A DNA stretch of 64,000 nt from Cytophagales bacterium. GTDB taxonomy: Bacteria; Bacteroidota; Bacteroidia; Cytophagales; Cyclobacteriaceae. The notes below the pieces were generated by a model. That model saw only the letters and a list, made by a program, of their open reading frames with translations. It made no database searches and was not told the origin of the DNA. The stretch is from positions 53,119-117,118 of the forward strand of contig JADBYK010000028.1 of NCBI GenBank assembly GCA_020403045.1, written 5' to 3'. The number at the start of each line of letters is the position of its first letter. The stretch's first letter is position 1. A program made the translations under genes and the position numbers. Of the stretch, positions 1 to 64,000 are shown piece by piece.

Positions 1-586
1 GTCGCACCGTATTGTTAATGAGAAGGACGACAGTTACCAACAAAATGGCAACCAATCCCATTAGAACAAGCCCGATCTTTGCTACATTTTGGTTGATTGA
101 ATCAATGACGTTTTCTACATAATAGACTTGAAACACGCCAGAGATTTTTTCTATTTCGGCTTTGATTTTTATCAAACTGGATTTGTCATGGTAAGCTGGA
201 TCTATCTTGACGAGGTATGCATTCCGAAGTGGATTCTCACCCAGAAACCGCTTGAAGTCTTCGCCTGTCTCTTTTATGAACTGTTTGGCCGCTGTTTCTT
301 TAGATACGAATTGGATAGCTCCTACGTTGCCACCCTCTTTAACGAAGTTCTTGGCTTTTAGCTGCCTTTCAATTTTATCGGTTTGCTCCTTTGAAAGTTG
401 GTTTTTTAGATACACCTGAACCTTCACATTATCGCGCACGACATTTTCTAGCTCTGTAGAGTAGATCACCAAGGTCCCAAACACACCAATAGCAAAAAGG
501 GCTAGCGTGATACTAAATACGACACTTAGGTAGGGGTAGGTGCCCAGCCTCTTCTTTCTATACTTGTGCTTTGAGATTTCACTCAT
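1..586 (-). CDS. ftsX: Cell division protein FtsX-like permease (partial, runs off the left edge)
   Basis: Reverse frame open from ATG at 586 to the window edge: MSEISKHKYRKKRLGTYPYLSVVFSITLALFAIGVFGTLVIYSTELENVVRDNVKVQVYLK...; FtsX-like TM1 plus extracellular domain. Absent from the ORF track because it has no stop in the window. Confidence 0.85.
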   Translation of the reverse strand, partial: MSEISKHKYRKKRLGTYPYLSVVFSITLALFAIGVFGTLVIYSTELENVVRDNVKVQVYLKNQLSKEQTDKIERQLKAKNFVKEGGNVGAIQFVSKETAAKQFIKETGEDFKRFLGENPLRNAYLVKIDPAYHDKSSLIKIKAEIEKISGVFQVYYVENVIDSINQNVAKIGLVLMGLVAILLVTVVLLINNTVR

Positions 587-593
587 AAAGCCA

Positions 594-601
594 CAAATAT
601 A
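594..601 (-). promoter_or_regulatory. Candidate -7 element TATATTTG upstream of ftsX
   Basis: CAAATATA on + strand, 8 nt upstream of the ftsX start; matches Bacteroidota TAnnTTTG. No clear -33 TTTG. Confidence 0.5.
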
Positions 602-607
602 GCGTAT

Positions 608-638
608 AAAAAGAAACACCCTCGATCGGAGGGTGTTT
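608..638 (-). terminator. Rho-independent terminator for the 662-2098 operon
   Basis: AAACACCCTC-GATCG-GAGGGTGTTT inverted repeat followed on the minus strand by TTTCTTTTTAT. Confidence 0.75.
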
Positions 639-661
639 CAAAACTCAACTACTAAAACTCA

Positions 662-1519
662 CTACCTACCTCTAAATTCTTTTAACTTGGAAATCAACTC
701 GGGATCCATTATTGGCTGCAAAGGCGCTGCTTTGGTTTGGTTCTCATCCAACAAATAGTAATGGTCTTTATAAAACATAAAGACCCTGTGCATTTCACCG
801 TTTATCTCCAAAATCTCATACAAAGACGTGTCAAAGGCTCCATATAAAAGTAACTTGCCCTCTGAAAATTGATAGTGAAAAGAGTACTTTTTGTCATCCG
901 TTAACACGTTCACTTTAATATGCGAAGTGCTCACAGGTTTTTTGGGCGTTTGTTGACTGATTAAAGGGCGCGAGTCACCCTCTAACATATCTTTGGTAGG
1001 ATCAACCAAATCCATTTTTGGTTTTGTAGCGGAGGCTGTCGTTTTGACCGGATTCTCGGTCGTCTTTGGATCTGGCTTGTTTTCCACTTTGGGTTGCCGC
1101 TCATTCTTCTTCTCTTCTTTCGCTGTAGTTGCCAAAGGCTCCTCTAGAGGTTCGAAGTCATTCGGGTTTACTTTTTTGATAGAGTCTTCCAATGAAGTGG
1201 ACATCTTTGGCCCGTTATCACCTGTATTGCTAAAATAGTAGCTCAACGCAGCTAGAAGAAGACCCGCACCAATGATTCCTGCCGCCATTTTCATCACTGA
1301 AAATTGAGCAATTCCCGTGCTTCCCCCTATGGGAACGTTTTGAAGCATTGTTTTCAATTCTGCTGCACGTGCTTTTTTTACGCTTTCCAAAATTACCTTT
1401 TGCAACTGGAGGTCAGTCTTTAAGGATGGATCAGCCTCTACTTGTTTCTCAAAATCTATTTTAGCCTCTCCGCTGAGGCGGTTGGTCAGGTAGTCATCTA
1501 TTAACTCGAAATTGCTCAT
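662..1519 (-). CDS. Putative anti-sigma-factor-like single-pass membrane protein
   Basis: 285 aa, N-terminal ...LIDDYLTNRLSGEAKIDFEKQVEADPSL..., one TM segment, P/K/T-rich linker; directly downstream of an ECF sigma gene. Confidence 0.6.
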   Translation of the reverse strand: MSNFELIDDYLTNRLSGEAKIDFEKQVEADPSLKTDLQLQKVILESVKKARAAELKTMLQNVPIGGSTGIAQFSVMKMAAGIIGAGLLLAALSYYFSNTGDNGPKMSTSLEDSIKKVNPNDFEPLEEPLATTAKEEKKNERQPKVENKPDPKTTENPVKTTASATKPKMDLVDPTKDMLEGDSRPLISQQTPKKPVSTSHIKVNVLTDDKKYSFHYQFSEGKLLLYGAFDTSLYEILEINGEMHRVFMFYKDHYYLLDENQTKAAPLQPIMDPELISKLKEFRGR

Positions 1520-1525
1520 GATCTG

Positions 1526-2098
1526 TTAGTCTAAAAAATCCTGCTCAGAATACTGAGCTTTTACTAGTTCGTCTAATTTTTGTTTACACTTATATTTTTT
1601 GGTTTTAGCGGTATCTGTGTTTGCGAAACCTAATTTTTCCGCTATTTCCTGCATCGACATTTCATCAAAATAATAATACATCAAAACCTTTCTACACGTT
1701 TCGCCCAACTGATCAAGGCACTTCGCTACTATTTTCTCCCTTTCCGGACTATCCATGTCCATAGTGGTAGGGGTATCTTTTTGCTCATTGGAAAGGCGTT
1801 TTTTTCTATCCAACTCTTTTCTCCATAGATTTTGACAGATGCTATAGATAAAAGTGCTCATTTTGGATGTCAGGATCAGATTACCCGATCTGGCCTTTTG
1901 CCAAAACACCACCAACGCGTCTTGGTAAACGTCTCTGGCTTCTTCTTCCGTTCCACTATTGGTGACGACCAATTTGGTCATCATCCTGTAGTACTTTTTA
2001 TAGATCAATTCAAGAGCTTTTTCGTCCCCTTTTTTGATCCGTTCGAAGATTTCCTTCTCGTCTAACTCAGAACTAGGTTTAAATACGCGTAGTGCCAC
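1526..2098 (-). CDS. RNA polymerase sigma-70 family (ECF) sigma factor
   Basis: 190 aa with region 2 (EEEARDVYQDALVVFWQKA) and region 4 (LGETCRKVLMYYYFDEMSMQEIAEKLGFANTDTAKTKKYKCKQKL). Confidence 0.85.
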   Translation of the reverse strand: MALRVFKPSSELDEKEIFERIKKGDEKALELIYKKYYRMMTKLVVTNSGTEEEARDVYQDALVVFWQKARSGNLILTSKMSTFIYSICQNLWRKELDRKKRLSNEQKDTPTTMDMDSPEREKIVAKCLDQLGETCRKVLMYYYFDEMSMQEIAEKLGFANTDTAKTKKYKCKQKLDELVKAQYSEQDFLD

Positions 2099-2169
2099 TA
2101 TTGGTAACCGTTAAGTAATATTGCGGGGAGTAATTTAAGTTAAAGTTCCTTCTTTTTAGGTTGAGTTGC

Positions 2170-2607
2170 TCAAGGAGTTGCTTTTTCCCAAGTTTGGGTA
2201 CGATAAAACGGGCCCAAATAACCCCGAACTTTCAGTTGATTGCCTTCTATCCAAAGTTTGCAATTGTAAACTTTTCCAACTTCCGGATCTAGAATATCTC
2301 CTCCCTCAAACTCATCTCCATCTGGTGTAAGTTCTTTGATTATGTCCATTCCAAGAATTTTTTTGTTGAACCGAGGATCGTTTTTTGGGCATTTTGTACA
2401 AATCGGATCGGTGACACCCTTCCGAGGGAATATTTTTACAATTTTTCCGTAAATCTTAGCACCTCGCACATAGATTTCAACGATTGATTTGGCCTCACCT
2501 GTTTTATCGTCAATGGATTTCCAGGTTCCTAAAATAGACGTTTGGGCTGATGCGCATTGCATTAGCACGAAGTAAAAAAGGGATGTGGTAAATGTTCTAA
2601 CTGACAT
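2170..2607 (-). CDS. DUF2147 domain-containing secreted protein
   Basis: 145 aa, signal peptide, ILGTWKSIDDKTGEAKSIVEIY...YGKIV...GGDILDPEVGKVYNCKLW...LKVRGYLGPFYRTQTW motif set. Confidence 0.8.
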   Translation of the reverse strand: MSVRTFTTSLFYFVLMQCASAQTSILGTWKSIDDKTGEAKSIVEIYVRGAKIYGKIVKIFPRKGVTDPICTKCPKNDPRFNKKILGMDIIKELTPDGDEFEGGDILDPEVGKVYNCKLWIEGNQLKVRGYLGPFYRTQTWEKATP

Positions 2608-2654
2608 AAAATTTATTGATCTGGCCTAAAGTTAACATCAGAATCAACTTTTAC

Positions 2655-2689
2655 AAAAGCAAAAAGCCCTGCCGAGGCAGGGCTTTTTG
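2655..2689. terminator. Bidirectional rho-independent terminator
   Basis: AAAAAGCCCTGCC-GAGG-CAGGGCTTTTT palindrome between the hppA and DUF2147 genes. Confidence 0.8.
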
Positions 2690-2705
2690 GAATTTGAAAT
2701 AAAAC

Positions 2706-5003
2706 TTAATGGGCTGCTGGTTGTGTTTCAGCAACCGGAGTTACTGATTCAATCGTAGGCTTCACTTCGCTCTTAGCAGTTGCTTTGTCGGAAGGCACTA
2801 ACAACGGAGCAATTACCAACGCAACGATCGACATCAATTTAATCAAGATGTTCAACGAAGGGCCAGAGGTATCTTTGAATGGATCACCAACCGTATCGCC
2901 AGTTACTGCAGCCTTGTGAGGCTCAGATTTCTTGTAATACATCTGTCCATTGATCTCTACGCCTTCTTCAAAGCTTTTCTTGGCATTATCCCAAGCACCA
3001 CCAGCGTTTGACTGGAAGATCGCCATCAACACACCGGAAACCGTAACACCTGCCAACATCCCGCCAAGGGCTTCTACGCCAAAACCAGGGAGGAAAGCAA
3101 TAACTACAGGCACGATCACGGCCATCAAACCAGGAAGAACCATTTCTTTTAATGCGGCTTTGGTAGAGATCTCTACGCACTTGCCATACTCAGCAGAACC
3201 GTCTGCATCATGAAATATCTTTTGGTCATCGGCAGACCAATCCTTCATTTCTTTGTCGCCATTTCTCTTCATAGCAGCCAGAGCAGCCTTAAGAGGAGGG
3301 ATGTCATTGAATTGTCTTCTTACTTCTTCGATCATCGCCATGGCCGCACGACCTACTGCGCCCATTGCCATCGCAGAGAATACAAATGGAAGCATACCTC
3401 CAATAAATAAACCAGCCATCACATTCGCTTTTGATACGTCAATAGAATTGATCTTAGCAGTAGTCATGAACGCACCAAACAAAGCCAATGCTGTAAGCGC
3501 AGCCGATGCAATTGCAAAACCTTTACCGATAGCAGCTGTAGTGTTACCTACCGCATCTAATTTATCAGTGCGTTGACGAACTTCTTTGGGAAGCTCAGAC
3601 ATTTCAGCTATTCCACCTGCATTGTCAGAGATAGGGCCATACGCATCTACTGCTAATTGAATACCCAAGTTAGAAAGCATACCCACCGCGGCAATAGCGA
3701 TACCGTACAATCCACCGAAGTAGAAAGCACCGATGATAGAAAAAGCAATTACCAACGTAGGAAGCATGGTTGACATCATGCCTACACCCAAGCCAGCAAT
3801 AATATTTGTTGCTGCACCGGTAGAAGATTGTCTTACAATAGAAAGTACGGGCTTCTTGCCCATAGCTGTATAATATTCAGTAATCAAACCAACCAACACA
3901 CCGCCAACAAGCCCGATGATGGTTGCCCAGAATACGCCTAAAGAGGTCATCTCACGAACGATAGGATTGCCAGCTGCATCACGATACAACAAATCATTGT
4001 ATTCCCATTTTGCGGGCAGCATCCAAGTGATGATGAAGTACGAAGCAATGATCATGACGATGGATGAAGAAAACTCGCCCATATTCAAAGCTCTTTGTGG
4101 ATCGCCACCTTCTTTTACTTTCACGAAGAATGTTCCAACAAACGACATAATGATACCAACTCCTGCCAGCACCAACGGCAACAATACAGCAGAAAGGCCA
4201 TTGAAGTTATCACTAAAACCCGGTACCATAAACGCAGCACCCAACACCATCGTACCCACAATAGAGCCTACGTAAGATTCAAATAAATCGGCACCCATAC
4301 CCGCCACATCACCTACGTTGTCACCCACGTTATCGGCAATCGTTGCCGGGTTCAATGGATGATCTTCAGGTATACCCGCTTCTACTTTACCTACTAAGTC
4401 AGCGCCTACGTCCGCTGCTTTTGTATAAATACCACCACCCACGCGTGCAAACAATGCGATAGACGATGCACCAAATGAAAACCCGGTAATGATTGTAATT
4501 ACCCTCGTTACGTTTTCTTGACCATCTAGGCCAAACATATTTCCATATACGATTAAAAGAACGCTCAAACCCAATACACCAATACCAACCACACCCATGC
4601 CCATTACTGAACCACCCACAAAGGCCACCTCAAGAGCTTTGCCTAGACTTGTTCTTGCCGCATTGGTGGTGCGCACGTTTGCTTTAGTAGCTACACGCAT
4701 ACCAATAAAACCTGCTAATGCTGAACTAAATGCTCCTAGCACAAAGGAGACTCCCACTAACCATGAAGAGGTTGTGCCGTTTGCCGTTACGGCCAGAAGA
4801 ACCGCCACACAAGCCACAAAAATTACAAGTACCTTATACTCGGCCTTTAAGAACGCCATAGCGCCCTCTGCAATGTGGCCGGCAATTTTCTTCATTTTGT
4901 CCGTGCCGGCATCTTGATTAGCCACCCAGGCACTTTTCCAAACAACATACAATAAGCCCAGAACACCGAAGAAGGGCAGCGCATACAACAATTGATTTAG
5001 CAT
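2706..5003 (-). CDS. hppA: Membrane-bound (sodium/proton-translocating) pyrophosphatase
   Basis: 765 aa, [56 protein letters not shown] and C-terminal [12 protein letters not shown]...[26 protein letters not shown] signatures. Confidence 0.97.
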
Positions 5004-5060
5004 ACAGGTTTTAAGGTTTAAGATTCACGCCCCTCGTTGGAAGGGCTAAAAAAAGTTCCG

Positions 5061-5068
5061 CAAATATA
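5061..5068 (-). promoter_or_regulatory. Candidate -7 element TATATTTG upstream of hppA
   Basis: CAAATATA on + strand, 58 nt upstream of the hppA start. Confidence 0.5.
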
Positions 5069-5238
5069 GAAGAACTTAGGCATTGGTCAATAGCCATTTT
5101 GCGCTTGAAAATGGAGGTTTCCCGTAGCTAAAGGCAGTTTTCTATCCGAAGCTTTCGTGAAGGTGTTGTATTTCAAATGAGGGGTAAGGCCAACGGGGCT
5201 TCTAAAGCAATTCTTGGCTGATGCAAGAATTTCAAATG

Positions 5239-5610
5239 TCAAGTAAACATCGCTTTCAATCCAGCCCACAATTTCTTTTTCGCCTCATCATTTGCCATCA
5301 ACTCCGGCAGCGGCAATGAAACAATCACAGAAGTGCCTTGTGACGGCAATACTTCAAATTTGGGCAAGCCTTCAGCCGGACTAAAGCACAACACGCGCTC
5401 AGGTTTTTCTCCCCACGATGACAAATCGAGCAGTGATTGTTGTTTGATAGTCACTGACTCCAAGCTCTGTTTGACAGCGCCTAATATTTTTGACAGTAGC
5501 GCCTTTTCTGCTTCTTTCACTTCTGCCCACGGAACCGGTATCACCACCGTCACTCTCGGTTTGATGAGGTATAGTTCCTCTGGATAGGTGCTTTCAAAAA
5601 TTTCTTGCAT
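5239..5610 (-). CDS. Conserved hypothetical protein
   Basis: 123 aa ORF MQEIFESTYPEELYLIKPRVTVVIPVPWAEV...; in line with neighbouring minus-strand genes. Confidence 0.6.
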   Translation of the reverse strand: MQEIFESTYPEELYLIKPRVTVVIPVPWAEVKEAEKALLSKILGAVKQSLESVTIKQQSLLDLSSWGEKPERVLCFSPAEGLPKFEVLPSQGTSVIVSLPLPELMANDEAKKKLWAGLKAMFT

Positions 5611-5662
5611 CGTTTTTTAAAAATAGTCGTCAGCCTTCGAGAGCCTCAGGCTGACATTTACT

Positions 5663-6184
5663 TCATTTAGTATCAAACAGCGATTTTAACTCGTGCGCCT
5701 CGCTTGGCTTCATCCTTCCGCCTAAGATTAATCGAAGTTGTCTTCTGCGCAAAGCTCCTTTGTACAATTCCATTTCTTCTTCTGTCTCAGGTTCTACTTC
5801 CGGAATTTCCACGGGCGTTCCGTTAGCATCCACAGCTACAAAAGTAAAGTAAGCCGAATGGCTTGCGATCTTTTTTCCTGCGGGAATGTTCTCTGCATCC
5901 ACATCGATTCGTATTTCTAATGATGAATTAAACGCACGCGTTGCTCTCGCACGAAGGGTGACGACATCTCCCAGTCGAATAGGTTCCCGAAAGGAGATGT
6001 TGTCAACTGATGCGGTTACTACAATACTATTGCAATGCTTTTGCCCCGCAATCGCAGAAACAATATCCATCCAGTGCATCAACCTTCCTCCCATTAAATT
6101 ATTGAGTGTATTGGTATCGTTGGGTAAGACTAACTCGGTCATACTTACGAAGGAATCTTTGGGGTGTTTCTTTTTGCGAGACAT
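5663..6184 (-). CDS. Acyl-CoA thioesterase (hotdog fold, cytosolic long-chain type)
   Basis: 173 aa; LPNDTNTLNNLMGGRLMHWMDIVSAIAGQKHC..VVTASVDNISFREPIRLGDVVTLRARATRAFNSSLEI. Confidence 0.9.
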   Translation of the reverse strand: MSRKKKHPKDSFVSMTELVLPNDTNTLNNLMGGRLMHWMDIVSAIAGQKHCNSIVVTASVDNISFREPIRLGDVVTLRARATRAFNSSLEIRIDVDAENIPAGKKIASHSAYFTFVAVDANGTPVEIPEVEPETEEEMELYKGALRRRQLRLILGGRMKPSEAHELKSLFDTK

Positions 6185-6222
6185 GAAAATATCTTAGGTT
6201 TATGATTTTGGATGCTGTTCTG

Positions 6223-6528
6223 TTATAGTTCTAGGTTTTTGCGCAGGTCATCTGGGTTTCTTCGATTATCCCAAATTCCTACAATTACTATTTCGCTGGT
6301 GTGCACTTTATAAAAAATAGAGAAGTTACTTACTAAAGAAACACGAACATCGTAAAAATCAGTAGGCTTGCCGAGGTAATGTTTAGTCTCCAATAAAGAT
6401 GCTTTTGTTCTAAACAGTTTTGATAGTTTTTTTGAATAAACCGAAGACCCGTTGTGCTTTATCCAATATTCAAGTATTTCTCTTCTAGCTTTTTTGGCAG
6501 TACTCGTCCAGACTATCCGTTTAGCCAT
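6223..6528 (-). CDS. RelE/ParE-family toxin
   Basis: 101 aa; MAKRIVWTSTAKKARREILEYWIKHNGS...VRVSLVSNFSIFYKVHTSEIVIVGIWDNRRNPDDL. Confidence 0.85.
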   Translation of the reverse strand: MAKRIVWTSTAKKARREILEYWIKHNGSSVYSKKLSKLFRTKASLLETKHYLGKPTDFYDVRVSLVSNFSIFYKVHTSEIVIVGIWDNRRNPDDLRKNLEL

Positions 6529-6749
6529 AAGTCTTCTTCAGCATTCAGCTCGTCATTAGTAGTAAGATCGCCTTTGAGAATATCTTCTTCGCTATTCATC
6601 AGCATCTCCTTTTGGGCATCTGTTAACTTGAAAATAGTTTGGTCGATATTTACGTTGCCAAGTAGGTCATTTACCTTTTGCAACAGACTCATATCATTGA
6701 CAGATATTATCTTATCCAGTAGGGTGTATTTTAAGTTCTCAGCCTGCAT
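6513..6749 (-). CDS. Antitoxin-like small protein paired with the RelE/ParE toxin
   Basis: 78 aa, overlaps the toxin start by 16 nt; acidic C-terminus. Confidence 0.75.
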   Translation of the reverse strand: MQAENLKYTLLDKIISVNDMSLLQKVNDLLGNVNIDQTIFKLTDAQKEMLMNSEEDILKGDLTTNDELNAEEDLWLNG

Positions 6750-6899
6750 ATTTTTGAACTAGTAAATAATGAAGCAAGTTACAAAAAAAGATCGCGAAAC
6801 CGAGCGGCTACTAACCGTTAGTTTGTCATTTTTCTTTTGTGAAAAGAAAAAAATATTTTGCATTAACCGAACTCTATTTGCTTCTTGCGCAAGTTAAGT

Positions 6900-6980
6900 A
6901 TGGAAAACCGCTATTCATTTACATCGTTACAAGTAATTGCTACTGGCATTACTACGATCACAACCATTATTACGGGGTAG
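6900..6980 (+). CDS. thrL-like: Threonine/isoleucine-rich leader peptide upstream of thrABC
   Basis: ATG..TAG encodes MENRYSFTSLQVIATGITTITTIITG; 6 Thr and 4 Ile in the last 12 residues; 104 nt upstream of thrA. Below ORF-track length cutoff. Confidence 0.75.
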   Translation: MENRYSFTSLQVIATGITTITTIITG

Positions 6981-7026
6981 CGCCCTCTATATCCAATCCC
7001 CCATTGTACTAGTTTTTTATTTTTTT
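6964..7026 (+). promoter_or_regulatory. Candidate thr attenuator: imperfect hairpin plus U-tract
   Basis: GGGG (6974-6977) can pair with CCCC (6999-7002), with flanking A-U/G-U pairs and mismatches, followed by TTTTTTATTTTTTT from 7013. Confidence 0.45.
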
Positions 7027-7084
7027 GAGGTGAAAGGTTCATTTCAATAACGACAACCTATATCGATATCTATCTATTTTTCAA

Positions 7085-9538
7085 ATGAAAGTCTTAAAAT
7101 TCGGTGGCTCCTCAGTCGCTCATCCTGAACGGATAAAATCTGTAATTGAAATTCTGTTTCCCTATGTAAAACAAGAAAAGGTTGCAGTTGTGTTTTCTGC
7201 ATTTGGCGGAGTCACGGATTCACTCATTCAACTTAGTGCAAAAGCTCTTGCAGGAGATGTTGGATACAAGATCGAGTTGGAGCAATTGGAAAAAAGGCAT
7301 TTGGAAGCAGTACGCGAGTTAGTCGATATTCAGAAACAGAGTGGTGTGATTGCCCAGGTAAAGTTCACCATCAACGAATTGGAAGACATTCTTCATGGTA
7401 TTTTTTTGGTGAAGGAAAGAACGTTTCGCTCATTGGATTATATCATGAGTTTTGGAGAGCGACTTTCCGCCTACATCATTGCAGAGGCGATTAATGGACA
7501 AGGTATAAAGGCTGAATTTTTAGATGCTCGTTCTGTGGTTAGAACTGACAGTAATTTTGGCAATGCTAAAATTGATTTTAAAACCACGAATCAATTGATT
7601 CAAGATTATTTTAAAAGCCATGTTGATCTCCAAGTAGTCACTGGCTTTATTGGATCATCCGCTTCAGGTGAAACGACCACCATAGGAAGAAGTGGATCAG
7701 ACTATACGGCAGCTATTTTTGCTGCAGCCTTAGATGCCACCTCGTTAGAAATATGGAGCGATGTGGATGGAATGATGACGGCCGATCCACGCAAGGTGAA
7801 GAAGGCATTTACCGTAAAAGAAATGACCTACGAGGAAGCGATGGAGCTGTCTCATTTTGGCGCCAAGGTGATTTTTCCAGCCACCATGCAACCAGCCATG
7901 GGTAAGAAAATTCCAATTTGGATCAAAAACACTTTCAATCCTACTTTTCCAGGTTCTGTTATCAGTGCGAATGCAAATGGAAAGTCATTGATCATTAAAG
8001 GAGTCTCTTCGATGGGGCACGTAAGTTTGTTCAACGTGCAGGGAAGTGGTCTACAAGGTGTTGTGGGTGTGTCGATGCGACTGTTTGGCACGTTGGCCAA
8101 AGAAAAAATAAACGTGATCTTAATCAGTCAAGCTTCCTCTGAGCATTCGATTTGTTTTGCTATTGAAAGCGGCTTGGCTCTACAGGCAAAAACAGCCATA
8201 GAAAAGGAATTCTATTACGAGATTTTAAATGGTGAGATGGACTCCATTGCCATGGAAAATGAATTGACGATTGTAGCTATTGTGGGAGAAGGCATGAAGC
8301 AAAATCCCGGCACCAGTGGTCGCATGTTTAGTGCACTTGGTAAAGCAGGTGTGAATGTCCATGCCATTGCGCAGGGTTCTTCTGAATTGAATATTTCAGT
8401 TGTAATCCGGCAGACTGATACATCCAAGGCTTTGAATGTATTGCACGAAGCTTTCTTCCTTTCTGATCGAAAGGTGTTGAACGTTTTTTTAGTGGGTACC
8501 GGTTTGATTGGAAAGGAATTAGTGAAAATGATGGATCAGCAGTTTGCAAAGTTGGCCTCGCAGAATCACTTTGAAGTTAACTTGGTTGGGGTTGCCAATA
8601 GCAAGAAAATGCTCTTCAATGAAGATGGAATTCAATTGATTCATGCCGTGGATAGGATGATGAAGGAAGGTGAAACGATGACGTTGTCATCGTACTTTGA
8701 ACGGATGGTGAGTTTCAATTTGTCTAACAGTATTTTTGTGGATTGCACGTCTAGCGAAGAAGTGGCTGGTTTTTATGATCGAATACTTTCTGCGAATATT
8801 TCTATTGTAACTCCCAACAAGAAAGCAAATTCAGGTTCTCTGGAGCGATACAAAAAATTGAAATCAACAACAGCCAGGCGCGGGGTTAAGTTTTTGTATG
8901 AAACGAATGTAGGTGCTGGCTTGCCTGTGATCAACACGCTAAACGATTTGTTACTCAGCGGAGACAAAGCGTTGCGTATCGAAGCCGTGTTAAGTGGTAC
9001 CTTGAATTTTATCTTTAGTTCTTTTGTGGAGGGAAAGCAGTTTAGCGACATTGTGAGAGAGGCAAAAGAGAAAGGATTTACTGAGCCGGATCCTCGCGAT
9101 GATTTGAATGGAATGGATGTGGCTCGCAAGGCGCTTATTTTAGCGCGTGAAATTGGTCTTGATCTTGAGCTAAAAGATATAAAAGTTGAAAACCTGGTAC
9201 CTGAAAAGTGTAGAGGGGAAATGAAGGTGGAGGAATTTTTCAATCAACTATCTGCTTTCAATTTGGACTTTGATAAGTTGAGAGATCAGGCTCAGAAAAA
9301 TAACCAGAAGTTACGGTATATGGCAATATTAGAAGGAGGGAAGGCAAGCGTGTCATTGGCCTCCGTTGGAACTTCTCATCCGTTCTATTCGCTAGCGGGG
9401 AGCGATAACATTATCTTACTCACGACAGAGCGCTATAAAGAAAGACCGATGGTAATTCGCGGGCCTGGTGCCGGAGCTGAAGTGACGGCAGCAGGTGTTT
9501 TTGCAGACGTTATTAGAATTGGAAATTATAGCAATTGA
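7085..9538 (+). CDS. thrA: Bifunctional aspartokinase/homoserine dehydrogenase I
   Basis: 817 aa; MKVLKFGGSSVAHPERI..., ACT-domain middle region, homoserine DH motif LVGTGLIGKEL and GTLNFIFSSFVEGKQFSDIVREAKEKGFTEPDPRDDLNGMDVARKALILARE. Confidence 0.97.
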   Translation: MKVLKFGGSSVAHPERIKSVIEILFPYVKQEKVAVVFSAFGGVTDSLIQLSAKALAGDVGYKIELEQLEKRHLEAVRELVDIQKQSGVIAQVKFTINELEDILHGIFLVKERTFRSLDYIMSFGERLSAYIIAEAINGQGIKAEFLDARSVVRTDSNFGNAKIDFKTTNQLIQDYFKSHVDLQVVTGFIGSSASGETTTIGRSGSDYTAAIFAAALDATSLEIWSDVDGMMTADPRKVKKAFTVKEMTYEEAMELSHFGAKVIFPATMQPAMGKKIPIWIKNTFNPTFPGSVISANANGKSLIIKGVSSMGHVSLFNVQGSGLQGVVGVSMRLFGTLAKEKINVILISQASSEHSICFAIESGLALQAKTAIEKEFYYEILNGEMDSIAMENELTIVAIVGEGMKQNPGTSGRMFSALGKAGVNVHAIAQGSSELNISVVIRQTDTSKALNVLHEAFFLSDRKVLNVFLVGTGLIGKELVKMMDQQFAKLASQNHFEVNLVGVANSKKMLFNEDGIQLIHAVDRMMKEGETMTLSSYFERMVSFNLSNSIFVDCTSSEEVAGFYDRILSANISIVTPNKKANSGSLERYKKLKSTTARRGVKFLYETNVGAGLPVINTLNDLLLSGDKALRIEAVLSGTLNFIFSSFVEGKQFSDIVREAKEKGFTEPDPRDDLNGMDVARKALILAREIGLDLELKDIKVENLVPEKCRGEMKVEEFFNQLSAFNLDFDKLRDQAQKNNQKLRYMAILEGGKASVSLASVGTSHPFYSLAGSDNIILLTTERYKERPMVIRGPGAGAEVTAAGVFADVIRIGNYSN

Positions 9539-9544
9539 TAGTCC

Positions 9545-9600
9545 GTTGTCAGTTCCCGGTTACCGGTTACCGGTTTCCTGTTACCGGTAACTGGCAACTG
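9545..9600. repeat. Heptad-phased intergenic array (8 x 7 nt), thrA-thrB
   Basis: gttgtca gttcccg gttaccg gttaccg gtttcct gttaccg gtaactg gcaactg. Confidence 0.8.
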
Positions 9601-9646
9601 ATTTGGATTTTTAGAAGAAGTTAATTAAAACACAAAGATTTATAGA

Positions 9647-10579
9647 ATGAAAGTAAGAACATTTGCACCGGCTACTGTGGCCAATGTTTGTTGTGGTTTT
9701 GATGTGCTGGGGTTTGCAGTTGATTTTCCGGGCGATGAAGTAATGCTCACGTTGAATATGAGCCAAGAGGTTACCCTATCAAAAATAGTAGGTGATGGAG
9801 GCCGACTTCCACTCGATGCTTCTAAAAATACAGCAGGCGTTGCTGTCCAGTCGTTTCTAAAAAGTATTGGCAAGCAGCAAGGTGTTGAGATAGAATTGTA
9901 TAAAAATCTTCCACTGGGTAGCGGCATGGGTTCAAGTGCCGCGAGTGGTGTGGCAGCGTTAGTGGCGATCAATCATTTGATGGGTAACCCGCTGACGCGT
10001 GAACAACTAGTCGTTCATGCCATGGAAGCCGAAAGGATCGCATGCGGGTCGGCTCATGCCGATAATGTAGCTCCTTGTTTAATGGGTGGATTTGTACTAG
10101 TGCGCGATTACAATCCTTTGGATGTTATCAAAATCCCAGCTACAAAAAATCTTTATGCCACTTTGGTTCACCCACAGATTGAATTAAAAACATCAGACTC
10201 TCGCAGAGTGTTGAAGCCGACAGTCAATTTGAAAGACGCTATTGCCCAAACAGGTAATATTGCCGGGCTAATGATTGGGTTAACGAGTAAAGATTACTCG
10301 CTTATTAGCCGTTCGTTGCAGGATAAGATTGCCGAGCCGATACGCTCCGCGTTTATTCCTGGCTTTGAACAAGTAAGGGAGGCAGCAGTAAGGGCTGGTG
10401 CATTGGGCTGTGGTATTTCCGGTTCAGGCCCCACGATGTTTGCATTAAGCACAGATCACGCAACGGCAACAAAAGTAGGAGAGGTGATGCAGCTTGAGTT
10501 TTTAAAAAACAATTTGAAGAGTGAAATGTATGTGTCGAAGGTGAATCAGGAGGGGGCGAGGATTTTGGATGAGAAATAG
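9647..10579 (+). CDS. thrB: Homoserine kinase (GHMP family)
   Basis: 310 aa; MKVRTFAPATVANVCCGFDVLGFAV, LPLGSGMGSSAASGVAAL, GALGCGISGSGPTMFAL. Confidence 0.96.
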   Translation: MKVRTFAPATVANVCCGFDVLGFAVDFPGDEVMLTLNMSQEVTLSKIVGDGGRLPLDASKNTAGVAVQSFLKSIGKQQGVEIELYKNLPLGSGMGSSAASGVAALVAINHLMGNPLTREQLVVHAMEAERIACGSAHADNVAPCLMGGFVLVRDYNPLDVIKIPATKNLYATLVHPQIELKTSDSRRVLKPTVNLKDAIAQTGNIAGLMIGLTSKDYSLISRSLQDKIAEPIRSAFIPGFEQVREAAVRAGALGCGISGSGPTMFALSTDHATATKVGEVMQLEFLKNNLKSEMYVSKVNQEGARILDEK

Positions 10580-10627
10580 AATACAGTATTTAGAAGTCAG
10601 AAGCTAGAATTCAGAATATATTGAAGA
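10579..10627. repeat. Heptad-phased intergenic array (7 x 7 nt), thrB-thrC
   Basis: gaataca gtattta gaagtca gaagcta gaattca gaatata ttgaaga, ending exactly at the thrC ATG. Confidence 0.65.
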
Positions 10628-11929
10628 ATGAATTACTACAGTACGAATAACAAAAGTCTCAAAGTAAGTCTACGCGAAGCGGTAATCCAAGGGCTTGCGC
10701 CAGATAACGGGTTGTACATGCCCGAAAGTATTCCGGTTTTGTCCGCTTCTTTTTTTGAATCTCTCTCACAATTATCTTTTCAGGAAATTGGATTTCAGGT
10801 AGCCGAGAATCTGATTGGTGAGGACATCCCGATAAATGAGCTCAAGCGAATAGTTGATCACACAATACAGTTTGACGCACCTTTGGTGGAAATTGAGGAA
10901 AATGTTTTTTCGCTCGAGTTATTTCATGGCCCTACATTGGCATTTAAAGATTTTGGTGCTCGATTTTTGTCGGGTTTACTTGGCTACTTTGCCAATCAAC
11001 AAAACAAGGAGCTCACCATTTTAGTAGCCACATCAGGCGATACCGGAAGTGCCGTAGCCAATGGATTTTTAAATGTTCCTGGTACAAAAGTGATTGTACT
11101 TTATCCTTCCGGAAAAGTAAGCGATATTCAAGAAAAGCAATTCACAACTCTTGGCAGAAACATTACGGCACTGGAAATCAATGGTACGTTTGACGATTGC
11201 CAGCGGTTGGTCAAGCAAGCTTTCATGGATGAAGAGTTAAAGCGAAAACTCTTTTTGACTTCTGCTAACTCAATCAATATTGCCCGATTGATCCCACAAT
11301 CATTCTATTATTTTCATGCAGTCGCGCAACTCAAGGGCAAACAAAATGAAATAGTATTTTCAGTTCCAAGTGGAAATTTCGGGAATCTCACCGCTGGTTT
11401 ATTTGCTAAACGAATGGGATTGCCCATTCATAAATTCATCGCAGCTACGAATGAGAACGACATTGTTCCTGCCTACTTAAAAACGAAAATATTTTCACCT
11501 AGACCATCAGTGCAAACAATTAGCAATGCAATGGATGTGGGCAATCCAAGCAATTTTGCCCGCATATTGGATTTGTATCAAAATGATTTCGATGCTTTGT
11601 TAAAAGATTTAGTTGGCTGCCACTATTCTGATGAGGACACGGTAAACATCATGAGGCAGGTTTTCAAAAACTCAAAATATTGCCTAGATCCTCATGGAGC
11701 AGTCGGTTATTTAGGTTTGAAAGAGTATTTAAATTCGCATACAAATACTGTTGGGATATTCTTGGAGACAGCTCACCCGGTTAAATTTAAAGATGTTGTA
11801 GAAGGCGCAATACATCAATTGGTGCCAATACCTGAACGACTAAATGCATTTTTAGAAAAGGAAAAACGAACAAATAGAATGACAAGTTCTTTTAGTGAGT
11901 TGAAACAGTTTCTACTCTTGTCGCTTTAG
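10628..11929 (+). CDS. thrC: Threonine synthase
   Basis: 433 aa; MNYYSTNNKSLKVSLREAVIQGLAPDNGLYMPE, FHGPTLAFKDFGARF, VATSGDTGSAVANGF. Confidence 0.97.
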   Translation: MNYYSTNNKSLKVSLREAVIQGLAPDNGLYMPESIPVLSASFFESLSQLSFQEIGFQVAENLIGEDIPINELKRIVDHTIQFDAPLVEIEENVFSLELFHGPTLAFKDFGARFLSGLLGYFANQQNKELTILVATSGDTGSAVANGFLNVPGTKVIVLYPSGKVSDIQEKQFTTLGRNITALEINGTFDDCQRLVKQAFMDEELKRKLFLTSANSINIARLIPQSFYYFHAVAQLKGKQNEIVFSVPSGNFGNLTAGLFAKRMGLPIHKFIAATNENDIVPAYLKTKIFSPRPSVQTISNAMDVGNPSNFARILDLYQNDFDALLKDLVGCHYSDEDTVNIMRQVFKNSKYCLDPHGAVGYLGLKEYLNSHTNTVGIFLETAHPVKFKDVVEGAIHQLVPIPERLNAFLEKEKRTNRMTSSFSELKQFLLLSL

Positions 11930-12634
11930 TAACGAAGCTAGAAGATAGCCCAAATCTTGGCCAATTATGTTCAAGGTATCCATATTGAAAAAACGACTTA
12001 GATATTCGTGCGATTCTTCGGTTGGAGCTAGGCCAAATTTTGAAAGCGAAAGAAATTGTGACCTGCTATTTTCTTTCCAGCTAACGTTCATGTTCGAGGT
12101 GAGAACCTTGCCTTGACCGATCTCCGCACTGCTCCCTTTTGGAATAACGTATTTGTAATAAAAGCCAGATTTTATTTCATGCTCAATTTCGTTTATCGAG
12201 AAGCTATATGTTTCATCATCACCTTTGTCATCGCCAAAAATAAAAACTGCGTTTTTGATATGATTGTTTCTGTTGACAAGAAGTAATGAGTCATTCGAAT
12301 AATAGACATCGATGGTAAGTTCTAATTTATTGGAAGTTTTTTCTTTTGCGAAAGCGATTACTTTAAAGCTATTGCCTTGAAGTTGATACGTTTTGTACTT
12401 TAATGCGAAGAAGAGATTTGGTATGGTTGCGTCTTTTCCACTTTCAGTTGCTTTAAGTGTAGCAACAAAGAAAGCGTGTTTTGGAATTGTGTTAGGCTCG
12501 AGGTATTCAAAGTTTGTCACTCTCTCATGGGGAGTTGATTTGCCTTTCTTCACTACCTCAACCACTTGGGCAAGCAGTGACTGACTGATGCTACTTACTA
12601 TAATTATTGCAGACAAAAGTGTTGGCATTCTCAT
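11912..12634 (-). CDS. Hypothetical secreted protein
   Basis: ORF 11912..12727; start reassigned to Met-32 (RMRMPTLLSAIIIVSSISQSLLAQ signal peptide) to avoid overlap with pcm. Confidence 0.65.
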   Translation of the reverse strand: MRMPTLLSAIIIVSSISQSLLAQVVEVVKKGKSTPHERVTNFEYLEPNTIPKHAFFVATLKATESGKDATIPNLFFALKYKTYQLQGNSFKVIAFAKEKTSNKLELTIDVYYSNDSLLLVNRNNHIKNAVFIFGDDKGDDETYSFSINEIEHEIKSGFYYKYVIPKGSSAEIGQGKVLTSNMNVSWKENSRSQFLSLSKFGLAPTEESHEYLSRFFNMDTLNIIGQDLGYLLASLLKRQE

Positions 12635-12644
12635 ACGATAAAAA

Positions 12645-13301
12645 TTAACTTTTTCCGCCCCAGCCTTGTTCACCAAGTAGTGGAACAAACGCGAAGTTAT
12701 CGAATTCTTCCTGGGTAATTTTTCCATTTCGTTTGGTTATCTTCAGCATCATTTGTTTTTCTCTATCGCCTACGGGTATAATCATAATGCCGCCTTCTGC
12801 CAACTGTTCTATTAACGCAGTCGGGATAACAGGTGCGCCAGCCGTCACAATAATCTTATCAAATGGAGCTTTGCTTAGGATACCCTTCGATCCATCTCCA
12901 AAGAAAAAGTAAGGTTTGTAGCCAAGACTCGGCAGAAACTCTTTTGTACGCTCGTAAAGCTTTTTTTGAAATTCAATCGTGTAAACCTTAGCACCCAGCT
13001 CCACCAAAATGGCGGCTTGGTAGCCTGAACCAGTGCCGATTTCCAGCACTTTGTCGCCCGGCTTTACGCATAACTTCTCCGTCTGAAAAGCGACTGTATA
13101 AGGCTGAGAAATGGTCTGTCCCTCCCCGATTGGGAAGGCTTTGTCCTCATAGGCGTGACTTAGCAGGGCATCGTCAAAAAACACGTGTCTGGGCACTTTT
13201 CCGATTGCCGCCAGCACAGATTCGTCCAAAATCCCCTTTAAACGCAGTTTTTTTACCAGGTTGTTGCGCAACCCTCGCTGGCGGTAGTTATCCTCTATCA
13301 T
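12645..13301 (-). CDS. pcm: Protein-L-isoaspartate O-methyltransferase
   Basis: 218 aa; VPRHVFFDDALLSHAYEDKAFPIGEGQTISQPYTVAFQTE..VLEIGTGSGYQAAIL..TAGAPVIPTALIEQLAEGGIMIIPVG. Confidence 0.96.
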   Translation of the reverse strand: MIEDNYRQRGLRNNLVKKLRLKGILDESVLAAIGKVPRHVFFDDALLSHAYEDKAFPIGEGQTISQPYTVAFQTEKLCVKPGDKVLEIGTGSGYQAAILVELGAKVYTIEFQKKLYERTKEFLPSLGYKPYFFFGDGSKGILSKAPFDKIIVTAGAPVIPTALIEQLAEGGIMIIPVGDREKQMMLKITKRNGKITQEEFDNFAFVPLLGEQGWGGKS

Positions 13302-13456
13302 TCATAAATGTTGTTATTTTGGCTCAAAAGAGGCCATTTTTTGCAGTTCAAACAAAGTTTTATAAAATGTTTAGGAAAAATGAAACTCAACTCCCTACTT
13401 TGGGGTTCTCTAAAGCACACGAAAAACCTATTTGCCATAGCGTTTAGACTGTGTAA

Positions 13457-13490
13457 AACCTGACCCGAAACGGTCAGGTTTTTTATTTTC
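13457..13490. terminator. Rho-independent terminator
   Basis: AACCTGACC-CGAAAC-GGTCAGGTT followed by TTTTATTTT. Confidence 0.75.
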
Positions 13491-16137
13491 CAAGCAAAAC
13501 AAACGGAGCCCAGAAAAAAGGATTTGAATACGCTGTGGTTTTGGTCATTTTCAGCTTTGCTTGTTGCAATGATCGGTTAAAATGAATGGATTTGGTGCCG
13601 AGAAGGTTTGTATAAAAGTCTGTCATAAGCTTTGAAGTGGATTCATCGGCAACGCTCCAAAAAGAAACCACAATATTTTTTGCTCCTGCATACGTCAACG
13701 CTCGCGACAATCCAATAACACCTTCACCTTTTGAAATTTTTCCTAAGCCAGTCTGACAAGCAGAAAGTACGGCAAGGTTTGCATTTAGCTCTAGGTTATA
13801 AATTTCGCCAGCGTATAAATTTCCGTCATCTGTATCACTTGTTTGTAGAAATATTTTAGATGACTCTGGATTTTCTTCGTCAACTATTCCGTGTGTAGCA
13901 AAATGTAGATAGCTGAAGTTTGAAATCTGTTTGGACTTGATAACCGTTTCAGTGGCTTTCTCAAATTTGAGCAACTTTGAACTTGCGAATAGCCTGGAAA
14001 TAGTATTTACTTCTTCTTCTGTTCCGGGTAATTGGTTGAGGTTGTCTTTTTCGGGAAAAATTATGGGCGCACAAAGGAATACGGTTGGGTTGTCGGTGGT
14101 TAGTTTTTCCTTGCTTTTTTGGATGAATAAGCCAGCAGCAAACTCATAGGAGATGGCGTATCGCTCCAATAGGTAAGAGACTTGACCAAAATTGGTTCCT
14201 TTGATCTTACCGCTAGGTAGGGCTTCAAAGGGTATTGTGCCAAGTCTTCCGGTAGGGATAATCACCAGCTCTTTCGTTTTGCTATCAACATTTGGTTTCA
14301 GCAAAGTGGCAATCGGAAGTGAAGTTTTTTTGTAGGTTTCGAAATCGCTAAACAGAATACTGTTCATAAAACCTTTGAGCAGTCGATTCAAGTCAGGGGG
14401 AATGGAGGAATCTTTGACTTTGAATCGTTTCTTAGTGATCGTAAATTGATAAAGCCTATTCGTTTTCTCCGCAAAGAAATAGCTAATTAAACCTGTGTTT
14501 TCATCCAAACAAAGTTGAACATCCTCTACTGAATTTATTGCTTGACTAAATTTTAAATTGAAGTAATTCGGAAAATCTTTTTCTAGTTTTTTGACGAAAG
14601 AAGTGTACTCATTATTCAAGACAAATAGTTTTTCTCTGATTTCCTTCTCTTCTTGCTCGGCTGGTTTCTGAGTGAGCTTTTGAACTAATTCGGCAATCGA
14701 TGATTTGATTTTCAATTCTTGGTCAAGCAGTTCTTGTGGAATACCTGCAAAAGATTTTGCTTGGGTTTCTGCTATAGATTCAAGGAGAACAGAAGATTTA
14801 CTCTTTTCAGCGAAATAGAAAGCTTCTTCAAAATAAGGTCGAGGGTTGATACTGTTCTCGCCTATGGTGTGGGCTACGCGCACGCCCACCTCGTACACCT
14901 CAGCAGCCACATTGCCCAGTGCCAGTTTATCTTGCTCATCGGTACTTTGATGCCTAATGTCATCGATCAACGAATCGCATTTATAAATGCATCGTAGAGC
15001 AATCTTGAGATCATTTAACTTGAGAGATCTGCCAAGATATTTGGATTCCAGTGCCTTTGCTTTGAAGTTGATGGAGTAGACAAGCACCATCGGGTTATAA
15101 TAATCAGATCCAATTTGGTTACTTTCAAGGTCTAAACTATTAAATGATGGAGCATTCGCAACAATGCTCTTTTGAAAAGTTGCTATCGCTTTGTCGTATT
15201 GGTTATCACCCAATTGCAAACTGCCAAGATTATTGAGTGCGCTCGCTAAGTCAGGGTGTTTGTTTCCGTATGACTTAATGTAAATCGAGATTGCTTTCTC
15301 ATAAAACTCTTCTGCAACTTTTGGGTTTTTCTGTTTCGAATAAGCGCTGCCAATATTTTGCAATACAATGGCAAGATTGGGATGACCATCTGGATAAATC
15401 TGCTCCCATATTTTTTTTGCGATATCAAATGAATTAATGGCATCTCCATATAACTCTAATTGATTGTAGGCGATGCCAATGTTGGTATTCGCGATGGCTA
15501 ATTTTGGATGAGTACCTCTATGAATCTGTTGGTAGGTGGTCAATGCTTTTTCGTAGTAGTCGAGCGAGCGATCGGGGTCAGCACTTAGAAAAATAGTTCC
15601 CAGATTATTGTAAGAGGCAGCGACCTCTTCACTGCTTTCGCCAAAAAGTTTTTGTCTTAATTGTAAAGCAATCGTTTCATATTCTTCGGCTTTGTTATAC
15701 TTACCCGTGGCGAGATAGTATGACGCAATATTGGCAAGGCAACGAGCTGCTTCCTTCGTATTTGATTTGCCAGTAGATTGGAAAGCAGCCAGTGCGGCTT
15801 GAAGGTTTTCATTGGCAAGGTCATAGCGTCCCTTATTTAAATTCAAAAAACCTGTTGTCGATTGGGTAATCGCTTTCGCGTAAGGTGTAGAAATCTTGAT
15901 ATTGGAGAGTACAGTTTCTGCTTCGTTCAGATTTCCTTGGGTGATTAAAATTTCAGCCTCGGTATTTTCTAAAAACGAAACGGAATCATTAGGTGTCTTT
16001 TCTTTTTCACTCCTTAAAAGTTGCAATGCTTCTTTATATGCTACTACTTTTACAAGAGAATCAATTTTTTTAAGATTCTCTTGTGCCAAAGACCGGTAAA
16101 AAGTGAGTATGAAACAGAATAATAAAAATTGTTTCAT
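13483..16137 (-). CDS. Secreted TPR-repeat CHAT-domain protein
   Basis: 884 aa: signal peptide, multiple TPRs (AASYNNLGTIFLSADPDRSLDYYEKAL etc.), C-terminal CHAT with HFATHG and LSACQTGLGKISKGEGVIGLSRALTYAGAKNIVVSFWSVAD. Confidence 0.93.
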   Translation of the reverse strand: MKQFLLFCFILTFYRSLAQENLKKIDSLVKVVAYKEALQLLRSEKEKTPNDSVSFLENTEAEILITQGNLNEAETVLSNIKISTPYAKAITQSTTGFLNLNKGRYDLANENLQAALAAFQSTGKSNTKEAARCLANIASYYLATGKYNKAEEYETIALQLRQKLFGESSEEVAASYNNLGTIFLSADPDRSLDYYEKALTTYQQIHRGTHPKLAIANTNIGIAYNQLELYGDAINSFDIAKKIWEQIYPDGHPNLAIVLQNIGSAYSKQKNPKVAEEFYEKAISIYIKSYGNKHPDLASALNNLGSLQLGDNQYDKAIATFQKSIVANAPSFNSLDLESNQIGSDYYNPMVLVYSINFKAKALESKYLGRSLKLNDLKIALRCIYKCDSLIDDIRHQSTDEQDKLALGNVAAEVYEVGVRVAHTIGENSINPRPYFEEAFYFAEKSKSSVLLESIAETQAKSFAGIPQELLDQELKIKSSIAELVQKLTQKPAEQEEKEIREKLFVLNNEYTSFVKKLEKDFPNYFNLKFSQAINSVEDVQLCLDENTGLISYFFAEKTNRLYQFTITKKRFKVKDSSIPPDLNRLLKGFMNSILFSDFETYKKTSLPIATLLKPNVDSKTKELVIIPTGRLGTIPFEALPSGKIKGTNFGQVSYLLERYAISYEFAAGLFIQKSKEKLTTDNPTVFLCAPIIFPEKDNLNQLPGTEEEVNTISRLFASSKLLKFEKATETVIKSKQISNFSYLHFATHGIVDEENPESSKIFLQTSDTDDGNLYAGEIYNLELNANLAVLSACQTGLGKISKGEGVIGLSRALTYAGAKNIVVSFWSVADESTSKLMTDFYTNLLGTKSIHFNRSLQQAKLKMTKTTAYSNPFFWAPFVLLGK

Positions 16138-17087
16138 CAGAATCTATGGATATAGGTGAGAGAACTAACAAAATCACGGGTTAACCCATCGGGATTCAGT
16201 TCGCGTTGAACAATTTTGTGCCCGAGCAAGAGACGAAGTCCGGATTGAGTATTGAAACTATATCCGCCTGTAACAATTCCTGATAATGCAAGCCCCATGG
16301 CTTGGCCCGAAACAATTCGTATACCTTTGGAATTAGTAAATTCATCGCGCGTAACTCGGTAGATAGGCAACAGACCGATCGAAAAATTGAAACGAGACAA
16401 TCGAAAGTTTCTCTCAACTCTAAGCATTACATCGATACCTCGTTTTAAATCTTTGGCAAGCGCATACTTACGCACATAATCTTTTTCTACCGTGTCGTCC
16501 CAAGGTGACCATACGAATTCATTGCTATTCTGATTCAGGGGAACTTGAATGCCGGTTGCAAATAACCAATTGCGGCTAACTAACGAGAGACCTGCTATCG
16601 CATCATACGTACCCAAACTGGTTTGGTAGTACATAGGTAATGGTCGTCCTTGTGTGTTTTTATTGGATGAATTGGTGGGAATCTTTCCGCCAATGGAAAG
16701 ATTAACATCAAACCTGTCTGACGAAAAGAGATTACGAGTGAAGCAAAGCGAGATATCTCCCAGGGATGAGGTGGATGCCAGTTTACCGTCCACAAACTGA
16801 AAAGGCAATTTAACCTGAAACGTAGTTCGCCTGTTCAAACTAAAGTTTAGATCGACAGTAGTTACATACACAATCGGTGTGAGATTAGTAGTGCCACGAT
16901 AAAAGCTCAGCTCCATAGTGCGAAGTTTAAACTCGAGCTTTTTATTGTAAGGTTGATCAGGCTTCATTGCACCCATCGTGCAAAAACCTGCATCACTGCA
17001 TCCTTGGGCGACTGATTGAAATACGGAAAGACAGGTAACAATTACGATGAATATCCTTTTCAGCATTACAAATTGACTTATATCCAA
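16137..17087 (-). CDS. Predicted outer-membrane beta-barrel protein, unknown function
   Basis: 316 aa, signal peptide; alternating amphipathic strands ending with aromatic ...VSSLTYIHRF; stop overlaps the CHAT gene start by 1 nt. Confidence 0.65.
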   Translation of the reverse strand: MDISQFVMLKRIFIVIVTCLSVFQSVAQGCSDAGFCTMGAMKPDQPYNKKLEFKLRTMELSFYRGTTNLTPIVYVTTVDLNFSLNRRTTFQVKLPFQFVDGKLASTSSLGDISLCFTRNLFSSDRFDVNLSIGGKIPTNSSNKNTQGRPLPMYYQTSLGTYDAIAGLSLVSRNWLFATGIQVPLNQNSNEFVWSPWDDTVEKDYVRKYALAKDLKRGIDVMLRVERNFRLSRFNFSIGLLPIYRVTRDEFTNSKGIRIVSGQAMGLALSGIVTGGYSFNTQSGLRLLLGHKIVQRELNPDGLTRDFVSSLTYIHRF

Positions 17088-17144
17088 GTTACCTTTTTCT
17101 TTATAAATCTTACTGACCTTGAGTAATGGCGGCCAAGAACCTTT

Positions 17145-18125
17145 CTACATGCCTAATGACTGATTCTCGATCGAGGCCAGTTCGATGATCTTTTCATATT
17201 CCTTGGCATTCAGGTCATTGAAGAAATAATGAATTGGATTTACGTGAATGCCATTAACAAAAACCTCATAATGTAAATGAGGCGCTGTAGAAAGCCCGGT
17301 TTCACCCACATACCCAATCAGGTCACCTCTTTTTACTTTTTGTCCAAAACGAACGGCAAAACCGTGCATGTGCGCAAATCGTGTGCGATAGCCAAAACCA
17401 TGGTCGATTTCCAGTTGTTTTCCATAGCCGCTAAAGCTAACTTCTAATTTATCGATGATACCATCTGCAGTAGCGTAGATGGGTGTTCCAATGGCTGCTG
17501 CAAAATCGACACCCGTGTGCATTTTGCGAACTTTGTACACAGGATGAATACGCATGCCAAATCCAGAAGCGAGCGCAATCAATTCTTTGTTGGCAACGGG
17601 TTGAATAGCAGGGATTGCAGCAAACAATTTTTCTTTGTTTTCAGCTAAAGCGATTACATCGTCCTGAGATTTTGATTCTATGTAGACTTTCCGCTTTAAC
17701 TTATCCACTCGTTCGTGCAATTTGATAATGAAGTCTTCGTGTACGAGATCCTTCTTTTTAATGTCTTCATACCGATCCACGCCCCCTACACCTGCTTCTC
17801 TCACGCTTTTGTCTATTGGCTCAGCGCCTAAAACAGCACGATAGATATTATCGTCTCGATGCTCCAAATATGCAAGTTCGTTATCCAGTTTGTTTACCTC
17901 CTTGCTCAAATTTTGATACAAATATTCCATCTCCTTTACTTCATTGGATAGAAGTAATTCGCGGGGCGATTCAAAATAGTTGCTGTACAAAACAACTAAA
18001 CCAACGGCCATCGCCAGCGTAAGCGAAAGCAAGCCAAGCGCATTTAAAAAAATGTCGCCTGAGGTGGTTTTTATGCGCTCATATTTACAGGTTTCAGTGT
18101 CGTAGTAATATTTAATTCGTGCCAT
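17145..18125 (-). CDS. M23-family (LytM) metallopeptidase, membrane anchored
   Basis: 326 aa; one TM; GFGMRIHPVYKVRKMHTGVDFAAAIGTPIYATADG...LIGYVGETGLSTAPHLHYEVFVNGIHVNPIHYF. Confidence 0.95.
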   Translation of the reverse strand: MARIKYYYDTETCKYERIKTTSGDIFLNALGLLSLTLAMAVGLVVLYSNYFESPRELLLSNEVKEMEYLYQNLSKEVNKLDNELAYLEHRDDNIYRAVLGAEPIDKSVREAGVGGVDRYEDIKKKDLVHEDFIIKLHERVDKLKRKVYIESKSQDDVIALAENKEKLFAAIPAIQPVANKELIALASGFGMRIHPVYKVRKMHTGVDFAAAIGTPIYATADGIIDKLEVSFSGYGKQLEIDHGFGYRTRFAHMHGFAVRFGQKVKRGDLIGYVGETGLSTAPHLHYEVFVNGIHVNPIHYFFNDLNAKEYEKIIELASIENQSLGM

Positions 18126-18166
18126 AGATTTGCTTTTTAAAGGGCAATACTCAATTCACGTATTTT

Positions 18167-18691
18167 TTATTTTGGTCTAAAAACCTTAATCACTGTCTCA
18201 TTGCACTGCAAAAAGGGGCCTTCCAGGAGATCAATACAATAAGGAATGGCCGGAAACACCGCATCCAAACACTGACGGATTGCATTGGGCTTCCCGGGCA
18301 AATTTACAATTAAAGTTCTATTTCTAATGCCAGCTGTTTGACGAGATAATATTGCGGTTGGAACATATCGCAGACTCGTAGTTCTCATCAATTCGCCAAA
18401 TCCCGGCATCATCTTATCACACACCGCTTCTGTTGCCTCCGGTGTTACGTCTCGTTTGGCCGGTCCCGTTCCACCACAAGTTACAATCAGGCAGCATTGT
18501 TTTTCATCGGCCATCTCGATAAGTTTCTTTTCTATTTCCGATTGTTCATCGGGTATTACTGCATATTCTTTTTCCCACGGACTCGTCAAATATTCATTGA
18601 GTGTGGAAACAATTGTCTGACCCGGAATATCTTCGTAAATACCTTTGCTTGCGCGATCAGAAACGTTAATAATGCCTATTCTAATCATCAA
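18167..18691 (-). CDS. MogA/MoaB-family molybdenum cofactor biosynthesis protein
   Basis: 174 aa; IGIINVSDRASKGIYEDIPGQTI..CCLIVTCGGTGPAKRDVTPEATEAVCDKMMPGFGELMR..NLPGKPNAIRQCL. Confidence 0.92.
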   Translation of the reverse strand: MMIRIGIINVSDRASKGIYEDIPGQTIVSTLNEYLTSPWEKEYAVIPDEQSEIEKKLIEMADEKQCCLIVTCGGTGPAKRDVTPEATEAVCDKMMPGFGELMRTTSLRYVPTAILSRQTAGIRNRTLIVNLPGKPNAIRQCLDAVFPAIPYCIDLLEGPFLQCNETVIKVFRPK

Positions 18692-18753
18692 TTGAAGAAA
18701 AAAAATAAGATAGAGGTCATAATGTAGACTGTTTAATTATTAATACTTGCATT

Positions 18754-19821
18754 TTATTTCTGACTTCCGTATTCGAAATTCTTACTTCTGACTTCTTTTT
18801 GATTCTCAACCTTCAACGCTCTTCCCTTCTTAAATACTTGTCGCCCTTTATTTATTCCTTTGCGGATTTGTTTTTGTACTTCTACCGGCAGGCTAATCGT
18901 TTCTTTACAATCAGTGGTGCAGCATCCATCAAAACGTTCTGCACATTCTTTACATTGAATGAACAACAAATGGCAGCCATCGTTTTTGCAATTCGTATGA
19001 TCATCACAAGGCTTTCCACACTGATGACATTTGCTAATTACATCTTCTGTAATACGTTCGCCAAGGCGCTCGTCAAAAACAAAATTTTTACCGATAAATT
19101 TATTCTCCAACCCTTGTTCTTTTACTTGCTTGGCGTATTCAATAATACCTCCATCCAATTGGAAAACATTTTTGAATCCGCGGTGCTTAAACCACGCACT
19201 TGCTTTTTCGCAACGAATGCCACCTGTGCAGTACATCAATAGATTTTGGTCGCGTTTTTCGTGAAGTAGTTCTTCCACCAGTTTTAACTCCTCCCGGAAA
19301 GTATCGACATCCGGGCAAATCGCATTTCGGAAATGGCCCACTTCGCTTTCGTAGTGGTTCCGCATGTCAACGATGATTGTGTTCTTTTTTTCAGCCAGTT
19401 CATTAAACGCTCTTGCGCTGACATGTGTTCCTCGGTTGGTGACATCGAAGGTTGTATCGTTTAATCCGTCCGCAACAAGCTTGTTCCTCACGAGAATTTT
19501 CAATTTAAAAAAAGACTTGCCGTTATCGTCAACTGCGGTATTTAGTCGAACGCCATTTAAAAATGGAATGCTATACAATTGGTTTTTAAAGAAATCGAGA
19601 TATTCAGTAGGCACGCTGATTTGCGCATTGATTCCCTCGCTGGCTACATAGATGCGCCCTAGCACTTGCACGGATTCAAGTAATTGGTAGAGTTCGTCTC
19701 TAAACACCTTGGGCTCCTGCAGTTGATGGTATTTATAAAAAGAAATAGTCGAACGCGGTTCGCATGCTTCCTTTAACTTGGTCTTTAGTTCCTTTCCGTT
19801 GATGCGATTATAGAGTGGCAT
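18754..19821 (-). CDS. trhO: Rhodanese-related tRNA uridine(34) hydroxylase
   Basis: 355 aa; LGRIYVASEGINAQISVP, VDMRNHYESEVGHF, YCTGGIRCEKASAWFKHRGFKNVFQLDGGIIEY, C-terminal Cys cluster CHQCGKPCDDHTNCKNDGCHLLFIQCKEC. Confidence 0.95.
   Translation of the reverse strand: MPLYNRINGKELKTKLKEACEPRSTISFYKYHQLQEPKVFRDELYQLLESVQVLGRIYVASEGINAQISVPTEYLDFFKNQLYSIPFLNGVRLNTAVDDNGKSFFKLKILVRNKLVADGLNDTTFDVTNRGTHVSARAFNELAEKKNTIIVDMRNHYESEVGHFRNAICPDVDTFREELKLVEELLHEKRDQNLLMYCTGGIRCEKASAWFKHRGFKNVFQLDGGIIEYAKQVKEQGLENKFIGKNFVFDERLGERITEDVISKCHQCGKPCDDHTNCKNDGCHLLFIQCKECAERFDGCCTTDCKETISLPVEVQKQIRKGINKGRQVFKKGRALKVENQKEVRSKNFEYGSQK
18758..18799. repeat. Heptad-phased array (6 x 7 nt) inside the 3' end of trhO
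   Basis: ttctgac ttccgta ttcgaaa ttcttac ttctgac ttctttt; translated on minus strand into the C-terminus EVRSKNFEYGSQK. Confidence 0.65.
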
Positions 19822-19838
19822 AACCTAACTTCAGGGTG

Positions 19839-19846
19839 CAAAGATA
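19839..19846 (-). promoter_or_regulatory. Candidate -7 element TATCTTTG upstream of trhO
   Basis: CAAAGATA on + strand, 18 nt upstream of the start. Confidence 0.5.
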
Positions 19847-20034
19847 GAGATATTGTAGAATTTCTCTGCCGGTAATAGATTGCTGGGTGTATGGCAGTTT
19901 TGAGTTTATCTGTGACCCTTGTAGTATCTTTGTGTTCCCTGTGGTAAAAATGCAAATCACTAAGTGCTCAAACGTTGCACGAAGTACACCGTTGAGCTAT
20001 CCACCTCAAGAAAAACTGTCGTACATCCACATTG

Positions 20035-20664
20035 CTAGTCAGCACTTGGTTTTAATTTGCCTTTGAGTAGCAGATTGTATTCTTCGCATGTCAAATACCC
20101 TAATCTGTGACAGTATTGGCAAGTAGAATAGGTATCTCCAAAATAGTTTTTCTTCACAACAACTGTTGAACCTTTGCAGATCGTGCACGCTACCTTTCCA
20201 GTAGGGCCACAGTCGATGGTAAAATCACTGGACAGAACTTCAGATGCAAGTTTTGCTTCGCGCTCTTTTTCTTTAATTAATTCTCCTTCAGCCTGCGATA
20301 ACCAACCAACGGCTGCTTCTGAAAATTGACCACTGGTACCCTTCAATTGAACGTACTTGGTCAACCAGTCTACGCTTTGTTTGTACTTTCCAAGCAGGAA
20401 AGAATTCTTTCCAAAATGATAGGTTAAATCTGTCGGTACGCTTCTGATTTCTTTTAAAACTGCCTTGAACTTGACGTCTGCTTGTTCATATTGACCTTCT
20501 TCAGAGAGGCGAATGGCAGAATCTAGTTTTGTGGTAAGCTTACGTTGCTTATCCATTTGCTTTTGCGTTTCGATTTGCTGAATTTTTTCCTTCTCCGTTT
20601 GTGCGAATAGGGTAGCTGTAGAAATGGTAACAAGTAGAACGATGAGAAGCTTTAGGTTCGTCAC
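20035..20664 (-). CDS. Hypothetical secreted protein with C-terminal Cys-rich (CxxC..CxxC) segment
   Basis: 209 aa, signal peptide, helical TPR-like region, then CGPTGKVACTICKGSTVV...STCQYCHRLGYLTC. Confidence 0.7.
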   Translation of the reverse strand: MTNLKLLIVLLVTISTATLFAQTEKEKIQQIETQKQMDKQRKLTTKLDSAIRLSEEGQYEQADVKFKAVLKEIRSVPTDLTYHFGKNSFLLGKYKQSVDWLTKYVQLKGTSGQFSEAAVGWLSQAEGELIKEKEREAKLASEVLSSDFTIDCGPTGKVACTICKGSTVVVKKNYFGDTYSTCQYCHRLGYLTCEEYNLLLKGKLKPSAD

Positions 20665-20673
20665 GGAGAATAT

Positions 20674-21684
20674 TTAGTTACTAAATTTGTTTTTTGAAAG
20701 ATCGAGCCATTCTAACACGGAGTTGCAAAATATATCTTCCTTTACTTGCTCGCTTAAATTCATCTCTTCAATAAACTTGCCAATTTCTAAATCACCCAAA
20801 GGGAATGGGTAATCTGAACCTAGCATTACTTTTTTTGAACCTTGTAGCTTCAAAACATATTCTAATATGAGTGGGTCATGAGTAATGCTATCCACCCAAA
20901 ACTTTGAGATGTAATTCCGTGGATTAAAGTTGTTGTCGATGGCCACTAAATCCGGGCGGCAGTTAAATCCATGCTCTATTCTACCGATCGTTGGCAGAAA
21001 AGATCCTCCGGCATGGGCAAACATCACGCGAAGTTTTGGCAACTTTTCAAAAATACCTCCGAATATCATTGAACAAATAGCGCGCGATGTTTCTGCGGGC
21101 ATGCCAACCAGCCACGGTAGCCAGTAGCGCTGCATGTTCTTTTCACCCATCATGTTCCAGGGGTGAACCATCACCGCCAGATTCAATCGTTCACAGGCTT
21201 CGAAAACAGGGTAGAAGCGTTCTTCATTTAAATTTTCGTCATTGATGTTAGAGCCAATTTGTAAGCCCACGAGCCCGATCTCTTTAAAGCGTTCTAATTC
21301 TTTTACCGCAAGCTCTGTATCTTGCATGGGTACTGTTCCAAGTCCGATATATTGCTTAGGATACTTCTCGACAAGCTTGCCAATATGATCATTCAGAAAT
21401 TCAGAGAGGGCGAGGCAATCCAACGGTTTTGCCCAGTAGGAAAACATTACAGGAATAGTGCAAACAACTTGAACCTGCGTATTGAATTGTTTGTATTCTT
21501 CAATACGTTCTTCGGCATCCCAGCAATTACTTTTGATTTCACGGAAAAATTGATTTCCGCGCATCATTTTAGCAAAGCCTTTTTTGTGGTGTTGGAGATA
21601 GATAAAATCGCCATAGCCAAACTTCTCGCTCCAATTGGGCATTTTTTTGGGGAGAATATGAGTATGGCTATCGATTTTGAGCAT
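20674..21684 (-). CDS. Amidohydrolase family protein (ACMSD-like decarboxylase)
   Basis: 336 aa; MLKIDSHTHILPKKMPNW...QYIGLGTVPMQDTELAVKEL...VMVHPWNM...VMFAHAGGSFLPTIGRIEHGF...VMLGSDYPFPLGD. Confidence 0.88.
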   Translation of the reverse strand: MLKIDSHTHILPKKMPNWSEKFGYGDFIYLQHHKKGFAKMMRGNQFFREIKSNCWDAEERIEEYKQFNTQVQVVCTIPVMFSYWAKPLDCLALSEFLNDHIGKLVEKYPKQYIGLGTVPMQDTELAVKELERFKEIGLVGLQIGSNINDENLNEERFYPVFEACERLNLAVMVHPWNMMGEKNMQRYWLPWLVGMPAETSRAICSMIFGGIFEKLPKLRVMFAHAGGSFLPTIGRIEHGFNCRPDLVAIDNNFNPRNYISKFWVDSITHDPLILEYVLKLQGSKKVMLGSDYPFPLGDLEIGKFIEEMNLSEQVKEDIFCNSVLEWLDLSKNKFSN

Positions 21685-21702
21685 TCTGACTTGGTAATTC
21701 TA

Positions 21703-21710
21703 CAAAGGTA
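21703..21710 (-). promoter_or_regulatory. Candidate -7 element TACCTTTG upstream of the amidohydrolase
   Basis: CAAAGGTA on + strand, 19 nt upstream of the start. Confidence 0.5.
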
Positions 21711-21731
21711 AGCGAATCCCTTTACAAAAAT

Positions 21732-23156
21732 TTACCAGCCCCATCCTTTTCGATATTCCCTTTTCACAAATGCATTTGCTTCATCGAAATTGGTCACCTT
21801 CATAGCTTCGCCATCCCATAGCAGTTTGATGCCTCGGCCTGGGTAGTCAAATTGATTTGGTTTATCTTCTTTAGGTTTTCTTATATCATAACTGCGAATG
21901 GCCAAATTACCTATTAATATTGTTTCGGTCAGCGGTCCTGCGATTTTGAAATCCGAACTCAATTCTATTTTCTCATAGCCGGCAATGCAGGCATCCACCC
22001 ACTGAACATAGTGACCTGGATCTGGTCCACCGGGTACTCTCTTGATCGTTTCTGGTGCAGTGACTTCTGCGTTGCGCGATTTTGGTAGCAGGGTAGGCTG
22101 TGCTCCATAGGTACCACACATCATTTTCCCTTTTGTGCCAATAAATATGCAGCCATTGCCGCCATCTCCCAGTTGGTCGTTGGGGCCTAGTTCTTCAGGC
22201 CTCTCCGGTTTAATGCCGCCATCCATCCAATGAAGTTTAACCGCAGATTTTCCATTTCTCGCTGGAAAAGACATTGTGACAAAAGAGGAGGGAGGTCCGC
22301 TCTCAGGAAAATACCCTCTCTTGAATTCATCTAAATACACGCTGCCCACACTTGCCGTTACATCAGTTGGATAGTTGAGACCCAACACACGGAAAGGAGG
22401 TTCAATCAAATGACAACCCATATCTCCGAGTGCTCCTGTACCATAATCCCACCAACCTCTCCAATTGAAGGGAACTAATTTTTCTACATAGTTTTTATCA
22501 GGCGCAGTACCTAACCAAAGGTTCCAATCCAACTCTTTGGGTACTTCTGCTTTTTGAGTTGACCATGCAATCCCCTGCGGCCATACAGGGCGATCTGTCC
22601 AGCAATAAACAGTATGCACATCACCAATAATTCCTGCTTCATACCAGTCAATCAATTGACGAACACCATCACCACTGGCTCCTTGGTTTCCCATTTGTGT
22701 AACCACTTTGTATTTTTTCGCTGCTAACGTAAGTGCTCGTGCTTCGAAAATATCATGAGTAAGGGGTTTTTGAACGTATACATGCTTACCCAACTGCATG
22801 GCTGCCATAGTTTGTACAGCGTGATTATGATCTGGTGTAGATACAGAAACTGCATCAATATGTTTATGCTCTTTATCGAGCATCTCTCGATAATCTTTGT
22901 AGTATTTTGCCTTTGGGAATTTTGTCCGAGAATCAACAGCTCGCCTATCATCAACATCACAGAGAAAGGCAATCTCTGCTTTTGGATTGAGAGCAAAACT
23001 GGATAAGTCACTTCCTCCCTTTCCACCCGCACCAATGCCTGCGATATACAGTTTATCGCTAGGAGCAACAAATCCCTTACCTAAAACAAAGCGAGGGAGA
23101 ATGGTGAAAGCAGCCGCTGCACTTGCTTGTTGAATGAATTTTCTTCTTGATATCAT
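21732..23156 (-). CDS. Gfo/Idh/MocA-family oxidoreductase with Tat-type signal
   Basis: 474 aa; MISRRKFIQQASAAAAFTILPRFVLG; VSVSTPDHNHAVQTMAAMQLGKHVYVQKPLTHDIFEAR. Confidence 0.93.
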   Translation of the reverse strand: MISRRKFIQQASAAAAFTILPRFVLGKGFVAPSDKLYIAGIGAGGKGGSDLSSFALNPKAEIAFLCDVDDRRAVDSRTKFPKAKYYKDYREMLDKEHKHIDAVSVSTPDHNHAVQTMAAMQLGKHVYVQKPLTHDIFEARALTLAAKKYKVVTQMGNQGASGDGVRQLIDWYEAGIIGDVHTVYCWTDRPVWPQGIAWSTQKAEVPKELDWNLWLGTAPDKNYVEKLVPFNWRGWWDYGTGALGDMGCHLIEPPFRVLGLNYPTDVTASVGSVYLDEFKRGYFPESGPPSSFVTMSFPARNGKSAVKLHWMDGGIKPERPEELGPNDQLGDGGNGCIFIGTKGKMMCGTYGAQPTLLPKSRNAEVTAPETIKRVPGGPDPGHYVQWVDACIAGYEKIELSSDFKIAGPLTETILIGNLAIRSYDIRKPKEDKPNQFDYPGRGIKLLWDGEAMKVTNFDEANAFVKREYRKGWGW

Positions 23157-23177
23157 GCTGTAATCGTTAATAGTTTT

Positions 23178-23837
23178 TTAGCTTTCAAATTTTACACTTT
23201 CTGTTAATGTTCTTTCATCATACTTTAAACCGAACTGATCTAATACCTCTTGTGGAACACCATCCCATTGATTGGGTTTGTTACCAACATATCCGATGTC
23301 GGCAATGCCAATCTTACTTGTATAAAATCCGGTAGCAGTAAGATCGCGGAGCAGATTGAAGAACGCGACTCCCTGTGACATTTCTGGTTTCGCTTTATCC
23401 GGGAAGGCTATTTCATCTACCATTTCAATTTGTTGGGCTGGCGTGCACTCTGTGAACGCTTTTGTAAAACGTTTCATGCATTGAAGATCAAGCCACTTTA
23501 ATCCTCCCCGCATTGGTAATTGATGACGCGGCATGTCTTTTACGATAAACTCAATAAACTCAGGAACGCCTGCTTCTGTTGCGCTGCCTGAAACTTCATC
23601 TTTGGGAATAATGATGTCAACTAGAATGGTAATAGTTGCCATTTCATGCGCTTCCAAAAATTTCTCTGCTGATACTTTTTTGAAGTGCTCAATTTCATTC
23701 GGTTGGCGGTCATGCCCTCCGTTGACTTTCGTCAGATCGGGTGCATCTTCTTTTTTTGCAGGTGAACACGTTTGTAACAAAGCAGCCGCAGATAACGATC
23801 CAACGGCAAGTGTTTTGAGGTATTTTCTTCTGTCCAT
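23178..23837 (-). CDS. Gluconate 2-dehydrogenase subunit 3-family protein with Tat-like signal
   Basis: 219 aa; MDRRKYLKTLAVGSLSAAALLQTC; ATITILVDIIIPKDEVSGSATEAGVPEFIEFIVKD...FFNLLRDLTATGFYTSKIGIADIGYVGN. Confidence 0.9.
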   Translation of the reverse strand: MDRRKYLKTLAVGSLSAAALLQTCSPAKKEDAPDLTKVNGGHDRQPNEIEHFKKVSAEKFLEAHEMATITILVDIIIPKDEVSGSATEAGVPEFIEFIVKDMPRHQLPMRGGLKWLDLQCMKRFTKAFTECTPAQQIEMVDEIAFPDKAKPEMSQGVAFFNLLRDLTATGFYTSKIGIADIGYVGNKPNQWDGVPQEVLDQFGLKYDERTLTESVKFES

Positions 23838-23841
23838 AAGA

Positions 23842-23918
23842 GTAGTTAGTAGTAAGACGTAAGTATCAAGATTATGAAGCTAAAGTCTAATGTCTTGATA
23901 CTTATGTCTCAAGTCTAG
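23842..23918. repeat. Heptad-phased intergenic array (11 x 7 nt) with a perfect 12-bp inverted repeat
   Basis: gtagtta gtagtaa gacgtaa gtatcaa gattatg aagctaa agtctaa tgtcttg atactta tgtctca agtctag; TAAGTATCAAGA (23860-23871) / TCTTGATACTTA (23893-23904). Confidence 0.75.
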
Positions 23919-25664
23919 TTAAATATTCTGTTTCTTCATCTCATCAATAATGTATTCACTCGCTCTCATCGACAACGCCAGAATCGTCCAAGTTGGATTT
24001 TTATCTGCTTGTGAAACGAATGGACCGCCATCTACCACAAACAAATTCTTGCAGTCATGTGCTTGATTAAATTTGTTCAATGCCGACTTTTTCTTGTCGC
24101 TGCCCATGCGCACCGTACCGACTTCATGAATGATTCGCCCCGGTGTTTCTAATCCATAGTTTTGATCTGCACCCTTCACACCCCAGGTAATATCGCCTCC
24201 CATTTTGTGAATGATCTCTTGAAAGGTGTCTTGCATGTGTTTGGCCTGCTTGATTTCGTAGTCGCTCCACTTGTAGTGAAAACGCAAAACCGGGATGCCA
24301 TACTTATCTACCACATTGGGATCGATCTCACAATAATTGTCTTCCCGAGCAATGGCCTCTCCACGACCGGCCATACCAAAACTGGCGCCATAATAATAGC
24401 GATAGTCCGCTTTCAGTGAAGCACCATACCCACCTGCGTCTTTCAATTTTCCATCTGGCCCAGGGTATTTTCCATTAATTCCTTGTATGCCGCCACCAAA
24501 TCCATAGCTAGGCATTCCCATTCCTCCCCAATATTCGATATGGTACCCGCGTGGGAAGTTTAATTTTTTATTATCAAGCCACCAAGGCGAATACAGGTGC
24601 AATCCGCCTACGCCATCCTCATTGTATCTTTTGCGGTTGAATAATTTGGGTAGCACACCACCCATTGCTACTCCTGTTGAGTCATGCAGATACTTTCCGA
24701 CCATATTGCTTCCATTGGCTAACCCGTTGGGGTGAAAAGTGGATTTAGAATTCAATAACAGTCGCGCAGATTCTCCCGCGCTGGCAGCCAATACCACGAT
24801 CCGAGCGTTAAGTTGATATTCTTGCATATCATCTTTGCTCACGTAAGAAACACCAGTCGCTTCTCCCTTTTCATTGGTAAGAACCTCGCGAGCCATCGCA
24901 TTGGCAATCACATCAACATTTCCCGTATCGATGGCAGGTTTTACCAATACCGATGAAGAGGAGAAATCACCATGTACGGTGCAACCTCTATTGCATTGAG
25001 CACAATAAAAACAAACACCTCGATCTTCATTAATTTTTTTGGTGAGTATAGATAGCCGAGAAGGAATCACTTTTACTCCAAGTGACGATGCTGCATCTTT
25101 TACAAACAATTCGTGGAGACGTGGCTTAGGTGGTGGGAGGAAGATACCATCCGGTTCATTGAAGATTCCCTCTTTTGTTCCGAACACACCGATTAACCGA
25201 TCTACCTTATCATAGTAAGGTGCGACATCCTCGTAGCCGATAGGCCAATCTTCGCCTAGTCCATCAATACTTTTATGTTTGAAATCAGTTGGCCCAAATC
25301 GCAACGAAATCCGTCCCCAGTGATTGGTACGGCCACCCAACATGCGCGAACGGAACCAATCGAACTGTGTTCCACCCTTTTGGGTATATGGCTCACCCTC
25401 AATTTCCCAACCGCCATAGGCCGCATCAAAGTCTCCGAAAGGACGGAAGCTCGTGCCCGCGCCTCTACGGGGGGATTCATAAGGGAATTTTAGTTGCGTT
25501 ACATTTTTTGCGGGGTCATACATAGGGCCCGCCTCCAGTAATGCTACTTTTATTCCAGCTTTTGCTAAGACAAAGGCGGCCATTCCTCCGCCAGCACCAG
25601 AACCCACGATGCATACATCGTAGGTCGTGGTTGATTTTTTAATTTGAAGATCAGCCATACTCAT
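23919..25664 (-). CDS. GMC-family FAD-dependent oxidoreductase
   Basis: 581 aa; YDVCIVGSGAGGGMAAFVLAKAGIKVALLEAG; C-terminal HEVGTVRMGSDKKKSALNKFNQAHDCKNLFVVDGGPFVSQADKNPTWTILALSMRASEYI. Confidence 0.94.
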   Translation of the reverse strand: MSMADLQIKKSTTTYDVCIVGSGAGGGMAAFVLAKAGIKVALLEAGPMYDPAKNVTQLKFPYESPRRGAGTSFRPFGDFDAAYGGWEIEGEPYTQKGGTQFDWFRSRMLGGRTNHWGRISLRFGPTDFKHKSIDGLGEDWPIGYEDVAPYYDKVDRLIGVFGTKEGIFNEPDGIFLPPPKPRLHELFVKDAASSLGVKVIPSRLSILTKKINEDRGVCFYCAQCNRGCTVHGDFSSSSVLVKPAIDTGNVDVIANAMAREVLTNEKGEATGVSYVSKDDMQEYQLNARIVVLAASAGESARLLLNSKSTFHPNGLANGSNMVGKYLHDSTGVAMGGVLPKLFNRKRYNEDGVGGLHLYSPWWLDNKKLNFPRGYHIEYWGGMGMPSYGFGGGIQGINGKYPGPDGKLKDAGGYGASLKADYRYYYGASFGMAGRGEAIAREDNYCEIDPNVVDKYGIPVLRFHYKWSDYEIKQAKHMQDTFQEIIHKMGGDITWGVKGADQNYGLETPGRIIHEVGTVRMGSDKKKSALNKFNQAHDCKNLFVVDGGPFVSQADKNPTWTILALSMRASEYIIDEMKKQNI

Positions 25665-25758
25665 TTAGGTTGTGAAATGTAAGTGATCTTTTTAAAAATA
25701 ACTACTGCCAATTTGATGGATGGCAATTTATCGGGACAATAAAATGTGTGGCGAATAG

Positions 25759-25766
25759 TATATTTG
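25759..25766 (+). promoter_or_regulatory. Candidate -7 element TATATTTG upstream of the S9 peptidase
   Basis: Exact TAnnTTTG 20 nt upstream of the preferred ATG (25787). Confidence 0.5.
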
Positions 25767-25786
25767 TTAAAATTAATTCGTGCCCT

Positions 25787-27829
25787 ATGAAAAAGCTTTT
25801 AGTTTTCATTTTTTTAGGTGCGACTGCACCGGGTTTTGCACAAACGTTGCTGGAGCAATTTCTAAGTGCGCCAACTGAATCAGGTTTTGTTTCTTCCAAA
25901 GACGGGAAGAACATCGCTTGGGTAAGTGCTGATCGCGGCAAGCGAAACATTGTGGTAAAAACGGGAACAGATCTTCCCCGGTTTGTTACTGACTACCCGG
26001 CTGATGACGGGCAAGAGATTTCACAATTAGCTTTCTCACCCAACGGATTGAAGATACTATTTGTGCGGGGAGGCGCTCCCACTAGGGCAGGACAAAATCC
26101 AAATCCCGCTAGTTTAGCCGATGGCGCAGATCAGGCTATTTACTTCAAAGATATTGGCAACAAAAGTGCTCCTGCTAAAATTGTGTCAGGGAATAGCCCG
26201 ATATTCTTCCGCGATGGGTTAAAGTTTTTATTTGCTAAGCGTGGTCAGATTTTCGAATCGACACTGGAGATTAATGCAGAACCAAAGCCTCTCTTTTTGG
26301 CAAGAGGGTCTAATAGCCGCCCCATTTTTTCGCCTAATGGCAATGATGTTTTATTTACAAGCGATCGGGGAGATCATAGTTTCGTGGGTGTGTATAGTTT
26401 AATCTCCAAATCTATTAAGTGGGTTGCTCCTGATGTTACGCAAGACCAACTTCCTGTCTGGTCGCCCGATAGTAAGAGCGTTGCCTTTATCCGGATGCCA
26501 GGTACAAAGATTGGCGAGCTAGAGAATTTTACTACCGGTACTCCATTTTCGTTAATGGTGGCTGAAATTGAATCCGGAATTTTAAAAACAATCTGGAAAT
26601 CTCCAGGATTGGATGGTGGATTTGCCCAAAATTATTCTGCGAACCCGATTGCATGGACAAGCACAAATCGCATATTGTTCCACTCTGAACATACCGGATG
26701 GAATCATGTGTTTTCAATTAATAATGATGGTAGCGACTTGAAAGATATCACACCAGGTGATGGCGAAGTCGAAAGCTTTGTTGTTGATCCAACAGGACAG
26801 AACATTTATTTCGATGGTAATCGGGAAGATATCAACAGAAGACATATTTGGAAATCTTCAGTGCTCAATGCAAATCCGTCAGCCGTAACGGCAGGAGAGG
26901 GAATTGAAATGTATCCAACTTTTGCAGGCAATGAGGTGTATTGCGTGCGATCTTCTTACAATGCCCCAAAGGTGGTGGCTCGAATTGACGAAGCGAAAAA
27001 ACTGGCAGTTCCGGTATTCCCTCAAAAGCTAGTTTCATTTAACGCCTCTTTATTTGTAAAACCAGAGGCTGTAACTTTCAAGGCAGCAGATGGGACGCTT
27101 ATACATGGTCAACTTTTTATTAATCGAACTATTACAACCAAAAGACCAGGAGTGGTCTATATGCACGGAGGTCCAACACGTCAAATGTTGCTGGGCTTCC
27201 ATTACAGTGACTACTACAGCAATTGCTATGCATTCAATCAACTTTTGGCGAATCAGGGTTATGCCGTTCTCTCGGTCAATTTCAGAAATGGCATTGGCTA
27301 TGGCCGTGATTTCAGGATGACCAAAAATCAGGGACCTCGTGGCGCTACTGAATACCAGGATGTGGTGGCAGCCGCCAAATATCTTCAGGGATTAGCTGAA
27401 GTTGATCCTACTAAAATTGGTTTATGGGGCGGTTCGTATGGTGGGTATTTAACGGCCATGGGACTAGCGCGTAATCCGGAAATTTTCAAAGCAGGGGTTG
27501 ATTTGCATGGCGTGCATGATTGGTCTTTTGATGGTCAAGACGCAACAAATAGCTGGGGACTTTTAAAATCAGAATCAGAACTAGCTAGAAAATCATCTCC
27601 GGTTGCTGATCTTTCAAAATGGGTGGCGCCAGTTCTGATGGTACATGGAGATGATGATCGCAACGTAAATTTTCAACAAACTGTTGATTTAGTTGAAAAG
27701 TTAAGAGCAAAAAATGTGGCGGTGGAGTTATTAGTTTTACCAGATGAAGTGCATGGCTTTCTGAGATATGAGAGTTGGTCAAGAATTTTTACGGCTGCTA
27801 AAGATTTCTTCGACAGGAAGTTGAGATGA
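25787..27829 (+). CDS. S9-family (prolyl oligopeptidase/DPP-like) peptidase
   Basis: ORF 25748..27829; start moved to Met-14 (MKKLLVFIFLGATAPGFAQ signal peptide). GLWGGSYGGYLTAMGLARNPEIFKAGVDLHGVHDW; MVHGDDDRNVNFQQTVDLVEKL. Confidence 0.94.
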   Translation: MKKLLVFIFLGATAPGFAQTLLEQFLSAPTESGFVSSKDGKNIAWVSADRGKRNIVVKTGTDLPRFVTDYPADDGQEISQLAFSPNGLKILFVRGGAPTRAGQNPNPASLADGADQAIYFKDIGNKSAPAKIVSGNSPIFFRDGLKFLFAKRGQIFESTLEINAEPKPLFLARGSNSRPIFSPNGNDVLFTSDRGDHSFVGVYSLISKSIKWVAPDVTQDQLPVWSPDSKSVAFIRMPGTKIGELENFTTGTPFSLMVAEIESGILKTIWKSPGLDGGFAQNYSANPIAWTSTNRILFHSEHTGWNHVFSINNDGSDLKDITPGDGEVESFVVDPTGQNIYFDGNREDINRRHIWKSSVLNANPSAVTAGEGIEMYPTFAGNEVYCVRSSYNAPKVVARIDEAKKLAVPVFPQKLVSFNASLFVKPEAVTFKAADGTLIHGQLFINRTITTKRPGVVYMHGGPTRQMLLGFHYSDYYSNCYAFNQLLANQGYAVLSVNFRNGIGYGRDFRMTKNQGPRGATEYQDVVAAAKYLQGLAEVDPTKIGLWGGSYGGYLTAMGLARNPEIFKAGVDLHGVHDWSFDGQDATNSWGLLKSESELARKSSPVADLSKWVAPVLMVHGDDDRNVNFQQTVDLVEKLRAKNVAVELLVLPDEVHGFLRYESWSRIFTAAKDFFDRKLR

Positions 27830-28530
27830 GCAAAAAAAAGAAGTTGGTTGTCCTCACCGGTGCCGGCATTAGCGCAGAAAGTGGCATTGCTACGTTCCGC
27901 GATTCAGGTGGGCTTTGGGAGGGACACAAAGTCGAAGATGTAGCCACGCCAGAAGGTTGGGCGCGGAACCCCGAACTTGTTTTAGACTTTTACAACGAGC
28001 GCAGAAAGAAAGCACTGGATGTAAAGCCGAACAGAGGGCACGAGATTTTGGTTGAGCTAGAACTGGATTTTGACGTCACCATCATTACCCAAAATGTCGA
28101 TAATCTTCATGAAAGAGCAGGGTCATCTCATGTTATCCACCTTCACGGAAAGTTGTTTGAGTCACGGAGTACGAAAGATAGTTCCCTAATTTATCCGATC
28201 ACCGGATGGGAATTAAAGCTAGGCGACCTGTGCGAACTGGGTTCGCAACTCAGGCCAAACATAGTTTGGTTTGGCGAGGCAGTGCCCATGATCGAAGTGG
28301 CCTCTATCATTGCAAGTACAGCAGATATTTTTTTGGTAGTTGGCACTTCGTTGCTAGTCTACCCTGCTGCCGGATTGATTGATTACGTGCCCGACCGTGT
28401 GAAGAAATTTGTGATCGATCCAAAAAAGCCAGATGTACTTCATGTTCCCAATCTCGAATTCATCGTTGAAAAGGGGAGTGTTGGTCTTTCAAGACTAAAG
28501 ACGCTGTTAACCAAAAGCGAAAATCCTTAA
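27826..28530 (+). CDS. cobB: NAD-dependent protein deacylase (sirtuin)
   Basis: 234 aa; VVLTGAGISAESGIATFRDSGGLWEG; TQNVDNLHERAGSSHVIHLHGKLFESRS; RPNIVWFGEAVP. ATGA overlap with the S9 peptidase. Confidence 0.95.
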   Translation: MSKKKKLVVLTGAGISAESGIATFRDSGGLWEGHKVEDVATPEGWARNPELVLDFYNERRKKALDVKPNRGHEILVELELDFDVTIITQNVDNLHERAGSSHVIHLHGKLFESRSTKDSSLIYPITGWELKLGDLCELGSQLRPNIVWFGEAVPMIEVASIIASTADIFLVVGTSLLVYPAAGLIDYVPDRVKKFVIDPKKPDVLHVPNLEFIVEKGSVGLSRLKTLLTKSENP

Positions 28531-28539
28531 TGACAGACG

Positions 28540-29127
28540 TTAGCGTTTTTCCTGGCTCAACTGTCGCAAGAATTTTCTGAATTTATCGGTATTGAAATTG
28601 GTGGTGCCGACCTCCTTGGCCACTATCTTTCCATCTTTTCCAATCACAAAGGTTGTTGGAATGGAGGGCACACTCAGTTGTTCTGTCAAGCGGCCGGAAG
28701 GCAGGTAGACCGGAAATGAAAAACCTTTTGTGTTCACATACTTTACTACTTTTTCTTGGTCAGTATCTCGATCAAGCGAAAGCATAACGAATGAAATACT
28801 ATCCGAGGCAATAGAACTATATAATTTTTGAATTCCAGCCATTTCTGCTCGGCATGGGCCGCACCAGGTTGCCCACAGATTGATAAAAACTACCTTGCCT
28901 TTGTATTGCTCAAATGAAAATCTTTTCCCGCTTAGGTCTTTTATCGTAAAGTTATAATTGAAAATTTCAGACTTGGTATCGTCCAACTCGGCATCCAATA
29001 GTCCGGTCTTCAAAAAGGCCGATTGGGTGGCCGATGAAATGCTACCGATCAGACCTGTGTAATTGAGTACCACAAGTAAAATCACCAACGTTAACCCTGT
29101 CTTTAAGACTTCCTTTAAGATTTTCAT
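28540..29127 (-). CDS. TlpA-family thiol-disulfide oxidoreductase
   Basis: 195 aa; FEQYKGKVVFINLWATWCGPCRAEMAGIQKLY. Confidence 0.93.
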   Translation of the reverse strand: MKILKEVLKTGLTLVILLVVLNYTGLIGSISSATQSAFLKTGLLDAELDDTKSEIFNYNFTIKDLSGKRFSFEQYKGKVVFINLWATWCGPCRAEMAGIQKLYSSIASDSISFVMLSLDRDTDQEKVVKYVNTKGFSFPVYLPSGRLTEQLSVPSIPTTFVIGKDGKIVAKEVGTTNFNTDKFRKFLRQLSQEKR

Positions 29128-29158
29128 GGCTGCCTTTGGCTTGGTTATTGACTATTTT

Positions 29159-29183
29159 TTATCAAATGTCCATAATTTGATAA
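29159..29183. promoter_or_regulatory. Perfect inverted repeat between divergent genes
   Basis: TTATCAAAT-GTCCATA-ATTTGATAA (9+7+9) in the tlpA / 29206 divergent intergenic region, overlapping a TAATTTG -7-like sequence. Confidence 0.55.
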
Positions 29184-29205
29184 CTTCGACCAATTAAACC
29201 ATCCA

Positions 29206-30999
29206 ATGAACAGGAAAGTTTCTCTTTTGGTAGTATTTCTGCTGTATTGCGCCAACGGGTATTCGCAAAAAGTGAAATATAAGGATTTGGTTTTATTACT
29301 AAATTCTAAGCAGTATGGAGTGGCTGAACCGCATCTGAAAAGATACCTGAAAAGCGATGACGATACTCCGCATGCTTTTCTCTTTATGGGGATTGTTTTT
29401 CAAGAGAAATCCTTGGTAAACGATCTTTTAAAAGATACGCCCACATTACTCGCCAATTCAGACTCAGCTTTGCTTTTTTTTGATAAAGCTTATAGTAGCA
29501 TCACCGAAAAAGAGATCAAAAGACATAGTGAGTACTATGAAGAAATGTATAGTCGGAGAGATCCGAGAACGGGTGATTTTGGGGTTAAGTTTTCAGACGT
29601 ACGTCTTGACTTAGAGACGCGGGTTAAAAATATTAAGGAGCGAAAGGAAAAAGCCAAAGAGCTTAAAAAGCATTTTGTTGAATCAGAAAGACAATACCTG
29701 GCAGCTGCGGAACAGTTTAAGGTCATTCAGTCTAGGTTTACATCTCAAAGCAGTTTTTTTCTGCAATCGGATGAGGCACTAGTTCAGCAGTTGACAAAAT
29801 TGGCGAAGACGTATGACTCGATGCTGACTGTATTTGGAAACTACCGGTCGGCTTTAAAGGGAATTCAAAAATCAAATTACAACCAACAGCTTAGTGCGCA
29901 GGAGATCATGGATTTCAAAAAGGATGGAACTTCAGCCCCTGATTTTTTTCAGGATGACGTGCGAATTTGGGATTATAAACGGTGGGCAAACTCATCGCTG
30001 GAAACAATCGAGAATGTGATTATTCCACTTCGTGAGCGTTTAATTGCCTATGATGTTTCGCTGAATAAACTCGACCTTAAACTGCAGAAGGATTCGGTGT
30101 CCATCCTTGGCGATTTGAATCATTTGGAAGATCGACTTCTTTATACACAACTTGCTAAGTACGACCTTAACCCTTTGCCGCTGGGTATTTTTGAACTGAA
30201 GAAAGCTGACTTGAGGTATCGATCTGCTGTGGTTGTTCACAAGCCTTTTACCGACTCAAGTAACGTGATGCTGAAGCTTTCCTATTTGGACGAAGAGCTC
30301 AAATACCTAAATCGCTTGGATAGCCTTGCCAAAAAGTTGCTGGATAGAGATAGGGTAAGCGATAGTGTGAATTATCATCACTTCATATCAAAAGCGTATG
30401 GGCATCAATCTGCTTTAAATAGCCTGATCAAAACCACTCAGGATTTTGCCAAACGTGAGCAGTTGAAAAAACAGCTTGTATGGGAAAACACAATGCAGGC
30501 TACAAAGTGGGTTATAAGTGGAGTGGACTCGATTCCTTTATTTATTGAGCAGTCGAGAGAGTTGAGGTTTAAGCCATTACTGATCGTAGAAAACAAATAC
30601 ACGGTTGGTCTCAAATACAATGATTCGACAGCCACCGGCTATTTGTATTCGATTACGCCAAGCCGCAGACCGGATGTAAATGTCTCTTTTGAGGTGGACA
30701 AGACTAGTTTCACGAAAAGAAAACTGCCTATTTTAAAGTGCATTTCGACCACAGATGCGCTGCAGCACGTTTTCTTCTCATTGATTTATGCTGAAAGTAA
30801 AATGAAGGAAAAATTTCCTGTTACCGTAACTAAGGTATATCGTTCCGATGGCCTCGCCTGGAGCGTGAATCTCAAATTGGATTTTATGCCTGCCGAACTT
30901 TCCTACAATGCTGACACGGCTGAACTCTCCATCAAAACTTCCGCCATGGGCGAGAACAAGATCATTATTATCGACAAAAATGGCAAGCAACTTCAGTAG
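29206..30999 (+). CDS. Hypothetical secreted protein, unknown function
   Basis: 597 aa ORF with signal peptide MNRKVSLLVVFLLYCANGYSQ; Lys-rich helical segments. Confidence 0.75.
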   Translation: MNRKVSLLVVFLLYCANGYSQKVKYKDLVLLLNSKQYGVAEPHLKRYLKSDDDTPHAFLFMGIVFQEKSLVNDLLKDTPTLLANSDSALLFFDKAYSSITEKEIKRHSEYYEEMYSRRDPRTGDFGVKFSDVRLDLETRVKNIKERKEKAKELKKHFVESERQYLAAAEQFKVIQSRFTSQSSFFLQSDEALVQQLTKLAKTYDSMLTVFGNYRSALKGIQKSNYNQQLSAQEIMDFKKDGTSAPDFFQDDVRIWDYKRWANSSLETIENVIIPLRERLIAYDVSLNKLDLKLQKDSVSILGDLNHLEDRLLYTQLAKYDLNPLPLGIFELKKADLRYRSAVVVHKPFTDSSNVMLKLSYLDEELKYLNRLDSLAKKLLDRDRVSDSVNYHHFISKAYGHQSALNSLIKTTQDFAKREQLKKQLVWENTMQATKWVISGVDSIPLFIEQSRELRFKPLLIVENKYTVGLKYNDSTATGYLYSITPSRRPDVNVSFEVDKTSFTKRKLPILKCISTTDALQHVFFSLIYAESKMKEKFPVTVTKVYRSDGLAWSVNLKLDFMPAELSYNADTAELSIKTSAMGENKIIIIDKNGKQLQ

Positions 31000-31235
31000 C
31001 TAGTTACCGGTGAGCTTTTTCCAATCCTGATAGCGCATCGTCATTCGAATTTTCATCTTCTCGTAGTGATCCCAACTATCAACCACATGATAAATGCCCG
31101 GTAGCGACTTCACCAAAATTTCGTCATAGTCAGCGCGATAAAGACCGCCACCTGCCTAGGCAATACGTCTTGGCATTGTCATAGATCGTTTTTTGAATTT
31201 CAATTTTCTTTTCCTTAGCCCAACTTTAGGTAAAA
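31000..31235 (-). pseudogene. Degraded gene remnant with a frameshift
   Basis: Two adjacent minus frames read protein-like: SWAKEKKIEIQKTIYDNAKTYC then AGGGLYRADYDEILVKSLPGIYHVVDSWDHYEKMKIRMTMRYQDWKKLTGN*, with a TAG at the junction and a TAA upstream. Confidence 0.45.
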
Positions 31236-31251
31236 GAATAGGCAAGGAACA

Positions 31252-33105
31252 TTATTTGGTGGGGTCACTGTATGGTTTTAGTTCAGCAAAAACCACCTTA
31301 TTGTTCTTTCTATTCACGTCTGCCAATCGCTGGGAGGGATCTATTTCAATACTTTCTATTTCCGATTGTTGTTTGCTTACTATCAATGAATAAGATGGAT
31401 TTACCCATGGCCAAGGTTGAAGCGTTATTCTCCCTTCGGCCGCTTTATTAGCTGGCTTATTTCCAAGAAGCTCGTTCATTGAAATGTAAAATAACTGTTT
31501 GGTGCCATCTTTGAATGTGACTGTCAAATCGATGGGCATCGGAAATTCTCCAATCCGATTTAATTCTACGAGTGTGCCTCCATTCGTTTCTAAAATACGA
31601 CCCACGCCATAATCAATTCGCTTGGTTGTGTTTATCCAATAGCGCAGGTACCAATGCAATTGTAACCCCGAGGTTTTTTCCATGATCCGAATAAAGTCAT
31701 TGGGTTGCGGGTGCTTCATTTTCCATGTGTTGTAGTAACGCTTCATTCCTTTATAGAAGGTATCCTCGCCAATAATGTATTTCAATTGCTCTAAAAAAAC
31801 AGCTCCCATGCTGTAGGCCATCGTGCTATAAGCCCTGTTGGTGTTGAAGTGGTCTGAGTGTTGATTGGCGGGCTCCTGTAGTCCGCTATTGACTAAACTA
31901 AAATAACTGGCATAGCTACTCTGGTGCGGTGGGATTGTTTCGTTTAGAATGGACGCCATGGCTTCGCTGCTTGCAAAGTCCGTAAAACCTTCATCCATCC
32001 AGGCATGAAGCGCTTCATTGGAAGCTAGCGCCATTTGATACCAGCTGTGAGCGACTTCATGAGCCATAGTGCCACTTACTCCTGCCAAACTCCCTTCTCC
32101 CAAGATAAGCGTGCACATCGGGTACTCCATGCCGCCATCGCCTCCCTGAATGATCGAGTAGGTATCAAAAGGATATCTCCCGAAGTTATCATTGAGATAC
32201 TGAAATACCTTTACTGCATACTCTTGCATTTTTTTCCACGTTTCGGCCGTCTTTTCATTTTTCTGGTAGAAGAAATGAAGCTCGGGGCCATTGGGTACTT
32301 TTGCCTTGTCGTGGGTATAGTCAGGGTCTGCAGCCCAGGCAAAGTCAATCACATTTTTCGCTACAAAATGCCAGGTAAGATTTCGTGATAAATCTGGTTT
32401 TGCACTTTGTGAATAGCCGTGCCCGATTTGTTCGGGGTTTTGGAGGACACCGGTTCCCCCAATAACAAATTTAGGATCGATCGTAATTTTTACATCGAAG
32501 TCACCCCACGGGCTGTGGAATTCCCGGGCCACGTATTGGTAGGCATGCCAACCTTGAAAGTCATATTCTGCAATTTTTGGGTACCATTGAGTCATCGAGT
32601 AGGAAATGCCTTCGCGATTATTTCGACCGCTTCTTCGGATTTGGATAGGCACTTGCGATTCAAACTTCATATCAAACACTGCCTTTCCTTTTGGTAGTAA
32701 TGGCTTTGCTAAGGTAACTTCCAGGATAGTTCCAGTGACTTTAAAGATCACTTCTTTGCCATCTTGTTTAAGAGCTTGGATGTGCTGGTAGCCAATTTCG
32801 TCATCTTTCAGTTTTGAAATGCGATCGGCCACTCTTCTATCAGGATCTGGCAAGCTTCGTGATCGCACGTCCATCATGCTGCCAGGTTGAAAAGCATTAA
32901 AATAAAGATGATAATAGACCTTTGTAAGTGTATCAGGCGAATTGTTTTGGTAGGTTAGTTGTTGAGTGCCATTTACTTTATGAGATGTAACATCAAGGGT
33001 GACATTCATCACATATTCCACTCTTTGCTGCCAGTAATCGCGTTGGGCATCCACGGTTGAACCAACCATAGACAGTGCAAATAATAATGGTAATCTTTTC
33101 ATCAT
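31252..33105 (-). CDS. M1-family (aminopeptidase N-like) metallopeptidase
   Basis: 617 aa; GGMEYPMCTLILGEGSLAGVSGTMAHEVAHSWYQMALASNEALHAWMDEGFTDFAS (HExxH-x18-E). Confidence 0.95.
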   Translation of the reverse strand: MMKRLPLLFALSMVGSTVDAQRDYWQQRVEYVMNVTLDVTSHKVNGTQQLTYQNNSPDTLTKVYYHLYFNAFQPGSMMDVRSRSLPDPDRRVADRISKLKDDEIGYQHIQALKQDGKEVIFKVTGTILEVTLAKPLLPKGKAVFDMKFESQVPIQIRRSGRNNREGISYSMTQWYPKIAEYDFQGWHAYQYVAREFHSPWGDFDVKITIDPKFVIGGTGVLQNPEQIGHGYSQSAKPDLSRNLTWHFVAKNVIDFAWAADPDYTHDKAKVPNGPELHFFYQKNEKTAETWKKMQEYAVKVFQYLNDNFGRYPFDTYSIIQGGDGGMEYPMCTLILGEGSLAGVSGTMAHEVAHSWYQMALASNEALHAWMDEGFTDFASSEAMASILNETIPPHQSSYASYFSLVNSGLQEPANQHSDHFNTNRAYSTMAYSMGAVFLEQLKYIIGEDTFYKGMKRYYNTWKMKHPQPNDFIRIMEKTSGLQLHWYLRYWINTTKRIDYGVGRILETNGGTLVELNRIGEFPMPIDLTVTFKDGTKQLFYISMNELLGNKPANKAAEGRITLQPWPWVNPSYSLIVSKQQSEIESIEIDPSQRLADVNRKNNKVVFAELKPYSDPTK

Positions 33106-33159
33106 AGCTTTTCTGATAAGCTTGTAAAATATTGAAAAGATAGGTCTAACAAAAGCAAA

Positions 33160-34128
33160 TTACTTTGAGCGGGGCGTAAAATTGAAAAGCTTAGAGAGGG
33201 TAAGCGAAAAAAAGCTGTTTTCGGGCAGTGAATTGTCTTCACCCGGCAGCGCTACCGGCCAATTGTAGGTGTATGATGCTGTGAGCGACCAGTTCTTCTT
33301 TGTAACTCTCAAAGGCAAAGTAAGGGCGTAATTCATTAAGCCAAATTCATCTTTGTCGATTTGTTGAAATTGCGGAAGTCGTTTTGAAAGACGGACAGAT
33401 GGCTGTTGACCCAGCTGAATAGTGGTGATAGTAGCGCTGCCAAATAGTATCTGGTAAGCAGGAGTAAAGGAAATTCTATCCAGTCCAAGAAAATTGTATT
33501 TCCGTAAGCTAAGAACAATACCGGGGGTCAACCGATGAGCAGTTTGCCGTCCAAAATAAAGCGAATAGTCCAGTCGCAGAGTTACCGGTTTAAAGTCGAT
33601 AAAGTTGGACAACCCCACCATATTTGTGAGGGGATTTTCAACATTGATATCGGTATTGTTGTAGATCAAACGATCATAAGATGCCAAAAATGAATAGTGC
33701 TTTGATATCATTTTTAGGTAGCCGAGGGATGCAATCGTCAGGTAGAGGTTAGGATTATACTCTTGGCTCCAATAAGAACTCAAGTCGAGGAAAAGTCCGG
33801 TTTTATGGTAATACGATAGTCCTGCCGTGGCTCCATACTGGTTAATGCCAATTGTTCTTCCGGCCGATATAATGTTACTGTTAAACCCGGTTCGTACGAC
33901 CAGTGAAGAGCCAATTTCACTTTGCCTTTTCAGAAGGCTGTCAATCATGGTAAATATGGAAAGGGAATCTGCATAACTAAAAATGGAGTCGAGTTGGCTG
34001 AGCGAAAGGGAGTCTGTTACGGTCGCGGTACGACTGACCAATGTATCTTGCTCTTGCCCGTTGGCGTAAAAAGCAAAAGTCATCCAAAAGAAATGGATGA
34101 CTAAAATGCGCTTTATTTTCCGACTCAT
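33160..34128 (-). CDS. Predicted outer-membrane beta-barrel protein
   Basis: 322 aa, signal peptide ...FYANGQE, repeated amphipathic strands. Confidence 0.65.
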   Translation of the reverse strand: MSRKIKRILVIHFFWMTFAFYANGQEQDTLVSRTATVTDSLSLSQLDSIFSYADSLSIFTMIDSLLKRQSEIGSSLVVRTGFNSNIISAGRTIGINQYGATAGLSYYHKTGLFLDLSSYWSQEYNPNLYLTIASLGYLKMISKHYSFLASYDRLIYNNTDINVENPLTNMVGLSNFIDFKPVTLRLDYSLYFGRQTAHRLTPGIVLSLRKYNFLGLDRISFTPAYQILFGSATITTIQLGQQPSVRLSKRLPQFQQIDKDEFGLMNYALTLPLRVTKKNWSLTASYTYNWPVALPGEDNSLPENSFFSLTLSKLFNFTPRSK

Positions 34129-34646
34129 TAATTGTTCTTTTCTCGAGCCCGTTGCTCGAGCCTATTGCGAATAGTTTCGCGGTTTTCACGTTTCATTTCC
34201 CTCAGGTCTTCGCGATCGTGTAAACGCTGTAGCAGCATTCTTCTAAACTCTTCTTCTGCCTTTGGCAGTGTAAGCAATTGCTGGGCTGAAATCACTTTTA
34301 ATAAGCGTTCTGAGTAATTTTTTTCTAAATCTAAATTCTGTTGCTTTAATATCATACCTAGCTTGAGTAACTCCTGGTCGCGATCAGGCTTTGGCTTGGT
34401 AACATCTTGTGTTCTTTCTGCGTCTCGGTATTGTTTTCTTAGCGCCATGCGTTGTTCAGTAAACTCGCGATAGACAGGCCAGAATTTTTCTGCTTGGGCA
34501 GGCGTCAATTTCAATTTTTCAGAAATCAATGCGATGCGAGCAGCATTTATTTTCTCCAAATTTTTTGGATCTTGCTTATCAGGCTCTTGCCCGGTTGCGG
34601 AAAAACTTCCGATAAGTAACAGTGTATATAAAAGTATGTTTTTCAT
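34128..34646 (-). CDS. Spy/CpxP-like periplasmic protein
   Basis: 172 aa, signal peptide; ARIALISEKLKLTPAQAEKFWPVYREFTEQRMALRKQYRDAERT. Confidence 0.65.
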   Translation of the reverse strand: MKNILLYTLLLIGSFSATGQEPDKQDPKNLEKINAARIALISEKLKLTPAQAEKFWPVYREFTEQRMALRKQYRDAERTQDVTKPKPDRDQELLKLGMILKQQNLDLEKNYSERLLKVISAQQLLTLPKAEEEFRRMLLQRLHDREDLREMKRENRETIRNRLEQRAREKNN

Positions 34647-34656
34647 ATCGATCTCG

Positions 34657-35070
34657 TTAAAAATTCAAATCATATTGTTGTGCTAATTCATCTAATTCAT
34701 AGGTGGTTAATTCTTCAGGTTGTTGATACAACGAATTGATAGCTGCGCTCGTAAAATTACCGTTTTCAATTATTTCCTCGGTTGAAATTTCGTCAGCTTC
34801 TAAGTAAGCCAAAAGTTGCTCGGTAGGTACGGTGTCTAAGTTTGCTAGAGCGTCTTTTGTATTCGGCAAGTAAACCCACACAATCACCGAAATAACCCCA
34901 ACCAATATAACCGGTAGAGCAAATTTTAAAGCCAAATTGAATTCGGGTATCCAAGAACTCTTACTTTCAGGTGTTTGAATCCTTGCCTGAATGCGCATCG
35001 GTAAATCTTCAAAGTAGCCATCAGGCACGGTGAAAATTTGCTTTTTTGGAATCTCATCTAGGCGTTTCAT
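34657..35070 (-). CDS. Putative anti-sigma-like membrane protein
   Basis: ORF 34657..35130; likely start Met-21 (MKRLDEIPKKQIFTVPDGYFEDLPMRIQARI), one TM, immediately after an ECF sigma gene. Confidence 0.6.
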   Translation of the reverse strand: MKRLDEIPKKQIFTVPDGYFEDLPMRIQARIQTPESKSSWIPEFNLALKFALPVILVGVISVIVWVYLPNTKDALANLDTVPTEQLLAYLEADEISTEEIIENGNFTSAAINSLYQQPEELTTYELDELAQQYDLNF

Positions 35071-35126
35071 GTTTCTTAAATTACTCGATTCTATTACTAA
35101 GATTACGTTTCTGTTACGAAGTTTAA

Positions 35127-35663
35127 TCATTGATCTAAAAAATCCTCAATTTTCTTTACCGCATGGTGGAAACTTGCTTTCAGGGCCCCGACACTTGTTT
35201 TAGTAATCTCTGAAATGGTCTCGTAGGGGAGGTCATCAAAATACTTCATGTTGAACACAAGTCGCTGTTTATCAGGTAGTTTTATAATAGCTTTTTGTAA
35301 GATTTTCTGGATTTCATCTCCGTCTAAGTTTATCGAAGAATCAATTTTTGCTGATAGCTGATGCCCTACGTCTTCAATCGGTAAAAAGAACCTTTTCTTC
35401 TTTTTGTTGAGATGGCTCAAGCATTCATTGGTCGCGATCCGGTAGATCCAGGTAAAAAGCTGAGAATCCTCACGGAATCCATCAATGTATTTATGGACTT
35501 TGATAAAGACCTCTTGAGTCAAGTCATCAGCATCATCATGGTCAATGACCATTTTACGTACATGCCAATATACGCGTTGCTGGTACTGACGAACCAGTAA
35601 ATTGAAACCGTGGTTGCGCGAGTCCGGATTTCGGATTTTTTGTAAGAGTTCCTGATCTTCCAA
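35127..35663 (-). CDS. ECF RNA polymerase sigma factor
   Basis: 178 aa; DDADDLTQEVFIKVHKYIDGFREDSQLFTWIYRIATNECLSHLNKKKKR; LPDKQRLVFNMKYFDDLPYETISEITKTSVGALKASFHHAVKKIE. Confidence 0.93.
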   Translation of the reverse strand: MEDQELLQKIRNPDSRNHGFNLLVRQYQQRVYWHVRKMVIDHDDADDLTQEVFIKVHKYIDGFREDSQLFTWIYRIATNECLSHLNKKKKRFFLPIEDVGHQLSAKIDSSINLDGDEIQKILQKAIIKLPDKQRLVFNMKYFDDLPYETISEITKTSVGALKASFHHAVKKIEDFLDQ

Positions 35664-35757
35664 TGGCCTGTTTTCTTTGGAATTTGAAAGTTAGACAAAT
35701 AAAGAGATAGATAGTTTAATCAATCTTACAGATCAATTACCAAAACTCTGTTTTAAG

Positions 35758-35794
35758 TATGCATGATGCATAAATTGTATATTTGATATCAAAT
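35758..35794. promoter_or_regulatory. Two palindromes around a -7 element
   Basis: TATGCAT-G-ATGCATA (35758-35772) and ATTTGATATCAAAT (35781-35794) flank/overlap TATATTTG (35778-35785) just upstream of the 35799 start. Confidence 0.5.
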
Positions 35795-35798
35795 TCGA

Positions 35799-36575
35799 AT
35801 GACCAGGGTTCTGTTACTACTGTTTGCTTGTGCAGCGACTATTTTGTCTTGTGGGCCCGATCTCAATCCTCAGAAGTATGTGATCAAGAGTATCTTATCA
35901 AGTTCTTACGAAGAGTATTCTTTTCAATATAAAGTCGGGCGATTGCAGCGCATGATTGGTACGGATTCGATTTCATTAGAGTATGCATATTACAATGACT
36001 CAACTTCGATAAAACAATTCAACAAGTCGGGAAAATTAATACAACGTTTTCAACTCGTTTTTTCAGGGGGTAAACTAACTAAATACAAGATAAGGTGGCA
36101 ATTTGGTCAGTTATGGTATAGGGACTCCCTTACTTTTGGTTACAGTGGAAGCAACCTAACGCAGATAAACTACAAATCAAGTCAATTTCAAGCGACCACA
36201 TTGAACGGCAACTTGACAACCATAAAAAGGGGAACTGGAGTGTTGAGTAATTCCTATACAAACGAGTATGACGGAATCCCAAACCCATTTGCAGGATTTT
36301 TTTGGCTCGATCAGTTTTTAATTCCAAGTGGTTTCACCACGACATTTCAGCCACTTTCTGTTGCGCGCTATTTCTCAAAAAACAATGTCACGTCTTCAAC
36401 AAGTGTTGTTTTAGGGTCGACTCAAATAAATCGCTTTTCGTATATCTATCTGCATGGCATTTTGCCAAAAGCAATCAACTACGAGCTAGAAACCAACAAA
36501 ACAAAGGTTAGTGATTTAGTCTTAGTTTTCGACATTCAATATACACCAAAAGAAGCTACCGGAAGCGCACCATAG
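35799..36575 (+). CDS. Hypothetical lipoprotein
   Basis: 258 aa; MTRVLLLLFACAATILSCGPD lipobox; repetitive YD-like strands. Confidence 0.75.
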   Translation: MTRVLLLLFACAATILSCGPDLNPQKYVIKSILSSSYEEYSFQYKVGRLQRMIGTDSISLEYAYYNDSTSIKQFNKSGKLIQRFQLVFSGGKLTKYKIRWQFGQLWYRDSLTFGYSGSNLTQINYKSSQFQATTLNGNLTTIKRGTGVLSNSYTNEYDGIPNPFAGFFWLDQFLIPSGFTTTFQPLSVARYFSKNNVTSSTSVVLGSTQINRFSYIYLHGILPKAINYELETNKTKVSDLVLVFDIQYTPKEATGSAP

Positions 36576-36576
36576 T

Positions 36577-37650
36577 TTACCCTAGTTTCTCGATCAGGTC
36601 AACCATCCGTTCATACTGTTCTTTGGAGTGTGCCGGGAAATTGGCGAAACGCAATTGTGATTTCTTTTTCTCTCCGTAGCCTTCTCCCGGGTTAAAGCCG
36701 TGCTCAGATAAATAGTTACTGATTCGAACTGAATGTTCACCGCAATCAGCCACTATCACTGTTTTAGACTGCGCTGACTCATCTTTCACAAAAGCAGACA
36801 TCAATGGATGAGCCTTTAGTGCTTGGTACAAGATGGCTGCTTTGTAATCTGTCTCCTGACGAATCTTTTTGATGCCAATTCGAAGGAAATCCTCCACTAC
36901 ACAACTCAGCAAGTAGATGCCGAGCACGTTTGGTGTTTCGCTGGTTTGGTTCTTTAGCGCATTCAGAAGTAGGGTAGGGAGATTGTGGTATGACCCAATG
37001 GAAATGCCTCTTGCCAATAGTGATTCTGCCTTTTCGATGCATCTAGAATTGACAGCCCACACGCCAAGTCCTGCTGGCATGCCGAACCCTTTTTGCACGG
37101 AGAAGAAAAAAGAATCTATTTGAGAATAATCTAAAGCCGCGTAAGGCATAGAGGAGACTGCGTCAACAACAATTAGTGACTCGCTGTTTTTTTCTCGTAC
37201 CTGCCGGATGAATTCATTGGTCACTGACACCCCGGTGCTTGTTTCATTTTGAGTAATCGCAATTAGTTCGGTGCCATAGTCGGAAATTGAGTGTGATGAA
37301 AAATTCTCACCCAGTGGCGCTTCAACTTTTTGTGGTTGCTTTCCCAATTGCTTAGCGATATCAAAATAGCGATTGGAAAAAGCACCATTGACAAGGTGCG
37401 TGGAAGAACTCTCGACCAAGTTTTGTATTGATTTTTCCCAGACTTCAGTAGCTGAGCCAGTAAAAAAAATAAAGTAGTCTGTTGGAATACCCAACAATTC
37501 TTTCAGGCCTTCGGTTGCTTTCTGAAAATAAGATTCAAATGTTTTGCTACGGTGAGAAATAGAGGTAATTCCTTCCTTGAAGGCATGACGTGCATGATCG
37601 GGAATAGTATAAAAAAGCTGTGAGGGCCCCGGAGTGAGATTAATGTTCAT
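36577..37650 (-). CDS. Class V aminotransferase (phosphoserine aminotransferase-like)
   Basis: ORF 36577..37683; start at Met-12 MNINLTPGPSQLFYTIPDHARHAFKEGITSISHRSKTFE; VVDAVSSMPYAALDYSQIDSFFFSVQKGFGMPAGLGVW. Confidence 0.88.
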   Translation of the reverse strand: MNINLTPGPSQLFYTIPDHARHAFKEGITSISHRSKTFESYFQKATEGLKELLGIPTDYFIFFTGSATEVWEKSIQNLVESSSTHLVNGAFSNRYFDIAKQLGKQPQKVEAPLGENFSSHSISDYGTELIAITQNETSTGVSVTNEFIRQVREKNSESLIVVDAVSSMPYAALDYSQIDSFFFSVQKGFGMPAGLGVWAVNSRCIEKAESLLARGISIGSYHNLPTLLLNALKNQTSETPNVLGIYLLSCVVEDFLRIGIKKIRQETDYKAAILYQALKAHPLMSAFVKDESAQSKTVIVADCGEHSVRISNYLSEHGFNPGEGYGEKKKSQLRFANFPAHSKEQYERMVDLIEKLG

Positions 37651-37798
37651 GTTCACGAAATTAAGCTTCAAAGTTAAAATCAAACTCGCTCACTATCACC
37701 ATTTATTTTCTTAATTCGAGTCATGCAGCGAACCGGAGCCGACACCAAGCTGTCTCAGCCGATCTCAGTTGATGAAACAAATAGAATCGCATTATATA

Positions 37799-37829
37799 TT
37801 GAGAAACGGAGAACATTTATGTAATTTTG
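37799..37829 (+). promoter_or_regulatory. Bacteroidota-type promoter: TTG - N20 - TAATTTTG
   Basis: TTG 37799-37801, 20-nt spacer, TAATTTTG 37822-37829; fits TTTG-N19-21-TAnnTTTG. Confidence 0.65.
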
Positions 37830-37835
37830 ATTGAT

Positions 37836-38048
37836 AATTCCCACTTGGATTTGGGACACGTTTGCTGAACCTAACAATTATACAATACCGGGTGAAGCTT
37901 TCGGACAAAATCAGGCCTCAGTCCGCCCAGGCGGATCCTCGCCCAAAAAGCAGGTTAACAGTGGAAGATCGCGACCAGAGAGCAGCCCAAAACTTGTCTT
38001 TTATGGGGTTCAGAAACCTCCACCAAATCCAGTGGGTTTTATTTTTTT
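37836..38048 (+). ncRNA. Putative structured small RNA, ~213 nt, 6S-like architecture
   Basis: CCCAC(37840-37844)/GTGGG(38032-38036); TGGATTTGG(37846-37854)/CCAAATCCA(38023-38031); GTTT(37860-37863)/AAAC(38014-38017); CTGAACC(37865-37871)/GGTTCAG(38007-38013); inner hairpin TCCGCC-CA-GGCGGA (37922-37935); 3' TTTTATTTTTTT; matching promoter upstream; lies between minus-strand genes. Confidence 0.7.
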
Positions 38049-38122
38049 GAAAGAAAGGATCACAAATATTTTCATTCGCCCTTCCATTAGTTTTGTAGAA
38101 AGGTGTTGCTGCCAGACTCAGA

Positions 38123-38701
38123 CTACCTTTGCTTTTCAGTTAGAGGCTTATTCTTCAACATCCATAAACTAGATTTTGCAGACAGCCAACCGCATAATAA
38201 TCCAATAATAGCACCAACTAAAATGTCGGTGGGATAGTGAACGCCCAGGTAAATTCGGGTGTAGGTCATGACGATAGCCCAAATAAAAATAAGACCTACC
38301 CATTTATAGTGCTTTTTCAAGGACAGCCAAATAAAAATAGCCACACCAAAGGTATTGGCAGCATGGCTCGAAGCAAAACCGTATAACCCGCCACGATACC
38401 CATCGACCAAATGAAGCAGGCCTTCAAGTTCTGGTTCATGAGATGGACGTAGCCGCCCAAAGAACGGCTTCATAAAACCAGTGGTGATCCGATCGCAAAG
38501 CAAAATGGTTATGGCTACACCCAGAAGAATCCAGATGCTTGATTTTCCGTAGGTCTTGATCACAAAAAAAATAAGTATTGCATAAAGCGGTGTCCAAAAA
38601 AATGTTTCGGTTGATAAAATCATGACTGTATCTAGAAATGGATTATTCCATCCATTGAGCAACAGAAGCAGCCTTTTATCTAGTTCCAGTAATTCTTCCA
38701 C
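38123..38701 (-). CDS. PAP2-family phosphatase
   Basis: 192 aa; GRLRPSHEP..., YGFASSHAANTFGVAIF, YTRIYLGVHYPTDILVGAIIG. Confidence 0.93.
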   Translation of the reverse strand: MEELLELDKRLLLLLNGWNNPFLDTVMILSTETFFWTPLYAILIFFVIKTYGKSSIWILLGVAITILLCDRITTGFMKPFFGRLRPSHEPELEGLLHLVDGYRGGLYGFASSHAANTFGVAIFIWLSLKKHYKWVGLIFIWAIVMTYTRIYLGVHYPTDILVGAIIGLLCGWLSAKSSLWMLKNKPLTEKQR

Positions 38702-38772
38702 AGACTTAATTCAATAACCAGTTTTTAATGTCAACCAAATATCTTACTTTTTCCCGGTTTTAATCTACACCC

Positions 38773-40254
38773 ATGGAACGTTTTGACCTAATCATTATTG
38801 GTGCTGGCCCTTCGGGCTATGCTGCAGCCATGCGCGCGCTCGACTTTAAAAAGAAAATTTTGATGGTCGAAAAAAACAAAGTCGGTGGCGCAGGGATAAC
38901 CAATGGGGCACTGTCTTCAAAAACATGGTGGGAGTTGTCACGCGAGGCCTCTGCCTTTCGAAAAAATCTAAAGAGATACAATATCAAGGCGCCATCGATC
39001 AGCTACACGGAAATACAATCTGAGGTGCGAAAAGCAGTAGAGGAAAGGAAATCAATGTTGGAAGAACACATGGATCAACTGCGTCACTCGCCTTATGCGA
39101 ATTTGTTGGAATTCAAAATCGGAGATGCGCGGTTGCTTTCACAGCATGAAGTTGAAATTGCCGTTGGTGCGCGCAAGGAAGTAGTCTATGGTGACTATAT
39201 TATTCTAGCTACGGGTAGCAGACCCAGGTATTTGCCCGAACTGCCAATCGATGAAAAGCTGGTCATGACAAGCGAAGGCATTGAGAACATGGCGGATTTT
39301 CCGGAGAGTATGGTTATTGTCGGGGCCGGTGTTATTGGATGCGAATACGCAACTATTTTTAGTGGATTTGGCAAGACAAAAGTTAATCTTATTGATAAAG
39401 GAGATCGAATACTCCCGTTTGAGGACAAAGATGTAGTTGACATCATTGAGCGCAACATGGAAAATAATGGGGTACTCATCCACCGAAATTCCAAGCTGCT
39501 GAACATGCGAATTATCAACGGGCGAGTTGAATATGAACTGGAATACACAGATGGTAGCAAAGAGACATTTAATGTTGAAAAGGCACTTATTTCTGTTGGC
39601 CGTGTGGCAAACCTGGAAGATCTTTGGGATGATAAAGTTGGAATTGACATCACCAAGCGAGGCATACATAATGACGAGACACAAACCAACGTGTCCAATA
39701 TTTATGCAGTAGGAGATCTCACCGCTGATATCTCGTTAGTCAATGTAGGAGAGCTGGAGGGACGCTACGCAGTAGAACGAATTTTTGGGAAACCCGACCG
39801 TAAATTGGTCTATGAAAACATTAGCACCATCATGTTTTTGAGTCCGGAGGTAGCTGGAGTAGGGCATAACGAGACATATGCTAAGGAGAAAGGTATGAGC
39901 TACAAAGTAGTGACACTAGAATATAGCACGATACCACGTGCGATTGCCAAACGGAACACACAAGGCTTTATCAAATTATTAGTGACTGATGACGACCAGA
40001 TGAAGATTCTTGGGATGAAGGTAGTTGGTAATCATGCCAGCAGTGCCATCCAAGCCGTTGCCGTTTTGATTTCAATGGATAAGGGAATAGAAGAATTGGC
40101 AGAATGTGTGCATCCTCACCCAAGCATTACCGAGGGCATTCAAGAGTGCGTACGAATGCTAATGGGAAAATCAATGTTCAAGCCTTCCGCGTTGCGTGGT
40201 AGAATTTCTTGCAGAAGATATTCAAAGGGTGTTTACGAAGATATCGTTTTCTAA
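38773..40254 (+). CDS. Pyridine nucleotide-disulfide oxidoreductase-like (Lpd/Sth-like) flavoprotein lacking the redox-Cys motif
   Basis: 493 aa; FDLIIIGAGPSGYAAAMRAL; VGGAGITNGALSSKTWWELS in place of GGTCLNxGCIPSK; VIVGAGVIGCEYATIFSGFG; NIYAVGDL. Confidence 0.88.
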   Translation: MERFDLIIIGAGPSGYAAAMRALDFKKKILMVEKNKVGGAGITNGALSSKTWWELSREASAFRKNLKRYNIKAPSISYTEIQSEVRKAVEERKSMLEEHMDQLRHSPYANLLEFKIGDARLLSQHEVEIAVGARKEVVYGDYIILATGSRPRYLPELPIDEKLVMTSEGIENMADFPESMVIVGAGVIGCEYATIFSGFGKTKVNLIDKGDRILPFEDKDVVDIIERNMENNGVLIHRNSKLLNMRIINGRVEYELEYTDGSKETFNVEKALISVGRVANLEDLWDDKVGIDITKRGIHNDETQTNVSNIYAVGDLTADISLVNVGELEGRYAVERIFGKPDRKLVYENISTIMFLSPEVAGVGHNETYAKEKGMSYKVVTLEYSTIPRAIAKRNTQGFIKLLVTDDDQMKILGMKVVGNHASSAIQAVAVLISMDKGIEELAECVHPHPSITEGIQECVRMLMGKSMFKPSALRGRISCRRYSKGVYEDIVF

Positions 40255-40271
40255 TCCGCCTATTGAGAGGA

Positions 40272-41579
40272 TCAATTGACGCGCTCAATTTGCGCGCCTA
40301 GCTTCCTCAGTCTTCCTTCAATATTTTGATAGCCCCGATCGATCTGTTCAATATTTGAGATTTCACTTTCTCCTGAGGCAGATAGCGCAGCAATTAATAG
40401 CGCTACTCCTGCACGAATATCGGGTGATGACATCTTAATGCCGCGAAGCAGTTGTTTCCGATCAAGTCCCATAATACTTGCTCGGTGGGGATCACAAAGA
40501 ATAATTTGGGCTCCCATATCCATCAGCTTATCGACAAAGAACAAACGACTCTCAAACATTTTTTGGTGAATGAGGACGTTGCCTTTGGCTTGTGTAGCCA
40601 CCACCAACACAATACTTAACAAGTCAGGAGTAAATCCGGGCCAGGGAGAATCTGCTACCGTTAGGATAGAGCCATCAATAAAGGTTTCTATTTCGTAGCG
40701 CTCTTGCGAAGGGATGTAAATATCATCTCCACGAAATTCCATTTTGATCCCAAGTCGCCTGAATATTTCAGGAATGATGCCCAGCATATCGATGCGACAG
40801 TTCTTGATTGTCACTTCCGATTGAGTCATAGCCGCGAGCCCAATAAAACTCCCGATTTCAATCATATCGGGGAGAAGAGTATGCTCGGTTCCGTGTAATT
40901 TTTCCACACCCTCAATCGAAATCAGGTTGGAGCCAATTCCATTTATCTTAGCGCCCATGCGATTGAGCATATTGCAAAGCTGTTGAAGATAAGGTTCGCA
41001 AGCCGCGTTGTAAATGGTAGTCGTTCCTTTCGCCATTACGGCTGCCATGATGATATTCGCTGTTCCGGTAACAGATGCCTCATCCAGCAGCATGTAACAT
41101 CCTTTCAAGTGAGAGGCGTCAATATTGTAAAGATTCTCGTCTGCATTGAAGTTGAATTTTGCCCCTAAATTTTGAAACCCAATGAAGTGCGTATCCAATC
41201 TTCTACGTCCTATTTTATCACCACCGGGCTTTGGAATATTGGCCTCACCAAACCGTGCCAGGATTGGGCCAAGCAACATGACCGAGCCACGCAGTGCGGC
41301 TGCTTTCTTCCGGTAAATTTCCGTTTTTAAAAAATCAGTATTGATGTTCGCTGCTGTAAATCGAAATGAACCAGTGCCTAGCTTTTCAACTTTGCATCCT
41401 AAATCGCCAACCAGTTCTATTAATTTATTCACATCCAGAATATCGGGTACATTGTGAATAGTGACTGGCTCGCTTGTAAGAAGCGGCACGCAAATAACTT
41501 GTAGAGCTTCGTTTTTGGCGCCTTGAGGTATTATCTCTCCCTTTAATTTTTGTCCGCCTTTGATTTTAAATGAACTCAT
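40272..41579 (-). CDS. murA: UDP-N-acetylglucosamine 1-carboxyvinyltransferase
   Basis: 435 aa; MSSFKIKGGQKLKGEIIPQGAKNEALQVICVPLLTSEPVTIHNVPDILDV; DIRAGVALLIAALSASGESEISNIEQIDRGYQNIEGRLRKLGA. Confidence 0.96.
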   Translation of the reverse strand: MSSFKIKGGQKLKGEIIPQGAKNEALQVICVPLLTSEPVTIHNVPDILDVNKLIELVGDLGCKVEKLGTGSFRFTAANINTDFLKTEIYRKKAAALRGSVMLLGPILARFGEANIPKPGGDKIGRRRLDTHFIGFQNLGAKFNFNADENLYNIDASHLKGCYMLLDEASVTGTANIIMAAVMAKGTTTIYNAACEPYLQQLCNMLNRMGAKINGIGSNLISIEGVEKLHGTEHTLLPDMIEIGSFIGLAAMTQSEVTIKNCRIDMLGIIPEIFRRLGIKMEFRGDDIYIPSQERYEIETFIDGSILTVADSPWPGFTPDLLSIVLVVATQAKGNVLIHQKMFESRLFFVDKLMDMGAQIILCDPHRASIMGLDRKQLLRGIKMSSPDIRAGVALLIAALSASGESEISNIEQIDRGYQNIEGRLRKLGAQIERVN

Positions 41580-42277
41580 TGATCTCTTCTGCGGTGGGGA
41601 TTATTGCCTCTTCTATTTTTATTGAAACGTGGATTGCGATTGCGATTGTTGTTGTTATCACGTCCGCCCTCTCTGTTATCTCTATTATCATTAGGCCTTG
41701 GATTTTTGCGTTCGCGATAAAGCTTTTCAAACAAATTCTCTTCACGTACTTTTTCAAGATCGAGAACCAGTTTTCCTTGGGATAGATTTTTGAGGTCTTT
41801 CACAATTACAGAATCATCCAACGTTTCCTTATTCCAATTGCTGTGGAACGTTTTCATCAGTTTGCCAAGATAGATAGATGCCTCTTCGCGCTCTTTAGGG
41901 TCTTCTTTCTTTATGGCTTCTTTAATAAGCCTTTCTACATTCTTACCGTAATGTTTGAAGCGTACTTCGCTTTGTGGGTACTCCATTTTGCGAGGCTTCT
42001 TAAAAAGAATGGTGCGGTCAGGAGTTGTGAAAGGATTGTCGATATCTAAGTTGAAATCAGCGATGATGTATAAATCATCCCACATCCGTTGCGGATTTTC
42101 ATGCGGTTCTTTCACCACCGGTGCGAGTTGCTTGATCAATTCGATTAGCGTAGTAGCCATCTTCGTCCTTTTTTCCTTTTCAGGAATCGTGCGGATATAG
42201 TTGACTAGCTTTTGAACATTGCGGCCATATTCCTTTAGGATAATGCCCTCGCGCTGTGTATTGTATTCTCCAATCAT
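41576..42277 (-). CDS. DUF4290 domain-containing protein with R/N-rich tail
   Basis: 233 aa; MIGEYNTQREGIILKEYGRNVQKLVNYI...; C-terminal NDNRDNREGGRDNNNNRNRNPRFNKNRRGNNPHRRRDQ. ATGA overlap with murA. Confidence 0.85.
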   Translation of the reverse strand: MIGEYNTQREGIILKEYGRNVQKLVNYIRTIPEKEKRTKMATTLIELIKQLAPVVKEPHENPQRMWDDLYIIADFNLDIDNPFTTPDRTILFKKPRKMEYPQSEVRFKHYGKNVERLIKEAIKKEDPKEREEASIYLGKLMKTFHSNWNKETLDDSVIVKDLKNLSQGKLVLDLEKVREENLFEKLYRERKNPRPNDNRDNREGGRDNNNNRNRNPRFNKNRRGNNPHRRRDQ

Positions 42278-42283
42278 GAAATA

Positions 42284-44539
42284 CTAGTTCTCGTGTATTT
42301 TTAACTTAGCAAAACTAAGCAATAAGGTCTTCTCGCCAAAATCAGTAAAGTTGATCTTGGCCTTTCGTTCAGCGCCTACTTCCTCCAGTTTCACCACCGT
42401 ACCAAAGCCAAATTTCGGGTGTTCTACTTTCATTCCTTCCAAAAGGCCTTTTGTATCGCTTGGCATAAAATCAGCGGATGGTTTGTAGGCCGTCACGCGC
42501 TGAACGGGTTGAGTGCTGATCGACTTTTTAATGCCGGATACCAGACTCTTTGCGTAGTTGGGATTTGGAGCAGAATCGACCCCTCCAAAACGAGTGCTTA
42601 TTTTGATAAATCGCTTGTCGATATCGTCAAGAAAACGACTGGGTTCACAATTCTTCAAACGACCAAAGCGATAGCGAGTAAGGGCATATGAAAGAAATAA
42701 TTTTTGTTGAGCTCGTGTTATTGCAACATAAAACAATCTCCGTTCTTCTTCTAGTTCGGCACGGCTGCTGAGCATCATCTGAGAAGGGAACAAATCCTCT
42801 TCCAGTCCAACGATATAGACATTCTTAAACTCCAGACCCTTGGCCATGTGAATCGTCATCATCGTGACTTTATCAGGGTCGTTATCTTTATTCTCGTCCT
42901 GGCCGGTCACGAGCGAAACTTCCTGAAGAAATGCCCCTAGACTTTTATCTTCTTTTTCAGGATCGTCCACATACTCTTTAATGGCGTTTAGGAGTTCCTG
43001 AACGTTTTCGTATCGACTTAATCCCTCGACTGTTTTATCTTCATAAAGTTCTTTTAAAAGACCGGAAGCTTTTGCAATTTCTGCTGCCGCTTCATACGCG
43101 TCTTTGTTCTGGATTTCAATGGCGAAACGTTTTATTTTGGTGACAAAGTCATCAATAGGGTTTGCCGCACGGCCTCCCAAAAAGGAGCTTGCATTTTGAA
43201 TCACTTCCCAAATAGAAATCGCATGATCGTTGGCGGCTACAATGATTTTATCAATGGTTGTGTCACCGATGCCCCGCTTGGGTAAGTTGATGATTCTTCG
43301 AAAGGAAGCTTCGTCTTGTTGATTCAGCGAAAAACGTAAGTAGGCAAGTAGATCCTTGATTTCCTTTCGTTGATAAAAGGAGAGCCCACCGACCACCTTG
43401 TATTTGATATTCATCCTCCGGAGCGCTTCTTCAATGGCCCGCGACTGACTGTTGGTTCTGTAAAGAATCACAAAGTCGCTAAACTTCCATTGGTGTTGCA
43501 TTTTTTCTTCAAAAATGGAAGAGGCAACAAGCCTGCCTTCTTCATTGTCAGAAACCGATTTTATCAACTCCACTAGGCTGCCATCATCATTGGCTGTCCA
43601 AACATTCTTGGGAAGCTGCGCTTTATTTTTAGAGATCACCGAATTGGCTGCCTCTACGATCGTCTTGGTAGAACGATAGTTTTGTTCCAGTTTGATTATC
43701 CGCAAATCCGGATAGTCCTTTTCAAAATTTAGAATGTTGCTGATGTCTGCACCTCTAAAGCCATAGATACTCTGCGCATCGTCTCCGACCACACAAACAT
43801 TTTGGCGTACGGCTGCCAATTTTCTTACAATGAAGTACTGGCACAAATTGGTGTCCTGAAACTCATCGACCAATACATAATGAAATCGCTGTTGGTATTT
43901 GTTCAACACATCCAGATGTTCTTTGAATAATTTGTCGGTATTAAACAATAAGTCATCAAAGTCCATGGCGCCCGATTTAAAACACCTTAGTGCATAGGCC
44001 TTGTAGATGTTCCCTATTTCCGGGCGCATACTTGCCGCGTCATCAGCCATAATAATCGGGTGAGCCAGGTATTCCTGCCATGAGATGAGTTTATTTTTTG
44101 CCGATGAGATGCGATTGTAGACGGTGTTGACTTTGTACTGTGTTTCGTCTAGACCCATCTCCTTCACGATCGATCTTAGCAACGATTTAGAGTCGTCTGT
44201 GTCATAGATGGTGAAATTATTCGGATATCCCAGGTGATGCGCCTCAGCACGTAAAATTCGGGCAAATACAGAGTGGAACGTTCCCATCCAAAGGTTGCGG
44301 GCATCTCCGCCCACTACCACTTCTATTCGGTCGCGCATTTCCTTGGCCGCCTTGTTGGTGAAGGTCAGTGCCATGATGTTAAAAGGATCGACCTGGTGAC
44401 CTTGCATGAGGTTGGCAATGCGATAGGTAAGCACGCGGGTTTTACCCGACCCGGCACCGGCAATCAGCATGCAAGGACCGTCCGTATTGAGCACAGCCTC
44501 GAGTTGAGGCTCATTTAAGGTCTGTAAATAACGATCCAT
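42284..44539 (-). CDS. UvrD/PcrA-family ATP-dependent DNA helicase
   Basis: 751 aa; LNEPQLEAVLNTDGPCMLIAGAGSGKTRVLTYRI; LVDEFQDTNLCQ; GDDAQSIYGFRGADISNIL; TIHMAKGLEFKNVYIVGLEEDLFP. Confidence 0.97.
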   Translation of the reverse strand: MDRYLQTLNEPQLEAVLNTDGPCMLIAGAGSGKTRVLTYRIANLMQGHQVDPFNIMALTFTNKAAKEMRDRIEVVVGGDARNLWMGTFHSVFARILRAEAHHLGYPNNFTIYDTDDSKSLLRSIVKEMGLDETQYKVNTVYNRISSAKNKLISWQEYLAHPIIMADDAASMRPEIGNIYKAYALRCFKSGAMDFDDLLFNTDKLFKEHLDVLNKYQQRFHYVLVDEFQDTNLCQYFIVRKLAAVRQNVCVVGDDAQSIYGFRGADISNILNFEKDYPDLRIIKLEQNYRSTKTIVEAANSVISKNKAQLPKNVWTANDDGSLVELIKSVSDNEEGRLVASSIFEEKMQHQWKFSDFVILYRTNSQSRAIEEALRRMNIKYKVVGGLSFYQRKEIKDLLAYLRFSLNQQDEASFRRIINLPKRGIGDTTIDKIIVAANDHAISIWEVIQNASSFLGGRAANPIDDFVTKIKRFAIEIQNKDAYEAAAEIAKASGLLKELYEDKTVEGLSRYENVQELLNAIKEYVDDPEKEDKSLGAFLQEVSLVTGQDENKDNDPDKVTMMTIHMAKGLEFKNVYIVGLEEDLFPSQMMLSSRAELEEERRLFYVAITRAQQKLFLSYALTRYRFGRLKNCEPSRFLDDIDKRFIKISTRFGGVDSAPNPNYAKSLVSGIKKSISTQPVQRVTAYKPSADFMPSDTKGLLEGMKVEHPKFGFGTVVKLEEVGAERKAKINFTDFGEKTLLLSFAKLKIHEN

Positions 44540-44613
44540 AATTTATCCTGCAAGTTAGTATCGTGGAGCACGTTTGAGTAGAAAATTGGGTTTAATTTTA
44601 TGTTTTTAGATAA

Positions 44614-45159
44614 GTGATGAAACCAGATTTTCTAGCCACCAACAAGAAAGAATCCTTTTCAAGCTGGAAATTTCGAACCTTGATGAATTGGTATCCGATG
44701 TATTTTGGAACAGGCGGAAAAATCCTTTTTTGGTCCTCTGATTCGTCTGAGCTACATGTGCGATTGCGTTTATCCATTTGGACCTATAACTATGTCGGGA
44801 CGCTGTTTGGAGGTAGCTTGTTTGCAGCTGCTGATCCTTTTTATATGCTCATGCTGTTTCGCGCATTAGGACCCAACTATGTGGTTTGGGATAAATCTGC
44901 AAATATTCGGTTTAAGAAACCCGGTAGATCAACTCTTTATGCGAAATATCTGATATCCGAGGGCGACTTTGCCGAAATAAAGCAAACGGTATTGGCAGCG
45001 GGAGAGTTGACAAAGAACTTTTTGATTCAGTGGGTAGATAAAGACAATGTAGTGCATGCTGAAATAGTGCGAGAGTGTTACATTGCCGATAAAGATCACT
45101 ATCAAAGAAAAAAGGGCGAGATCCAGGAAGCAAGATTGGAGTTCTTCAAGAAAAAGTAA
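44614..45159 (+). CDS. DUF4442 domain-containing protein (hotdog-like)
   Basis: 181 aa; FRTLMNWYPMYFGTGGKI...WTYNYVGTLFGGSLFAAADPFYMLMLFRALGPNYVVWDKSANIRFKKPG. Confidence 0.85.
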   Translation: MMKPDFLATNKKESFSSWKFRTLMNWYPMYFGTGGKILFWSSDSSELHVRLRLSIWTYNYVGTLFGGSLFAAADPFYMLMLFRALGPNYVVWDKSANIRFKKPGRSTLYAKYLISEGDFAEIKQTVLAAGELTKNFLIQWVDKDNVVHAEIVRECYIADKDHYQRKKGEIQEARLEFFKKK

Positions 45160-45166
45160 TATTTCT

Positions 45167-45174
45167 TATCTTTG
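45167..45174 (+). promoter_or_regulatory. Candidate -7 element TATCTTTG upstream of the PIN module
   Basis: Exact TAnnTTTG 13 nt upstream of ATG 45187. Confidence 0.45.
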
Positions 45175-45186
45175 ATTTAAAAAATT

Positions 45187-45399
45187 ATGCCCGCGGCACT
45201 TAACAATACACAATTGGAGATATTGAAGATGTTTCGGAACGATCAATCCGAGGAGGAGCTTCAAGAAATAAAGTCCCTACTGGTTAAATATCTCTCTAGC
45301 AAGGCAGTAGCGGAAGCGGACAAAGCGTTTATCGTAAAAGGGTATACAGATGAGATTTTCGAAACTTGGAAAAATGAGCATTTCCGGAAAGTAAGCTAA
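45187..45399 (+). CDS. Small antitoxin-like protein
   Basis: 70 aa acidic helical ORF immediately before a PIN-domain gene. Confidence 0.7.
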   Translation: MPAALNNTQLEILKMFRNDQSEEELQEIKSLLVKYLSSKAVAEADKAFIVKGYTDEIFETWKNEHFRKVS

Positions 45400-45400
45400 A

Positions 45401-45829
45401 ATGACCGTTGTACTTGATTGCAATGTTTTAGTTAGATGCTTTTCGTCACGTTCACCCCACCACCTGATTTACCGATCGCTTATCAATACCAAATTCAATC
45501 TGGCAATTACTTCGGAGATCATGCTGGAATATGAGGAAATTGTTCAACAAAAATACAGTTTGGCGGCTGCCAATTCTCTTATGGCGGTGCTGCTCGAGTT
45601 GCCGAATGTTAAGTTTGTACACCCACATTTCAACTGGCATTTGATTGAAGCAGATAAGGAAGACAATAAATATTGCGATTGTGCTATTGCAAGCCAATCA
45701 TTTTGTTTGGTCACAGACGACAAGCATTTTGACGTGCTCAAGAATATCCCATTCCCTTCGATAACAGTTCTGTCTACAGACGGATTTTTTGATCTATTAT
45801 TATCAGCTTTAAAGAAAACAAATGATTAA
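45401..45829 (+). CDS. PIN-domain toxin
   Basis: 142 aa; [24 protein letters not shown]...[10 protein letters not shown]...[26 protein letters not shown] acidic residues. Confidence 0.88.
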
Positions 45830-46388
45830 AGTAGGAGAAGTACTCGTTTCAGACGACATCAAGGAAGTTGAGTTTGTTTGTCATTTAGAGAAATGCAAGG
45901 GGGCTTGTTGTGTGGAGGGCGATTTGGGCGCTCCTTTAGAAGAAGATGAATTGCCCATAATGAAAGAAATTCAAGAGAAGGTAAAGCCTTACTTAACCCC
46001 CGAAGGGCTAAAATCAATTGAAGAGCAGGGAGCCTACATATTAGACGAAGATGGCGATTATTCAACCCCAACGATAGGAGGGAAGGAATGCGCGTATGCG
46101 CACTACAATGACTTAGGAATTTTAAAATGTGGCATTGAGCAAGCCTATTTGGATGGAAAGATTGAGTATAGAAAACCGATCTCTTGCCATTTGTATCCAA
46201 TACGAATCACCAAAAACAAAAAAGGTTTTGAAGCCGTGAATTACCATAAATGGAGCATTTGCTCAGCTGCTTGTTCGTACGGAAAATCGTTACAAGTTCC
46301 GCTTTATAAGTTTTTGAAAGATCCACTCATCCGTAAATATGGAGAAGGTTGGTATGAGGATTTGGTTAGTAAAGTGGAGGAAAAATAA
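45822..46388 (+). CDS. DUF3109 family protein
   Basis: 188 aa; [28 protein letters not shown]...[12 protein letters not shown]...WSICSAAC; Cys-rich. Confidence 0.88.
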
Positions 46389-46419
46389 AAGAGCTCATTT
46401 ATTTCTAATGAGCTCTTTT
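46387..46419. terminator. Bidirectional rho-independent terminator
   Basis: AAAAGAGCTCATT-TATTTCT-AATGAGCTCTTTT between convergent genes. Confidence 0.85.
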
Positions 46420-46440
46420 GATACTGATTGAATTGACGAA

Positions 46441-46884
46441 TTACTCAGCCACTACATTTACTGTAACGCTGTGCTTTACTTCTTTATGCAAATCAATGTG
46501 AGCAATATAGGTTCCTAATTGCTTAGGCTGCTCTTTAAAGCTGATCTTTTTGCGATCCACATCAAAGCCTTTGGCTTTCAATGCATCGGACACCTGAACG
46601 GCTGTAACGGCTCCGAAAATCTTTCCGGATTCCCCTGCTTTTGTTCCAATCTCCAGCGTCATTTCGCCAATCTTGGCTGCTAATGCTTCTGCATCTTGCT
46701 TTAGTTTCGCTGCTTTGTGTGCCGCCTGGCGAATGTTCTCAGCTACCATTCTCTTGTTAGAGTCGTTAGCGATCAAAGCCACTCCATTTGGAATCAGGTA
46801 ATTGCGGCCATAGCCTGGCTTTACCTTTACCGTATCATTCTTGTAACCGAGTCCTGTTACGTCTTGTTTCAAAATTATTTCCAT
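46441..46884 (-). CDS. rplI: 50S ribosomal protein L9
   Basis: 147 aa; MEIILKQDVTGLGYKNDTVKVKPGYGRNYLIPNGVA. Confidence 0.98.
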   Translation of the reverse strand: MEIILKQDVTGLGYKNDTVKVKPGYGRNYLIPNGVALIANDSNKRMVAENIRQAAHKAAKLKQDAEALAAKIGEMTLEIGTKAGESGKIFGAVTAVQVSDALKAKGFDVDRKKISFKEQPKQLGTYIAHIDLHKEVKHSVTVNVVAE

Positions 46885-46986
46885 GGTTGTACAGGTTAAA
46901 GGTTATTTCATGTGTTAACTATTTTTTCTTTAGGGCACATGGAATAGCCGGATTTGTCATGTCGTTTTATACAAAATTAATGAGAG

Positions 46987-47238
46987 CTATTTCATCTGGT
47001 CAGCCAAGTAAGGAAGAATCGCCACGTGACGAGCTCTCTTCACGGCTTGCGCTACTCTGTTCTGATACTTCCAGCTGTTGCCAGTTAATCTGCGAGGAAG
47101 GATCTTGCCTTGTTCGTTGATGAACTTCAACAAGAAATCAGGATCCTTATAGTCGATGTATTTGATGCCGTTCTTCTTGAAGCGGCAATACTTGGGCTTT
47201 ACTTCTGCCCGTTTTACGGATTCGTTTACTAGTGTCAT
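46987..47238 (-). CDS. rpsR: 30S ribosomal protein S18
   Basis: 83 aa; [53 protein letters not shown]. Confidence 0.98.
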
Positions 47239-47612
47239 GCGTTGGCCGCCTCCTTGCGCGGTGCTTGTTTTTTCGTTCTATTGAATTCTCCTTTGCGCCT
47301 GCGTTCGTTGTAAACGATCGAGTGTTTGTCCAATACGATCGTTAAAAATCGCATTACTGATTCATCTCTTCTATACTCTGTCTCCAGAGTATTGATGAGT
47401 GTGTTGTCTGTTGTCGCGAATTCGATGAGATTGTAGAAACCGGTAGACTTCTTTTGAATGGCATAAGCCATCTTTTTAAGTCCCCACTTTTCTACGTTGA
47501 TAACGTTGGCTTTTGCCTTCGTCAACAACTTCACGAATTTCTCGACAGTATCCTTTGCCTGGTCCTCAGACAAAACGGGATTTAAAATGAATACCGTCTC
47601 GTAATTTTTCAT
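47235..47612 (-). CDS. rpsF: 30S ribosomal protein S6
   Basis: 125 aa; [26 protein letters not shown]...[24 protein letters not shown]. Confidence 0.97.
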
Positions 47613-47641
47613 GGGTTTAACAATTGTTTTAAAATGAGGCG

Positions 47642-47671
47642 CAAAGGTATTGAAAAATACCCAATTGGCAA
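47642..47671 (-). promoter_or_regulatory. Promoter of rpsF-rpsR-rplI: TTG - N19 - TACCTTTG
   Basis: On minus strand TTG (47671-47669), 19-nt spacer, TACCTTTG (47649-47642). Confidence 0.65.
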
Positions 47672-47774
47672 CTGCTCAACGCAGAATATGTAAGTTGTTA
47701 GAGAACCTGATTTTTCCCGCCCAGAAAATGCTAAAATGTGGCTTTTGGCTCTGATTTGCGCTATACAGGTTTAG

Positions 47775-48527
47775 CTATTGTTCATTCAACCCCCAGTCGT
47801 AGTCCAGGTAGGAGATCTTGGCGTCAGACTTGATTTTGATGCGGGAGTGTGCATTGATAAAGCCCCTTACGGACCCTCCGTTCTTGTTAAAGTCGCCACC
47901 ATACCATTTAAACAGCATACTCAATTGAGGCTTGTCAGCCGACATCTTGTTGCGGAATGGATCAGCCAGGAACGCAGTAGCTTGCTTAGCCAGTTGCTCA
48001 TCCATTCGCTTGGCGTCATAGGCTTCGTTTAGCAAAATAGGGCAGGATTTGCTGGCACACACCAAAGCCATGTGCACGCGGGGATCGTCAAACTTTTTGC
48101 GAAGACGTCCGTGCTCAATGTTGTCAAGATCCATTCGGTCATTGCCAATCTTGAAAAAACGAACGGTCCATGGGGTATTAACAAACGGGATTTGAATTCC
48201 TGTTCCAATATCTTTAATACTCTTTAGCGGATAGTATTTTGTAATCAGCTTAATGGTAAATGCATTGTAGGCATTGATCCAAAAAACCATTTGCTCATTT
48301 TTGCTCCACGTTTTCTCATCGGGCGGTGTACCGCTTAGGATGGCTAGGTATTTATTTAATTCAACCGAATCTTTGATGAACGCTTTGTAGTTGACCCTTC
48401 CATCGGCCGTCACGTTTTTTTTCAATAATCGATCGAAGATTTCGTGTGAAGGTGGCTTGCTTTGAGCCTCGGTCAACAAGGGCGCGGCAATCAGCATTGA
48501 CAGAACGAAGGGGATGAGCTTTAACAT
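47775..48527 (-). CDS. DUF547 domain-containing secreted protein
   Basis: 250 aa; EQMVFWINAYNAFTIKLITKYYPLKSIKDIG...HMALVCASKSCPILLNEAY. Confidence 0.9.
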   Translation of the reverse strand: MLKLIPFVLSMLIAAPLLTEAQSKPPSHEIFDRLLKKNVTADGRVNYKAFIKDSVELNKYLAILSGTPPDEKTWSKNEQMVFWINAYNAFTIKLITKYYPLKSIKDIGTGIQIPFVNTPWTVRFFKIGNDRMDLDNIEHGRLRKKFDDPRVHMALVCASKSCPILLNEAYDAKRMDEQLAKQATAFLADPFRNKMSADKPQLSMLFKWYGGDFNKNGGSVRGFINAHSRIKIKSDAKISYLDYDWGLNEQ

Positions 48528-48578
48528 GTTTCCGGAGTTAGTTGCACTGGCAACAAATTAAAAAGAAAATCCGTTCTT

Positions 48579-49505
48579 CTATTTCACCGTAAAAGAGCTC
48601 TTTCCCATTTGATAGCCCTCCGAATAGATCTCTACCTGATAGGTGCCATCAGGATATTCCGACCCTTTTTCGTAGTAGAAAATCAATTTTTGTTTTGTGT
48701 TGTCAAACAATATCTCTTGAGCAGCTGTATAAAATTCTTCTTTTCCATTGAGGATAAATGTTCCTGACCCTTTGGCCACATCAAAAATGACCTGACTATT
48801 TTCATCGATAATTCGGATGAGAATCTTCTTGCCTTCTATGGGCGCTACCTTGTTATCGGCCAACGTAAATTCTACTTTTATTTTTTCGAGTTGCCGATTG
48901 CGAAAGGGGGATTCTTTTTCTTTTCCCTTCGAGCTTACTGCCTTGATCGCAATATTCTCTGCGCGCAGTTGAGAAGCAATGGCAACTTTGCCGGCCAGTT
49001 CGTTCTTGTTCTTTTCCAATACCGTAATGGAATCGCTTAACTTATTCTGTTTGGTTTTTAGATTTCTGTTTTCGCTAAAGAGCTCTTTGTTGACGGTTTT
49101 TAGTTTCTCAATTTCTGCATCTTTCAAATTCAACAACTCCTGATAACCATCCAGCCGGTCTTCCAGCTCTTTAACGGCTTTTGCGCTTCTTTGGGTAGTT
49201 CTTCTTAGCTCTCTTTGTATTTCTGCTTTTGCCTTTTCCAGGTCATCAATATTTCCACCCAATTTCTGGATCTCTACTATTTTTTGGTCAAGTTCATTGT
49301 TAACATCACTCAGGCGTTGCAGGGTGCCCGCAAGGTTGGTCTCTGTGGTGACCAATTGTTCTTTCACCTCTGCTTTCTCTTGGTAGTCGAGGTAAATCTT
49401 CACACTCTGAATAACGACCACCAAAAACAGTAATAAAACAATAATGAGATACTTATTTGATTTTTTTGGTTGCTGAGATTGACTCTTTTCCATAGCTGTT
49501 TCCAT
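48579..49505 (-). CDS. Membrane-anchored coiled-coil protein, unknown function
   Basis: 308 aa; one TM then long heptad coiled coil and a C-terminal beta domain ending ...EIYSEGYQMGKSSFTVK. Start may be Met-5. Confidence 0.7.
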   Translation of the reverse strand: METAMEKSQSQQPKKSNKYLIIVLLLFLVVVIQSVKIYLDYQEKAEVKEQLVTTETNLAGTLQRLSDVNNELDQKIVEIQKLGGNIDDLEKAKAEIQRELRRTTQRSAKAVKELEDRLDGYQELLNLKDAEIEKLKTVNKELFSENRNLKTKQNKLSDSITVLEKNKNELAGKVAIASQLRAENIAIKAVSSKGKEKESPFRNRQLEKIKVEFTLADNKVAPIEGKKILIRIIDENSQVIFDVAKGSGTFILNGKEEFYTAAQEILFDNTKQKLIFYYEKGSEYPDGTYQVEIYSEGYQMGKSSFTVK

Positions 49506-49551
49506 ATATCCTTTTCACTCTTCAAAAATAGTCTTTTAAATAGGACTTCAC

Positions 49552-50331
49552 TCACCAGGTGCACGTATAGTGCTGTTTGTTTAGCGAAGGATCAAAAAAC
49601 ACAATGCCACACCGGAAAAGGTCGATACTTCCATAAACAAGTTCGTGACCTCGTATTTCTTTCCAGGCCTTTGCCATCTCATTTGATTGATAGATATCGT
49701 CAACCACAACGATTGCACCCGGAGTCATTCTTTCTACCACTAAATTGAAGTATTCCACTGTGGGTTCATACCGATGATTCGCATCCATTAAAACGAAGTC
49801 AAGTCTCCGGTTGACCTCTACAAATTCGGGTAACGTTTCATTAATATTCCCCTCGACCAGAACAATATTTTTCGCCTCAGAGAATTCGAAGTTGGTGAGT
49901 GCAATATTGATCATCGATGCATTTCCTTCAAATGTATAAATCGTTGCGGCTGCGCACTTTGATAAGTACATTGTTGTAACGCCCATTGATGTGCCTAGCT
50001 CGACAATTTGCCGGGCTTTGATGTGGTTTGCCAAACGATAGAGTAACCGAGCCATTTTAGGAGCAGCGAGGCTGGTGGTTGCCACCTCAGCAATTGTTCG
50101 CTCTGCTGATTTGAAATAGTTGGAAGGTGCGCCCAGATCGTGAACAGTGATTTCTGATTGGTCCTGTACTAGTTTCGTTCGGATCTGTTCGATGGCATCA
50201 AAAGCACCATCCGCTTTTTGCTCTTTGATGATGGACGTATAAAGATCGAAAAAGTAGGGGGAGTGAATGGAATGCTCATCGACTGCGTTCAGCCAATAAT
50301 TTAAGTACGAAGTAAGTTGAAAGAAAGTCAG
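49552..50331 (-). CDS. Class I SAM-dependent methyltransferase; probable CTG or non-canonical start
   Basis: Track ORF starts at GTG 50085, but the frame stays open upstream to a TAG at 50337-50335 and reads (L)TFFQLTSYLNYWLNAVDEHSIHSPYFFDLYTSIIKEQKADGAFDAIEQIRTKLVQDQSEITVHDLGAPSNYFKSAERTIAEVATTSLAAPKMARLLYRLANH...VELGTSMGVTTMYLS. Confidence 0.75.
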   Translation of the reverse strand: MTFFQLTSYLNYWLNAVDEHSIHSPYFFDLYTSIIKEQKADGAFDAIEQIRTKLVQDQSEITVHDLGAPSNYFKSAERTIAEVATTSLAAPKMARLLYRLANHIKARQIVELGTSMGVTTMYLSKCAAATIYTFEGNASMINIALTNFEFSEAKNIVLVEGNINETLPEFVEVNRRLDFVLMDANHRYEPTVEYFNLVVERMTPGAIVVVDDIYQSNEMAKAWKEIRGHELVYGSIDLFRCGIVFFDPSLNKQHYTCTW

Positions 50332-50354
50332 CGGCTATACGTTTTTCGTTCGCG

Positions 50355-50741
50355 TCAATTCAAGCGCAAGGGGGCTACCATAACAAACGCTGGTACATTT
50401 ACTTGAAAAAAAGCACCGTCTACCACCCGTTCCATTTGATAAGTGCCTACCATTTTACCTATTCCGGATTTCAAATTGCAACCAGAAACGTATTGATGCG
50501 TCTCGCCAGGCTCTAGCACAGGTTGCAGCCCAACTACGCCTTCGCCTTCCACTTCACGCATTGTGAAACCAGCATCGTGAATATGCCAATGCCTTCTTTT
50601 TAACTGGATGGTAAAATCGCTTTGATTCTCAATAGTGATTTTATAGGTGAACACGTAGTGGTGTTGGCTGGGACTTGAATACGAGGGTTGGTATTCCGTC
50701 TCTACAACTACCTTGATGCCACGTGTTATTTCTGTTACCAT
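50355..50741 (-). CDS. apaG: ApaG-family protein
   Basis: MVTEITRGIKVVVETEYQPSYSSPSQHHYVFTYKITIENQSDFTIQLKRRHWHIHDAGF...GVVGLQPVLEPGETHQYVSGC. Confidence 0.95.
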   Translation of the reverse strand: MVTEITRGIKVVVETEYQPSYSSPSQHHYVFTYKITIENQSDFTIQLKRRHWHIHDAGFTMREVEGEGVVGLQPVLEPGETHQYVSGCNLKSGIGKMVGTYQMERVVDGAFFQVNVPAFVMVAPLRLN

Positions 50742-50881
50742 GCTGATCAAAAGTATGACTTTTTTCTTTTAAACGGTAGCACCACTACTGGAAAATAATG
50801 ACCGGAAAAAGGTAAGGGTTTAGGCAAATCTTTTCCTGAAATGCCCCGAAAAACTGTTTGTTAACCTATTTTTACGCTACT

Positions 50882-51544
50882 ATGGATGTAAAAATGGCAA
50901 CTTCATGGAAAGAAAAGCTGAACCAGGAATTTGATAAGCCCTACTTTGTTGAACTGGCCGGTTTTGTCAAAGCTGAGTATGCAACTCGAACCATTTATCC
51001 ATTAGCAAAAGATATCTTTAATGCATTTGAATGCTGCTCGTTTGAATCTACTCGTGTTGTAATCCTCGGCCAGGATCCTTACCATGGCGCGGGGCAAGCC
51101 AATGGTCTCTGTTTCTCTGTAAATGATGGAATCAAACCACCTCCTTCGCTGGTGAATATTTTTAAGGAGGTAAAAGCTGATTTGCAAATCCCGATTCCGT
51201 CATCCGGAAATCTGATGCGTTGGGCGCAGCAGGGTGTGCTGTTGCTTAATGCCACTTTAACCGTTCGCGACTCGTCACCGGGGTCGCATCAAAATAAAGG
51301 TTGGGAGATTTTTACAGACGCGGCCATTCAGCTGATTTCACAAAAAAAAGAAAATGTTGTTTTCTTGTTGTGGGGCGCCTATGCGCAGAAGAAAGGGGAA
51401 ATCATTGATCGCTCAAAGCATTATGTTTTGACGGCTCCACATCCGTCTCCTTTTTCAGCCAATAGGGGCTTTTTTGGCTGCAAGCATTTTAGTCTTACAA
51501 ATTCCTATCTAACGCAAAAAGGGTTTTCACCGATTAACTGGTAA
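50882..51544 (+). CDS. ung: Uracil-DNA glycosylase
   Basis: ORF 50858..51544; start Met-9 preferred. VVILGQDPYHGAGQANGLCFSV; LLLNATLTVRDSSPGSHQNKGWEIFTD; TAPHPSPFSANRGFFGCKHFS. Confidence 0.97.
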   Translation: MDVKMATSWKEKLNQEFDKPYFVELAGFVKAEYATRTIYPLAKDIFNAFECCSFESTRVVILGQDPYHGAGQANGLCFSVNDGIKPPPSLVNIFKEVKADLQIPIPSSGNLMRWAQQGVLLLNATLTVRDSSPGSHQNKGWEIFTDAAIQLISQKKENVVFLLWGAYAQKKGEIIDRSKHYVLTAPHPSPFSANRGFFGCKHFSLTNSYLTQKGFSPINW

Positions 51545-51570
51545 AAACCCTTTCGAGGTATTTTTGCTGA

Positions 51571-52740
51571 TTATCTAATCAGCTTGAAGAATCGGCTCCA
51601 TCGAATCTTGTCGATGAAGGTGCCATACTTATCAAGCGATAGCCAGATAAAAAATCCTTTCCCTACAATGTGATCTTCAGGCACAAAGCCCCAATACCTT
51701 GAGTCCAGCGAATTGTCGCGATTATCGCCCATCATAAAATAGTAGTTTTGGCTAAAGGTGTATTCAGTTATTTCCTTTCCGCCAATTTTTAGTTTTCCAT
51801 TTTCAATCACTACATCTTTCTGATTCTCGTACGCTTTTATAGTAAACCCATAGATAGAAAGCGTAGAATCGTTGATGGGTATTTTCATCCCTTCTTTCGG
51901 GAGCGTGAGTGGCCCGTAGTTACTTCCCGTCCAGGAAGCGGTGGAGGTTGAAAAGGGAAATCTCTCTGATTCGCCACCACCAGTTTCCATTTCGGCCGAA
52001 AGAACATAGGGGAGACTTTTTACTGTGGCCAATGTGGCTTCAGTCAAATACATGGAATAGTAGACATGGGTTGGATTATCGTTGTCTGCACGCCCGTGCA
52101 ATTCAAAATCATCGCCATCAAGCCCAAGCGCTTCAATGTTTCGCTGATTGATTTCGTCTTTAGCAATGACCCGATATCGGAAGCGCATTTCAGGTGCATT
52201 CTCGGCTTGCTTGCCGTTGATAAAGAGTTGTTTATTCTTTATTTCCAGCACGTCTCCTCCAATGGCCACACATCGTTTGATATAATTTGTCTTTAAATCT
52301 ACAGGATAATCTATCCAGGTTGTTTTGTCATAAATGCCGTAGTTGTTTTCTTCTATACGCGGCACATTGAAGACAACCACATCATTATTCTTTACTGATG
52401 TTATCCCGGGCAAGCGGAATGTAGGTAGTTGAATCCACGGGAGGTAGGAAGGTATATTTGTGAACCAGATTTTTTGGTGAGTCAATGGAAGTTGCAAGGG
52501 CGTACGCGGTGTCCGTGTGCCATAATGAAACTTGCTAACAAAAAGAAAATCGCCTACCAGTAGAGAATTTTCCATCGAAGGAGTAGGAATCGTGTAGGCC
52601 TCCATAATCAGCCAGCGAATAAGCGTGGCGGCAACCACAGCAAACAAAATGGCATCCCACCATTCCCTCAAAGCCGATTTTTTAACCTTGCCTTCCGGTT
52701 GACTTTTGTCAACACTTTTCTTCCAAAACTTCCAATTCAT
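51571..52740 (-). CDS. lepB: Signal peptidase I
   Basis: 389 aa; EAYTIPTPSMENSLLVGDFLFVSKFHYG; NYIKRCVAIGGDVLEIKN; YFMMGDNRDNSLDSRYWGFVPEDHIVGKGFF. Confidence 0.96.
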   Translation of the reverse strand: MNWKFWKKSVDKSQPEGKVKKSALREWWDAILFAVVAATLIRWLIMEAYTIPTPSMENSLLVGDFLFVSKFHYGTRTPRTPLQLPLTHQKIWFTNIPSYLPWIQLPTFRLPGITSVKNNDVVVFNVPRIEENNYGIYDKTTWIDYPVDLKTNYIKRCVAIGGDVLEIKNKQLFINGKQAENAPEMRFRYRVIAKDEINQRNIEALGLDGDDFELHGRADNDNPTHVYYSMYLTEATLATVKSLPYVLSAEMETGGGESERFPFSTSTASWTGSNYGPLTLPKEGMKIPINDSTLSIYGFTIKAYENQKDVVIENGKLKIGGKEITEYTFSQNYYFMMGDNRDNSLDSRYWGFVPEDHIVGKGFFIWLSLDKYGTFIDKIRWSRFFKLIR

Positions 52741-52797
52741 AGTTACGGGTCTAAGTAAAATCTGGCAAAGAAAGGGATTTTTAGCGTAGCAAAAGAG

Positions 52798-53505
52798 CTA
52801 CACCTTCAAAAAATCGTCCATGGAATACACTCCTTTGCGATTGACCATCCACTCTGCCACCAATACCGCGCCTTGGGCAAAGCCTTCGCGCGAATGAGCT
52901 GTATGGGTAATCTCAATATCGTCTACACTCGATTGATATTTCACCGTGTGTGTTCCCGGTGCAGGATCAATCCGTTGAGATCGGATAACGAGGCAAGTGG
53001 GGTCATGAGTTTCGGTTGACTGCCATTTTTTGATGAGCGGTTGTTCCCCGATTATTCTTTCGGCCAATGTAATCGCTGTGCCACTTGGGGCATCCTTTTT
53101 TTGGGTGTGATGTGTTTCGTCAATACTGACCTTGTATTGTGGATAGGGTTTCATCACTTTGGCCAGATAGCTGGTCAGCCTAAAGAAAAGATTGACGCCT
53201 AAACTATAGTTAGAGGCGTAAAAAAAACCGCCCTTTTTCTCAACGCATAGACGTTCGATTTCATTTTTTTGATCCAGCCAACCCGTGGTGCCGCACACGA
53301 CCGGTATTTGGTGATCGAAGCAATACAATATGTTTTTAACAGCGGATTCAGGTTGAGTAAATTCAATGGCTACATCCGCTTTTTGGTTGAACCTATTGAG
53401 TTCTTCATTCGTGTCTACCTTGCCAACGACCTCATGACCACGCGCGATAGCGATGGCTTCAATGGCTTTGCCCATTTTACCATACCCAATCAATAGAATT
53501 CTCAT
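52798..53505 (-). CDS. dapB: 4-hydroxy-tetrahydrodipicolinate reductase
   Basis: 235 aa; MRILLIGYGKMGKAIEAIA; VVCGTTGWLDQ; ETHHTQKKDAPSGTAITLAE; HTAHSREGFAQGAVLVAEWM. Confidence 0.96.
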   Translation of the reverse strand: MRILLIGYGKMGKAIEAIAIARGHEVVGKVDTNEELNRFNQKADVAIEFTQPESAVKNILYCFDHQIPVVCGTTGWLDQKNEIERLCVEKKGGFFYASNYSLGVNLFFRLTSYLAKVMKPYPQYKVSIDETHHTQKKDAPSGTAITLAERIIGEQPLIKKWQSTETHDPTCLVIRSQRIDPAPGTHTVKYQSSVDDIEITHTAHSREGFAQGAVLVAEWMVNRKGVYSMDDFLKV

Positions 53506-53507
53506 TA

Positions 53508-54119
53508 TTAAAATCTCAGTTTTATTGCGATGCCCGTGCTGGTGCCGGTGTAATAGCCATTTTCCATGTGTGGCTCTATTCTCACCTTCAACTTGGGGTT
53601 GAGATCAAATTCTTTTAGGTGAGCATCCACATGCGCGTCTACCATTTGCAAAAGGTAAAGAAATCCGGTGAAGATGAGGAAATAATCTCGCTGCCGTTGG
53701 GCTTGGTCTATAAGTGTTCTAAGCTGGGTTTCAGATAGTTCAAGATTTGGGCTAAGGGTGCGGCTTACGGGACTGGTTTTGCCATTGAGCAGATCAAACA
53801 AATCGTTGCGGGCTCTATTTCCTTGAAAGTTGAAATTATCAACCACCGCTATGAGCGCCCAGAATCCACCATAAACGAGTGGCACCTTCCAATATTTTTT
53901 GTTGTACACCTGGCCCAACCCCGGTAGCACGGCAGCATACAGCATTGCCTTTCTTGGGTTAAATCGTTGTGAGTAGGTATCGATGTCAACCACCCTCTTG
54001 CCACTTTTTGAAATGAGGGTGTCAGTTGGAGTATTCTGGATAGAATCCTTGTTGACTTCCTGCGAGTAGGCGAACGAGTAAACTACGAACAAAACCCAAG
54101 TACCTAAAAAATGCTTCAT
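53508..54119 (-). CDS. DUF5683 domain-containing membrane protein
   Basis: 203 aa; FNPRKAMLYAAVLPGLGQVYNKKYWKVPLVYGGFWALIAVVDNF. Confidence 0.85.
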   Translation of the reverse strand: MKHFLGTWVLFVVYSFAYSQEVNKDSIQNTPTDTLISKSGKRVVDIDTYSQRFNPRKAMLYAAVLPGLGQVYNKKYWKVPLVYGGFWALIAVVDNFNFQGNRARNDLFDLLNGKTSPVSRTLSPNLELSETQLRTLIDQAQRQRDYFLIFTGFLYLLQMVDAHVDAHLKEFDLNPKLKVRIEPHMENGYYTGTSTGIAIKLRF

Positions 54120-55022
54120 CTATGCTTTTAGAATATCCAAAATCCGGTTCAGGTCTTCTACCGACAAAAACGGAATTCGAATATCGCCCTTTTTTCCGTC
54201 ACTCTTTACACTAACTTTCGTGCCAAAGTGTGATGATAAGCGTGATTGCAGGTGATTGATCTCTTTTGAAACTGGCGTGCTTTCAGTTTTTCCCGTTTCA
54301 TGATGCCGTGGCTTCGTCATTACTTCTCGGGCCAATTCCTCCACTTTTCTAACCGATAAATCTTCTGATAATGTTTTTTTGAAAATATAAAGTTGTGAAT
54401 CGGTGTTGTCGACATTGATGATGGCGCGGGCATGACCCATTGATAGTTTATTGTCGCGCAACGCAATCTGTATATCAGGTGGTAGTTTCAGTAGTCTTAG
54501 ATAATTTGTTACGGTTGATCGATTCTTCCCAACGCGCTCCCCAAGCTCCTCTTGCTTGAGATTACATTCTGAAATCAAGCGTTGGTAACTCAGCGAAATT
54601 TCAATCGGGTTTAAGTTTTCGCGTTGAATATTTTCAATCAGCGCCATTTCCAACATTTGCTGATCATCGGCTGAACGTACGTATGCAGGCACTGCCGAAA
54701 GACCCGCTCTCTTGGAAGCTTGAAAACGCCTTTCACCCGAAATCAATTGATACTGATGTGCTGCGAGGCGTCTCACGGTGATTGGCTGAATGATTCCGTG
54801 TACACGGATCGACTCAGCTAGTTCATTCAAAGCTTCCTCATCAAAATGCTGGCGTGGCTGAAATGGATTTGTCTCGATCTCTGTCAATGAAATTTCATTG
54901 ACGATGCCATTTACATTGACAGAATTCGCTGGTTGTGCGACATCGACCTCTAGCCGGTCGTCAGAAGGCGTGTCACTCAATAGGGCGCTTAGCCCACGGC
55001 CTAGTGCATTTCTTTTGCTCAT
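54120..55022 (-). CDS. parB: Chromosome-partitioning protein ParB
   Basis: 300 aa; [85 protein letters not shown]. Confidence 0.97.
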
Positions 55023-55792
55023 TTTGTAAAACCGTTTTTATTCAATATTTCATGTGCCAAATTGAGATAACTGATCGCTCCTTTGCTCTCTGCATCATGG
55101 ACGATAGCTGGTAATCCAAAACTAGGCGACTCACTTAGCTTCACATTTCTAGGAATAATGGTATTGAAAGCAATATTCTTGAAGTGTGTCTTTACTTCTT
55201 CTACCACTTGATTGCCGAGGGACGTGCGTGAATCATACAGCGTCAGCAAGATGCCTTCAATCTCCAGTTTCGGGTTGAGACGTGTCTGTATAATTTTTAT
55301 CGTATTCAAAAGTTTGCCGAGTCCTTCCAACGCAAAATATTCACACTGCACAGGTATCAAAACGGAGTCTGCCGCTGTTAATGAGTTAATAGTGATTAAA
55401 CCCAGAGAGGGAGAGCAGTCGATAATGATGAACTCGTATTGACTCTTTATTTTCGCGAGAACGTTTCGCATTTTCTCTTCACGGTGCTCAATATTCACCA
55501 TCTCCACTTCTGCGCCTACGAGGTCGATGTGGGAGGGAAGGACGTCAAGATATTTCAATTCATTTTTCAAGATGGCATCCTCGGGCCGAATACCGTCAAC
55601 CATACATTCATAAATGCTCTTCTTGATTTCTTTGGGGTTCATACCCAAACCGGAAGTCGAGTTGGCTTGTGGGTCTGCATCGACCAACAATGTCTTGTAC
55701 TCCAACACCGCCAGACTTGCTGCAAGGTTGATGGCAGTGGTTGTTTTACCTACACCGCCCTTTTGATTGGCAATAGCAATGATTTTACCCAT
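55019..55792 (-). CDS. parA: Chromosome-partitioning ATPase ParA/Soj
   Basis: Track ORF 55019..55840; start moved to [28 protein letters not shown] (Met-17). [15 protein letters not shown]. Confidence 0.97.
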
Positions 55793-55870
55793 GAATTGAT
55801 TCGATAATTTGTTAATTCGGTAATTTGCCAATTCCATCATCCAATAAACGAATCATCGAATTCACAAATT
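55793..55870. repeat. Octad-phased array A (parA 5' region)
   Basis: ttgattcg ataatttg ttaattcg gtaatttg ccaattcc atcatcca ataaacga atcatcga attcacaa att: 8-nt phase. Confidence 0.6.
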
Positions 55871-55878
55871 AAGTAGGA

Positions 55879-55886
55879 CAAATATA
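55879..55886 (-). promoter_or_regulatory. Candidate parA -7 element TATATTTG
   Basis: CAAATATA on + strand, 86 nt upstream of the parA start; puts array A in the parA 5' UTR. Confidence 0.5.
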
Positions 55887-55901
55887 GGCCTAAGGCGCAA
55901 T

Positions 55902-55934
55902 CGTGGAACATTCGTGAAACGTTACTTATCCACC
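55902..55934. promoter_or_regulatory. parS-like half sites in direct repeat and a DnaA-box-like sequence
   Basis: CGTGGAACA (55902-55910), CGTGAAACG (55913-55921), TTATCCACC (55926-55934; 8/9 to TTATCCACA). Confidence 0.4.
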
Positions 55935-55960
55935 GACTATCAACAAGAAATGCACAAAAC

Positions 55961-56039
55961 GGATTTGCTGATTTGATAATTCGTTGATTCGTTGATTTTG
56001 AGCAACATCGAATCAGCACATCACCGAATTACCGAATTA
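55961..56039. repeat. Octad-phased array B with inverted half (yidC 3' end)
   Basis: ctgatttg ataattcg ttgattcg ttgatttt gagcaaca tcgaatca gcacatca ccgaatta ccgaatta; overlaps the yidC stop codon. Confidence 0.65.
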
Positions 56040-57833
56040 TTTCTTTTTCTTCTTCGCTTCGGCCGCTTTTCGTGCTTCTTCACTGGCTTTCATGGCTTCT
56101 TCCAGCTTTGTCATGAACTTTGACTTTTTGCCTGTTCCTGTTGCAGCCTTCTTCTTGTTTTCTTCCATGATCGCCTTGATCTTGTCTTCGTCAACAAATC
56201 GCTTGATGATGGCTTGTTGCGCGAATGTGATCAGGTTGGAAACGAAGTAATAGAAACTTAATCCTGCGGAAAAAGAATTCAGTACAAAAACCAGAACGAT
56301 TGGCATGATATAAGACATCGACTTCATTGGCCCGGCAACTGAACTAATCTGATTGTTCTGCCAGGTATAGATCAACGTGGAAACTGTCATAAGCAGAACA
56401 AAAAGACTAACGTGCGCTCCGTAGAATGGAATAGTAAACGGCAAGTTTAAGATCGAATCGTAAGTGGAAAGATCTTCCGCCCACAGGAACGATTTTTGGC
56501 GAAGGCCGATCGAGATCGGAAAGAAGTAAAACATCGCGAATAGAATGGGCATCTGCAAGATCAGAGGAATACAACCACTGAAAGGGTTTACACCCGCCTG
56601 CTTGTACAACTTCATGGTATCTTGTTGTGATTGCGCCATGTTATCTCCATTCTTTTCTTTGATCGCATCCATCTCAGGTTTTAGCAATTTCATTTTCGCC
56701 ATACCTAAATAGGAACTATAGGAAAGGGGCAACAGAACAATCTTCACCATCAGTACCAGTAGAATAATAATCAGCCCATAATTGGTAAGATACTTCTGTA
56801 GAAAATGAAAAACAGGTATGATCACGAATCGGTTGATCCAACTCATGGGAGGCCAGCCGAGCGATAGATTTTCTTCAAACCCCGTTGTTACCTTGGTGAT
56901 GATGTCGTAGTCGTTCGGTCCGAAGTAGTAATGGAAGTTCGCTTTTTTGGTGGCGACATCTTCTGTTGTAATAAACAATTTTACGTTTGCGTTTTTGACA
57001 ACCGAAGAATCGAGCAGTTTCGTTGACATCTTGAGTTCTCCTCCTGCAAACGAGTTCTCAGCAATGATGGAACTAATAAAAAACTTTTGACGAATAGAAG
57101 CCCATTTTACCGGTGTGGCAAGTGTTTCTTCCTTTATGTCATTGGATTCTCCAAGATGATCGTATTTGCCTTCAGCCAAAAAATAGCCGACTGTCGTTTT
57201 TGTGCGGCTGTCGTTAATGTCTTTTTCTTGTAATGGAATCGGATCGCTCCACTCAAAAGCCATATTTTTTCCGGTGAGGGAGATGCCGGAAGTCTCAACC
57301 TTGTAGCCCACTTTAAAACCATTCGCTCCTAACCAATAAATGTGTTTGATAAACGCGTTTTCACCCAATTTGGCGGATAGCGTGACCACGGTTGAATCAC
57401 CTCTTTTAGATGACTCTATTTGATAATACAGTTTATAAAGATCCACCTCTTTGCCATCATACTGGGCACGAAGAGAAAAGGAGTTATTTCCATTGTTAAT
57501 AAGCAGTAGCGGCTTTTGATGATAGGTTTTAAAGTTTTTTAGTTCAACTCCTTTAATAAATCCATTGCTTGAAACAGCAATCTTCAAATCCGTGTTTTCG
57601 AGGGTAGCCGATTCTTCTTTGCCATCGAGAAAACTGCCGAGACTTCCGTATGACTGAATCGTAGCGCTATCCATTTTAGGCACCGTTTGGGCAACTGCGT
57701 CCCTTTTTTGAACAGCGGCAATGGAATCTGTTTTGATTGTAGCAGGTGGAGTAGGCGCTGAACCAAAAAAGTAAAAATAGACCATCAACAGTACTGCTAT
57801 CAATGTCATCCCTATGGCCGAGTTCCTATCCAT
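56037..57833 (-). CDS. yidC: Membrane protein insertase YidC
   Basis: 598 aa; MDRNSAIGMTLIAVLLMVYFYFFG; LSYSSYLGMAKMKLLKPEMDAIKEKNGDN; GVNPFSGCIPLILQMPILFAMFYFFPISIGLRQKSFLWAEDLS; Lys-rich C-terminus. Confidence 0.97.
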   Translation of the reverse strand: MDRNSAIGMTLIAVLLMVYFYFFGSAPTPPATIKTDSIAAVQKRDAVAQTVPKMDSATIQSYGSLGSFLDGKEESATLENTDLKIAVSSNGFIKGVELKNFKTYHQKPLLLINNGNNSFSLRAQYDGKEVDLYKLYYQIESSKRGDSTVVTLSAKLGENAFIKHIYWLGANGFKVGYKVETSGISLTGKNMAFEWSDPIPLQEKDINDSRTKTTVGYFLAEGKYDHLGESNDIKEETLATPVKWASIRQKFFISSIIAENSFAGGELKMSTKLLDSSVVKNANVKLFITTEDVATKKANFHYYFGPNDYDIITKVTTGFEENLSLGWPPMSWINRFVIIPVFHFLQKYLTNYGLIIILLVLMVKIVLLPLSYSSYLGMAKMKLLKPEMDAIKEKNGDNMAQSQQDTMKLYKQAGVNPFSGCIPLILQMPILFAMFYFFPISIGLRQKSFLWAEDLSTYDSILNLPFTIPFYGAHVSLFVLLMTVSTLIYTWQNNQISSVAGPMKSMSYIMPIVLVFVLNSFSAGLSFYYFVSNLITFAQQAIIKRFVDEDKIKAIMEENKKKAATGTGKKSKFMTKLEEAMKASEEARKAAEAKKKKK

Positions 57834-57839
57834 CTTAAA

Positions 57840-57923
57840 ATTTTAAATGTTGAATGTTGAATGTTGAATTTTAAATGCTAAATGCTGAATTTTAAATGCT
57901 GAATGATGAATACGTATTGATTA
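57840..57923. repeat. Heptad-phased array, sub-array a (12 x 7 nt)
   Basis: attttaa atgttga x3 attttaa atgctaa atgctga attttaa atgctga atgatga atacgta ttgatta. Confidence 0.85.
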
Positions 57924-57931
57924 ATTTATTT

Positions 57932-57994
57932 CTTAAACCTTAAACCTTAAACCTTAAACCTTAAACCTTAAACCTTAAACCTTAAACCTTAAAC
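57932..57994. repeat. Perfect heptamer tandem repeat (CTTAAAC)9, sub-array b
   Basis: Nine uninterrupted copies of CTTAAAC. Confidence 0.97.
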
Positions 57995-58120
57995 AACTAT
58001 CGTCTATCGTCTATCGACCATTGACCATTGACCATTGACCATCGACCATCGTCCATCGTCCATCGTCCATCGTCCATTGACCATCAACCATTAACCATCG
58101 TCCATCGACCATCGACTATA
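57995..58120. repeat. Heptad-phased array, sub-array c (18 x 7 nt, GACCATY/GTCCATY)
   Basis: aactatc gtctatc gtctatc gaccatt x3 gaccatc x2 gtccatc x3 gtccatt gaccatc aaccatt aaccatc gtccatc gaccatc gactata, in register with sub-array b. Confidence 0.9.
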
Positions 58121-58123
58121 ATT

Positions 58124-59740
58124 CTACTTCCCTTTATACTCCATAGCAGCAGCCACAAACTTGACGAACAGCGGATGAGGACTGAGTACTGTACTTTTTA
58201 GTTCGGGATGAAATTGCACACCAACAAACCACGGATGATCTTTTAACTCTACAATTTCGATCAAACCCGATTCCGGATTAACGCCCGTACCCTTCAAGCC
58301 TGCCTCTTCCATTTGCTCCAGGTATTTATTGTTGAATTCATACCGGTGACGATGACGTTCCTGGATAAGTGTATCGCCATAAATATGGTGGGCTTTTGAC
58401 CCCTTTTTGATTTTGCAATCGTAAGATCCCAACCGCATTGTGCCCCCTTTGCTGGTGATTTTTTTCTGTTCCTCCATCATGTCGATGACGGGGTGCTTTG
58501 TTTTGGGATTGAGCTCTGTGGTGCTTGCGTCAACAAGGTGCAGCACATTTCGGGCGAACTCTACAACGGCACATTGCATGCCCAGACAAATACCTAAAAA
58601 CGGAATCTTTTGTTCGCGCACGTACTTGATGGCTTCAATTTTTCCCTCCAATCCACGCTCCCCAAACCCGGGAGCCACCAGAACGGCATCCAGTGATCCG
58701 ATGATAGTTTCTACCGTGTCTTTGTGAATGTCTTCAGAAGAGATCCACTTGAGGTTCACCTTACAATCATTTTGAGATCCCGCATGGATGAACGCCTCTG
58801 CAATGGATTTGTAGGCATCCGGAAGGGATACATACTTGCCCACCAAACCGATCGTCACTTCGTTGAGTGGATTTTTCAATTTGCCGAGGAATATTTTCCA
58901 TTGCTCCAGATCGGGCTCGTGCTTGGTTGTCATCTTCAGCTTGGCCAGTACACGCTCATCCAGCTTTTCTTTTTTCATCAGCAGCGGCACATCGTAGATA
59001 GTGTCTGCATCAATGGCTTCAATGACAGAGTTCAGGTTGACATTGCAGAAAAGCGCCAGTTTTTTCCGGATCTCCATCGATAACGGATGCTCTGTTCTAC
59101 ACACCAGAATATCCGGCTGGATTCCATACGAAAGCAGCTCTTTGACAGAGTGTTGCGTGGGCTTGGTCTTCAGTTCTTTGGCGGCTTTCAAGTAAGGAAT
59201 CAGCGTAAGGTGGATCACCATGGCATTGTTGGCGCCCAAATCCCACCGCACCTGCCTCACAGCTTCTACAAATGGCAGCGATTCGATGTCTCCGACAGAT
59301 CCGCCAATTTCGGTAATGATAAAATCGTATTTTCCTGTCTCACCGAGTAAGAAGATGTTGCGTTTTATTTCATCGGTAATATGCGGCACCACCTGCACGG
59401 TCTTGCCTAAATACTCGCCTTTGCGCTCTTTGGTGATCACATTATTATAAATGCGCCCGGTGGTCACGTTGTTGGCTTGCGAGGTGCGGACGTTTAAGAA
59501 CCGCTCGTAGTGGCCAAGGTCCAAATCCGTTTCCGCGCCATCGTCAGTAACATAGCACTCTCCATGTTCATAGGGATTTAGTGTACCCGGGTCGATGTTA
59601 ATATAGGGGTCAAATTTCTGGATTGTTACGGTAAAGCCCCTGGCCTGTAGTAACTTACCGAGCGAGGCCGAGATGATTCCCTTCCCCAGCGAAGATGTTA
59701 CACCGCCCGTGACAAAGATATATTTAGTGGTTGAAGACAT
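58124..59740 (-). CDS. pyrG: CTP synthase
   Basis: Track ORF to 59800; start moved to Met-21 ([35 protein letters not shown]). [19 protein letters not shown] glutaminase motif. Confidence 0.98.
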
Positions 59741-59763
59741 TCTTCTGTTAAAAATTTCGGGCG

Positions 59764-59771
59764 CAAAGGTA
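59764..59771 (-). promoter_or_regulatory. Candidate -7 element TACCTTTG upstream of pyrG
   Basis: CAAAGGTA on + strand, 24 nt upstream of the start. Confidence 0.5.
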
Positions 59772-59853
59772 GGGGATTTGATTTTGATCTCTAATCTCAA
59801 TCTTTTTTAATTTATTTCGATTGTAACGGAATTATCCATAAATTTGATCATTA

Positions 59854-59861
59854 TAGATTTG
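59854..59861 (+). promoter_or_regulatory. Candidate -7 element TAGATTTG upstream of the giant repeat gene
   Basis: Exact TAnnTTTG 63 nt upstream of ATG 59924. Confidence 0.4.
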
Positions 59862-59923
59862 TTGCAAACGGGTTACCCGATTGCGATTTATCGGATGAAC
59901 CATCGAAATTCCTTGTTCCTAAC

Positions 59924-62900
59924 ATGAAGAGAATTCTTAGTTGTGTTGTAGTTGCTCTATCACTCCTCGCAATCCCTAAAGACACAATTGCTCAATCTTG
60001 CTTTGATCTAGATCCAAGTGGAGTTAAATTTATTGGAACAACGGTAAGTTCGGGTTTATGTGCTCAAGTAACACAGACGATTAGGTACCAGTTCGGATTT
60101 TTTTCACCAACCCCGGCTACTGGTACACTGCAATTACTTTTTAGTTGGGGAGACGGCTCAGCGAATGGCGTTGTCACTGTGCCGAATGGTGTTCTAAGTT
60201 ATGACGTCTCATTACCACACACATTCCCTGCTAACAGCGATTGTGAGTATCTGGTGCGTGCAGTCATCTTTGTAAATGGTGTCCCTTGCCCAAGCACTCA
60301 ACAACAGCTACTAGTTAATTCATATCGAACTGAAGCTTTTAATCAAGGACTCATTCGAATTATAAATCCCGTTTCCGGAACAAATATCTTTGACGTTTGC
60401 CCAGGGCAGAATATTTCGGCTTTGTTCAACGACCTCACCATCATGAACTGCAATGAGAGCTACGCCATGACTCAGGGTATTTTGGAAGGATCGATCATTT
60501 CTAACCCAAACGTCAATCGAAGGTGGCAACAAATTGTGTACAACACACAAAATTTGGCTGGTTCCAGAATACCTAACGTTTTTGTGGATGGAGTTCCGGT
60601 AACAAATGCAGCTGGCGCGCCTCTTCAAGCAGGTCCCAATTTTTATCAGGATCCCAGAGGTATCTATGTTATGAATCCGCCAGTGACTTCGGCAAATCCA
60701 GTGAAAAGAAGCACACTTACGATAACGGCAGCAGGAGGATTTGGCGCTGGCTTTCCGCAATTCGGTGATATTTTTGAGATCAAATTGCGCTATTGGAATG
60801 TTTGCAATCCTTATGATAATCCAGCTATCATCGGACCACCAGTTGATTTGATCAATGGAGACTTCCCTCCAGTGGAGGGTTATGCGTATATTAGAATCAT
60901 TGAAAATCCAACACCTCCTGTTAGTGTTGACAAGAATTTCTGTTCTGGCACTGTTATTAACCCACCCAGTGTTGCCTGCGGTTCAATTACAGTTCCCAAT
61001 CAAGCGTTGTCATTTGAAGTTACGGCAGCAAGCGTGGCCGGAAGTACATCTATAAATTGGTATTTCGGGGATCCCACTTCAGGTGGAGTACTATTAACCA
61101 ATAGCGCTGGTGCAAATTGTCGGTTTTTCCGTACCGGTGATCTTTCAAATTCAGGAGCTCAAGGGACGATGAGATCGGCATTAATTGCGGGAACAATAGG
61201 GACTTATTCGCTTTGGGCTACACGAACAAATACAGGCGTTAACGCATGTGAAAGTTCGCCTGTTGAGGTAAAAATGATTGTTAATCCCCTTCCCCTGGTG
61301 GGTGCCCAAGCACCCAGTGCAATTTGTAGTGACGTACCAGTAGGTGTAAATTTTGCCGCCAGCACGAATGGTACGGCTGCCGCAACTTACAATGTGACAG
61401 CGCTGAATCTCAATTCGATGACTGTTTCTGCTGGGGGTGCAGCAATCGCAAATGGGTTGACTGCAGCTGCACTGGCAGATGACGCGTTCACCAATACTTC
61501 TGCTATACAAAGGAACGTAGTGTACACGGTAGCGCCAGTTAGTGCGCTGGGCTGTGTGGGCGCCTCTTTTACTGTAACAGTACCTGTAAATCCCGAGCCG
61601 TTGGTAGCGAACCAAACACAAACGCGATGCAGCGATGTAGCAATAGGAATAAATTTTGGAGCCAGTTCAGGAGTCGCGGCATCAACGTATAATGTTACCA
61701 ATATCAATTTTAATGGCCTGACGCCCTCGGCAGGTGCCCCCGCAGTTGCAAACGGTTTGCCAAACACAGCTCTTGCCGATGACGCATATACTAACATAAC
61801 TAACGCAAATGTTAATGTGATATATACAGTGGTGCCCGTGGCCGCTACTACCGGTTGTTTAGGGAATCCCTTCACGGTAACCTTTACTGTGCAACCTGAA
61901 CCAGTTGTTGTTGATCAAACGCCAGCCGCAATATGTAGCGATGCGGTGGTGGGCGTAAATTTCAATTCCAGTTCTGGAGGTAGTGTGGCGGCATCTACCT
62001 ATAATGTTACAGCATTAACTTTAAATGGTTCAACCGTATCTGGTGGAGGTGCAGGAGTAGCAACTGGTTTAGCCAATACAGCTTTGGCTAATGACGCTTT
62101 TACAAATATTACCAATGCCCCCGTGAATGTGATATACACTGTTGTGCCTGTTTCTGCTGCCGGCTGTTTGGGGAATCCTTTTACAGTTACAGTTCCTGTT
62201 AATCCAGAACCCGTTGTTGCTGATCAGCCTATTGCTGCCGTCTGCAGCACCCAACCTGTCGGAGTTACGTTCAGCGCAAGCACAAACGGGGTTGTTGCCA
62301 ATACCTATAATATTACAGCATTGAATCTAAATGGGCTTACAATAGCCGCTGGAAGTCCCGCAGTAGGAAATGGACTCGCGGCCGGTGCATTGGCCGATGA
62401 TGCATTTAATAATACTACCGGTGGTGTGGTAAATGTAATTTATACGGTGGCTCCGGTGAGTGCTATTGGTTGTGTAGGCAACCCTTTTACCGTTACAGTT
62501 CCCGTCAATCCACAGCCAGTGGTAGCCATTCAAGCCAGAAGCACCTGTAGTCAGTCAGTTGTTGGCGTTAATTTCAATTCCAGCACGAGCGTAGCGGCTG
62601 CATCCTATAATGTGACTAATTTGAATCTTAATGGTCTAACCGTCTTTGCTGGTGCACCTGCAATTGCCAATGGTCTTGCACCGGCAGCTCTTGCTGATGA
62701 TGCCTTCACAAATTCAACAGGTCTCCCGGTTAACGTGGTCTACACAGTAGTGCCGGTAAGCGCAAGCGGATGTTTGGGAAATTCGTTTACGGTGACTGTA
62801 ACTGTAAATCCAATTCCGGTAGGACAAGATGCTGCTGCTGCACCAATTTGTAGCTCTCAGAGCGTAGGATACACTATTCAAACACAAAATATTAATTCTT

Positions 62901-64000
62901 TAGGTAACTCAGTCCCCTCTGGTTTCAGCTGGCGGGCGTTGGTTGACAATGTCAATGTTTCGGGGGAGTCACTGGGAGCCAATACATCGCCAACTATCAA
63001 CGATGTACTTGTAAACACATCCGGGTCCGATCAGACAATAACCTATACGGTAACCCCAACGAGTACAACAGGTTCATGCCTGGGTGCTAACTTCACTGTT
63101 TCTGTTTTGGTAAGGGGACCTACGGTTTCTATAGGTGGTGCCTCCACGCAAGCCATTTGTGCCGGGAGTACATTGCCTTTGACAACTACAGAAACCTACA
63201 CGAGCGGGTCTTTTACCAGCAGGGTGTGGACGGGTAGTTTTGATGAAAACTTTGGAGCAGCACCTGCCATCATAGCGTCTCTTAGCAACGCACAGATGGA
63301 TGCGATCCTGGGCAACCGAACACTGCCCGATCCAACTTTTGATGCCAATGGGTTAGGAGTAAACAAAATCGGTGCTTATGTTCTTACCTACACAGCTACG
63401 GATAATAATGGTTGTAATGCAACAGCTGTTGTTAATATCAATGTCAGTCAGGTAGGGGCTGGTATTTTATATGGAGCAACTGCAGGTACAGCAACAACAG
63501 GTGGGTTAAACGCAACTGTTTGTAGTGGCGTTAATTTATTTTTGGATGGTAAGCCAACGGGTGGTTCCGGTACTTATGCAAGTCATACCTGGACGGTTGT
63601 TACTCCTCCCGCAACACCAATAGTAACGGTATTAACGGCAGGAAGCACAACAGCTACGCCAACCTTTAATTTCTCCAACTCAACAGCGGCAGTGGCTACC
63701 TTTGTATTGAGATATTCTGTCACGGATAGCCAAGGCTGTAATTTCACAACTGGGGCAGGCACAGATATTACAATCAATGTCAATCCACAACCCGCGGTTG
63801 CGGTTCAAACCCCGGCAGCAGTCTGTAGTAGAACACCTGTTGGTGTAAATTTCAATGCAAGTACAAGCGTTGCCGCGGCAACCTATAATGTAACTGGATT
63901 AAACTTAAATGGGTTATCCGTATCTGCAGGAGGAGCAGCCATAGTTAATGGTTTGGCAGCGACAGCGTTGGCAGACGATGCATTCCTGAATACAACGAAT
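59924..64000 (+). CDS. Giant secreted PKD/Ig-like repeat protein (partial, runs off right edge)
   Basis: Open frame from ATG 59924 to the window end (1359 codons): MKRILSCVVVALSLLAIPKDTIAQSCFDLDPSGVKF...; repeats of ~100 aa with ...VxxQxxxxCSxxxVGVNFxxSxxVAAxTYNVTxLNLNGLTxxAGxPAxxNGLxxxALADDAFTNxTxxxVNVVYTVxPVSAxGCxGNxFTVTVxVNPxP. Absent from the track because it has no stop. Confidence 0.88.
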   Translation, partial: MKRILSCVVVALSLLAIPKDTIAQSCFDLDPSGVKFIGTTVSSGLCAQVTQTIRYQFGFFSPTPATGTLQLLFSWGDGSANGVVTVPNGVLSYDVSLPHTFPANSDCEYLVRAVIFVNGVPCPSTQQQLLVNSYRTEAFNQGLIRIINPVSGTNIFDVCPGQNISALFNDLTIMNCNESYAMTQGILEGSIISNPNVNRRWQQIVYNTQNLAGSRIPNVFVDGVPVTNAAGAPLQAGPNFYQDPRGIYVMNPPVTSANPVKRSTLTITAAGGFGAGFPQFGDIFEIKLRYWNVCNPYDNPAIIGPPVDLINGDFPPVEGYAYIRIIENPTPPVSVDKNFCSGTVINPPSVACGSITVPNQALSFEVTAASVAGSTSINWYFGDPTSGGVLLTNSAGANCRFFRTGDLSNSGAQGTMRSALIAGTIGTYSLWATRTNTGVNACESSPVEVKMIVNPLPLVGAQAPSAICSDVPVGVNFAASTNGTAAATYNVTALNLNSMTVSAGGAAIANGLTAAALADDAFTNTSAIQRNVVYTVAPVSALGCVGASFTVTVPVNPEPLVANQTQTRCSDVAIGINFGASSGVAASTYNVTNINFNGLTPSAGAPAVANGLPNTALADDAYTNITNANVNVIYTVVPVAATTGCLGNPFTVTFTVQPEPVVVDQTPAAICSDAVVGVNFNSSSGGSVAASTYNVTALTLNGSTVSGGGAGVATGLANTALANDAFTNITNAPVNVIYTVVPVSAAGCLGNPFTVTVPVNPEPVVADQPIAAVCSTQPVGVTFSASTNGVVANTYNITALNLNGLTIAAGSPAVGNGLAAGALADDAFNNTTGGVVNVIYTVAPVSAIGCVGNPFTVTVPVNPQPVVAIQARSTCSQSVVGVNFNSSTSVAAASYNVTNLNLNGLTVFAGAPAIANGLAPAALADDAFTNSTGLPVNVVYTVVPVSASGCLGNSFTVTVTVNPIPVGQDAAAAPICSSQSVGYTIQTQNINSLGNSVPSGFSWRALVDNVNVSGESLGANTSPTINDVLVNTSGSDQTITYTVTPTSTTGSCLGANFTVSVLVRGPTVSIGGASTQAICAGSTLPLTTTETYTSGSFTSRVWTGSFDENFGAAPAIIASLSNAQMDAILGNRTLPDPTFDANGLGVNKIGAYVLTYTATDNNGCNATAVVNINVSQVGAGILYGATAGTATTGGLNATVCSGVNLFLDGKPTGGSGTYASHTWTVVTPPATPIVTVLTAGSTTATPTFNFSNSTAAVATFVLRYSVTDSQGCNFTTGAGTDITINVNPQPAVAVQTPAAVCSRTPVGVNFNASTSVAAATYNVTGLNLNGLSVSAGGAAIVNGLAATALADDAFLNTTN
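61283..62806 (+). repeat. Five tandem ~300-nt coding repeat units
   Basis: Unit starts at the N/Q-P-x-P codons: 61283, 61589, 61892, 62201, 62507 (unit lengths 306, 303, 309, 306, 300 nt); a further unit starts at 63782 after divergent domains. Confidence 0.88.

Follow-up and report, generated by a model that had tools for sequence, protein, structure and literature searches.

A probable 6S RNA in a Cyclobacteriaceae genome, homologous to 6S-Flavo and Bacteroidales-1

The RNA gene and its parts

The window, a 64,000-nt stretch of a Cytophagales contig, contains a gap between two minus-strand genes in which we place, on the plus strand, a gene of about 213 nt for a 6S-like RNA (37836–38048; covariance-model span 37839–38037). 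A class-V aminotransferase gene (36577–37683; Pfam PF00266) lies divergently on one side and a PAP2 phosphatase gene (38123–38701) convergently on the other, which agrees with the initial annotation in that neither neighbour shares the strand of the RNA. The RNA has a single copy in its own genome, and it scores 217.9 bits with R1, a covariance model built from the genus of the window only, with no flavobacteria and no Bacteroidales.

Upstream of the RNA, the sequence TTG-N20-TAATTTTG can be read at 37799–37829, as the initial annotation had it: the -7 box TAATTTTG (37822–37829, plus strand) follows the Bacteroidota consensus TAnnTTTG, and 20 nt separate it from a putative -33 element, TTG (37799–37801, plus strand). 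Among 76 related loci, TAnnTTTG occurs exactly in 39 (2.2 expected from shuffles) and with at most one mismatch in 63 (17.5 expected), most commonly 9 nt before the model start. A TTG lies 18–21 nt before the box in 24 of the 76, so the -33 element is weakly supported. At the other end, the 3′ arm of the closing stem runs directly into the T-tract TTTTATTTTTTT (38037–38048), and the intrinsic terminator is formed with the closing stem itself; at least six T are found in the 10 nt 3′ of the stem in 74 of the 76 loci. The TAnnTTTG box, the closing stem and the T-tract are kept in relatives and the other flanking DNA is not, so that the RNA has conserved promoter and terminator signals of its own, as in the 6S functional class. 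The window RNA is predicted to be transcribed.

All helices listed in the initial annotation were found by direct reading of the sequence. In the outer closing stem, P1 (5′ arm 37840–37854, 3′ arm 38023–38036), CCCAC (37840–37844) pairs with GTGGG (38032–38036) and, past the bulged T37845, TGGATTTGG (37846–37854) pairs with CCAAATCCA (38023–38031). A 5 × 5 internal loop, GACAC (37855–37859) against CTCCA (38018–38022), leads to the inner closing stem P2, a 12-pair helix (5′ arm 37860–37871, 3′ arm 38007–38017) in which GTTT (37860–37863) pairs with AAAC (38014–38017) and, past the bulged G37864, CTGAACC (37865–37871) with GGTTCAG (38007–38013). P2 encloses a central bubble, the 5′ strand of which, UAACA...ACAAUACC (37872–37889), corresponds in the alignment to the beginning of the 6S-Flavo model of Rfam; its 3′ strand, AAACUUGUCUUUUAUGG (37990–38006), contains the motif CYCAAAACUUGUC, conserved in Cyclobacteriaceae and many flavobacteria. 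Further towards the apex are a variable hairpin, TCCGCC-CA-GGCGGA (about 37922–37935), and a small, nearly invariant one, CCUCGCC..GCAGG (37937–37952).

Structure, distribution and homology

The initial annotation had proposed folding, covariation and a search of relatives as checks on this structure. The plus strand between 37830 and 38050 folds to -72.4 kcal/mol, against a shuffle mean of -54.5 (z = -4.05), and none of 200 dinucleotide shuffles is as low. In the genus alignment (A1, n = 28), 97.1% of cells pair in the RNAalifold structure and double changes occur in 21 of 54 pairs, values matched by 0 of 500 shuffles, and shifting the 3′ partners lowers pairing to 30–50%. Much of the covariation sits in P1, with double changes in 10 of 14 pairs, and several inner helices are supported as well, including the variable apical hairpin (5 of 5 pairs). 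P2 is nearly invariant within the genus (9 of 12 pairs constant) and, because it hardly varies, its sequence is constrained beyond pairing; phylum-wide, 9 of its 12 pairs show double changes. The pair counts from two further alignments, A2 and A3, lean towards the model because both were fitted to it, and only A1 is used to argue that the P2 5′ arm is invariant, since A3 was gathered with that motif and would make the argument circular. The inner pair GACAA/TTGTC is nearly invariant, and covariation is therefore neutral on it, giving neither support nor refutation.

A BLAST search with DNA matched 36 of the 37 genus genomes, own included, and 0 of 22 genomes elsewhere in the order; because the DNA matches stop at the genus, BLAST alone would wrongly point to a genus-specific RNA. 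R1 matched 54 of 55 genomes of the family, once per genome, and 14 genomes from four other families of the order, again in single copy each, and absence in other Cytophagales families is no proof of loss because the many-genome searches were strictly filtered. A pattern selected from the genus alignment located cultured carriers, among them Chryseolinea, Chryseotalea, Ohtaekwangia, Chryseosolibacter, Dawidia and Parachryseolinea. The one family genome with no R1 match (G485, family f1) is rated 99% complete, and a loss or an assembly gap is possible there. Two loci (L167, L206) whose records bear the titles uncultured Bacteroides sp. and Chitinophaga sp. are of the Cyclobacteriaceae 6S type; their R1 scores equal those of a Flammeovirgaceae MAG (L151) and of Ohtaekwangia koreensis (L170), and the record names are probably wrong. 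At another relative, a SAM riboswitch (RF00162, 84.7 bits; L087:1316–1432, minus strand) adjoins the 6S locus.

At Rfam gathering cut-offs, no family is found in the window. Models of SRP RNA, RNase P and tmRNA, which the initial annotation had wished to see excluded, give no match up to E = 10 between 37760 and 38090. Once the threshold is relaxed, 6S-Flavo (RF01685) matches best: it aligns end to end at 22.3 bits, far under its gathering cut-off of 85 bits, and in the whole genome that carries the window this locus is its best place. Because this match is weak alone, R1 was tested on 30 loci from an RF01685 search of 249 Bacteroidota genomes. It recovered 27 of the 30 at the same coordinates, with E-values, which are rough, of 2e-10 to 8e-4; the matches are full length (model 1–202, best E 2.4e-10), and over 157 kb R1 gave no match beyond the RF01685 loci except the window's own. 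Homology to RF01685 thus extends over the full model, by way of a model that had been built from the genus only.

The second phylum-specific family, Bacteroidales-1 (RF01693), is described in Rfam as '6S-Bacteroidales RNA suggested', and it is on this description that we assume the B. thetaiotaomicron 6S RNA of PMC7366714 to be a member. Its model has no match in the genome of the window, and Cyclobacteriaceae relatives score 24–35 bits, under the gathering cut-off of 60 bits. Across the 249 genomes, RF01693 matches fall at the same places as those of RF01685 or R1 in 16 of 21 genomes. R2, a covariance model trained on Cyclobacteriaceae and flavobacteria with no Bacteroidales, matches the two genuine RF01693 loci (L091, L092) at full length, also in whole genomes, with rough E-values of 4.9e-11 and 4.4e-9, and R1 matches them more weakly (1.8e-6 and 2.9e-3), so that through R1 and R2 the homology to RF01693 likewise covers the full model. 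Three RF01693 matches lying in other classes (G093, G144, G181) had no R2 support and were disregarded. Since R1 recovers loci of both families and R2 those of RF01693, RF01685, RF01693 and the window RNA are, as judged from covariance models, one homologous RNA family, and the comparison of sequence models shows the window RNA to be a homologue of both 6S-Flavo and Bacteroidales-1. The idea of a 6S-like RNA put forward in the initial annotation is therefore supported by homology, with covariance models in both directions.

The resemblance to 6S-Flavo comprises the same P1 and P2 closing stems, the bubble sequences, a GAG/CUC helix, the T-tract and the single copy. The window RNA differs in its length (about 213 nt, whereas the flavobacterial model spans are about 150–200 nt), in its extra apical hairpins, the small invariant one included, which flavobacterial copies lack, in its location outside the zapA–rny interval, and in having a TAnnTTTG promoter where flavobacterial copies have an upstream motif GTTCTTTA. 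With Bacteroidales-1, the likeness is that R1 and R2 recover its loci and that RF01693 in turn hits Cyclobacteriaceae relatives at the same places; the window locus has no RF01693 match, and the sequences are far apart. The 6S class is described as a rod of about 200 nt with a closing stem, a central bubble and an apical stem (PMC8876501), and the window RNA has this shape; in length and in each of these elements it resembles ssrS of E. coli and 6S-1 of B. subtilis. It has, however, no detectable sequence-model match to canonical 6S: RF00013 matched 0 of 29 genomes of relatives, own included, with controls that gave matches in E. coli, B. subtilis and others, and R2 had no match to ssrS in L233.

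The flavobacterial motif GTTCTTTA is conserved about 10–40 nt upstream of the RNA start at loci L031–L057. The TAnnTTTG box is missing from these loci and present in Cyclobacteriaceae and at the Bacteroidales-1 loci L091 and L092, and the GTTCTTTA loci perhaps have a different promoter type or depend on read-through from zapA.

Gene neighbourhood and the zapA linkage

Both zapA and rny are present at 30 of 30 flavobacterial-type loci (L031–L060), and in all 27 that were measured the order is zapA–RNA–rny, co-oriented, with a median of 42 nt between the end of zapA and the RNA. In E. coli, 41 nt separate zapA from the start of ssrS, which is encoded on the same strand, so the flavobacterial homologues adjoin zapA as E. 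coli ssrS does; the zapAB–ssrS arrangement is typical of beta- and gamma-proteobacteria (PMC7641849), and membership of the 6S class does not require it. In a genome from another class (G246), a weak R2 match (34.8 bits) lies between a ZapA-like gene and rny, a position that therefore supports both the match and the linkage. The zapA–6S linkage is apparently old. A literature text search found no paper on it in Bacteroidota, the survey of Wehner et al. (2014) being outside the scope of that search.

At the window locus, zapA adjacency is absent, and in 70 of 78 related loci the gene upstream of the RNA, and divergent from it, is that of the class-V aminotransferase. The own genome does keep the order zapA–rny, with only about 120 nt between the two genes; a second 6S copy there was tested for and rejected, given the size of this gap and the lack of an R2 match. 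With the RNA placed beside the aminotransferase gene and not in zapA–rny, the 6S gene seems to have been relocated in this lineage.

Proposed function, alternatives and significance

6S RNA is a global regulator that is thought to mimic an open promoter and thereby to hold RNA polymerase in reserve. We consider it likely, with a probability of roughly 0.88, that the window RNA is a Cyclobacteriaceae 6S RNA (ssrS), which would mimic an open promoter, bind the polymerase holoenzyme and be released by synthesis of a pRNA. It would be made from its own Bacteroidota-type promoter and end at the terminator built by its own closing stem. The rod with its central bubble would then mimic an open promoter and bind, as we infer, the primary-sigma RNA polymerase holoenzyme, keeping the bound polymerase off promoters as growth slows. 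Once nucleotides return, the polymerase would use the 6S RNA as a template.

In known 6S RNAs, pRNA synthesis begins on the 5′ side of the central bubble and proceeds into the 5′ strand of P2, which opens, and the freed strand refolds so that the RNA is released (PMC8876501). By analogy with the mechanism in E. coli and B. subtilis, the pRNA of the window RNA would start in the 5′ strand of the bubble (37872–37889) and continue into the P2 5′ arm, from 37871 to the predicted end of the template at about 37860. This short pRNA is predicted to contain 5′-GUUAGGUUCAGC and to be complementary to GCUGAACCUAAC. Its synthesis would open P2, and the freed 3′ strand could fold into a hairpin of its own, aiding release. 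Variation in the genus alignment is lowest in P2 and in the 5′ bubble strand next to it, which is what a pRNA template would call for.

When the P2 5′ arm of the window RNA is blocked in silico, the 3′ strand forms the hairpin GGGGUU-CAGA-AACC.UCC (38004–38022), which excludes P2 and is excluded by it and which may resemble a release hairpin. In the genus alignment, the alternative pair at columns 197/214 is always a standard one (GC 22, AU 5, GU 1, the five A-U coming from similar sequences), and the alternative helix overall gives a modest signal. The 3′ strand folds better than its shuffles (mean z -1.07, -0.81 and -2.14 in three groups) and the 5′ strand no better (z about +0.3). For many flavobacterial RNAs the partner of the freed strand is the 3′ bubble strand, an arrangement also described for E. 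coli 6S RNA. For the window RNA these folding results are suggestive only, and we treat the release hairpin as a candidate.

The initial annotation had also allowed for a new lineage-specific RNA, that is, a structured Cytophagales RNA with its own function that reached the 6S-like rod by convergence. Scores below the Rfam cut-offs, strong sequence conservation inside the genus and a neighbourhood unlike that of ssrS would suit such an RNA, but R1, trained on no flavobacteria, recovers 6S-Flavo loci at their exact places, as R1 and R2, trained on no Bacteroidales, do for Bacteroidales-1 loci, and rods that arose by convergence would not have the CYCAAAACUUGUC bubble motif and the AAC/GUU core in common; this alternative is thus unsupported and very unlikely. 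The homology would leave room for another mode of polymerase binding, to the core and not the holoenzyme, as in the actinobacterial Ms1 RNA, a rod-like RNA that associates with RNA polymerase and binds its core (PMC9130861). The likeness in rod shape and the fact that the Cytophagales RNA is known from sequence alone speak for this mode, yet Ms1 belongs to another phylum, dRNA-seq detected both a 6S RNA and its pRNAs in Bacteroides (PMC7366714), and the low variability of P2 and the 5′ bubble strand is what a pRNA template would require, so we hold core binding to be unlikely.

Neither of two more local explanations has more than a slight chance. A cis element, either a leader or an antisense RNA of an adjoining gene, would account for the adjacency to the aminotransferase gene; that gene is divergent, however, the PAP2 gene is convergent, promoter and terminator signals accompany the RNA itself, and the neighbours differ in other Cyclobacteriaceae genera and in flavobacteria. 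Two open reading frames (37831–38172 and 37862–38050) do exist mechanically, but the median longest open stretch is 36–39 of about 67 codons per frame, any frame is fully open in only 16 of 77 relatives, and compensatory changes track the RNA pairs; with no reading frame conserved among relatives, a small protein gene was rejected.

Reading the window RNA as a 6S RNA fits with what has been reported for its relatives: Weinberg et al. (PMC2864571) assign to 6S-Flavo the function of a class already known, and the F. psychrophilum 6S RNA is expressed (PMC9723704). A broader scenario, tentative and in our view somewhat short of even odds, is that there is one Bacteroidota 6S family, encoded ancestrally directly after zapA in the manner of proteobacterial ssrS, with a linkage that may predate the split of Bacteroidota and Proteobacteria, and that the Cyclobacteriaceae relocated the gene, carry extra apical hairpins and would use a release hairpin built with the internal loop of the closing stem instead of the flavobacterial 3′-bubble hairpin. 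The bridge between the two Rfam families, the zapA linkage in Bacteroidota, the relocation in Cyclobacteriaceae and the candidate release hairpin are possibly new.

Among the 249 Bacteroidota genomes, RF01685 passes its cut-off in 13 and RF01693 in 2; because both phylum-specific models are too narrow, 6S RNA goes unannotated in a large part of the phylum. The Cyclobacteriaceae sequences link the two families and make a single model for the phylum feasible, and their alignment predicts where pRNAs would start. If the zapA linkage in Bacteroidota is ancestral, the association of 6S RNA with a cell-division gene is very ancient. The window RNA itself is probably an ordinary housekeeping regulator, too divergent for the Rfam cut-offs and overlooked by current annotation.
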